Virus record (IMG/VR): IMGVR_UViG_3300029883_000021
Span: 1 to 30,966 of that record
Length of the DNA: 30,966 nt
From: a virus
Direction: 5' to 3' (one strand)
This document shows, one piece after another, positions 1 through 30,966 of this stretch. The number at the start of each line of letters is the position of its first letter. Positions within the stretch are counted from its first letter, which is position 1. Under the pieces are notes generated by a model. The model saw only the letters and a program-made list of their open reading frames with translations, searched no databases and was not told the DNA's origin. The position numbers were made by a program, and so were the translations under genes.

Positions 1-384
1 GTCGTTCGCCGTGGTGTAAACGACCGGCTGCGGATCAAAGTCCATGACAAAGATCGCTTGCGGCTTAATCGCGCGCACTTTGAGACAATCCGCAGGATAG
101 GCGTATTCGAACAGATAGGGCAGCGCGGGATAGGCGTTCGACCACACGGCGGGCGGGATATAGCCGCCGTCCGGGGCTTGTTTTAGCAGCGTCATGGAGA
201 TCGATCGCTCGGCGAAATCGAAATCGTCTTGGCGGAGGAGTTCGTCGCGGGTCTGCGCGTAAATGCGCAAACTAACCCGCGCGGCCTCTGACCCGTCATA
301 GAGCGAGCCAATCGGCATTTTATAGCCGATGCGCGCGAGGCTCATGTTCACGAGATCAGCAGGCGTCTGAATCGACGAAGGCAT
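1..384 (-). CDS. Tail adaptor (T7 gp11 / P22 gp4-like), C-terminally cut by window edge
   Basis: The first 128 residues of a gene that runs off the left edge. It begins with ATG at 384, overlapping the stop of the upstream gene (TAATG), so the two are translationally coupled. The N-terminus (ADLVNMSLARIGYKMP, then DGSEAARVSLRIYAQTRDELLR and DDFDFAERS) matches the pattern of head-tail or tail-tube adaptor proteins of podoviruses: a paired helix, then an RDELLR-type helix, then a W/F-DFA motif. Such proteins form a ring under the portal and connect it to the tail. It resembles its upstream neighbour and is probably a paralogue. The family call is from recalled motif patterns only. Confidence 0.7.
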   Translation of the reverse strand, partial: MPSSIQTPADLVNMSLARIGYKMPIGSLYDGSEAARVSLRIYAQTRDELLRQDDFDFAERSISMTLLKQAPDGGYIPPAVWSNAYPALPYLFEYAYPADCLKVRAIKPQAIFVMDFDPQPVVYTTAND

Positions 385-953
385 TATCCCATCCTACCTT
401 CGGCGATTGTCTCAAACGCGCCGCCGGAGTTCAAGTAAGATTCCGCCGTGTCAGGGCGCCCGTAGAGCGCCATCGCGACCTCGGACGCCAGCAGGCGCAC
501 CATCGCCTCCCGGAACCCAACATCCCAAGTCGCCTCACTCGGCGCGTTGTTCACGATGGCCTGCGCTCCTGCGAGGCTCGACCAGATCACCTTGGTCTGC
601 ACGCTTGCGACCGTCGTGTTGCCGATAGACCAATTCTGCGGCAGCGGGTTATTCGGATCGGCGAGCGCGGGCGGTTGCACCTGCATCACTTCGATGGCGG
701 CGGCCGGATAGACATATTCGTAGGCCCAACCCAACGGCGGGGGGTTGCCGGTCAGCGCCAGCGTGAACACACTGCGCGCGAAATCCCAGCCGTGCTGCTT
801 GGCGACGGTCTGGTAGCATGGCAGGTAGAGGCGTGAGAGAGCTTGCCCGGCGGCGGACGAGTCGAACGTCGGAGCCTGGCCTAAAACGGGCGGCAAATTG
901 TCGCCAATCAAGGCAAGCGACTGGTTTGCTACGTCGTTTGAAGTGATTCCCAT
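384..953 (-). CDS. Tail adaptor paralogue (gp11-like), 189 aa
   Basis: A complete gp11-like adaptor. The N-terminus (SNDVANQSLALIGDNLPP, later SRLYLPCYQTVAKQHGWDFARS) repeats the layout of the next gene downstream: an LxxIG helix, a helix ending near the HGWDFA motif, then a Tyr/Pro-rich strand region. I chose ATG at 953 because a GGTGG stretch lies 5 bases upstream; an in-frame ATG at 965 would add four residues but has no visible ribosome site. It follows the tail-fibre-like gene after an 83-95 base gap and overlaps the next gene's start by one base. Likely role is sealing and extending the portal as a tail adaptor. Two tandem copies suggest either stacked rings or one true adaptor and one diverged copy. 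Confidence 0.7.
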   Translation of the reverse strand: MGITSNDVANQSLALIGDNLPPVLGQAPTFDSSAAGQALSRLYLPCYQTVAKQHGWDFARSVFTLALTGNPPPLGWAYEYVYPAAAIEVMQVQPPALADPNNPLPQNWSIGNTTVASVQTKVIWSSLAGAQAIVNNAPSEATWDVGFREAMVRLLASEVAMALYGRPDTAESYLNSGGAFETIAEGRMG

Positions 954-1048
954 TGTGACCACCATAGGCGCGGATAACGGTCGTCAGATGAACGCCGCGG
1001 CGTCCGCTATCTTTGGCTTGGGCACGCTATCCCCAAATGCAATTGACC

Positions 1049-2782
1049 TCAGCTACGTCGGAAATCGACCCAACCCGCCGTCGACAAGTTCATGCTCGAT
1101 CCGGCAGTCGCACATCGGACGCCGAGATGCGCGGATGCGTCGGTGAGCGGCATGTGAAATGCTAGCTCTACGCTGCCCGCCGACACGTCGGCGCCCGCGT
1201 TGGTCGTCGGCGACGGCGCGAGGTCCGGTTCGTCGGGGGAGACTAGATTACACGCCCCCGACGCCGCTCCGGGCGGCGTGAATCGCCCCGTCCAGGTGTT
1301 CTTAACGCCGGTCGGCGTGCTTAATGCATACAGCGTCCGCGTCGTCGTCGGCGTCAACCCATTGATGTCGAGGACCGGCGTCGTGAGCCACGCCTGTACC
1401 GAGCCGCCCGCCACCTCGTCGGCGGTGTATGGATTCGGCGCGCCCGCTCCGCTCGTCGTGAAGCTGAATATCCGACGCGTGTAGGCCTGATAACCGGATG
1501 GGCAGTTAGCCGGCAGGAACGTTCCCGGCGCGGTGCGCGAGGCGTAGGAGCCGTCGCCTGATGTGCCGTGGCAGTCGTACATGTGATACGTCGCCGACGC
1601 CGTCAGCGTCGTTCCATCGGCCGAGCCGTTGATCGCGTTGCCGTTGGTCACGGTCCACGACTTCGAGAGGGTCCAGCCGATATAAACGGTGTTGCTTTGG
1701 TCCGCCGCCGAGAGAGCGGAGATCGTCATGACGGCGGTGGTGCTAGTCCCCGACATGCCCGAAGGAAGTCCGCCGGTGATCGCCCAGGGCGTGATAAAGC
1801 CGTTTGGGATGCTCGCGCACTGAAACCCAACGTTTGTGACCCATTGAAGTAACTGGGAAGATGACGAGCACGAGGGCACCGACACGTCGGCCTTGTTCGC
1901 CGTCACGCCGGAGGCGTTGCCGACCACTGTGTTTCCAGCGGATTGGGCCAGACTGTCGTAGGCTATTGCATTGGCGGCGATATTGCCGTCGCCAATTGTG
2001 TTGGCGGCAATCTTCGATCCCGTCACAGCGCCGGCCGAGATCGTGGTCGCCGGAAGAGTTGAGCCAGCAAGGTCTCCGGTCAGCGTCCCCACGTTCGCCG
2101 CCGCCGCGCCGCTGGCCATCTTGCCTGACGTGACCGCGCCGCTCGCAATGGTCGTCGCCACTGTGCCTGCGGTGGACGTGACGTCGCCGGTCAGCGCGGG
2201 CATTTTCGTGGACGGAAGATTGCCGGGAATGGACGAGAATACGAGCGGGCCTCCGTCCGCGAGAAGCGTCCCACTCGTGTTATTCCATACAGCGAGGTCG
2301 CCTACCGTAGTTGTGCTCGGCCCGACCACGCCGGAGCCGGCGGTGAACGGAAAGCTGTAGGGGACGCCGTTGAGGATGAACGTAAACGGGAGCGCCGTCG
2401 CGAGGCCGCCCTTTCCATAGGACATGAGGCCGCCGCCGGCCGCGTTTGGGTCCATACAGAAATAGTGGTAGCCCGTCGCATTGTTGGTAGGGGCGTCATA
2501 CAGGCAGGCGTGTTCGCCGTTGGGGCCGTGGCCGGAATTAGCGGAAGGATAGGTATTGGTCGGACTGCGCGAGGTTATCCCAATCTCGCCGGGGTTCGCC
2601 TTGAGACCGCCGCCGCCGGAACCGCCGCCGTCCTGCACAAGGGGCTGACTAGAGCCGGAGCCGGAATACATCGGCTGATGGCCGGGCGTGACAGGGCCTG
2701 CTTGCAAAAGAGACGACTGAGCAAGAGCAGGCGACGCCGCGACTAGGGCGACTAAGAACACCCAAAGGCGCGGAAATCGCAT
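1049..2782 (-). CDS. Tail-fibre-like protein with N-terminal signal peptide, 577 aa
   Basis: The start is ATG at 2782, six bases after GGAG. The product opens with a textbook signal peptide (Arg-containing n-region, hydrophobic core LWVFLVALVAASP, cleavage site ALA before QSS at about residue 22). A Gly/Ser-rich region follows, then degenerate repeats around residues 190-290 (LTGDVTS, TIASGAVTSGKMASG, LTGDLAGSTLPATT, ISAGAVTGSKIAAN, VVGNASGV). This repeat style is common in phage tail fibres, where it builds trimeric beta stalks. The C-terminal ~250 residues are Thr/Ser/Ala-rich and presumably form the receptor-binding head; no C-type lectin or known enzyme domain is recognised. A Sec signal on a virion protein is odd because tail fibres assemble in the cytoplasm. 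Confidence 0.72.
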   Translation of the reverse strand: MRFPRLWVFLVALVAASPALAQSSLLQAGPVTPGHQPMYSGSGSSQPLVQDGGGSGGGGLKANPGEIGITSRSPTNTYPSANSGHGPNGEHACLYDAPTNNATGYHYFCMDPNAAGGGLMSYGKGGLATALPFTFILNGVPYSFPFTAGSGVVGPSTTTVGDLAVWNNTSGTLLADGGPLVFSSIPGNLPSTKMPALTGDVTSTAGTVATTIASGAVTSGKMASGAAAANVGTLTGDLAGSTLPATTISAGAVTGSKIAANTIGDGNIAANAIAYDSLAQSAGNTVVGNASGVTANKADVSVPSCSSSSQLLQWVTNVGFQCASIPNGFITPWAITGGLPSGMSGTSTTAVMTISALSAADQSNTVYIGWTLSKSWTVTNGNAINGSADGTTLTASATYHMYDCHGTSGDGSYASRTAPGTFLPANCPSGYQAYTRRIFSFTTSGAGAPNPYTADEVAGGSVQAWLTTPVLDINGLTPTTTRTLYALSTPTGVKNTWTGRFTPPGAASGACNLVSPDEPDLAPSPTTNAGADVSAGSVELAFHMPLTDASAHLGVRCATAGSSMNLSTAGWVDFRRS

Positions 2783-2807
2783 GGCCGTCTCCAAACAGGT
2801 AGGTTGA

Positions 2808-2993
2808 TTACTCGGTTCCGGCGTCGCTCGGCGGGGGCGGGGGCTCAACCGGCATGGCGGCGATCTGCGCGATATAGAGCTTCGCGAGGTCGTGACCGGG
2901 CGTCAGAAGCTCCACCAGCTTGTTGAACTGCTCGTCGGTCAGGAACACGCCCTTGGGCGAGCGGTCCTCGTGCTGGTTCTGGAAGTGCGGCAT
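2808..2993 (-). CDS. Small conserved phage protein, 61 aa
   Basis: Starts at ATG 2993, two bases after the end of the staple-protein gene (TGACATG), so it is probably translated from the same message. A polar N-terminus (MPHFQNQHEDRSPKG) leads into one predicted amphipathic helix (LTDEQFNKLVELLTPGHDLAKLY) and a proline-rich acidic tail. No catalytic motif is visible. Its position between the staple protein and the tail-fibre-like gene points to a minor structural or assembly role, but function is unknown. Confidence 0.6.
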   Translation of the reverse strand: MPHFQNQHEDRSPKGVFLTDEQFNKLVELLTPGHDLAKLYIAQIAAMPVEPPPPPSDAGTE

Positions 2994-2994
2994 G

Positions 2995-3300
2995 TCATGA
3001 TTCCTCGTTTTCGTCGTCGGGGGATTCGTGGCTCTCATTCTCGACCGACATCTTCTCGAGCTGCAACTCGACGCGGTTCGCTCCGTTCTCTTTGTGGACA
3101 GAGATCACGGTGGCGAACGCGCGAATGTCGAGGTAGTCGCCCTCGTCGCAATCGGCGTCGAGGCCGAGTTTCGTCAGCTCCTCGTCGCACAGGCAAATGC
3201 GCAGCCCATAGGGATAACGGGCGCGCTCCGGCAGATCGAACGGCATGGGATGATCCAACTGCCGTTCGTCGTCCATCTCCATATCGACGAGTTTGCCCAT
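2995..3300 (-). CDS. Capsid staple protein, 101 aa
   Basis: The sequence follows the capsid staple family of epsilon15/BPP-1-like phages: a short KLVDM start, a charged spacer, the YPYGLRICL core at about residues 30-38, then LTKLGLD, a turn rich in Asp/Gly, and a beta strand AFATVISVHKENGANRVELQLEKM. Staple proteins bind the outside of the capsid and clamp neighbouring capsomers. I prefer ATG at 3300 over the in-frame GTG at 3306, which would overlap the preceding stop. The acidic C-terminal tail (SPDDENEES) looks like an added flexible extension. The family call is from motif memory and is fairly secure. Confidence 0.75.
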   Translation of the reverse strand: MGKLVDMEMDDERQLDHPMPFDLPERARYPYGLRICLCDEELTKLGLDADCDEGDYLDIRAFATVISVHKENGANRVELQLEKMSVENESHESPDDENEES

Positions 3301-3302
3301 CG

Positions 3303-3689
3303 TCACATCCCCGGTGCGCCGCCGGGAGCGCCAGGCGCGCCTCCGGGGGGAGGCGGAGCGCCGCCGGGAGCGCCGCCTTCGGGAGGCGCACCTTCCTGCG
3401 GGCCGGCCATCTCGGCCTGCTGCGCGGCCTGCATGTCCTGCATTTCCTTGACGTGCCGCGAGTGCATCTGGTCACGCTCGGCCTTGTGGTTGCCGTGCAT
3501 GTCGCGATGCTCCGTGCGGTGACGCTCGTGCATGTGCTTGGTCGCCTCGATGTGGCGCTCGTGCATCGACTTCATTTCGCCGATTTCGCCTTCGCCGCCC
3601 TCGGCCTTTTTCTCAGGCTTCTTTTCCTCGCGCTTTTCGGGCTTCTTTTCTTCGCGCTCGCCGCCGCCGTAGAGTGAACCTCGTGCCAT
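3303..3689 (-). CDS. Low-complexity Lys/Glu-, His/Met- and Gly/Pro-rich protein, 128 aa
   Basis: Three low-complexity zones are visible: an N-terminal Glu/Lys-rich zone with repeated EEKKPEKR units (residues ~12-35), a central helix rich in His and Met with spaced MHERH motifs (~40-85), and a Gly/Ala/Pro-rich tail ending GGAPGM. ATG at 3689 is preferred because AGGTGA lies just upstream; a GTG at 3698 is possible. The His/Met helix might bind metal ions, but this is speculation from composition. It sits between the staple gene and a small unknown gene in the late operon and has no recognisable fold. Confidence 0.6.
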   Translation of the reverse strand: MARGSLYGGGEREEKKPEKREEKKPEKKAEGGEGEIGEMKSMHERHIEATKHMHERHRTEHRDMHGNHKAERDQMHSRHVKEMQDMQAAQQAEMAGPQEGAPPEGGAPGGAPPPPGGAPGAPGGAPGM

Positions 3690-3694
3690 GATCT

Positions 3695-3916
3695 TCACCT
3701 TTGCCGATAGAGATTGTGACGGCCAGCGGCGGCCTTCACTGAACTGAAAGGACGCGAGAGCGCGCCAGTGTCGCGGCTTTCGCTCTCATCGCCCTGTGCG
3801 GCCTCGTACGCGGCTGGGGCCTGCGCCGTCTTTGGCTTCCAGCGTTTCGGCGGCTTCTTGGCTTCGCTCATCGGTCCAGCCCTTGATGCGGCGTCGGCGA
3901 CCGTGAGGGACGCCAT
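3695..3916 (-). CDS. Small hypothetical late protein, 73 aa
   Basis: The ATG at 3916 overlaps the preceding gene's stop (TGATG), which is the main reason for this start; the longer upstream frame is Arg-rich and reads as the antisense-type shadow of neighbouring genes. The product is basic at the N-terminus (KKPPKRWKPK), then polar, and ends HNLYRQR. No domain is recognised. It belongs to the run of coupled small genes between the exported protein at 4086-4583 and the staple gene. Confidence 0.5.
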   Translation of the reverse strand: MASLTVADAASRAGPMSEAKKPPKRWKPKTAQAPAAYEAAQGDESESRDTGALSRPFSSVKAAAGRHNLYRQR

Positions 3917-4086
3917 CAGGATTTCTCGCGGTAGAGCGACTTGCTCTTTTTCTTCTCCGGCAGCTTGCCGCCGGGGTCGGCGTTCGCGAACTCTTTGCCG
4001 ACGCTTTGAGGGACGCCGCCCGCGCCCCCCTTTTTTGCCGCGGCGGCGAACATGAGCCGCCGCTGCGCTTCGCTGACGGCGGGCAT
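3916..4086 (-). CDS. Small phage protein resembling DUF3008, 56 aa
   Basis: Begins MPAVSEAQRRLMFAAAAKK, close to the opening pattern of DUF3008-type small phage proteins (MPA-x-S-x-x-Q-R-R-x-M), then GVPQSVGKEFANADPGGKLP and a Lys-rich end. The start at 4086 overlaps the TAA of the upstream gene (TAATG). Its function is unknown. Such proteins are frequent in alphaproteobacterial phage genomes near structural genes. The short length and coupling support a real gene. Confidence 0.62.
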   Translation of the reverse strand: MPAVSEAQRRLMFAAAAKKGGAGGVPQSVGKEFANADPGGKLPEKKKSKSLYREKS

Positions 4087-4583
4087 TACAGCGTGCGGAC
4101 CCAGGCCGCCTGCGAACCGAAATAGCGCCAGCAATAGCGCGTGTTCGCGACCAGCGCGGTCGGCGTCGCCAAGCCATAGGTCCCGGACGTAAGCGTCTGC
4201 CCGGTGTTGGCCGAGATCGTGATCGCGGTCTGCGTCTGCGAGTCCTCCAGGCAGAACCGCTGGCCGTCCGAAGGGGCCGCCATCAGAGTCAGCGTGCCGG
4301 TCGCGAGCGTGCCGGCCGGGTTCAGATAGAGTTCCGCAACGTAGACCGGGACCGTGATCGAAAACGCCGTCAGCGGCACCTGATAGGAATATTGATCGAC
4401 GCCCGCAATCGCGCCAGGGGGCGCGAATTGGCTCTGCGCGGACGGCGCCCCGTAGGGGTTGACCTGCACGGTGTCGTTCTGGTGCATGGACGGCACAAGC
4501 GGCGAAACGACCTGCGCCGAGACAGCGTTGGCGAAGCCCAGCAGAGCGAGGCCGATGACGAAACCTTTGAGCAAGTTCTTCAT
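4086..4583 (-). CDS. Exported phage structural-region protein with Sec signal peptide, 165 aa
   Basis: A strong ribosome site (GAGGAGG) precedes ATG 4583. Residues 1-24 form a clear Sec signal peptide: MKNLLKG, hydrophobic core FVIGLALLGFANA, cleavage after VSA. The mature part is Thr/Ala/Gly-rich with regular beta-strand character (FSITVPVYVAELYLNPAGT, LTLMAAPSDGQRFCLEDSQT) and two cysteines. No enzyme motif is seen. It lies among virion genes, so it may be a decoration or fibre-associated protein; the signal would send it to the periplasm. This is the second exported product of the same operon. Confidence 0.65.
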   Translation of the reverse strand: MKNLLKGFVIGLALLGFANAVSAQVVSPLVPSMHQNDTVQVNPYGAPSAQSQFAPPGAIAGVDQYSYQVPLTAFSITVPVYVAELYLNPAGTLATGTLTLMAAPSDGQRFCLEDSQTQTAITISANTGQTLTSGTYGLATPTALVANTRYCWRYFGSQAAWVRTL

Positions 4584-4593
4584 TCTGGCCTCC

Positions 4594-4911
4594 TCAGCCC
4601 GTGATCGAATAGTTGTAAGTGCTCGTATCGCTCGCCGTGGCTACGATGGTGAAGCCGGTGCCGGGCGTAATCGTCGTGATCGCCGGAACCGCGCCGACCG
4701 TGCCGCCGACGGTTTTCAGCGTGATGTTGATGTCCGACGTCGCGGTGACGTTGACGTCGGCGATGGTGACGGTCGAGGCTCCGTTCGCCACGAACGATCC
4801 GGCGGAATATTTTATGCGGACAGCCTGCGGGCCGCCGTTGTCGAACATGAAATATCCGATCTGGCCGGGGACGGTCAAAACGCCGGTGGTCCAAGTGACG
4901 GGAGCAGCCAT
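4594..4911 (-). CDS. Small beta-rich phage structural protein, 105 aa
   Basis: The C-terminal two-thirds carry a motif I associate with phage structural proteins: STVTIADVNVTATSDINITL, then TVGGTVGAVPAITTI, TPGTGFTIVATAS and a final YNYSI strand. This resembles a small beta-sandwich domain often found at the end of phage fibres or decoration proteins. It starts four bases after the stop of the upstream gene. Its place between two other structural-region genes supports a virion role, but which part of the particle is unknown. Confidence 0.6.
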   Translation of the reverse strand: MAAPVTWTTGVLTVPGQIGYFMFDNGGPQAVRIKYSAGSFVANGASTVTIADVNVTATSDINITLKTVGGTVGAVPAITTITPGTGFTIVATASDTSTYNYSITG

Positions 4912-4914
4912 TTG

Positions 4915-5820
4915 TCAGCCTCCTGATAGCGGGCCGATGGCCAGCGATTCGTTCGCGCCGCCGGTCTGGCTCACACGATAATTTATGACGCCGGACGTGT
5001 AGGCGATGCAGTTCGGGCGATATAGCACATTCTTTTCCGGTTCGCCGAACACTAACGAAACTGGCGTCCCGGCGGTGTATTGCGCCAGCGCGCCGCCGCC
5101 GCCCTGGTTACAAATGATCCAAGTCAGGCCGCCGTCAAAGCTGCGCTCGATCTGCACGGTCGCGACGAACACGACGCTGGCTCCGGTGAACACAGCCGCC
5201 GCATCCACACCCGCCGAGACGGCGTTGGCGGCCAGCGCGAACCGCAGGAAGCGCGGATTCGGATCGGGGGGAACCGCCGTCGGCGCGGCGGAAAGTTGCA
5301 CGACGCCCGGCTGGCCTGGCGAGGTCGAAGTCGCCGGGATGTCAAGCTGGGTGATAGCAACCACGGTCGTATTGGCCGGCAGCGTCGTTTGCTCGTTGGT
5401 CGACGGCACGGTGACGGTCGCACCGAGCAATTGCGCGACGTTCGATCCGGGGGGCAGCGTGACGAACGCGGCGTAGGTCGAAAGGTTCGTCGCTTGGATC
5501 GCTAGCGCGGGCAGCGCCAGCGTGCCGGACGTTCCGGCGAAGGTCTTCCAAGTCGTGCCGGCGGGGATATTCTTGGAGTTGATCGCGCCGCCAATCGCCA
5601 GGCCGGTTCCGCTCGACACGGAGGCCGCCGCCGAGCCCGCCGTCGTGGTGAACGCTATGTTGGCGATCGAAGCCCAGATTGACCAGTTCATCGGGCCGCG
5701 AAACGCGAACGCATCGCCGGGGCCGACCGCCGACAGCACTCCGGACACAACGACGCTGGCCTGATCGCCCGCATTCGGGAGGCCTGCGGCGTCAATGTTC
5801 TGGACGGCGGGGATGCCCAT
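4915..5820 (-). CDS. Putative virion protein, 301 aa
   Basis: Ala/Thr/Ser/Gly-rich, with no long helices and low charge, as expected for a beta-rich virion protein. The C-terminal ~80 residues contain a recognisable phage pattern: a strand ending IERSFDGGLTW, a PVSLVFGEPEKNVLYRPN stretch and SGVINYRVSQTGG. That pattern recurs in small decoration-like proteins of related phages. The N-terminal part (residues 1-200) is not recognised. It follows gene 5827-6597 by six bases. Confidence 0.6.
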   Translation of the reverse strand: MGIPAVQNIDAAGLPNAGDQASVVVSGVLSAVGPGDAFAFRGPMNWSIWASIANIAFTTTAGSAAASVSSGTGLAIGGAINSKNIPAGTTWKTFAGTSGTLALPALAIQATNLSTYAAFVTLPPGSNVAQLLGATVTVPSTNEQTTLPANTTVVAITQLDIPATSTSPGQPGVVQLSAAPTAVPPDPNPRFLRFALAANAVSAGVDAAAVFTGASVVFVATVQIERSFDGGLTWIICNQGGGGALAQYTAGTPVSLVFGEPEKNVLYRPNCIAYTSGVINYRVSQTGGANESLAIGPLSGG

Positions 5821-5826
5821 GTTCGA

Positions 5827-6597
5827 TCAGACCGGGTTATCGGCGTTGTATTGGCGCGCGGGCGGGTGCGACGTGCCAAGCACGCGGACGTGCGTGGCGT
5901 TCGGGTCGAACGGGTCGGCCTCGATGTCGAGCGCGTTGGCTACGGTTTCGTCGAACCTGATTTCGCGGCGCGCGGGCGGCGCTCCTTCGATCAACAGGCC
6001 GCCGTCGGTAAGCCACGCCTCACGACGGACCTCGTTTTTTCCGTATCCATCCTTGCCGTATTTGTTGCCGCGCGAGCCGCGGAACTCGGCGTAGATGCGC
6101 TCGGCCATCTCGTTGAGCGGGATCATCGCGTCATTCGGCTCAAGGCACCAACGGAACTCGACCGGAACCGCCTTCTTGGTCGCCGGATCGCGCTTCCATG
6201 GGTCGATGATGTGGTCGGCCAGCACAACCTTGGAGCGGCATTTCCACTTCGGCCGGCGCGGGTCGCCCTTCGGCAGCGCGACGGCTTCGCGGATCAGCGC
6301 ATCCATACGGTCCTGCGCCATGCGCCTCTCGGCCATGACCTTCGGATCGACGGGCTTGTCGCGCTTGTCGCCCTGATGCGACATTTCGGCGATGGCGAGC
6401 GCCAGCCCGCGCAGCAAGTCCTGCGCGTCGCCGGTCGGCTCAGCGTCGCTCCTGGACGACGCGAAGTGCGCGATGGCCGCCGCCGTGGCTTCGGCAGCGG
6501 CGACGCGCGCGGCCTCGGCGACCGCGTGCTTGAACTCCGGCGTCTCGGTAATAGGAACCGGGTTTTCGGCCCGGTTCGGCTTGATCGGCTCACCCAT
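5827..6597 (-). CDS. Conserved hypothetical phage protein, 256 aa
   Basis: ATG 6597 is preceded by AAGGA at good spacing. An Ala-rich helical region (residues ~25-45), a central basic segment (KGDPRRPKWKCRSKVVLADH), and a C-terminal region with RIYAEFRGSRGNKYGKDGYG and DIEADPFDPNATHVRVLG suggest a folded soluble protein. I do not recognise the family. Its position, directly after the cement gene and before beta-rich virion genes, suggests a minor head or tail component. Confidence 0.6.
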   Translation of the reverse strand: MGEPIKPNRAENPVPITETPEFKHAVAEAARVAAAEATAAAIAHFASSRSDAEPTGDAQDLLRGLALAIAEMSHQGDKRDKPVDPKVMAERRMAQDRMDALIREAVALPKGDPRRPKWKCRSKVVLADHIIDPWKRDPATKKAVPVEFRWCLEPNDAMIPLNEMAERIYAEFRGSRGNKYGKDGYGKNEVRREAWLTDGGLLIEGAPPARREIRFDETVANALDIEADPFDPNATHVRVLGTSHPPARQYNADNPV

Positions 6598-6608
6598 GAA
6601 CTCGTTCC

Positions 6609-7151
6609 TTACGCGAGGGCGAAGTTCTTCGCGCCAAAGTTCACGTCGTCGCGAGCCGTGGTCGGCATGGCGAAGGCGATGGTTCCGGCGGTGAACGTCG
6701 TGCCGGTCAAAATCTGGAACAACAGCCGCAGATAGCGCGGCAGCGTGCCGAACGGGAACGACGGCGGGTAGTCGAACCGGGCGACCGTCTTGGACGCGCC
6801 GAGGTTGGCCGCCGACATGTAGCCGCTCTCAACCAGCGTGATCCACGTTCCCGGCTGATAATTGCCGCCGGAGCCTTGATCGACAGCCGCCTGAAACTGG
6901 ATATTCAGCGTCGCGGACGAGCCGGTCGTGAACGCCGTGCCGGTGGTGCAGAGCAACTGCGTCTTCTGCCGGCCGATGCCGAGGTCCGTTCCGAACACGG
7001 ATCGCGTGCCGATGATGTTCGGGGGGGCCACGCCGACGCCGGCGCCGGTGAGGTCGATGACGTTCGAGGCGACGCCCGCGCCCGCCGCCGTGTTGGCGAG
7101 GGAGAGGGGGGCGCCGAATGGCACAAATTGAAGAAGGCCGTCGATTTCCAT
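6609..7151 (-). CDS. Bbp16-family capsid cement protein, 180 aa
   Basis: A strong AAGGAG site precedes the ATG. The N-terminus DGLLQFVPFGAPLSL, followed by SNVIDLTGAGVGVAPPNIIG, fits the Bbp16 cement family of BPP-1. These proteins form jelly-roll dimers at capsid two-fold positions and stabilise the shell. The remaining sequence is beta-rich (ATLNIQFQAAVD, PGTWITLVES, LPRYLRLLFQI) and the length is close to what I expect. It lies immediately downstream of the major capsid gene, as in BPP-1-like modules. Confidence 0.8.
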   Translation of the reverse strand: MEIDGLLQFVPFGAPLSLANTAAGAGVASNVIDLTGAGVGVAPPNIIGTRSVFGTDLGIGRQKTQLLCTTGTAFTTGSSATLNIQFQAAVDQGSGGNYQPGTWITLVESGYMSAANLGASKTVARFDYPPSFPFGTLPRYLRLLFQILTGTTFTAGTIAFAMPTTARDDVNFGAKNFALA

Positions 7152-7175
7152 GAGATTTCTCCTTCGCCTGCGCGA

Positions 7176-8219
7176 TCAGGTCAGTCGGCTTTCGGTGTTG
7201 AGAATTTGGTCCGAGATGTCGATCGGGATATCCCGCCACTTCATGACGGCGACGCCCGCGTACTGGTCGGGGCTCATCAGCACGTTGCGGTTGCGCATGG
7301 CCTGAACCTGCATCCAGTGGCCGAGCGTGCGGTTGACGAAGATGCGATGGCGCACGCCGGGGTCGCCCTCGGGGTCGTCAGTCTCGGTGATGCCGGACGT
7401 GTCGCTGGTGAGCGATGGGAAGAAGAACTGCATCTCGGCGAGGGTCGCGAAGATGTCGAGCGCGTTCGGCCCGGCGAGGCCCGCCGTGGTGACGTCGATG
7501 TTGGCGATGCGCCCGCCGTAGCGCCAGTCCTTCGGGCAAAGGCCGATCTGCTGGCGGAAGAAGCCGGTGAACGCCTCGTACTGGTTGCCCAGCGAGTCGT
7601 AGGCGGCGCGGACGTCCGACTTGTCCTCGAAGTCGAGGCCGGCGTGGGAGTCTTCCGGGTAGACGCAGAAGATGGTCTCCGGCCCGAGGCCGAGCCACCA
7701 GAGCGACGTGTTGGACGATCCAGTACCGCCGCCGTCGAACACGTTGGCCGCGTTCTGCGTGTTGGCTGTGTTGACCGAGTTGTAGAAGGTCGAGAGGCCC
7801 TGAAACGCCGCCGGGTTGGTGGCGGTGTTGCCGTAGAGCATCGTGAACTCGATGGTCTGGCCCATGCCTTCGAGGAACGCGACATCCTCGGAGCGCCGGA
7901 ACTTCTCGGTGTTGCCGGTGCGCTCGGCGAGCGTGCGGTCGACGACCGAATAATCGGTCAATTCGCCGATGGACACGCGGTCCTGCGCGGTCGTGCTCTT
8001 GCTCGACGGCGTGCCGGTGTTGATCATGCGCCACGAACCAGTCGGGATCGACGTGCGGTAAGTGAACATATGGGCGCTGCGCTCGTTCGCTTTCACGAAC
8101 GGGAAATTTTTGTAGATGGCGAGCTTCTGGCTCATCATCTCGGCGACGCGCGGGATGTTCCCCTGCACGTCCATGCGGGAGGCGACGTCAACGATTGTTG
8201 GGAATTGTCCGGTCGCCAT
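7176..8219 (-). CDS. Major capsid protein (BPP-1 Bbp17-like), 347 aa
   Basis: Opens with ATGQFPTIVDVASRMDVQGN, then IPRVAEMMSQ, RTSIPTGSWRMINTG, a KSTTAQDRV segment and EDVAFLEGM. Further on come FCVYPEDSHAGLDFED and GLCPKDWRYGGRIANIDV, a combination I associate with the major capsid proteins of BPP-1/F116-like podoviruses (HK97-type fold by family knowledge). The scaffold gene is directly upstream and the cement gene directly downstream, the expected capsid cassette order. It is full length, with no sign of disruption. Confidence 0.85.
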   Translation of the reverse strand: MATGQFPTIVDVASRMDVQGNIPRVAEMMSQKLAIYKNFPFVKANERSAHMFTYRTSIPTGSWRMINTGTPSSKSTTAQDRVSIGELTDYSVVDRTLAERTGNTEKFRRSEDVAFLEGMGQTIEFTMLYGNTATNPAAFQGLSTFYNSVNTANTQNAANVFDGGGTGSSNTSLWWLGLGPETIFCVYPEDSHAGLDFEDKSDVRAAYDSLGNQYEAFTGFFRQQIGLCPKDWRYGGRIANIDVTTAGLAGPNALDIFATLAEMQFFFPSLTSDTSGITETDDPEGDPGVRHRIFVNRTLGHWMQVQAMRNRNVLMSPDQYAGVAVMKWRDIPIDISDQILNTESRLT

Positions 8220-8237
8220 TTCAAGCGCTCCTATTCA

Positions 8238-9089
8238 TCATTTCGAGGCGTAGAGGGAATTGGATGGCCGCTTGCCGTTGTTCTTGGTCGGCTGCGGAGG
8301 GACGTTCGGTTGCCTGGGCTCGTCGAGAACGCCGCCGAGCGCATGGAGTATTTCAACAAAAACCGGGTGATCTCCGGCCCCGGTGATGCGCACGAAATTC
8401 TCAACGCGCTCGGCTTGGGCGTTGTATTTTGGCGACCCAGGGACCGCGCCGCCGGCCAGAATCGACGTCGCGAGATCGCGCGCGCGAACGGCGACGCCCA
8501 TTGCGGCGTCATGGCCGGAGCCGCCGACAAAGGGGCTGGCGAGGATTTCCTTGCGCCAGCCGGCGCGCGTGTCGTTCCAGACCTGCACCTGCTTGGCCGC
8601 CTGCTCCTGCACGAACGCGGTGGCGGCTTCGTTGAAATAGCCGACGGCCTTCTGCGCGGCCTCGGGCGTCAGCTTGTGCTCGCGCGCGAACTCGGTGAAG
8701 GCGGCGACCTTCTCGTCCTGCGGCTTGACGTGATCGGGGAAATCGAACTTGTATTCGACCGGGGCTTCCGGTTCGGCCTCGGCGGCCTTTTCCTCGGTCG
8801 CGGGCTTCTCGGCGTCGGGCTTGGCCTCGACCTTCGTTTCCGGCTTGACCTCCGCGGGTTTGGCGTCCGCTGGCTTCGTCTCGACGGCGGGAGACTCGGC
8901 GGCCTTCTCGGCGGCCTTGGCCGGCTCCGCGCCGGGAGCCTTGAAGGTCTCAAGCAGCGTCGGGATTTCGTGGGGATGCTTCGGCGCTTCCGGCGCGGCG
9001 GCGACCGGTTCAACAGCCGGGGCGGCGACGGGCGCTTCGACGGCGGGAGCCGGAGCGTCGGGATTGACGATGGGTTCTTCGCCGGCCAT
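8238..9089 (-). CDS. Capsid scaffold protein, 283 aa
   Basis: The N-terminal ~110 residues are Ala/Pro/Glu/Lys-rich and probably disordered. A helical C-terminal half follows, with YKFDFPDHV, a long helix (FTEFAREHKLTPEAAQKAVG), QVWNDTRAGWRKEILASPFVGG, and near the end ITGAGDHPVFVEILHALG. The W-x-x-x-x-E plus G-x-G-x-HP pattern is typical of phage capsid assembly scaffolds. It would guide procapsid formation and then leave or be degraded. Its ATG overlaps the stop of the Bbp19-like gene, and the capsid gene follows 18 bases later. Confidence 0.8.
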   Translation of the reverse strand: MAGEEPIVNPDAPAPAVEAPVAAPAVEPVAAAPEAPKHPHEIPTLLETFKAPGAEPAKAAEKAAESPAVETKPADAKPAEVKPETKVEAKPDAEKPATEEKAAEAEPEAPVEYKFDFPDHVKPQDEKVAAFTEFAREHKLTPEAAQKAVGYFNEAATAFVQEQAAKQVQVWNDTRAGWRKEILASPFVGGSGHDAAMGVAVRARDLATSILAGGAVPGSPKYNAQAERVENFVRITGAGDHPVFVEILHALGGVLDEPRQPNVPPQPTKNNGKRPSNSLYASK

Positions 9090-9508
9090 CAGCGTTTGCC
9101 CTTCTCAGGCTTCGGCTTCGGGAAGCGGGGATCGTGTTCAATCCGCATCAGGCGCACGCCTTCAAAATCGCGGATCGTCCATTGGTCGAGGAAGTGGTCG
9201 GAAACCGACTTGACGCCAGCGCGGAAGAAACTCGCGTGTGGATCGGGAAAGCCATTCGGACCCGCGCCGAATCGCGCGTCCATGATGCCGGCCGACTTGA
9301 GCAGTCCCCACATTTCGCGGCGACCGACCGGCGAAGCGAACGTCGCGCGCCACCAATCTTCGGCCTCGCGGTCGTCAAGCTCGGCGCGGCGCGCCTGCTG
9401 CTTGAGACGTCGCGCGTCAGCGGCGCTGTCGGGAGAGCCGGGATCCGGCTCCGCGCGCTCGGCGTCGTCATCGTCAGGTTCGAGCGGGTCAATTTCATCA
9501 TTGCTCAC
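9089..9508 (-). CDS. Bbp19-like phage protein, 139 aa
   Basis: An acidic N-terminus (DPLEPDDDDAERAEPD) is followed by REAEDWWRATFASPVGRREM, LLKSAGIMDARFG, and FFRAGVKSVSDHFLDQW. This matches the Bbp19 family of BPP-1-like phages (a WR...F...GRR...W.LL...G pattern). Function is not established. It starts with GTG at 9508, overlapping the preceding stop by four bases (GTGA), and couples to the scaffold gene by TGATG. The basic tail (KPKPEKGKR) may contact nucleic acid or scaffold. Confidence 0.75.
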   Translation of the reverse strand: MSNDEIDPLEPDDDDAERAEPDPGSPDSAADARRLKQQARRAELDDREAEDWWRATFASPVGRREMWGLLKSAGIMDARFGAGPNGFPDPHASFFRAGVKSVSDHFLDQWTIRDFEGVRLMRIEHDPRFPKPKPEKGKR

Positions 9509-9996
9509 GCATTCGCCCCTGGGAGGATGATCCCGCCGGGGCTGAGCGACGCGCGATAGCCAAACTTGCGGTTATCGCGCATGAACGGCTTGACGGGCTC
9601 GGGGATGATTGCGCCGGCCTTACCGGTCTTGCCGCGCTGGGTCTGATCGACGAGGCGGATCACGGCCCGCAGATTCTCGGCCAGCTTGACGAAATTCAGG
9701 TTCTTCTCGCCCATCGCGATATGGACGGTTTCGCCGTCGATCTTGTAGCCGCGCAGCCAGCCGCCGGCCTTCTTGTGGCACTCGCCCATAAGTTGGCCGA
9801 TGGGCCACCAGCGCATATCCTCGCGCCATTGGGAGGCTTGCTTGCAGCAGCCTTCGATCTTCTCAAGCTCGTCGCGGAGCATTTCGTATGCGCCGCCGTT
9901 GTAGCTTTCGATGGCGAGATGGTCGCAATGCTCCGCCGCGAGCGCGAGGTTTTCGCGCATACACTCGAAGATTTCAGCTTCCGTCAAGTCGCTCAT
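9505..9996 (-). CDS. Conserved hypothetical late protein, 163 aa
   Basis: Starts at ATG 9996 (a TTG one codon upstream is possible). The N-terminal half is helical with many acidic residues and three cysteines (FECMRE, IEGCCKQASQWREDMRW), the centre has GGWLRGYKIDGETVHIAMGEKNLNFVKL, and the end is basic, then Gly/Pro-rich. I do not recognise the family. It is the first minus-strand late gene after the plus-strand cassette, so its transcript must cross that cassette from the portal side or start in the 98-base gap. Confidence 0.6.
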   Translation of the reverse strand: MSDLTEAEIFECMRENLALAAEHCDHLAIESYNGGAYEMLRDELEKIEGCCKQASQWREDMRWWPIGQLMGECHKKAGGWLRGYKIDGETVHIAMGEKNLNFVKLAENLRAVIRLVDQTQRGKTGKAGAIIPEPVKPFMRDNRKFGYRASLSPGGIILPGANA

Positions 9997-10050
9997 CAAA
10001 GCGACGGTTGGCTTGTGTGTGGAAAATCAGCAATTGGCTGTTGAAACAAC

Positions 10051-10071
10051 CGTGACTATCCGGTAGTCACG
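10051..10071. promoter_or_regulatory. 21-bp palindrome between divergent genes (operator candidate)
   Basis: A perfect 8-base inverted repeat, CGTGACTA and TAGTCACG, separated by TCCGG. It lies in the 97-base gap between the minus-strand gene starting at 9996 and the plus-strand HTH gene starting at 10094. The symmetry and placement fit a repressor operator, possibly for the HTH protein encoded just to the right. I could not identify a convincing -10/-35 pair around it. A hairpin in RNA is also possible. Confidence 0.5.
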
Positions 10072-10093
10072 AGGATTATGCAGTATCGCCAAA

Positions 10094-10315
10094 ATGTCTA
10101 ACGACGATCTTTTCAACAGGAAGCAAGCCGCCGCTTATCTTCGCAAGATGGGCTGCGCGGCTTCTCCATCGACGTTGGCTAATATGGCGGTAAGCGGCAA
10201 TGCAGGCGGAGGCCCGCCGTTCATCGTGTACCGGAATCGAAAACGACGGCACGTCAGCTACAGGCGCGTCGATCTGGACGAGTGGGCGGCGAAGAAAATC
10301 CGGAGGGTCGAGTGA
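10094..10315 (+). CDS. Excisionase/AlpA-like helix-turn-helix protein, 73 aa
   Basis: DLFNRKQAAAYLRKMGCAAS followed by TLANMAVSG, a Gly/Pro turn (GGGPPFIVY), RKRRHVSYRRVDLDEW: this is the winged MerR/excisionase-type HTH layout (AA-x-YL, then a wing, then DLDEW). Such small proteins act as excisionases or transcription regulators. It leads a five-gene plus-strand cassette and ends with TGA overlapping the next ATG. No clear ribosome site precedes ATG 10094. With no integrase nearby, a regulatory role is more likely than excision. Confidence 0.7.
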   Translation: MSNDDLFNRKQAAAYLRKMGCAASPSTLANMAVSGNAGGGPPFIVYRNRKRRHVSYRRVDLDEWAAKKIRRVE

Positions 10316-10494
10316 TGGGCGTCATGACTAAACGTCGGCTGATATCAAAGGCCAAACGACACGCCGCCCAGCGCGGAAGGGAACGTGAGGATGAGCGGTT
10401 TTTGGGTGGCATGCGCAGGCGGATGCAGGCGACCGTTGACGCCTGCAATTTCTATCGCAGCATCCCCGCCCCCCTCATTGCGGACGCGGAATAA
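10315..10494 (+). CDS. Small basic hypothetical protein, 59 aa
   Basis: Begins MGVMTKRRLISKAKRHAAQR and is very basic through residue ~35, ending in a neutral stretch YRSIPAPLIADAE. The start overlaps the preceding stop (TGATG), and its own TAA overlaps a downstream ATG (TAATG). The tight coupling supports a real gene. The charge suggests nucleic-acid or acidic-partner binding, but no family is recognised. Confidence 0.5.
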   Translation: MGVMTKRRLISKAKRHAAQRGREREDERFLGGMRRRMQATVDACNFYRSIPAPLIADAE

Positions 10495-10535
10495 TGGGCG
10501 AATCCCGGCGCAAGGCCCAAATCATAGGAGTTGAA

Positions 10536-10793
10536 ATGTCTGGTCTGATCGGAGCGAAGTCCTGCCGCTCGTGCGAATATAGGCTCAAGCTGCAAGGCAA
10601 GCTGTTCTGCCGGCGCTATCCGCCGCAGAACATCGGCGGCCTCGTGCCGGGGCCGGAAGGGCGGCCGATGACCATGTTCATGTCGAGCTATCCCGAGACG
10701 AACCCCGACCTTCCGTGCGGCGAGTATGTGCGCAACGGCGCGCACGCGGCGGAGGAATTGCAGGACGCGGCGAAGGCCGCGACGCAGCAGTGA
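10536..10793 (+). CDS. Small Cys-motif phage protein, 85 aa
   Basis: I place the start at ATG 10536, because AGGAG lies five bases before it; an in-frame ATG at 10494 overlaps the previous stop and would add 14 residues. The product begins SGLIGAKSCRSCEYRL, with C-x2-C then CRRYPPQ and a late PCGEYV: four cysteines in a zinc-ribbon-like arrangement. The pattern (K-S-C-R-x-C ... C-R-R-Y-P-P) occurs in short conserved proteins of alphaproteobacterial phages. Function is unknown. Confidence 0.6.
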   Translation: MSGLIGAKSCRSCEYRLKLQGKLFCRRYPPQNIGGLVPGPEGRPMTMFMSSYPETNPDLPCGEYVRNGAHAAEELQDAAKAATQQ

Positions 10794-11077
10794 GCGAGGT
10801 TGAAGCGGCGGCGGTTGGGGGATCGCATGATAAGAGATTGATCAAGGCCAGCGTCGGCCACAGCCCGTGGATCAAGGTCCGTTCCAATCCGAAACGCGGG
10901 CCGTGGATAGCCCCAGGTGAGGATGTACCCCCCATCCTCATCGAGGGATACCGGCTCGAAACACTGCACTACATGCGCGAAAAAGAAACGTCGCCGGATA
11001 TATATCGTTTCTGGGTTCATGAGAGCCTGACGATTGACCAGGCTTGCGCGATGATTATGGAAGGTTACGCGCGATGA
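10790..11077 (+). CDS. Conserved hypothetical protein, 95 aa
   Basis: GTG 10790 overlaps the preceding stop (GTGA) and is the best start, as no in-frame ATG lies nearby. Residues 20-50 are basic and Pro/Trp-containing (VGHSPWIKVRSNPKRGPW), and the C-terminal half is helical (YRLETLHYMREKETS, LTIDQACAMIMEGYAR). Its TGA overlaps the ATG of the Tat-signal gene. No known domain is recognised. Confidence 0.55.
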   Translation: MSEVEAAAVGGSHDKRLIKASVGHSPWIKVRSNPKRGPWIAPGEDVPPILIEGYRLETLHYMREKETSPDIYRFWVHESLTIDQACAMIMEGYAR

Positions 11078-11373
11078 TCCTCTCCCGCCGAGGCGTCCTG
11101 CGCTGCTTGACCGGGCTGATCGCTGCACCTGCGATTGTGCGGGCCGACGCGTTGATGCGGGTGGTGGCGCCACGTTTGGGTGAAATAGGAAACCCCGTTA
11201 TTGGGTTGCCGCCGCCACCTGGATACGAATGGCGAACGTCGTTTCCGACGGCGAAATGGCGGATGCTAAATTCTGGCGATCCAGGCATTCGTTTGTGGGA
11301 ACTTAACGAATATTTCGCAGACCTGAAATATTTGTCATTGGCCGCCCCCGCCCAGCATCGCGCCGAGGGCTGA
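11074..11373 (+). CDS. Small Tat-signal protein, 99 aa
   Basis: The N-terminus MILSRRGVLRCLTGLIAAPAIVRA has the twin-arginine consensus (S-R-R-G-V-L), a moderately hydrophobic core and an Ala-x-Ala-like end, so export by the Tat pathway is predicted. The mature part contains YEWRTSFPTAKWRMLNSGDPG and ELNEYFADLKYLSL. Similar short proteins with a Tat leader are, from memory, frequent in alphaproteobacterial phages; their job is unknown. The start is set by ATGA overlap with the upstream gene. Its last 13 codons lie antisense over the 3' end of the portal gene. Confidence 0.6.
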   Translation: MILSRRGVLRCLTGLIAAPAIVRADALMRVVAPRLGEIGNPVIGLPPPPGYEWRTSFPTAKWRMLNSGDPGIRLWELNEYFADLKYLSLAAPAQHRAEG

Positions 11374-13155
11374 ATTTCCGCCAGGCAGTTGCGTCTGGCT
11401 CAGGGTTTTAGCGGCGTCCACGCCCGCCATCGCTTGCCCAGGAGCCGCCGCTTTCTGCATCTCGTCGTGCCGGATTTGATCGTGCTGCACGACTTCGCCG
11501 TCTGTGAAAAACAGATTCGGAGGGAAGTCGTTGAGGTCGCCGTAGTGGCGGAGCGCCTTGTCGAGATTGATGATGCGGATGGGATCGGGGACGCCGGCCG
11601 CCTTCGCCGCCGACGAGAGCGCGCCGGCCGTCTGGAAAACGTCTTTCATGCTGACCGACTCGGCGCTGCGTTGCGCCAGCCGCATGATCGACGTGAAGCC
11701 GATCTTTAGAGGCACGCCATGCAAAGACGGCGGCGGCGGCTTGAGCATCTTGCGGCGAGACATGATGTTCATGACGCGCTGGAGCATCACTTCGAGCGCC
11801 TGTTCGGCGAGCGTGATGACCGGGCCGAGTTCCTGCAAGCGTTCGAGGTCTCGCTTCGACAGTTCAAGTTCGTTGCGCGGCTGCACGCCCTCCATCTTGG
11901 TGATAGCCATGAACAGGTCGACGTAAAGGCATTTCTCGACGCGAGCGTTGACTTGCGCGATGTCGGCGGTGATCGCGGGGAGCCATTGCGGATTAGGCTC
12001 GAACAGCGGGAAAAAGCCTTTCTTCCCTCCGTCGGTGTTGAAATAGGTGATGTTGCCTTCGATGATCGAGGCGGGCTCGGATTTCAGTTCGGGCGACGCG
12101 CCCATCGGCGGACGGACGCCTTTGCCGATATATTCGGCCTTGCGCATCGTCTCCAACTGCACCTGCTTGGAATCGCCAAGGCAGTCCTCGCAGGGGCCGT
12201 GGCCGTAGGGGTCGTTCGACACCTGAGACCACATCAGCGTGAAATTCGGCTGCACGTTGAAGCCGCGCCGGCTTAGCGGCTTCTTCGATTTCGAGCCGCG
12301 CAGCCAGTAGACCTCGCGATAGGCGAAGTGGTCGGGGACAATACGGACGATGCGGTCTGGGTCTTTTGAGCGGCGATCCCGGATCGGCGTGTTCGGCTCG
12401 ATGGCGTGCGCCACGACAAATTCGAGTTGCAGCGAGCCGCCACCCTCGCGCCAGGCGTTCGCGACTTCCTGCGGGCAATTGTCGATTCCGAAGAAATCGA
12501 CGATCTGGATCACGTTGTAGGTGAACTCGCGATAGAGCGTGTTGTTGGTGAGGGAGCCGCCGACGTCGAGGTAATATTCGCCCGCGCAGGGCAGATAGAA
12601 GCTGACGACGCGATCAAAGTCCTCGTAGCAGATAATCGGCGCGGTTCCGAAAACGATCTCGTCTTTGAACGCCTGCGCCATGATCGTGTAGAAATTCGAC
12701 TGCGCCAGCACCGTGTAAATGCGGTCCTGCGTGTCCTTGAGCCACGACGTCGCGTCAGCGTCGAGATTGAGCCACGGCAAAGCGTTCGCCAGCTTGAACC
12801 AAGGCCGGGAGGGCGACGTGAGGCCGGACCACATGCCGCCGGCCGCCGTGCGAACCGCCATCAGCCCGGTCGAATCCTTGATGGCGTCGTTGACTGGAAG
12901 GTCTTTGTTCATCCGGTTGGCGGTGATGACCCATTTGTAGCGGCGCGGCAGAAAATAGCGCGCGAGCACCTCCCAATAGGCCCACGCCGACCAACGCCAG
13001 GCGCGCAAGGATTGAAGGCGGCTTTCGGAATGATCGTAGGTCGCGCCCCAATCGGGATCGACGGCTTTCTGGTTTCGCGGAGTGACCGGCTGCATGGACA
13101 AGAGCGAGACGGACATATCCTCATATGCCGCGTAATTACCGGTCATGTCGTTCAT
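11335..13155 (-). CDS. Portal / head-to-tail connecting protein, 606 aa
   Basis: The pattern of the bacteriophage head-to-tail connector family (Pfam Head-tail_con) is clear: YWEVLARYFLPRRYKW near residue 60, KDSTGLMAVRTAAGGMWSGL with SPSRPWFKLA, IMAQAFKDEIVFGTAPIICY around 160-180, and DPYGHGPCEDCLGDSKQVQ. Twelve copies would form the DNA channel at a capsid vertex and contact the terminase. The size is typical for podoviral portals of this family. It follows a 70-residue gene and the large terminase, the usual order. The 3' end overlaps an opposing plus-strand gene by 39 bases. Confidence 0.88.
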   Translation of the reverse strand: MNDMTGNYAAYEDMSVSLLSMQPVTPRNQKAVDPDWGATYDHSESRLQSLRAWRWSAWAYWEVLARYFLPRRYKWVITANRMNKDLPVNDAIKDSTGLMAVRTAAGGMWSGLTSPSRPWFKLANALPWLNLDADATSWLKDTQDRIYTVLAQSNFYTIMAQAFKDEIVFGTAPIICYEDFDRVVSFYLPCAGEYYLDVGGSLTNNTLYREFTYNVIQIVDFFGIDNCPQEVANAWREGGGSLQLEFVVAHAIEPNTPIRDRRSKDPDRIVRIVPDHFAYREVYWLRGSKSKKPLSRRGFNVQPNFTLMWSQVSNDPYGHGPCEDCLGDSKQVQLETMRKAEYIGKGVRPPMGASPELKSEPASIIEGNITYFNTDGGKKGFFPLFEPNPQWLPAITADIAQVNARVEKCLYVDLFMAITKMEGVQPRNELELSKRDLERLQELGPVITLAEQALEVMLQRVMNIMSRRKMLKPPPPSLHGVPLKIGFTSIMRLAQRSAESVSMKDVFQTAGALSSAAKAAGVPDPIRIINLDKALRHYGDLNDFPPNLFFTDGEVVQHDQIRHDEMQKAAAPGQAMAGVDAAKTLSQTQLPGGNSALGAMLGGGGQ

Positions 13156-13158
13156 GGC

Positions 13159-13371
13159 TTACTGCCCGTCGCCGAGAAATGATTTCGCGGTCGCGGGCGC
13201 GGAGGCCCCGGCGCTCGACGATTTGAGCGTGCCGCCGAACCCCATGCCGCTCGCGCTAGCGGCGGCGGCGCGCGCGGCGGCGGCGGCGTCCTGCACGCCC
13301 GCGTTCGCCATCGTCGGCGGAGCCGGGGGCGGGGCGGGCGCGGGCGGGGCTTTCGGGTTGAAGATCGACAT
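13159..13371 (-). CDS. Small Ala/Pro-rich protein between terminase and portal, 70 aa
   Basis: Begins MSIFNPKAPPAPAPPPAPP, followed by an Ala-rich stretch, GMGFGGTLKSSSAGAS and KSFLGDGQ. Short proteins with this layout (hydrophobic start, Pro-rich run, GFGGT, terminal LLG/FLG motif) lie at the same place in many related phages. It starts 12 bases after the terminase stop with a GAGG site, and the portal ATG follows its TAA by three bases. Role unknown; perhaps a portal-associated or ejection protein. Confidence 0.65.
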   Translation of the reverse strand: MSIFNPKAPPAPAPPPAPPTMANAGVQDAAAAARAAAASASGMGFGGTLKSSSAGASAPATAKSFLGDGQ

Positions 13372-13382
13372 GTCGGGCCTCG

Positions 13383-14843
13383 TCAGTAGGGACCAGTATA
13401 TGCATCGTCCTTGGACTTGTCCAAAGCGGCGAAGGGATCATATTCCACAAGCATTTGTCGTGGCCTGGACGCCCGTGCGGCGATAGTGATCGGCTCGGCG
13501 AACGTCAGGATGGCGGAATCGAAGTCGTCGGGCGAGTGTCCGATCTTGGCCTTCACCAGTTCTTTCGGCTCGAGCAGCAGCCGGTCATTCTGAAAAGTGT
13601 ACGTCGTCTGCGTCAGCGCGGCCATGAGCGATTGGTTTTCGCCGGGGAGCGCGCCGCCGCGCTTGATCCAGTCGACGAACTCGAACGCCATTTCCGACCG
13701 TTTGTTGAAGAATTTGGTCTTGTTCGCGGCTTGGCCGGAAAAGTGGACGCCGATAGGCGAGCGGCCGAGCACGCGAAGCTGATCTTCCCAGCCGGAGCCA
13801 AAGCCGCCGGTGGCGTCGATAAAGGCGGCGTCCGCGCCCCATTGTAGCCATTCGCGATTGACCCAGGACGCGCCTTGCAGCGAGTCGATGCCGCGACGCT
13901 TCTGGAACGGAAACATCTGGATGCCTTGGCGGAAGGCCATCGAGCACGAGTCGTTGCCGAATCGGGCGACGTCGATCCCCATGATCTTTGGGACGCGGCC
14001 TATCTCGTGCTCACGGTAATATCGCCGCATGGCGGCCTCGACGTCCTCCTGGCCAATCAGACTGTCAATCGACGAGGAGGGGAATTCTCCGAAGATGTCG
14101 GACTTCACCCAATTGTTGTCACGACCCCACTGGCGGATTTGCTCGCGCGCGTACTCAATGGGGATGCGCGGCGACCTCTTCGGGTCGTCAGGGTCTCCGG
14201 TGATCGTGATGACGTTCCATAGATGCGCCGCCGACGTGCATGCGCGATAGAGTGGCCCGGCGAGCTGCGTCGGGTTTCCGGCCTGCACGATATGGCATTC
14301 GAGCGTGCCGGCGAACGCGGCCTCGGCGGAAACCATCACGGCGTCGGTCATGCCGCCGGATTCGTCGATCAGGAACAGCACGTAATCGGCGTGGAAGCCG
14401 GCGAGCGCCTTGGCCTGTTCCTCGGTCGAGGCCGACTTCGGCCATGACTTCGCCGACATGAACCACGTCGCCGGAGCCTCGTTGGCGAAAATGCGGGTTT
14501 TCGTCCAAGTGAACCCCTGCTTGAGCAGGGGCGACTTTTCCTGCCATTTCGCCATTTCTTTCCACAGGCCGTCGGCAAGGTTCTGGACGGTGATGGAAAG
14601 CGCGCCGATGTTCGAGTTTCGCCGCGTCAGCAGGTAATTCCAGCCTATCCACGCGAGGACTGTGGTTTTTCCTGGCCCCTTGCAGGCCCTCAAGGCTAGG
14701 CGCGGCGATTTTGGGAATAGAGCGAGCGCCTCGTCCTGCCACTTGTCAGGCGTGACGCCGAACAATTCGCGGACCATCATCCGCGGCGCGGCGCGCCAAC
14801 GCGCGAGATGGCCGGCGAACTCTTTGGCCTCGGATGGCGTCAT
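13383..14843 (-). CDS. Terminase large subunit, 486 aa
   Basis: ATPase and nuclease motifs are both present. Walker A is CKGPGKT at residues 54-60, and Walker B is VLFLIDE at 155-161, with the catalytic Glu 161. The RNase H-like nuclease begins at GIDVARFGND (Asp 291), continues at FIDATGGFGSG (Asp 343), and ends with HSPDDFDSAIL (Asp 439-442). The motor would pump DNA into the procapsid and cut concatemers. The length is normal and no motif is missing. It lies upstream of portal, separated by one small gene. Confidence 0.92.
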   Translation of the reverse strand: MTPSEAKEFAGHLARWRAAPRMMVRELFGVTPDKWQDEALALFPKSPRLALRACKGPGKTTVLAWIGWNYLLTRRNSNIGALSITVQNLADGLWKEMAKWQEKSPLLKQGFTWTKTRIFANEAPATWFMSAKSWPKSASTEEQAKALAGFHADYVLFLIDESGGMTDAVMVSAEAAFAGTLECHIVQAGNPTQLAGPLYRACTSAAHLWNVITITGDPDDPKRSPRIPIEYAREQIRQWGRDNNWVKSDIFGEFPSSSIDSLIGQEDVEAAMRRYYREHEIGRVPKIMGIDVARFGNDSCSMAFRQGIQMFPFQKRRGIDSLQGASWVNREWLQWGADAAFIDATGGFGSGWEDQLRVLGRSPIGVHFSGQAANKTKFFNKRSEMAFEFVDWIKRGGALPGENQSLMAALTQTTYTFQNDRLLLEPKELVKAKIGHSPDDFDSAILTFAEPITIAARASRPRQMLVEYDPFAALDKSKDDAYTGPY

Positions 14844-14888
14844 AGCCGCGCAGTTAGCCGAATGGCTGGCGCGGCGTCAAATGGCCGA

Positions 14889-15086
14889 TCAGGGCGTTGG
14901 CGCGGCCGGGGCGGCGAGAACCGGTCTTTTGGAGCGATCGTCCCGCGCGGCGAGCCGGTCGATAACAGCGGCGATTTCCAGAGCCAGACCGCGCCTGATC
15001 TTGTCACCGCCCATGACGCGCAGGGTGTGCGCGGCTTGCGCTGGCGTCATCAGTTCTTCCGGCAGCGTATATTGCTTTCGGTTCAC
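14889..15086 (-). CDS. Small hypothetical protein, 65 aa
   Basis: GTG 15086 overlaps the stop of a tiny upstream frame (GTGA) and follows AGGGGA at workable spacing. The helical N-terminus (TLPEELMTPAQAAHTLRVMG) and centre (ALEIAAVIDRLAARD) end in an Ala/Pro tail. It lies between the serine recombinase and the large terminase. No family is recognised. Confidence 0.5.
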   Translation of the reverse strand: MNRKQYTLPEELMTPAQAAHTLRVMGGDKIRRGLALEIAAVIDRLAARDDRSKRPVLAAPAAPTP

Positions 15087-15142
15087 GGCTTTTCCCCTTC
15101 GACAAGATGGCGGCCGATGTCGCGGATCGCCGCGCGCGGCAT
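15083..15142 (-). CDS. Possible 19-residue peptide
   Basis: A very short frame, MPRAAIRDIGRHLVEGEKP, begins five bases after the recombinase stop with GGAAGGG just upstream and overlaps the next gene's GTG start by four bases. It could be a leader peptide coupling translation across the gap. Evidence is only spacing and ribosome site, so it may be chance. Confidence 0.3.
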   Translation of the reverse strand: MPRAAIRDIGRHLVEGEKP

Positions 15143-15146
15143 GGCG

Positions 15147-15803
15147 TCACCCTTCCGCTCTGATCTCAAGCGGAGCGCCCTTCCGGCAAGAAAAGCCGCC
15201 AACAGGCTTGCGAACCAGAATGCGACCACGGCCAACCCCCTTGGATTCGAGCACGCGGATCACCGACCGCACGGAAATCCCCAATTCCTTCGCCGTCGCC
15301 GACTTGCGCCAGCCGCGCTCATGCAATTCGATGATGCGATCGGCCTGCAACATCGCCGACGGGCGTCTGCCGCGATATTTGCCCTCCGCGCGGGCTTTGG
15401 CAATGCCGCATTTTTGCCTTTCCAGCATCATTTCGCGCTCGAACTGCGCGAAAGACGCCAACATGGACAGCATCAGGCGTCCAGTCGCCGACCTCGTGTC
15501 CACGGTGTCGCCGCCGAGGTTGAGAACCCGCAAAGCAAAGCCCTTTTTGTTGAAGTTTTCCACAAGATGCAGCAAATCTAGGATCGAACGGGCCAGCCGA
15601 TCCATTTTGGTGACGACGAGAGTGTCGCCGGGCTGCAATTCGGCGAGCGCGGCGGCAAATTCGGGTCGATCAGCGACTGACGAGACTTCCTCGTTGTAAA
15701 TAATATCACAATGGGCGGCCGTCAGGTCTCGGATTTGTTCTTCTAGGCCGGCGTTTTGAGAATCTGTCGAAACGCGAGCGTACCCAACGAGTTTTCCGGT
15801 CAT
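15147..15803 (-). CDS. Serine recombinase (resolvase/invertase family), 218 aa
   Basis: Catalytic domain: GYARVSTDSQN carries the nucleophile Ser 12 and Arg 10; KMDRLARS supplies Asp 68, Arg 69 and Arg 72; and FAQFEREMMLERQ starts the long E helix that forms the dimer and reaches DNA. A C-terminal HTH covers residues ~152-187 (RIIELHERGWRKSAT, KELGISVRSVIRVL), as in Hin/Gin/Tn3-type enzymes. About 30 further basic residues (RGRILVRKP and on) exceed the usual length. Its ATG overlaps the stop of the Fis-like gene (ATGA). Likely reaction: site-specific inversion or resolution between two short sites. No substrate sites were found in this window. Confidence 0.88.
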   Translation of the reverse strand: MTGKLVGYARVSTDSQNAGLEEQIRDLTAAHCDIIYNEEVSSVADRPEFAAALAELQPGDTLVVTKMDRLARSILDLLHLVENFNKKGFALRVLNLGGDTVDTRSATGRLMLSMLASFAQFEREMMLERQKCGIAKARAEGKYRGRRPSAMLQADRIIELHERGWRKSATAKELGISVRSVIRVLESKGVGRGRILVRKPVGGFSCRKGAPLEIRAEG

Positions 15804-16024
15804 TTCTGCGACTCCTTGCGCGCGGCGCGGACGTTCACGCCGTATTGGCGCAGCCGGGCGTAGAACACCGGCCTTGACAGCCCGATCTCGTAGCAAGCGC
15901 GGTCGACGCCGAAGTTGTAGAATTTGAGCGCAAACATGATGACGTCGCGCTCGACGTCCTTAATAGGACGAGGCTTGCCGGCGGCGCTCAATAGGGAAAC
16001 CGTGGGGTCGAGGGGCTCGCTCAT
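15800..16024 (-). CDS. Fis-type HTH protein, 74 aa
   Basis: After a ~20-residue lead, KDVERDVIMFALKFYNFGV, DRACYEIGLSRPVFYARLRQYGV form a Fis/NtrC C-terminal-type HTH (long helix, then A-x-x-x-G-L-S-R-x-x-x-Y-x-x-L-x-x-Y-G). Fis is the enhancer-binding partner of Hin and Gin invertases, and here a Fis-like gene is directly coupled to a serine recombinase. A promoter lies immediately upstream, with ATG placed about seven bases from the -10 box. Role as recombination enhancer protein is inference; simple transcription regulator is the alternative. Confidence 0.7.
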   Translation of the reverse strand: MSEPLDPTVSLLSAAGKPRPIKDVERDVIMFALKFYNFGVDRACYEIGLSRPVFYARLRQYGVNVRAARKESQK

Positions 16025-16030
16025 ACCCCC

Positions 16031-16059
16031 GTTATCAAATCAAGACATGCAAAAGTCAA
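16031..16059 (-). promoter_or_regulatory. Sigma70-type promoter for the Fis-like/recombinase pair
   Basis: On the minus strand, TTGACT (16059-16054) and GATAAC (16036-16031) are separated by exactly 17 bases. The -10 box ends six bases before ATG 16024, so the predicted transcript start would fall at or next to the start codon, pointing to a leaderless message. The GGGGGT between them touches the ATG and is too close to act as a ribosome site. Confidence 0.6.
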
Positions 16060-16061
16060 CA

Positions 16062-16080
16062 CAAAATATGCGATAATTTG
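16062..16080. promoter_or_regulatory. Imperfect 19-bp palindrome upstream of promoter
   Basis: CAAAATATGCGATAATTTG pairs at seven of nine positions about a central C and ends two bases upstream of the -35 box of the Fis-like gene's promoter. AT-rich and symmetric, it could bind the Fis-like protein or another regulator. Confidence 0.35.
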
Positions 16081-16081
16081 T

Positions 16082-16282
16082 CTATTGGTGCGCCGTCGCC
16101 TCGTCCTGCCGGCCAAGCTCAATGATATCGGCCAATTGGGCGGGTGACGGTTCGGGCAGGCCACGCTCGCGGTGAAAACGCAGCGTCCATTCCGCAACGG
16201 ACTCGCGCGCCAAGAAGCCGATGCGGCGTGCAAGGGCATGTGGGTCGCGGGCGGGAAAATCCGTCACCGCAGCAAACCCCAT
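16082..16282 (-). CDS. Small hypothetical protein, 66 aa
   Basis: I use ATG 16282 (MGFAAVTDFPARDPHALARR); a TTG 24 bases upstream is also open. The product has a helical middle (RIGFLARESVAEWTLRFHRER) and an acidic end (LADIIELGRQDEATAHQ). Its 5' end overlaps the 3' end of the small membrane-protein gene by 19 bases. It ends just before the promoter of the Fis-like gene. Family unknown. Confidence 0.5.
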   Translation of the reverse strand: MGFAAVTDFPARDPHALARRIGFLARESVAEWTLRFHRERGLPEPSPAQLADIIELGRQDEATAHQ

Positions 16283-16416
16283 GCCACGGCAAAAATCAGC
16301 GCCCAAAACGGCGCTGAGAACAGTAACCCATTGATGATCGCGCGCGGGTTCAAAACGGTCGCGACCGCGCGCACGAACACAGGCGGCTCGACGACGGGCA
16401 GCTCGACGTAATTCAT
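16264..16416 (-). CDS. Small single-span membrane protein, 50 aa
   Basis: ATG 16416 has GGAG eight bases upstream. After a short polar N-terminus there is one hydrophobic segment at about residues 28-48 (INGLLFSAPFWALIFAVAWGLL), long enough to cross the membrane, ending with Arg. A lysis-related role is possible from size and topology only, but no endolysin is near and nothing specific identifies a holin. Confidence 0.5.
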   Translation of the reverse strand: MNYVELPVVEPPVFVRAVATVLNPRAIINGLLFSAPFWALIFAVAWGLLR

Positions 16417-16432
16417 CGCGTGGTCTCCGTGG

Positions 16433-16789
16433 TCAGCCGCGAATTGCGCGGTCAAGGCGTCCGAACTCGTGCGCCATTGCGTTCAACCGCTGTTCGAGCA
16501 TCATGATCCGCTCGCACATTTCCATGCCGAGACCGAGCGCAACCGCTTTCGGGCCACCAATCGCGCCCCCGTTGCCGGTCGGCTCGCCGCCGGCCACAAA
16601 ATCGGCCAACGAGCGCAGTCCTTCGAGCCGCTCCTCGGCGCGCTTCACCAATTCAGCGAGCGCCAGCGCGTGATAGGACAGGCTGTTCTCGTCGACCGAT
16701 GGGCGAACGTCGGCCGGCGGCATTTGCCGGTAATCGTCGCCGTTCAGCACAAAGCGTTTGTCGGCCGTTCCTGTCTGGTAAGCGTTCAT
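16433..16789 (-). CDS. Hypothetical helical phage protein, 118 aa
   Basis: ATG 16789 is preceded by GGAG. The N-terminal third is polar, followed by a helix YHALALAELVKRAEERLEGL, a Gly-rich loop (GGEPTGNGGAIGGPK), and a C-terminal helix CERIMMLEQRLNAMAHEF with coiled-coil-like spacing. No known domain. It heads the small-gene run that includes the single-span membrane protein. Confidence 0.58.
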   Translation of the reverse strand: MNAYQTGTADKRFVLNGDDYRQMPPADVRPSVDENSLSYHALALAELVKRAEERLEGLRSLADFVAGGEPTGNGGAIGGPKAVALGLGMEMCERIMMLEQRLNAMAHEFGRLDRAIRG

Positions 16790-16813
16790 TTTAGGGTCTC
16801 CGAAATGGTTAGA

Positions 16814-16883
16814 CGCTCGGGCCGGGGTCGAACCGACAACCTGCTCTACGGCGGTAAAGCAAGCTCATTCCCAATGCCGCGCA
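16814..16883 (-). other. Degenerate tRNA-like element
   Basis: On the minus strand, GTCGG TTCGACC CCGGC (16837-16821) is a correct five-pair T-arm with the TTCGA loop. It is followed by CCGAGCG, which can pair with TGCGCGG 70 bases upstream at six of seven positions. The D-arm position holds CATTGGGAATG, with a loop too small, and the anticodon arm is replaced by an eight-pair hairpin with no seven-base loop. It cannot be a working tRNA as seen; a decayed tRNA, a tRNA mimic or an old attachment site are options. It lies in an otherwise gene-free gap. Confidence 0.3.
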
Positions 16884-16968
16884 TCCGCCATACACATAAT
16901 CCAGATAGCGGGCGTGGGCAAGTCAGCGCAGGGCGGCGTCGATCATGGTGCGCCAAATCTCATCGGGG

Positions 16969-17145
16969 TCAATGATAAATTCGCCGAACAAGATCGTTGC
17001 CATGCACCGTCACAGCCAGCAGCGCCTCAATCTCTCCACGCCGAGCCTGTTCCAACGCATCTTCCAGCCATCGAACAATCTCAGGATCAGCCCCGGTCGC
17101 CGTCGGAACCTTCTGGCCGCGAAACCCAATTATCTTGCCACCCAT
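16969..17145 (-). CDS. Small conserved phage protein, possibly frameshifted, 58 aa
   Basis: ATG 17145 with GGAG upstream. MGGKIIGFRGQKVPTATGAD is followed by a helix EIVRWLEDALEQARRGEI and a strand EALLAVTVHGND: the layout of a common phage protein (a short strand, then an L-E-x-x-L-x-x-A-R-x-G-E helix, then a strand). Such proteins usually continue further. A shift to the +1 frame after GND gives LFGEFIIDPDEIWRTMIDAAL and a stop at 16923, which reads like a natural end. So the gene may be truncated by a one-base change. Confidence 0.5.
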   Translation of the reverse strand: MGGKIIGFRGQKVPTATGADPEIVRWLEDALEQARRGEIEALLAVTVHGNDLVRRIYH

Positions 17146-17157
17146 GAAACCATCTCC

Positions 17158-17197
17158 AAAAAATCCCCCCAAAAAATTCTGGGAAAGATGTGGGGGG
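17158..17197 (-). terminator. Possible rho-independent terminator
   Basis: On the minus strand, CCCCCC and GGGGGG (six G-C pairs, 21-base loop) are followed after one A by six T. It lies downstream of the small terminase gene and right before the gene starting at 17145. The long loop weakens the call; partial attenuation is more likely than a full stop, as late genes continue downstream. Confidence 0.4.
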
Positions 17198-17383
17198 TGT
17201 GTATATCGCGGACGGGGCGATGCCCACCCCGAACCCCCAACTCGCCCATATGGACGTGCCTCGGCCAAGGATCGAAGGGGCGGGGGACTGATCGGGTCGA
17301 GAGCCGACCGGCTGGCCTCGCGCGGGTGTGATCGGCGATCAACCCACTAGATGTTGAACCCGGCAATAGACCGAGGTCCAGTG

Positions 17384-17971
17384 TCACGTTTCGTCCGATT
17401 TATCCTGTTCGATCAGTTGACCCTCGATCACCTTCCCGTCGAGCGCCATCGACTGCTTGATTAGGTCGCCGAGGTTGAACGTCACGTTGTGCTCCGCCGT
17501 GAGCCGCTCCTTCCAGTCCTCGCCGCCGACGTTGAGCAGCCCGAGCTTGATCGCTGACATGCGCGTCGAGTCTCCACCGCGTCGCACGATGTCGATCAAG
17601 TGGCTCTCGTACATGAACTGACGAGCGCCTTTGCCGCGTGCGTGGGCCTCAGCGAATTCACGGTGAGAAGAAGACCATTTACTAATCGTCTCCCTTGTCA
17701 CTCCGAGGACGGCTGCGATGGCTCCGACGGTGTGTCCGAGCGCGGAGAGTTCGAGGAACTTGTCGGCGAGTTCAGGCGTGTATTTCGGGGGAGCGCCGAT
17801 GCGGCGGAGCGCGGTCGCTGGGAGGGTCGGGGTGTAGGGTTCGAAGTGGCTATTGAACGAGGCGCGTTTGGCGTCGAGTTCGGCGAGGGACTGGTTTGCA
17901 GCGGCTTGAGCGGGCGAGAGCTTTGGCGGGTTGTGAGCGACGCGCTTGGTTTTGCGAGAAGGGGCGGCCAT
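17384..17971 (-). CDS. Terminase small subunit, 195 aa
   Basis: A disordered basic N-terminus is followed by GAPPKYTPELADKFLELSA and an HTH at residues ~79-99 (HTVGAIAAVLGVTRETISKW), then SHREFAEAHARGKGARQF and helices near IKLGLLNVGGEDWKER. This matches small terminase DNA-recognition subunits, where an HTH unit reads the packaging site and the C-terminus docks to the large subunit. I place the start at 17971 (AGGA eight bases upstream); ATGs at 18085/18088 would add about 39 residues. It is separated from the large terminase by about 2.5 kb of inserted small genes and the recombinase pair. Confidence 0.78.
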   Translation of the reverse strand: MAAPSRKTKRVAHNPPKLSPAQAAANQSLAELDAKRASFNSHFEPYTPTLPATALRRIGAPPKYTPELADKFLELSALGHTVGAIAAVLGVTRETISKWSSSHREFAEAHARGKGARQFMYESHLIDIVRRGGDSTRMSAIKLGLLNVGGEDWKERLTAEHNVTFNLGDLIKQSMALDGKVIEGQLIEQDKSDET

Positions 17972-18122
17972 TCGTGGTGTCCTGGGATGGGGCGGTTCGT
18001 CGGTTATATCGGATGGTGCTGTGAATGTAAGCCGCGCGCGAGGGTTTCCCTTTACAAAAAGATGGGGTTTGCGGGAGTTTTCCATCAACCAGTAACGATC
18101 AGCGGGACTGCCCTTACAGGTT

Positions 18123-18139
18123 GGTCAGCTTCACTGACC
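18123..18139. promoter_or_regulatory. Hairpin/operator in divergent gap
   Basis: GGTCAG, five bases, CTGACC: a perfect six-base inverted repeat between the divergent small terminase and HTH genes. It may be an operator controlling one or both directions. I could not assign confident promoters around it. Confidence 0.35.
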
Positions 18140-18208
18140 TATTTTGAGGTGTTGATGATATGTGGGTGATACATTGCTCGTGGCGCGTTAATGTGCCATC
18201 TATGATTG

Positions 18209-18439
18209 ATGGCGGGGCAACGATCCGCGCTTCGTGGCCGGAGGCGGCAGGCTGTGATGCGCCTGTATTGGCAGGGCCGGATTAGCGCGGTGCAGGCGGC
18301 GTCGGCCATTGGCGTGACATGGCGTCAAGTGGCGCGCCAGACTCCTGTGGAGTTCAATTGGAAGGTCGCCAATGACGCTTACGCCGAGAAGGTGATCGCG
18401 CGCCGACTGGCCAAGATAGATCGAGGATCGACGGAATGA
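18209..18439 (+). CDS. HTH-type phage protein, 76 aa
   Basis: ATG 18209 is chosen over the TTG just before it. RRRQAVMRLYWQGRISAVQAAS AIGVTWRQVARQ is a helix-turn-helix-like pattern (helix, A-A-S-x-x-G-V, recognition helix), followed by VEFNWKVANDAYAEKVIARRL. It resembles the next gene in order of elements (HTH, then N-W-x-x-x, then a basic helix ending RRL/NRL), so the two look like diverged tandem copies. Likely DNA-binding; its target is unknown. Confidence 0.55.
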   Translation: MAGQRSALRGRRRQAVMRLYWQGRISAVQAASAIGVTWRQVARQTPVEFNWKVANDAYAEKVIARRLAKIDRGSTE

Positions 18440-18777
18440 CGATGCGGACATATTCGGACGAGGAGCATTTGAAGTCCGCCGTGGCTATCGCCATGTGCCG
18501 ATCTGGGCAGCTTACCCAAGGTGAGGCGGCGCGGCTCGGCGGCGTCAGCCGACAGACCATAAGGCGGAAAATCAAGACGATTAATTGGGACGAGCAGCGC
18601 GCAATCCACGTTTCGCACGAGTTCGATAATCGCTTGAGCGTGATGTCTCGGTCGGGAGCGCGTTACCGACCATCTCCAACCGCCAAACAACGTCGCGGAA
18701 TCCTAGACCGCATCCTGCGTGAGGCCAGCGCGACGACAAACCGCCCTACTGATGGAGTTGACGATGACCGAGATTGA
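18436..18777 (+). CDS. HTH-type phage protein, 113 aa
   Basis: The start overlaps the preceding stop (ATGA). YSDEEHLKSAVAIAMCRSGQ, then LTQGEAARLGGVSRQTIRRKIK is a clear HTH (E-A-A-R-L-x-G-V-S-R-Q-T), followed by INWDEQRAIHVSHEFDNRL and a basic tail. This layout belongs to a family of short phage HTH proteins of unknown target. Codon use and coupling support expression with its neighbour. Regulatory role is inferred. Confidence 0.62.
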   Translation: MTMRTYSDEEHLKSAVAIAMCRSGQLTQGEAARLGGVSRQTIRRKIKTINWDEQRAIHVSHEFDNRLSVMSRSGARYRPSPTAKQRRGILDRILREASATTNRPTDGVDDDRD

Positions 18778-18973
18778 AGCTCGCGAGAAATGGTGTCCGC
18801 AAACGCGCGCTATATACGCAGGGCAATCCTTTAATCGCTTGGGTGAAATGTCCGAGCATCATTTGACCGCCGACCTAAACCCAGCCCCGCGCCGCTGTAT
18901 CGCGTCTGACTGCATGGCCTGGCGCTGGGGCGGGCGCGATAAAGGCCACTGCGGCCTCGCCGGCAAACCCTAA
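18764..18973 (+). CDS. Conserved Cys-containing phage protein, 69 aa
   Basis: GGAG six bases before ATG 18764 fixes the start, which overlaps the previous gene by 14 bases. The product follows a pattern I recall from many alphaproteobacterial phages: EAREKWCPQTRA, a variable spacer, RRCIASDCMAWRW, then GHCGLAGKP. Four cysteines and the WCP / CMAWRW / CGLAG signature suggest a small metal-binding fold. Function is unknown. Confidence 0.68.
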   Translation: MTEIEAREKWCPQTRAIYAGQSFNRLGEMSEHHLTADLNPAPRRCIASDCMAWRWGGRDKGHCGLAGKP

Positions 18974-19203
18974 TGATCAGCGGCGTGAGAAGACGCGACG
19001 ACGACCTCGGTATTGTCGACGCCCTTAGAGCCTATTGCGCCAAGCACGGATATCCTAACGCCATCGTGGTCGGACTGGATGGAGAAGGCGACATCGCTGG
19101 CGTCGCTAGCGCAAGGTTTCCCGCGCGCGTCGCCGACGATCTCGGCGAACAGATCAACGAGGCGCTCGCCCGCATCCATCGCGGCCAAGGCCTGCAATCC
19201 TGA
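18973..19203 (+). CDS. Hypothetical protein, 76 aa
   Basis: ATG 18973 overlaps the preceding TAA (TAATG). A helix (IVDALRAYCAKHGYP) is followed by strands NAIVVGLDGEGDIAGV and a C-terminal helix DDLGEQINEALARIHRG. The mixed alpha/beta pattern looks like a real fold, but I do not recognise it. Confidence 0.52.
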   Translation: MISGVRRRDDDLGIVDALRAYCAKHGYPNAIVVGLDGEGDIAGVASARFPARVADDLGEQINEALARIHRGQGLQS

Positions 19204-19211
19204 TCACATTT

Positions 19212-19286
19212 TTGTCAATTCGACAACTTCCCGCCTAACACCCTCTTGACGCCCTGCTCGCAACCTGTCAGTCTCGCAACTGTCAG
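19212..19286. promoter_or_regulatory. Intergenic repeats, possible regulatory region
   Basis: Within the ~215-base gap after 19203 there is an inverted repeat TTGTC-N5-GACAA (19212-19226), a -35-like TTGACG (19246), and two direct copies of CTGTCAG 15 bases apart (19265 and 19280). Together they suggest an operator or activator region for the plus-strand genes starting at 19419. No strong -10 box was found. Confidence 0.35.
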
Positions 19287-19418
19287 GCGATAACGGCGAA
19301 GAGGAAGCATCCATCTAACCCGCCGCAACCGCCTCGGCCCGTCCAGCACCCGCGCAATAGACCGCGCACGAACCTACGAAGGCCTCGCAGCCGCGATGGC
19401 CGAACAATGGAGCTTGAC

Positions 19419-19796
19419 ATGACCGAACCCCGCAATGACGAACGCAAATACCGCCCCGGAGACTTCGTGCTCGCCGGAGGCCACTACTACCGCTGGCCCG
19501 TCGATCCCTCCCACACGCCTTGGGGACGCTCACAGTCGCGCTCCGAGATCGCGCCCGGCATTATCCACCACGAAACGGGATCGCACGGCGGCATGTTCGT
19601 CAGCGACGAGCTGCTCGCCCAAATCCCCGCCCCGTAGCGCGCCTACGCCGCCAAGTGGTCAGGATCGGAAAGCTGGTTCGAGGAGGACGTCGCATGGAGC
19701 GCCGTCGCCTTGACCTTCCCGCAGTACTTCCCCGACGAAGCCGTCACCCTCGCCGCCCGCATCGCAGGCGCGTGGCTCCCCAAACTCAACGACTGA
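19419..19796 (+). pseudogene. DUF7007-like phage protein split by an in-frame TAG
   Basis: The frame opens at ATG 19419 (GGAG upstream) with KYRPGDFVLAGGHYYRWPVD, HTPWGRSQSRSEIAPGII and HETGSHGGMFVSDELLAQIP. TAG at 19635-19637 stops it after 72 codons. The same frame then continues uninterrupted for 52 codons: KWSGSESWFEEDVAWSAVAL, TFPQYFPDEAV and on to TGA at 19794. In the family I recall, the SHGG segment and the W-x-EED-x-x-W ... FP-x-x-F segment belong to one protein. No good start codon lies after the TAG. So one gene is broken by an amber codon, or is read through. Confidence 0.75.
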
Positions 19797-19809
19797 AAGG
19801 ACATCGCGC

Positions 19810-19971
19810 ATGGCCATCAAAATCAAGATCGACACCACGGTTAGCGGCAAGCGCATCGCTCACTATTTCGGGACCGCGATGCGCTGGTTGGCGCTGCCCG
19901 TCGAAACCGCCGAGGCCGCTATCAAGGCCGGCTCGCTTTATGGCAAGCCCGTCGTCGTAGTCAAAGACTGA
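19810..19971 (+). CDS. Small hypothetical protein, 53 aa
   Basis: AAAGGA precedes ATG 19810. The product reads MAIKIKIDTTVSGKRIAHYF, then a helix (MRWLALPVETAEAAIKAG) and a final strand GKPVVVVKD. The balanced alpha/beta pattern and ribosome site support a real gene. Family unknown. Confidence 0.55.
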   Translation: MAIKIKIDTTVSGKRIAHYFGTAMRWLALPVETAEAAIKAGSLYGKPVVVVKD

Positions 19972-20047
19972 TCGCAGACCAAGCCCGCGACGCCACTACA
20001 CGCGGGCTTGTGCGGCGACCAGAGCCGATAACCAAGGAGAACCGCGA

Positions 20048-20209
20048 ATGTCCAAACTCCCCTTCACCTTCGCCCAGGAACCGCCGCGCAAAACCACCCA
20101 CGTCTTCGTCGCCGTGCTCGCCTTCGAGGTCGTCCAGCTCGTCTGGTGCGCGCTCGGAGCCTTCGGCGTCGTCGCCGCGCTCTACGCCATGCTGGAGGCG
20201 CTATCGTGA
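20048..20209 (+). CDS. Small membrane protein, 53 aa
   Basis: A strong AAGGAG site precedes ATG 20048. After a polar N-terminus (MSKLPFTFAQEPPRKTTH) come about 30 mostly hydrophobic residues (VFVAVLAFEVVQLVW, then ALGAFGVVAALYAML) that form one or two membrane helices. It ends TGA overlapping the next GTG. Function unknown. Confidence 0.55.
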   Translation: MSKLPFTFAQEPPRKTTHVFVAVLAFEVVQLVWCALGAFGVVAALYAMLEALS

Positions 20210-20706
20210 GCGCCGCGCATACGCCGGGGCCGTGGCGTCAAGAGGTCAACACGACTCTCGTTTGGGGCAAATGCAACCGCCATGACGATAGTAGCTACGG
20301 CATGGGCTATCCCGTCGCCGACGTTCAGCTTTGCCGAGGCTGGAAACGCCACGGCGAGGATAATGAGCCGACAACGGAAACCGCGCTCGCCAACGCCTGC
20401 CTGATCGCCTCCGCACCCGATCTGCTGGCGGCGTGTCGCGCCGCCTACGCATGGGGCTACGCCGAACATCACGGGCTCGGCTCATTCGCCCAACGCATCA
20501 CGCTTTGCTCTCATTCCGAAAGCCTTGTGGCTATAGCCATAGCTAAAGCCGAAGGACGTCCTGTACCGGATTACAAAGGGTCAAAGCGGATGACCGTCTG
20601 GCCGAACGTCGATCTTGAGGAATCCTCGATAGCTGAGGGCGACGCGCTGGTTAAAGCCGCGTTCGAACACGAGGCCGTCGCCAAAGTCGAAGGGGAAGCG
20701 CCATGA
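20206..20706 (+). CDS. HTPGPW-type conserved phage protein, 166 aa
   Basis: GTG 20206 overlaps the preceding stop (GTGA) and puts the conserved HTPGPWR motif at residues 5-11, the usual place. The pattern ETALANACLIASAPDLLAAC (around residues 58-77) is the other family hallmark. The rest is variable, with a region AAYAWGYAEHHGLGS and an acidic C-terminus. These proteins are widespread in phages of Proteobacteria, with no known job. Coupled to the XRE gene downstream (ATGA). Confidence 0.68.
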   Translation: MSAAHTPGPWRQEVNTTLVWGKCNRHDDSSYGMGYPVADVQLCRGWKRHGEDNEPTTETALANACLIASAPDLLAACRAAYAWGYAEHHGLGSFAQRITLCSHSESLVAIAIAKAEGRPVPDYKGSKRMTVWPNVDLEESSIAEGDALVKAAFEHEAVAKVEGEAP

Positions 20707-20969
20707 CCCAGCCCGAAATCCTGCCCACCGAAGCCCTCGCCGCGCCTATGACGCGTCACGTCCTCCTCCACGCATGGAGGAAGTCAAAGGGGCTGACCCG
20801 CCGCGACCTCGCCGAACTCACGGGATTCAGCGAATCGGGTATTGTCAACTTCGAGCGCGGCGAGCGGCGCAACATGCCTCCTCGACAATCCGTCATCTCC
20901 GAGGCCTCGTGGCGGAAGCTCGGGCTGGCCTGCGCGGCGATCGAATATGGGATCGAGCCGTTGTTCTGA
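20703..20969 (+). CDS. XRE-family HTH regulator, 88 aa
   Basis: A Cro/CI-type HTH at about residues 22-55: LLHAWRKSKGLTRRDLAELT, then GFSESGIVNFERGERR. A linker and a short helix (SEASWRKLGLACAAIEYG) follow. It lacks a cleavage or dimer domain of CI-type repressors. It starts with an ATGA overlap with the HTPGPW gene and is the last plus-strand gene before a strong stem-loop. Could regulate this cluster. Confidence 0.72.
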   Translation: MTQPEILPTEALAAPMTRHVLLHAWRKSKGLTRRDLAELTGFSESGIVNFERGERRNMPPRQSVISEASWRKLGLACAAIEYGIEPLF

Positions 20970-20976
20970 AACAAGC

Positions 20977-21014
20977 GCGGCGGCTGTGGGCAGCGATGAG
21001 GCCCACACCGCCGC
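20977..21014. terminator. Strong stem-loop between convergent genes
   Basis: GCGGCGG-(C)-TGTGGGC pairs with GCCCACA-CCGCCGC: fourteen base pairs with one bulged base and a nine-base loop. It lies seven bases after the XRE stop and about 80 bases before the opposing gene's stop. No T run follows, so it is not a classic intrinsic terminator on either strand, but its place between convergent operons suggests a transcription barrier. Confidence 0.55.
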
Positions 21015-21087
21015 ATCCGGTGATATTTGTGTTCCAGGGCGTGTGTTACGCGCCCCCCGCCTCTAAACCGGATTGGCGAACCTCCTT

Positions 21088-21105
21088 AAAAATCAATCTC
21101 CGCGT
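21088..21105. repeat. 18-bp direct repeat, distal copy
   Basis: On the minus strand it reads ACGCGGAGATTGATTTTT and is followed by AA. It is an exact copy of 21514-21531. This copy continues TAAGGAGG, so the coding end (D-A-E-I-D-F, TAA) of the gene at 21512-22135 could equally be completed here. The two copies bracket the accessory gene 21093-21500. Confidence 0.8.
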
Positions 21106-21500
21106 GAGAAGATCGTGAAGTCAGGCGGCAAGACCAGACCACCCCAAATGTGGAACATATCGGCCTCGTCAACCATTTCGGCCGCGGGCGGGTAAATCTC
21201 GATAGCGACAGCCTGCTCGCCGAGGATTTCGTTTTTTATCCGCTGCATCTCGCGCCAAGAAGGTCGAACGCCGGACAAAGACGAAATAGCGAGATGCGCA
21301 TTACCGTCTCGAAGCGGACGGACAAGCAGCGAAAAAACGTGATTTTTCCGAATCTGTCGCACTTCGCTAGGCCATCCCTTTCCACTGAATACGCCGTTCG
21401 GAAGTTCAATAATCTCCCAATCGCCCCAGACGCCAGATTTCCGACGGCGCGCCTCCCTATCGAGCAAGTCGCGGCGCTCGTGTCTGGTCAAATGCTGCAT
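21093..21500 (-). CDS. DUF7694-like accessory protein, 135 aa
   Basis: Start ATG 21500 (MQHLTRHERRDLLDREARRR), rather than TTG 21515. The middle (WEIIELPNGVFSGKGWPSEV) and the stretch RIKNEILGEQAVAIEIYPPA, EMVDEADMFHIWGGLVLPP match the DUF7694 pattern as I recall it (W-x-x-x-x-LP ... K-N-E ... A-V-E-I-Y-P ... M-x-H-x-W). Function unknown. The gene is bounded by 18-bp direct repeats, with its last codons inside the distal repeat, which points to insertion as a unit (moron). Confidence 0.65.
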   Translation of the reverse strand: MQHLTRHERRDLLDREARRRKSGVWGDWEIIELPNGVFSGKGWPSEVRQIRKNHVFSLLVRPLRDGNAHLAISSLSGVRPSWREMQRIKNEILGEQAVAIEIYPPAAEMVDEADMFHIWGGLVLPPDFTIFSRGD

Positions 21501-21511
21501 GGCTGGGTTTG

Positions 21512-22135
21512 TCAAAAATCAATCTCCGCGTCCTCGTCGCCGATCGCCTCCGCGCGCGGCGCGTCGTAGCCGAGGATGGCTAGGAGGCGCGAGGATGCGC
21601 GGACGGGTGCGCCAGCGTATTGCTCGGCCATGTCGGCTATGTGGGCTTCGCTGGCCCTTACAGCCAATTCCCGCATCTCGCCCTTCATCTTGCGAATGTC
21701 CATCTCGTGCAGCTTATTGCCCGGCTCACCGGACGCCGCGTGAGCGATCAGCACAGCCTGCTTCTGCCGACAGTCCGCGATAAATTCCCTACGCCGGGCT
21801 GCTTCTTCGGGTCCGATATCGCGCGGCTTCTCCTCGGTCGCCTCACGGCGCAGCCGGGCCTGCTGGTCGCGCAACGGCTTCATGCGGCGCTCGCACTCGC
21901 TGCCGATCTCATAGATCGTGGGAAGGAATTGCGACCGGGAAGGAAGTCCGCCTACCGGGTCACAGACGGCCTTGACGATGGGTTCGGGATAACCGCGCAG
22001 CACGGCGACGGCGGCGCGCAAATAGACCTCAGGGTCTTCCGCGTCGCCCCTACGATAGCATCCGAAAAGCACCGTCGCGAACTTCGTCGCCTTCTCGGCG
22101 GAACACGTCGTTGTCAGGATTGTTGTTGAACTCAT
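21512..22135 (-). CDS. Phage replication-region protein (helicase-loader position), 207 aa
   Basis: Residues 14-80 follow a pattern frequent beside phage initiators: KATKFATVLFGCYRRG, DPEVYLRAAVAVLRGYPEPI, AVCDPVGGLPSRSQFLPTIYE. A long charged helical part follows (ERRMKPLRDQQARLRREATE), with a C-terminus ending EDAEIDF. It has no Walker motif, so it is not a DnaC-type ATPase; by position after the initiator it is analogous to lambda P. The 5' end overlaps the initiator gene by 86 bases in another frame. An internal GTG would shorten the overlap, but the conserved pattern begins near residue 17. Confidence 0.55.
   Translation of the reverse strand: MSSTTILTTTCSAEKATKFATVLFGCYRRGDAEDPEVYLRAAVAVLRGYPEPIVKAVCDPVGGLPSRSQFLPTIYEIGSECERRMKPLRDQQARLRREATEEKPRDIGPEEAARRREFIADCRQKQAVLIAHAASGEPGNKLHEMDIRKMKGEMRELAVRASEAHIADMAEQYAGAPVRASSRLLAILGYDAPRAEAIGDEDAEIDF
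21514..21531. repeat. 18-bp direct repeat, proximal copy
   Basis: Exact copy of 21088-21105, 426 bases apart. Here it is coding for the last residues (A-E-I-D-F) of the replication-region protein, followed by TGA rather than TAA. Confidence 0.8.
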
Positions 22136-22742
22136 CGCACAGTCTCCGGGCTACGTCTTGGATCGAGGGCTTGCCGTTGCGCGTGGTCGGCGGGCCGGCG
22201 CGGGCGAATTGGTCAATGTTGCCGACCCATGTTCGCCAAGCAGCGCGCCAATCGGCCATCAGCGAACCTTTGGCGATGTGGTGATCGCGGAATTTCCGCC
22301 ACTCGCGGCGGAAAATTTCTCTCGGCAGGTGGCTGGCGACGACGCAATCCTGATCGTTTGGCTGTTCGGAAGGGGCTATCGGTCGGCGAGCCTTTTGGCG
22401 AGCGGTTTTGATTTTAGGGGTAAGAGACGTAGTCTCTTGGGGTATATTACTTCTAAATTCTTCACCAAGAAGACCGGGCGCGCGTATACGCGAGGGGCTG
22501 TTTTCAGCGTTTTTCAGTAGGTTTTCAGTAGAAGATTCAGCGTTTTTCAGCGCGGATTCAGCGTTTTCAGTAGTTGATTTCAGCGTTTTTAAGCGCGAGT
22601 AAGCGCGCCGGTTCTGCTCCTGACGGGATAGTTTTTCTTTCCGGCAGGCGAGCGCCTCGGTGAAAGCGTCGAGCGCGATCTTTATCGCTTCTGGAGGCGC
22701 GCCTGCCGCGGCGAGGGCTGATGCAAGATCGCCGGGCGTCAT
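22050..22742 (-). CDS. Replication initiator-like protein, 230 aa
   Basis: ATG 22742 overlaps the previous stop (ATGA). Three parts are visible. The N-terminus is helical and then basic (PPEAIKIALDAFTEALACRK, QEQNRRAYSRLK). A low-complexity linker (residues ~50-85) repeats KNAES / ENAES units. The C-terminal domain has REWRKFRDHHIAKGSLMADW and RAAWRTWVGN, a pattern typical of phage replication proteins (F-x-D-H-W ... DW-x-x-A-W-R-x-W). The linker codons are near-identical DNA repeats that look like iterons. By analogy with lambda O it would bind them and open the origin. Biochemical role is inferred. Confidence 0.62.
   Translation of the reverse strand: MTPGDLASALAAAGAPPEAIKIALDAFTEALACRKEKLSRQEQNRRAYSRLKTLKSTTENAESALKNAESSTENLLKNAENSPSRIRAPGLLGEEFRSNIPQETTSLTPKIKTARQKARRPIAPSEQPNDQDCVVASHLPREIFRREWRKFRDHHIAKGSLMADWRAAWRTWVGNIDQFARAGPPTTRNGKPSIQDVARRLCDEFNNNPDNDVFRREGDEVRDGAFRMLS
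22422..22593. other. Candidate replication origin: iterons, AT-rich stretch, palindrome
   Basis: Inside the initiator-like gene lie four repeats of TTCAGCGTTTTTCAG on the plus strand: exact at 22503 and 22536, one base shorter at 22557, and with a changed end at 22579. Start spacings are 33, 21 and 22 bases. Next to them is a clearly AT-rich patch (about 22438-22470: GTATATTACTTCTAAATTC) unlike the surrounding GC-rich sequence, and a palindrome AAGAGAC-GTA-GTCTCTT at 22422-22438. This is the layout of lambda ori within gene O. Confidence 0.5.
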
Positions 22743-22978
22743 GTGCGCGCCTTCTCCTCTCTCCGCACCGCCAACGGCGCAATCAACGGTGTTCCGGCCG
22801 GCACGACGATCTGGACCGGAGCGGGATGGTCGATCGTGCGCCAGGCGCGCGCGGAACAGGCGTTGCAGGCCCGCACGGTGACGCGGGCGTCGCTCCACGG
22901 CTCTCGAAGCAGGGCGACGCTGCATTTCGTGACGGCCCCGCACAGGTCGCAGTGCGAAGGTTCGGGCCTGTCGGTCAT
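22739..22978 (-). CDS. Small zinc-ribbon-like protein, 79 aa
   Basis: C-x2-C near the start (SHCDLCGAVTKC) and a second C-x2-C (RACNACSARAW) about 26 residues on suggest a four-Cys zinc ribbon. A hydrophobic Pro-containing stretch (VQIVVPAGTPLIAPL) and a basic end follow. It couples to both neighbours by ATGA overlaps. Likely nucleic-acid or protein binding in the replication block; no known family. Confidence 0.58.
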   Translation of the reverse strand: MTDRPEPSHCDLCGAVTKCSVALLREPWSDARVTVRACNACSARAWRTIDHPAPVQIVVPAGTPLIAPLAVRREEKART

Positions 22979-23181
22979 GCGCGGCTCACCGGCGCTTTGG
23001 CTGTCCGATCACGACATTCTTTGTCCGCGAGATCGTTGAGAGTATCGGCGGCGGCCCGCAGGTGCGCCATGAGCATGTCGGTCTCGCTTTCGCGCATCTT
23101 GATGGCCTTGAGGCACTCGCGCCGGGCGACGGTGCGCACGGCGTTGGCCTGTTGGGCGAGAGAGATGGGCCGCGCGCTCAT
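22975..23181 (-). CDS. Small conserved phage protein, 68 aa
   Basis: Start ATG 23181 overlaps the previous gene's end. MSARPISLAQQANAVRTVAR resembles a common opening of short phage proteins (I-S-L-x-x-Q-A-x-A-V). The rest is helical (ESETDMLMAHLRAAADTLND) with a Cys and a basic end. Function unknown. Confidence 0.55.
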   Translation of the reverse strand: MSARPISLAQQANAVRTVARRECLKAIKMRESETDMLMAHLRAAADTLNDLADKECRDRTAKAPVSRA

Positions 23182-23429
23182 ATCGCCCCCAGATTTTTCA
23201 ACGCCATCGCGGTGTCGGCCGACAGCTTGATATAGGCGGCGATGTTTAGCGCGGCGTTCTTGGAGCCGGCCGCCAGCATGGTGAAACGCGGATCGCACGC
23301 GAGATCAGCCATGAGCTGCGTGGGCTCAATTCCGGGCTTGCGAATCGTGGCTGTTAACGCCTCGACGATGAGTACGGCCATTTCGTCAACGTTGATTAGG
23401 ACGGCGTTCTTGGCTCTTTCCTCGGTCAT
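23178..23429 (-). CDS. Hypothetical protein, 83 aa
   Basis: ATG 23429 overlaps the previous stop (ATGA), and GGGAG lies upstream. The helical pattern (DEMAVLIVEALTATIRKPG, PTQLMADLACDPRFTMLA, AALNIAAYIKLSADTAMAL) suggests a small all-alpha protein. Not recognised. Confidence 0.55.
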   Translation of the reverse strand: MTEERAKNAVLINVDEMAVLIVEALTATIRKPGIEPTQLMADLACDPRFTMLAAGSKNAALNIAAYIKLSADTAMALKNLGAI

Positions 23430-23596
23430 CGGCGGCTCTCCCGCTTGGGATGCAGGTAGGATTCGGCGGCCTTGGACCGGCGACGGGCGAACCAAGCGCG
23501 GCGGCGCTCGCACGCCTTGGTCCGTTCGATCAGGTCGGCGGGAGTGATCGGCTCATCGCCCGGGGGCAGAATTTGCCGCTTACGGGAGGCCCTCAT
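23426..23596 (-). CDS. Small basic protein, 56 aa
   Basis: MRASRKRQILPPGDEPITPA, then a helix DLIERTKACERRRAWFARRR and a basic end. It fits exactly between its neighbours with overlaps at both ends (ATGA), which is the main evidence. The net charge is strongly positive; DNA or RNA binding is possible. Confidence 0.52.
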   Translation of the reverse strand: MRASRKRQILPPGDEPITPADLIERTKACERRRAWFARRRSKAAESYLHPKRESRR

Positions 23597-23880
23597 CGTC
23601 GGTCCTCAGTCCTGTGGCGCGCGCTCGGCCAGTTGAGCTTCGGCAGCGTCACCGGCGCGGCGTGGTATTCGGATTTGATCTGCTCGCCGCGCTCGGGCGC
23701 GTAATTCCGGTGGCTGTTGGGATTCTGGCGAAGTTCAACGGTTCGTGAACGCGCGGGAATGTGACTGGACAAGCCTCCCGATGAGGCGCGTTGTCTCTTG
23801 CAATTCTGTGGGGTCTGTGGACTGCGCGGAGAATAAACTTGATCGGCGGCAGCAATGCCGCTATAGCCAGACTGTGACAT
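23593..23880 (-). CDS. Hypothetical protein, 95 aa (start uncertain)
   Basis: ATG 23880 has AAGGA about ten bases upstream. The product is polar and basic, with no clear hydrophobic core (KRQRASSGGLSSHIPARSRT, then NPNSHRNYAPERGEQIKSEY). An in-frame start at 23988 would add 36 residues and make the two strong hairpins upstream coding. I prefer the shorter form. No family is recognised; low complexity leaves its reality open. Confidence 0.42.
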   Translation of the reverse strand: MSQSGYSGIAAADQVYSPRSPQTPQNCKRQRASSGGLSSHIPARSRTVELRQNPNSHRNYAPERGEQIKSEYHAAPVTLPKLNWPSARHRTEDRR

Positions 23881-23906
23881 CGGAACTCGTCCTTCCGGTT
23901 TCCAAA

Positions 23907-23940
23907 GGGCCGGGTCGAGCGGGTGCACGCTCCCCGGCCC
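23907..23940. other. Strong stem-loop in 5' leader (13 bp)
   Basis: GGGCCGGG-(TC)-GAGCG, six-base loop, CGCTC-CCCGGCCC: thirteen pairs with a two-base bulge. It lies 27 bases upstream of ATG 23880 on the minus strand, in the gap after the RusA gene. It could be a terminator (no T run), an RNA processing site or a structured leader. Confidence 0.5.
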
Positions 23941-23961
23941 GCCCTTTCTCCACCCGATTTG

Positions 23962-23998
23962 CGTTTTCGTCAAGCGGGTTCCGCTCATCACGAAAACG
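23962..23998. other. Nested stem-loop in the same gap
   Basis: CGTTTTCGT pairs with ACGAAAACG (nine pairs), and inside them AGCGG-GTT-CCGCT pairs (five pairs). Together with the neighbouring 13-pair stem it makes a two-hairpin array between RusA and the next gene. Confidence 0.5.
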
Positions 23999-24034
23999 TG
24001 ATCTGCGGAAACTACTCAGGCTGTGGATAGTCGG

Positions 24035-24484
24035 TTAGGAGAGCCTCTCCACTCGCACCACGAGCCGCGCTGGGCCGCCATATCGCTTGGTCGCGCGCCC
24101 GTCCGCAATCTGCGCGTCGTCGCCGAACACGATAGCGAGCGGCAATCGGTCGTGTGACGCCAGCGATTCGTTCTTGCCGATGCAGTCGCCGACGAGCTTG
24201 GCGAGGTTGTCGTAGTCAGGCTTCGCGGTGTGCCAGTGTGTCGCCGCTACCTTCTTCTTCGGCCACGAGGCTGGATACTCAAACACGCAATCGACGGTTA
24301 GGCGCAACGGTCCTTCGAGCGGCGTGGCGCTCAATTCCAGCATTTTCGCGTAGGCGACCGCACGCACCTGAAGCATGTAATCGCGCTGTTTCGGCGGAGT
24401 GAACCGCCGCCGCGTGGATCCGCCGCCAGCGCGCGCAAACGGCACTGGCGGACCAAACACGACAAACTCGACGTAATCAGTCAT
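24035..24484 (-). CDS. rusA: RusA-family Holliday junction resolvase, 149 aa
   Basis: The family pattern is clear: a strand FVVFGPPVPFAR at the start, a long helix, then KPDYDNLAKLVGD at residues 88-100 with catalytic Asp 90 and Asp 92 (Asp 100 probably the third), and GDDAQIADG at 121-129 with the DD pair. Lys 88 matches the conserved Lys before the Asp. It would cut four-way DNA junctions formed in phage recombination or replication, before packaging. Length is about normal. It follows the Cro-like repressor by 12 bases. Confidence 0.85.
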   Translation of the reverse strand: MTDYVEFVVFGPPVPFARAGGGSTRRRFTPPKQRDYMLQVRAVAYAKMLELSATPLEGPLRLTVDCVFEYPASWPKKKVAATHWHTAKPDYDNLAKLVGDCIGKNESLASHDRLPLAIVFGDDAQIADGRATKRYGGPARLVVRVERLS

Positions 24485-24496
24485 CGCGCCGCGTAT

Positions 24497-24712
24497 TCAT
24501 GTGCGATCGCGCTTGGGCGCGCTTGATATGCCCGCGAAATCGTTGGGAGTGACCTTGCCGCCCGTCGCCTTCATGATCCGCGTCGCCAGCCTCATAGACG
24601 GCGCGCAACCACCCAGTTTCACCCGGTTGATCGTGGACTGCGAACAGCCCACAACGCGGGCCAAGTCGGCCTCTGTCAGCCGCTCTTGTTCGATGAAATC
24701 AGAAAGCGTCAT
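24497..24712 (-). CDS. Cro/YdaS-like HTH repressor, 71 aa
   Basis: LSDFIEQERLTEADLARVVG, CSQSTINRVKLGGCAPSMRL, ATRIMKATGGKVTPNDF is the compact single-domain HTH of Cro/YdaS-type proteins (A-x-x-V-G-C-S-Q-S-T-I-x-R, then P-S-x-x-x-A, then T-G-G-x-V-x-P-x-D-F). It has only the DNA-binding fold. Its gene stands at the edge of a divergent gap holding a dyad, so autorepression and control of the opposite operon are likely. A GGGGGGT stretch lies three bases before ATG. Confidence 0.78.
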   Translation of the reverse strand: MTLSDFIEQERLTEADLARVVGCSQSTINRVKLGGCAPSMRLATRIMKATGGKVTPNDFAGISSAPKRDRT

Positions 24713-24722
24713 TTACCCCCCG

Positions 24723-24745
24723 TACACGAAAAGATTATGCGTGTA
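24723..24745. promoter_or_regulatory. Operator dyad in the divergent switch
   Basis: TACACG-N11-CGTGTA, a perfect six-base dyad spanning 23 bases. It covers the minus-strand -10 box and ends five bases from the plus-strand -35 box. A protein bound here would block the repressor gene's own promoter directly. Likely ligand is the Cro-like protein encoded at 24497-24712. Confidence 0.6.
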
Positions 24746-24762
24746 AAGGGTTGACTTGATAA
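24734..24762 (-). promoter_or_regulatory. Promoter for the repressor and replication block
   Basis: On the minus strand, TTATCA (24762-24757) and CATAAT (24739-24734; five of six consensus bases) are 17 bases apart. Transcription would start near 24727, giving a leader of about 15 bases before ATG 24712. Confidence 0.58.
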
Positions 24763-24779
24763 TCCGCGTGGCGTATTTT
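24751..24779 (+). promoter_or_regulatory. Promoter for the plus-strand recombination operon
   Basis: TTGACT (24751-24756) and TATTTT (24774-24779) are exactly 17 bases apart, with a start point near 24786 and ATG at 24807. Its -35 box is directly back-to-back with that of the opposing promoter. Confidence 0.65.
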
Positions 24780-24806
24780 CCGAAACAGAAAAACGAGGGA
24801 TTGCAC

Positions 24807-25097
24807 ATGTCTATCAGCTACCCGAGCATATACGACGCCGCGAGGGTCGTCGCCGAGATGAACGAATATGACAAACATGTTTGGGTCGATCTTTGGTTCT
24901 TCGGAAAAGAACCAAAATGGGCGAGGAAATACGGACCGCCATCGGCGGGTCCAGACCGCATCACTATCCATTTCGAGCCGGAATCGCTCGGGAAATTCCA
25001 AATGCTCGCCGAAGCAATCAACCATATTTTCGGCGAACCCACCAATCCGAGCGCGGCGGAACCCGCGCAATCCGAGGACAGCAACAATGGCGTTTGA
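24807..25097 (+). CDS. First gene of the early operon, hypothetical, 96 aa
   Basis: GAGGGA lies seven bases before ATG 24807. The product has an alpha/beta look: YPSIYDAARVVAEMNEYDKH, VWVDLWFFGKEPKW, then RITIHFEPESLGKF and a helix MLAEAINHIFGE, ending in an acidic Pro/Ala tail. Being first from the switch promoter, it would be made early. Not recognised. Confidence 0.6.
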   Translation: MSISYPSIYDAARVVAEMNEYDKHVWVDLWFFGKEPKWARKYGPPSAGPDRITIHFEPESLGKFQMLAEAINHIFGEPTNPSAAEPAQSEDSNNGV

Positions 25098-25371
25098 AAA
25101 AACAGTCAAATACCGCACGCCAGATGGCGTTGAGCACGAGAGCGTAGACGCGGCGAAAACCCATGCGTTCGCGTTGCATTACGGCGTGCTGGGGCAGGCG
25201 ATTTCATTGGATTTTGAGAAGCTCGTCGCTTCGCCGACCAAATACCCCGCCCTACGAGACGCGCTGCGCGAGGTCTACCTTCGCGCTTTCCCGCGCGCCA
25301 ACACCGGCAAGCCGAGGCCGAGGAAGGCGAAGGAGACGCCGGCTCTTGCGAGCAAGGAGGCTGCAAAATGA
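25087..25371 (+). CDS. Hypothetical protein, 94 aa
   Basis: ATG 25087 overlaps the preceding gene by 11 bases. KTVKYRTPDGVEHESVDAAK looks like a strand pair and helix start, followed by a helical middle and a basic tail (TGKPRPRKAKE). Its TGA overlaps the exonuclease ATG (ATGA). A small accessory to the nuclease is possible; no domain is recognised. Confidence 0.58.
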   Translation: MAFEKTVKYRTPDGVEHESVDAAKTHAFALHYGVLGQAISLDFEKLVASPTKYPALRDALREVYLRAFPRANTGKPRPRKAKETPALASKEAAK

Positions 25372-26279
25372 GAGGCCTCATCGCGCCCCTTGGCCCCGGC
25401 TTCTGGCCTAACGTGCCCGCGCACGAATATCACGCGGACCCGTGCGTAGAGCCGTCGCTGTCCTCGTCGATCGCCAAGGTGCTGATCGACGAGACGCCCA
25501 AGAAGGCATGGTTGAGCCATCCCAAGCTCAACCCTGCGTTCGTCGTGGAACACGACGACCGTTTCGACCTTGGAACGGCCGTTCACGACTTCCTGTCGTC
25601 GGGAGGCGAGCGCGTGCGCGTGATTCCCGGCTTCACCGACTACCGGAAGGAGGCGGCGCAGACCGAGCGCAACAAGATGCGCGCGGCCGGCGTCGTGCCT
25701 CTGCTTGAGCATCAAGCCGATGCGGTGAATGAGATCGTCGCCAGCGTTCACGAGACGTTGGCCGCCCGCAAGATCGACCTTGGCGCGCAGGAGGCGGTTT
25801 TCATCGCCGAGGATCGCGGTGTGATGCTGCGCGCGATGATGGATTCGTGGAACCCGCCATGGATTTCCGACTTCAAGATTTCGGGGATCAACCTCGCAAA
25901 CGATTACACGCTGGGCCACCACATCGCCGACCTAAGCTACGATCTGCGCGCCGCGTTCTACCTTCGCGTCGCTGAACTGGTCTTTCCCGAATGGGCAGGA
26001 CGGCTCAAGTATCGTTGGATCATGGTGGAAAAAGATGAACCGTTCGGCGTGCGGATCGTTGAGGCCGACGCCACCACGCTCGAAATGGGCCGGCGCAAAA
26101 TGGGCAACGCGCTAGGCGTCTGGCAGAAGTGCTTGGCGAGTGGGCGTTGGCCACATTTGGAGCATTGCTCGCCTACCGTGCCATATCCGAGCTTCGCTGA
26201 AACGCGGTGGCTTGAGCGCGAAGAAAAGGACGGCTTCGTTCAGGGTCCGATCGATCCAAATGTGTTGAGGGCAGGATAA
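25368..26279 (+). CDS. PD-(D/E)XK exonuclease (DUF3799 / RecE-like), 303 aa
   Basis: The N-terminal motif LSSSIAKVLIDETPKKAW (31-48) and FDLGTAVHDFL (66-76) mark the DUF3799 family. The catalytic core is Glu 142, Arg 155/Asp 159 (LRAMMDSW) and ISDFKISG with Asp 168 and Lys 170, the (D/E)XK pair. The final family motif usually has Gln (Y-x-x-Q-x-A-F-Y), but here it reads YDLRAAFYLR, with Arg instead. It would resect double-strand ends to make 3' tails for the annealing or strand-exchange partner encoded two genes on. Typical length and intact catalytic residues. Confidence 0.82.
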   Translation: MRGLIAPLGPGFWPNVPAHEYHADPCVEPSLSSSIAKVLIDETPKKAWLSHPKLNPAFVVEHDDRFDLGTAVHDFLSSGGERVRVIPGFTDYRKEAAQTERNKMRAAGVVPLLEHQADAVNEIVASVHETLAARKIDLGAQEAVFIAEDRGVMLRAMMDSWNPPWISDFKISGINLANDYTLGHHIADLSYDLRAAFYLRVAELVFPEWAGRLKYRWIMVEKDEPFGVRIVEADATTLEMGRRKMGNALGVWQKCLASGRWPHLEHCSPTVPYPSFAETRWLEREEKDGFVQGPIDPNVLRAG

Positions 26280-26650
26280 TGCCCCGCACCTTCTTTCACG
26301 ACATCACGCTCGAAGTCCTGCTCTGCGGCAACAGCTTCGAGTTGGTGGCGACCATCGAGTTCACCGCGACGCCGGTTGTTCCGGCGACGTGGGATGATCC
26401 GGCGGAGGGCGGCGAGGTCGAAGTGATCGGCGTCGAAGGTTTGGCGCACGAATGGGCCTACGAGGTTGTTGACGAGCCGGGTGGCGTTCCGAAGCGAGTC
26501 AAGAAAGAGACGTTCATGGACTGCCCGCCCGCGCTTGCCGAGCTGATCCTCGCCAATGTCGATGAGGACGATCTGTACCGTAGCGCCGATTTCGACGACG
26601 GGCCGGACCCTGACTCTTGGTGCGACCGCATGAAAGACGAGAGGTACTGA
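26279..26650 (+). CDS. Conserved protein between exonuclease and Sak4-like gene, 123 aa
   Basis: ATG 26279 overlaps the exonuclease stop (TAATG), and its TGA overlaps the next ATG. The N-terminal half is beta-rich (FFHDITLEVLLCGNSFELVA, TIEFTATPVVPATW), and the C-terminal half is very acidic (ANVDEDDLYRSADFDDGPDP). The acidic tail may imitate DNA or contact a DNA-binding partner, but this is speculation. Its fixed place inside the recombination pair suggests a linked role. Confidence 0.58.
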   Translation: MPRTFFHDITLEVLLCGNSFELVATIEFTATPVVPATWDDPAEGGEVEVIGVEGLAHEWAYEVVDEPGGVPKRVKKETFMDCPPALAELILANVDEDDLYRSADFDDGPDPDSWCDRMKDERY

Positions 26651-27660
26651 TGGACGACGAAATCACCTTTACAGAGGCCAGGCGCGAGAACGTCGCGTTG
26701 CTGATAGGCATGGCCGGCGCGTCCGGTTCCGGGAAGACCAAGAGCGCGCTAGAGCTGGCGACCGGCCTTGCGGACGGCGGCAGAATCTTCGGAATTGACA
26801 CCGAAGCAGGCAGAATGAAGCACTACGCTTCCGAATACATATTTGTGCACGGCGACATGAAGCCGCCGTTTTCGCCGGACCGTTATCTGAAAGCCATCGA
26901 CCGCGCCGAGCAGGCTGGCGCGGCTGTCATCGTCATTGATTCAGCGTCGCACAGTTGGGAGGGCGAGGGCGGCCTTCACGACATGCACGACGCCATCCTG
27001 AACGAACAAGTCGAGGCGGCGCGCAAATCGCACAACGGAAGTTGGCAATTCGATGAGGACAAAACGCGCGACCGGCTAAGCGTCGGCGCGTGGCGCGAGC
27101 CAAAAACGCTCAACAAAAAATTCGTGAGCCGGTTGCTTCAATGCCGGGCTCACCTGATCCTGTGCTTTCGCGCCGACGAGAAGATGCGGATCGAGAAGGT
27201 AACGGATGATCGCGGGCGCACGAAAACCGTAATCATTCAAGCGAAGGACTTGCCGCCAAACGAGCGTTGGTCCCCGATCTGTGAGCGCCGCCTTCCCTAC
27301 GAACTTACCCTTTCGCTGATTCTCACGCCGCAGAATCCTGGTTATCCGGTGCCGGTGAAGCTGCAAGATCAGCACGCGGCTTTCTTGCCGCTTGATCGCC
27401 AAGTCAACGTCGAAGCCGGCCGCCGCTTGGCCGCGTGGGCGCTTGGAGACGCCCCGGCCGCCCCCGATCCCGCCGTGCTCGCCCGCGCACGGGCCGATGT
27501 CGATTTAGCCCTCACCATGTCGACGCCGGAGCCGCTCAACGCGATCTGGAAGAGGTTGACGCCGGCCGAGCGGGACGCGCTAGGCGGCAAGGCGCAGTTC
27601 GGCGCGTGGAAGGCAAAGATCGAGGCCAGCGCGGCCGAAGGGGGCGACAATGCAGGGTGA
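26650..27660 (+). CDS. Sak4-like RecA-fold ATPase (AAA_24 family), 336 aa
   Basis: Walker A GASGSGKT at residues 23-30, followed by FGIDTEAGRMKHYA (45-60), and Walker B AVIVIDSASHSWEGEGG around 92-108 with Asp 97. A later region (HLILCFRADEKMRIEKV) fits the beta-sheet core. This is the pattern of phage Sak4-type recombinases, RecA-like single-domain ATPases that promote single-strand annealing together with SSB. A C-terminal ~65-residue helical tail (PLNAIWKRLTPAERDALGG) is likely a partner-binding domain. Start ATG 26650 overlaps the previous stop. Neighbour exonuclease supports a recombination role. Confidence 0.78.
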   Translation: MDDEITFTEARRENVALLIGMAGASGSGKTKSALELATGLADGGRIFGIDTEAGRMKHYASEYIFVHGDMKPPFSPDRYLKAIDRAEQAGAAVIVIDSASHSWEGEGGLHDMHDAILNEQVEAARKSHNGSWQFDEDKTRDRLSVGAWREPKTLNKKFVSRLLQCRAHLILCFRADEKMRIEKVTDDRGRTKTVIIQAKDLPPNERWSPICERRLPYELTLSLILTPQNPGYPVPVKLQDQHAAFLPLDRQVNVEAGRRLAAWALGDAPAAPDPAVLARARADVDLALTMSTPEPLNAIWKRLTPAERDALGGKAQFGAWKAKIEASAAEGGDNAG

Positions 27661-27835
27661 TGAGGTCTACGTGCGCTCGCCGCACGAGGTCATGCTAGAC
27701 GCGATGTTGGAGAGCCTGCCGGCGAACCTGCCGAACGACGATCCTTCACTGATCCACGCTCTACGCTGGCAAGGTTTCATGCTCGCCGAGATCGGCCAGC
27801 ACATTGACGAGATCAAACGAAGGAGAGCGAAGTGA
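27650..27835 (+). CDS. Small protein, 61 aa
   Basis: Overlaps the ATPase end by 11 bases. MQGDEVYVRSPHEVMLDAML, then a helix LIHALRWQGFMLAEIGQHID and a basic end (EIKRRRAK). Ends overlapping the next GTG. Helical, unknown function. Confidence 0.55.
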   Translation: MQGDEVYVRSPHEVMLDAMLESLPANLPNDDPSLIHALRWQGFMLAEIGQHIDEIKRRRAK

Positions 27836-28083
27836 ATATTTATGAGAAACATCTAGCCGAAGTGCGAGAGGCGCAGGTTGACTTCAACGAAGGCGCCCTG
27901 AAACTGCACGACGCCTATGCGGCGCGTGTGCAGGCGTCTCGTGAAGGCCTGCTGCACGCCTTGACCGGCGACAAGACGCCGATTGTGGACCTGGGAGAAT
28001 TGGAGAAGCGCCTGCTTAGGCTACCCGAGGCAGACGATATGATTGTGTCAAAGGTCGCCGAAATCGGGGACTCCAATGACTGA
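27832..28083 (+). CDS. Hypothetical helical protein, 83 aa
   Basis: GTG 27832 overlaps the preceding TGA (GTGA). Mostly helical (IYEKHLAEVREAQVDFNEGA, AARVQASREGLLHAL) with a short polar loop (GDKTPIVD). No family is recognised. Confidence 0.55.
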   Translation: MNIYEKHLAEVREAQVDFNEGALKLHDAYAARVQASREGLLHALTGDKTPIVDLGELEKRLLRLPEADDMIVSKVAEIGDSND

Positions 28084-28343
28084 CAGAACGTACGGCGAAA
28101 CGCGAGATTGTAGAGGTTGCCGCTTTTGGAGCGAGATGATAGCGCGAACGATCGGCGGCCATCCGGTTGAGGCTATGTGTCTCAGTGAAACCGAGACCGC
28201 TTAATGGCCGCTACACGTCCGGCCGCCAGACGTGCCTTGTCTGGATGTCCGGCCACTTTGGAGCCGTCGACGACCCACCTAATTACGGTGAAGAAACGCG
28301 CCGCGCCTATGCCGAGGAAGCCGCCAAGGAGCAAGCGAGATGA
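28076..28343 (+). pseudogene. Conserved Cys-containing phage gene broken by a one-base frameshift
   Basis: From ATG 28076 the frame gives RTYGETRDCRGCRFWSEMIA and HPVEAMCLSETETA, then TAA at 28202. One base on, the next frame continues at once with NGRYTSGRQTCLVWMSGHFG, AVDDPPNYGEETRRAYAE and TGA at 28341-28343, overlapping the next gene's ATG (ATGA). Both halves carry the same Cys pattern (C-x2-C, C, C) and read as one protein of ~88 residues. Removing one T near 28201 (GCTT to GCT) would rejoin them. So this is a frameshifted copy, not two genes. Confidence 0.75.
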
Positions 28344-28687
28344 CAGAGGCAGTTGACGCCACATCCGAAGCCGTGCGGGCGCGCATCAGGCGTCTCGAAA
28401 CCGACTACGCCGACGACGGGGCGGGGTTCGATGCGAAATTGCTCGCTGCCCTCCTAGCCCGCGCGGAAAGATCGGAGGCGGTGCTCCGTGTCGAGGTCGA
28501 AGCGCACGCCAAAACGGGGTTACTCCTTTGGATCATGACAGCCAAACGCGACGAAGCGCGACGCCTGCTACGCGCCGCCCTACCGACATTCGAGCGCGAG
28601 TTAGCCGAGGCCGACAGCGCGGGCGAGAAGCTGTTCTTGGTGCAGATGGTGCAGTCGATCAATCGAGAGATTGGAAAGGTAGCATGA
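28340..28687 (+). CDS. Hypothetical helical protein, 115 aa
   Basis: ATG 28340 overlaps the end of the broken gene (ATGA). Nearly all helix by pattern (AVRARIRRLETDYADDG, KLLAALLARAERSEAVL, FLVQMVQSINREIGKVA). A central stretch AKTGLLLWIMTAKRDEAR could be a buried helix rather than a membrane span. Function unknown. Confidence 0.55.
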   Translation: MTEAVDATSEAVRARIRRLETDYADDGAGFDAKLLAALLARAERSEAVLRVEVEAHAKTGLLLWIMTAKRDEARRLLRAALPTFERELAEADSAGEKLFLVQMVQSINREIGKVA

Positions 28688-28847
28688 TGCGAACGCCCGC
28701 CTGACCCGCGAGCGGGACGAAGCATTGGCGCTAATCGAACGAGCGTCAGAAGAATTGCGATTGATCCGCATGAAAGACAGTGGCGCGGTCTATGACATTT
28801 TGATCCGTGCGGATTTGAACCGCGCCGCCATCGCCAAGGCCACATAA
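28684..28847 (+). pseudogene. Small phage gene with a probable one-base deletion near its start
   Basis: ATG 28684 overlaps the previous TGA and follows AAAGG, yet its frame ends after six codons. One frame over, an open stretch reads DANARLTRERDEALALIERA, SEELRLIRMKDSGAVYDI, LIRADLNRAAIAKAT and TAA at 28845, a coherent coding pattern with no ATG, GTG or TTG near its beginning. Adding one G after ATG (ATG GAT GCG) would restore a 53-54 residue protein that begins M-D-A-N-A-R-L. So the start region looks damaged by a single deletion. Confidence 0.55.
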
Positions 28848-28879
28848 CCCCCACCCCGTAAATCATTAGGAGAGGCGCG

Positions 28880-29119
28880 ATGAAACCCGGCGACATCATT
28901 AGGTGGCAGTGCAAGCGATTTCCCCACGTCATACACGACTGGGTGGTTCGCGGCGTCCATCTTGGCGCGGTCGGCCACGAAAGCGTGGTCGAAATTGAGG
29001 GGCTAAATCTCATCCCCGCGAGAACTGGCGAGTGGGAAACGCATCAATTGATGTTTGTCCCCGAGTGCCTATTGCGAGACTTGCCGATTATCGGACACCG
29101 GAAGGTCGAACTCGCCTAA
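28880..29119 (+). CDS. Hypothetical protein, 79 aa
   Basis: AGGAGAGG precedes ATG 28880. The sequence MKPGDIIRWQCKRFPHVIHD, then VVRGVHLGAVGHESVVEIEG and WETHQLMFVPECLLRDL suggests a small SH3-like beta barrel (G-D-I-I-R-W ... V-V ... V-P), but this is only a pattern impression. The upstream leader repeats before the next gene. Confidence 0.58.
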   Translation: MKPGDIIRWQCKRFPHVIHDWVVRGVHLGAVGHESVVEIEGLNLIPARTGEWETHQLMFVPECLLRDLPIIGHRKVELA

Positions 29120-29152
29120 CTCCACCCCCTGTAAATCATTAAGAGAGGTAGC

Positions 29153-29578
29153 ATGAACGAATTTGAGAAGGCGGTGACAGCTAGGGATGCGCTGGTTTTG
29201 GCGATATCGGAGAAGGGGTTCGGGAACGAGCGCGCTGGCGTCGCCATTGAGAATCTAGCGAAAGTCGGTTGGAAGCTCGTTCCGTATCATCAATACCCGA
29301 GCCCTGGGCCGTCCGGGTACTCGCCTGATGAATTTCCCGAGGCCGGCGGCGTAACCGAGGCGGCGCGGGCCGCGAGGGCGGACGCGAGTGAAGTGCTTCG
29401 CGACGTGTTGGCCTCATTGGCCGCAGCGGTGCAGGCTAAGATAACCGAAGCGGAAATTCAATGTGCTAAACACGCGCCGATGGGCGGGATCAACTATCTG
29501 TGTTGGTTTGGCAGGCTTGCTGGATTGAAGGACGCCCTCGCCTATATCGCGGCGGCGAAGAGCAAGGGAGGGGAGTGA
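29153..29578 (+). CDS. Hypothetical protein, 141 aa
   Basis: Preceded by AAGAGAGGTAGC. Helical start (EFEKAVTARDALVLAIS), then a Pro-rich middle (YHQYPSPGPSGYSPDEFPEAG), an Ala-rich helix (EAARAARADASEVLRDVL) and an end helix GRLAGLKDALAYIAAAK. Ends TGATG with the next gene. No family is recognised. Confidence 0.55.
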   Translation: MNEFEKAVTARDALVLAISEKGFGNERAGVAIENLAKVGWKLVPYHQYPSPGPSGYSPDEFPEAGGVTEAARAARADASEVLRDVLASLAAAVQAKITEAEIQCAKHAPMGGINYLCWFGRLAGLKDALAYIAAAKSKGGE

Positions 29579-30030
29579 TGAAACATCACAAGGCGTCTGA
29601 GGCTATGCGGGAGGCGGCGGCGAAGGTGGCGGACCGGCGCGCGAATTATGCGTTCAGCAATTGCGACAGAATGGGTGGTGCCGACCCGGAAACAGGCGTG
29701 GCGGAATGTTCCTTAGAATCTCGCGGCCAAGATTGCCGATGCCAACAGATAGAAGAGGACGCTGAGAATATGGCCGCCGCCATCCGAGCCCTCCCGCTTC
29801 CCTCCGCGACCAAGGCGGGGGAGTGGAGGCCGATAGAGACCGCGCCGAAGGATGGCGAGCCCGTACTAATCGCGTGCGACAGGACGGGAAGCATTAGGTG
29901 GGCCGTGTGGTCGGGAGGGATGTGGCGAGACGGTCAGGTGGTTGCCGGTGGCCGCGCATCTGGCGTCCCGAACCCAACCCATTGGCAACCCCTCCCGCTG
30001 CCCCCAACCCCCAAGGAGCCCGGCCTATGA
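29578..30030 (+). CDS. DUF551-like phage protein, 150 aa
   Basis: ATG 29578 overlaps the preceding stop. The N-terminal half is polar and helical with several Cys (SNCDRMGGADPETGVAEC, DCRCQQIEEDAENMAAAI). The C-terminal half carries the DUF551 pattern: WRPIETAPKDGEPVLIA, then IRWAVWSGGMWRDG and THWQPLPLPPTP. DUF551 domains are frequent in phages and have no settled function. ATGA overlap with the next gene. Confidence 0.7.
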   Translation: MKHHKASEAMREAAAKVADRRANYAFSNCDRMGGADPETGVAECSLESRGQDCRCQQIEEDAENMAAAIRALPLPSATKAGEWRPIETAPKDGEPVLIACDRTGSIRWAVWSGGMWRDGQVVAGGRASGVPNPTHWQPLPLPPTPKEPGL

Positions 30031-30248
30031 CCAATATAGACGAAGCCTGCAAGACGATGGATCGTGCGATTGCTGAGATCGCCGCCCTGCGCGCCAAGAA
30101 TGAGGTTCTGCGGAAGGCGCTTGAATGCATCCTGCCGTACTTGCCTAAATCGATGGCCAAGGACGACGGCCCCAACGCATTTTCCGGGCACGTCAAGGCT
30201 GCTGATACTGTCCGCGCCGCTCTCTCCACAACCAAGGAGCCGAAATGA
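30027..30248 (+). CDS. Small coiled-coil-like protein, 73 aa
   Basis: AAGGAG about ten bases before ATG 30027, which overlaps the previous TGA. DEACKTMDRAIAEIAALRAK, NEVLRKALECILPYLPKSMA has heptad-like spacing (I-x-x-I-x-x-L-x-x-x-N-x-x-L). Likely a dimerising helix. Function unknown. Confidence 0.58.
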   Translation: MTNIDEACKTMDRAIAEIAALRAKNEVLRKALECILPYLPKSMAKDDGPNAFSGHVKAADTVRAALSTTKEPK

Positions 30249-30325
30249 GCGAAGCGCATGAGAAGCTGGCTGAGGAGCCCATCGAGCACCCGCTAAAAGA
30301 GATCGATACGCAGATTTATGTGTAA
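30245..30325 (+). CDS. 26-residue peptide
   Basis: AAGGAG six bases before ATG 30245, overlapping the preceding stop (ATGA). Product MSEAHEKLAEEP, IEHPLKEIDTQIYV, acidic. Ribosome site and coupling support translation despite the size. Confidence 0.45.
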   Translation: MSEAHEKLAEEPIEHPLKEIDTQIYV

Positions 30326-30346
30326 CCCACCGCCCAGGAGAAAATA

Positions 30347-30694
30347 ATGAAAATTCTACAATTCGAGACGGTTGCCGCCCAGGGCGAGCTTACGATCACG
30401 AAGTTGAAGAGAGCCCCAAATAACATCGGAATCCGCGTTGAGCCCGTTGATGGAAAACTGATCGTCGGCCATTCCGAAACGGGCCACCATCATGTCGTTG
30501 ACGCCGAATGCGCGACGCTCACGCGGATCGATCAATTCACGGCGCTACTCGATGTGATCAAGATGACGCGGCTTGATCACCTGCGCGAGTGCGACACACA
30601 TCCGAGCATCGCGTTACAGCCCGGAATGTACGAGTTCCGAACGGGTCGAGAGTTTGACCCTTTTGCTGAAACCACCCGCGCCAGCCAGGATTGA
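30347..30694 (+). CDS. Conserved phage protein with GHSETGHHH motif, 115 aa
   Basis: AGGAG precedes ATG 30347. MKILQFETVAAQGELTITKL opens, followed by VDGKLIVGHSETGHHHVVD and HLRECDTHPSIALQPGMYEF, RTGREFDPF. I recall this order (K-I-L-Q-F ... A-A-Q-G ... V-G-H-S-E-T-G-H-H-H-V ... D-T-H ... P-G-x-Y-E) from alphaproteobacterial phages. The clustered His residues and the later D-T-H suggest metal binding and a cupin-like shape, which remains a guess. Confidence 0.65.
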   Translation: MKILQFETVAAQGELTITKLKRAPNNIGIRVEPVDGKLIVGHSETGHHHVVDAECATLTRIDQFTALLDVIKMTRLDHLRECDTHPSIALQPGMYEFRTGREFDPFAETTRASQD

Positions 30695-30703
30695 GGAACT
30701 GCC

Positions 30704-30966
30704 ATGTTTGATATTGAGAAATATAAAGCAGCGTGCGTTTTTCCGGGTGAGATCGACGACTCTGCCGTGAAAATAGCGCTGGCGGGATATTGCGCCGCGC
30801 TCAAAATCGAGCGCGAGATTGTTAGAATCGAGAGAGGTTGGAAACTATCTGACTATCCTGATCTCCAACGAACGATTGTGGAAATCGCCCGTGCCGCCCG
30901 TGACGCTCGTGACGCTCGTGACGCCCTTGCCGCCAGTGACGCCCGTGCCGCCCGTGACGCGCGTGA
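30704..30966 (+). CDS. Protein with Ala-Arg-Asp repeats, cut by window edge
   Basis: GAGGA upstream of ATG 30704. The first ~60 residues look like a folded region (DIEKYKAACVFPGEIDDSAV, LKIEREIVRIERGWKLSD). From codon 62 the sequence becomes ARAARDARDARDALAAS and similar, continuing past the edge. Such Ala-rich charged repeats should form a long helix. The protein is open at the right end, so its full length is unknown. Confidence 0.6.
   Translation, partial: MFDIEKYKAACVFPGEIDDSAVKIALAGYCAALKIEREIVRIERGWKLSDYPDLQRTIVEIARAARDARDARDALAASDARAARDAR
30887..30966 (+). repeat. Short tandem repeats coding Ala-Arg-Asp
   Basis: Nine-base units (GCY-CGT-GAC) recur, and a 20-base block starting GCCCGTGCCGCC is exactly repeated at 30887 and 30941 (54 bases, 18 codons apart). 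The repeat runs to the window edge and stays in frame, so copy-number changes would keep the reading frame. Confidence 0.7.

Follow-up and report, generated by a model that had tools for sequence, protein, structure and literature searches.

Positions 22406-22588 of the window, by which we mean the whole stretch of 30,966 nucleotides analysed here (a linear IMG/VR record of a soil virus), most probably constitute the phage's own lambda-like replication origin, located inside the gene of its initiator protein. Our comparisons support a lambda-style layout in which residues of the protein's linker are dictated by DNA repeats, and we infer that the region is active as an origin. Read in the direction of the gene, the iterons come first, followed by an AT-rich tract, a dyad and the DnaT-like domain:

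22050-22742, minus strand: initiator gene, an ORF of 230 aa (C-terminal homology, family matches to PHROG 1408/3992, AlphaFold2 model)
22578-22742, minus strand: N-terminal region of the initiator, aa 1-55 (helix 3-12 and the start of helix 17-79 with a basic stretch)
22579-22588, minus strand: iteron AAACGCTGAA, copy 1 in gene order, read ACG CTG AAA (TLK)
22557-22566, minus strand: iteron AAACGCTGAA, copy 2, read AAC GCT GAA (NAE)
22536-22545, minus strand: iteron AAACGCTGAA, copy 3, NAE frame
22503-22512, minus strand: iteron AAACGCTGAA, copy 4, NAE frame
22503-22583, minus strand: array of eight CTGAA units (left ends 22579, 22566, 22557, 22546, 22536, 22524, 22513, 22503)
22406-22465, no strand assigned: AT-rich tract, candidate unwinding element (65% AT, second highest 60-bp window; contains AGTAATATACCCC)
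22422-22438, plus strand: mini-hairpin AAGAGAC-GTA-GTCTCTT with a C(GTA)G loop, an exact 17-bp dyad on the strand opposite the coding one
22188-22355, minus strand: DnaT-like C-terminal domain, aa ~130-185 (homology searches and AlphaFold2)
21512-22135, minus strand: next gene, 207 aa, overlapping the end of the initiator gene (candidate helicase loader from its position and an F-P-T motif)

The preliminary description had reported four near-identical repeats, a local AT-rich stretch and a 17-base dyad, all within an initiator-like gene, and each of these was recovered at the positions listed. Its count of four iterons holds for exact copies of AAACGCTGAA, but these belong to a denser set of eight CTGAA half-units on a lattice of ~11 bp. 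A switch in GC skew, which it had offered as a check, was not clearly visible at the candidate origin.

The initiator begins with a short helical N-terminus carrying a basic region, continues with the repeat-encoded linker and ends with the DnaT-like domain. An AlphaFold2 model based on nine sequences places helices at residues 3-12 and 17-79, the latter long and including the basic region (pLDDT 86-95 for aa 1-50). In the same model the linker is poorly ordered and predicted to be disordered, and the C-terminal domain is helical and confident. We propose that the N-terminal region, with its basic helix, may be the part that binds the iterons. The C-terminal domain (FRDHHIAKGSLMADWRAAWRTW) turned out in tblastn searches to be homologous to phage proteins named 'replication initiation O-like' and 'primosomal protein I'. 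The domain, in which the preliminary description saw a phage replication protein, is DnaT-like and not lambda-O-like. Among nine aligned members with a short N-terminus, five matched PHROG 1408 ('replication initiation protein', best 8e-18) and five matched PHROG 3992 ('primosomal protein', best 1e-18). Pfam DnaT was matched by single family members (best 3e-4) and not by the window protein itself.

The short N-terminal class is common to eight proteins of other loci (L057, L059, L086, L101, L149, L153, L319 and L326). No true relative of the window protein's N-terminus turned up in INPHARED or IMG/VR, nor in a first scan of bacterial genomes. Pfam, PDB sequence and Foldseek searches found no solved relative of the protein or its domain, and lambda O was absent from the INPHARED matches of query P0001 at E 0.01. 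One of the eight, L153, comes from a genome of a Beijerinckiaceae-centred sample; there the initiator is retained together with an adjoining homologue of the next gene (E = 6e-36), the tract after the iterons and a re-paired hairpin. Comparison of the next gene with lambda P by hhalign aligned 19 columns at a probability of 4%, with one short motif in common, and lends no support to homology between the two.

Within the AT-rich tract, AGTAATATACCCC neighbours the hairpin and is conserved in L153; the 100-bp window with the highest AT content is 22499-22598. The dyad is the sole hairpin in the window, on either strand, that combines a stem of at least 6 bp with a C(GNA)G or C(GNNA)G loop. Outward from the loop it pairs C-G, A-T and G-C (the class criterion being at least two G-C pairs beside the loop). 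Loops of the GNA and GNNA types form extraordinarily stable DNA mini-hairpins (PMC4686876). The same form recurs in relatives: on the strand opposite the coding one, stems of 6-10 bp enclose GNA or GNNA loops with a C-G closing pair.

We searched the 260 nt directly preceding the C-terminal domain for such hairpins with perfect stems of at least 6 bp. The expected numbers were taken from a null model in which synonymous codons are shuffled within the gene, so that the protein and its codon usage are preserved. In a first set of 88 genes, 21 carried the hairpin on the non-coding strand (0.57 expected) and none on the coding strand (0.25 expected). This corresponds to 0.278 per kb on the non-coding strand of the initiators, 21-fold over the 0.013 per kb per strand observed in 302 kb of flanking DNA. 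Because the GN(N)A loop rule had come from this first set, fresh loci were used as hold-out samples. The hairpin was present in 2 of 26 genes of a second IMG/VR sample (0.17 expected), in 6 of 18 genome loci of the FRDYW...DW.ATWRNW subfamily (0.12 expected; 4 of 12 when non-redundant) and in 1 of 15 from a small genome sample, a few ORFs of which are doubtful. Taken together, the hold-out samples gave 7 of 53, an enrichment smaller than that of the first set. Gammaproteobacterial relatives had none in 23, which rules out a universal hairpin. Over all non-redundant initiators, the strict rule found 28 of 163 (17%) on the non-coding strand, where about one is expected, and 0 of 163 on the coding strand.

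The hairpins precede the C-terminal domain by 63-170 nt, and their loops are GAA (7), GTTA (6), GATA (3), GCTA (3) and, less often, others. Permitting mismatches gained no genes in set 1 and one in set 2. Stems have also been re-paired between relatives: ATCATCC-GAA-GGATGAT in L059 corresponds to ACAATCC-GAA-GGATTGT in L149, and the stem of the window to GAAAGC-GTA-GCTTTC in L153. The comparison shows a strand-specific hairpin that has been kept in part of the initiator family. The DNA energy model gives the window hairpin -4.2 kcal/mol on both strands and so accounts neither for the strand bias nor for any extra stability.

Three further kinds of hairpin were noted along the way. L429 and L432, whose N-termini are unlike that of the window protein, carry the nearly identical AGAGAC-GAA-GTCTCT, which is translated as a similar TSSL/TTSL peptide (compare 22422-22438 of the window). 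A second recurring loop, C(TTTA)G, was seen on the non-coding strand at a similar place in five cases (L095, L122, L128, L392 and L409). In the related prophage initiators L374, L376 and L380, GCGCCCG is followed by GCAA or GGAA; these GNNA loops have G-C as the closing pair, and the hairpins precede the domain by 162-165 nt.

Lambda itself carries a comparable element. The inverted repeat of gene O (39162-39189), reportedly described in sequence papers of the 1970s, lies after the iterons and just past the AT-rich tract. Its sequence on the non-coding strand is GTCAGAGGATTC-GCCA-GAATTCTCTGAC, with a C(GCCA)G loop and one G-T wobble. The O genes of PhiR26_1 and GF-2, both followed by a P gene, and that of PHB10 (38% identical to lambda O) carry the same element, its loop being C(GCCA)G or C(GTCA)G and its stem altered in part. 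The hairpin is absent from the O-like genes of P22-like phages, Proteus V3, SKA5, 716R3 and Pun_Y3. A scan of IMG/VR with lambda O yielded near-identical copies, which were left out of the statistics.

It is unlikely that the hairpin works as RNA, through mRNA stability, translation or termination, instead of as DNA. Re-paired stems would serve an RNA equally well, and the cases with a GAA loop appear on the mRNA as C(UUCG)G; the remaining mRNA loops, however, are UNC or UNNC, which are not known special RNA loops. In 28 of 28 cases it is the opposite strand that carries GNA or GNNA, the class known for its stability in DNA (PMC4686876). The odd pair of lambda points the same way: the non-coding strand has it as G-T and the coding strand as A-C (-8.5 versus -6.4 kcal/mol when folded as DNA). 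No T-run follows the hairpin in the window.

The second line of evidence comes from the repeats. All four exact copies of AAACGCTGAA lie on the minus strand in the initiator linker, with no further exact copy in the 31 kb; when one mismatch is allowed, the window contains 7 matches against 1.95 expected. The full 15-mer TTCAGCGTTTTTCAG is found at 22503 and 22536 only, whereas the copy at 22557 is one T shorter and that at 22579 has TTAAG. The CTGAA units lie at gene nt 160, 173, 182, 193, 203, 215, 226 and 236, spaced by 13, 9, 11, 10, 12, 11 and 10 bp (range 9-13, mean ~10.9). Five of them fall in the frame NCT GAA and three in the frame CTG AAA. A single DNA word thus encodes different residue pairs in two reading frames (AE/TE and LK).

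The initiator gene contains 35 repeated 9-mer pairs, in comparison with a mean of 2.7 and a maximum of 23 among its synonymous shuffles (0 of 5,000 reached 35). Likewise, none of 1,000 shuffles packed one 5-mer eight times into 95 nt. Since the shuffles never reach the observed repeats, these are not forced by the protein sequence. The two frames and this null model support the earlier proposal that the linker, with its KNAES units, was shaped by the DNA repeats. Among the 200-bp bins of the window, 22401-22600 has the highest density of repeats.

A pattern scan of IMG/VR found the same iterons in the initiator genes of two further contigs only, both from the same virus and 100% and 99.98% identical to the window across the shared stretch; its remaining matches had no relation to this gene. 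No relative combining these iterons with a diverged linker was present in the collections searched, so alignments could be checked only across different iteron types. A scan of IMG/VR for the C-terminal domain supplied 63 non-redundant genes, 37 of which beat the synonymous null (p<=0.01). With loci from bacterial genomes added, this was the case for 40 of 76 initiators and for 3 of 74 neighbouring ORFs of the same loci. Repeat spacings in the related initiators peak at 10-12 and 21-24 bp, the commonest being 22, and 53% of spacings are out of frame, versus 24% in control ORFs.

Phages with different N-termini have different iterons at the same position in the linker. These include five TTCACCG...CGGTGAA in L005, TGTCCCG every ~22 bp in L004, TTCCGCGGAA in L057, CGTCAC about every 10 bp in L101, GGAAAACCAGCA every 23 bp in L011 and TTCACCCCCGAAGCGGC in L016. 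Initiators of the class WVRLW..MP.DPKWR (L063, L090, L103 and L135) have one iteron motif at two places, the N-terminal domain and the linker, and this motif varies from phage to phage. Iterons that change with the N-terminus, as well as duplicate motif sites, are expected if every initiator carries its own binding sites. The comparison shows selection on the iterons at the DNA level.

Other types of repeats were also observed. Ten unrelated viral contigs (L019, L025, L029, L032, L038, L040, L043, L044, L046 and L052) contain short GCTGAAAC-type arrays of 8-bp units (AAACGCTGAAA-GCTGAAACGCTGAAA), mostly outside ORFs and in some cases near a start codon. The linkers of the unrelated initiators L067, L073, L074, L081, L093, L061, L063 and L013 have in common simple tandem repeats with a period of 5-7, encoding LIPDS, NQEP, DTDT or EEKRR peptides. 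These may be either slippage products or unwinding elements.

Repeats of this kind could also be an operator: the initiator, or else a regulator, would bind there and thereby control its own operon, while replication starts elsewhere. Iteron-bound initiators often autoregulate, as is established for iteron plasmids, and an array within a gene that is merely bound would be no proof of an origin. We nevertheless regard this as quite unlikely, given that operators usually lie at promoters and that the position in the linker, the AT-rich tract and hairpin that follow and the lambda-like order suit an origin better.

Very unlikely, in our view, is a purely protein-level or slippage origin of the pattern, in which a disordered linker grew by duplication of KNAES-type units and the similarity of the DNA is a by-product. 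The predicted disorder of the linker and the simple 5-7 bp tandem repeats of many relatives are in keeping with it, yet in-frame duplication would yield neither the 9-13 bp distances nor the two frames, the synonymous null is never reached and control ORFs lack such repeats. Least probable is that another array is the origin, such as the nine-copy tandem array of the 9-bp CGCCCGTGA at 30886-30966, which is the second most repeat-dense bin of the window but a simple 9/18-bp tandem repeat at the right contig end with no initiator gene known beside it.

If 22406-22588 is indeed the origin, its opening might proceed as follows. The N-terminal helices of the initiator would bind the CTGAA units as a phased complex, and supercoiling together with this binding would open the adjoining AT-rich tract. 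The mini-hairpin with its potentially stable GTA loop could then form on the non-coding strand, singling that strand out for priming or for loading of the helicase. On the open DNA, a helicase or primosome would be loaded by the DnaT-like domain together with the protein encoded by the next gene, the hairpin providing orientation.

More broadly, the chances seem to us about even that many in-gene phage origins include, as a functional element, a GNA/GNNA hairpin that always lies on the non-coding strand and between the iterons and the C-terminal domain. Such an element would explain the inverted repeat of lambda and would determine on which strand the helicase is loaded or the first primer made. 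Were it kept by selection in unrelated initiators, phage origins would become easy to find, as a repeat array plus a hairpin in an initiator gene. Strand choice and helicase loading at in-gene origins would then turn into a testable question.

Among known systems, the DnaT-like phage initiators (PHROG 1408 and 3992) have a C-terminal domain homologous to that of the window protein, and many of them have linker repeats; their gammaproteobacterial members, unlike the window, are without the hairpin. Iteron plasmid origins, as described in PMC5043065, likewise place helix-phased direct repeats beside an AT-rich tract, but their repeats lie upstream of the initiator and not within its coding sequence. 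The promoter hairpin of the phage N4 virion RNA polymerase is, like that of the window, small and with a 3-base loop; it contains a sheared G-A pair. It extrudes at physiological supercoiling and acts on one strand, whose hairpin SSB keeps (PMC4496689). The N4 hairpin is a promoter, whereas that of the window is a candidate origin element.

Lambda provides the closest parallel in layout. Its origin is the textbook case and is defined by iterons and an AT-rich tract (PMC5043065, PMC6022878, PMC7466680), yet the inverted repeat is not discussed in the relevant passages of these sources, and the portions of the lambda papers and reviews covered by our search make no use of it. We found no homology to lambda in the sequence of the N-terminus or the iterons, and the C-terminus of the window protein is DnaT-like. 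The lambda iterons are four inverted repeats of 18-19 bp, while those of the window are direct units of ~11 bp, and the loop is GCCA in lambda and the triloop GTA in the window. The two modules are analogous and not one family. The preliminary description held that the lambda-type layout had arisen independently; the layout finds support, but independence does not, because lambda has the same type of hairpin, and shared ancestry and convergence would look alike in these comparisons. Both modules carry a next gene in the position of the loader, as in O/P of lambda, and both have iterons in the linker, then an AT-rich tract, then a C(GN(N)A)G hairpin on the non-coding strand.
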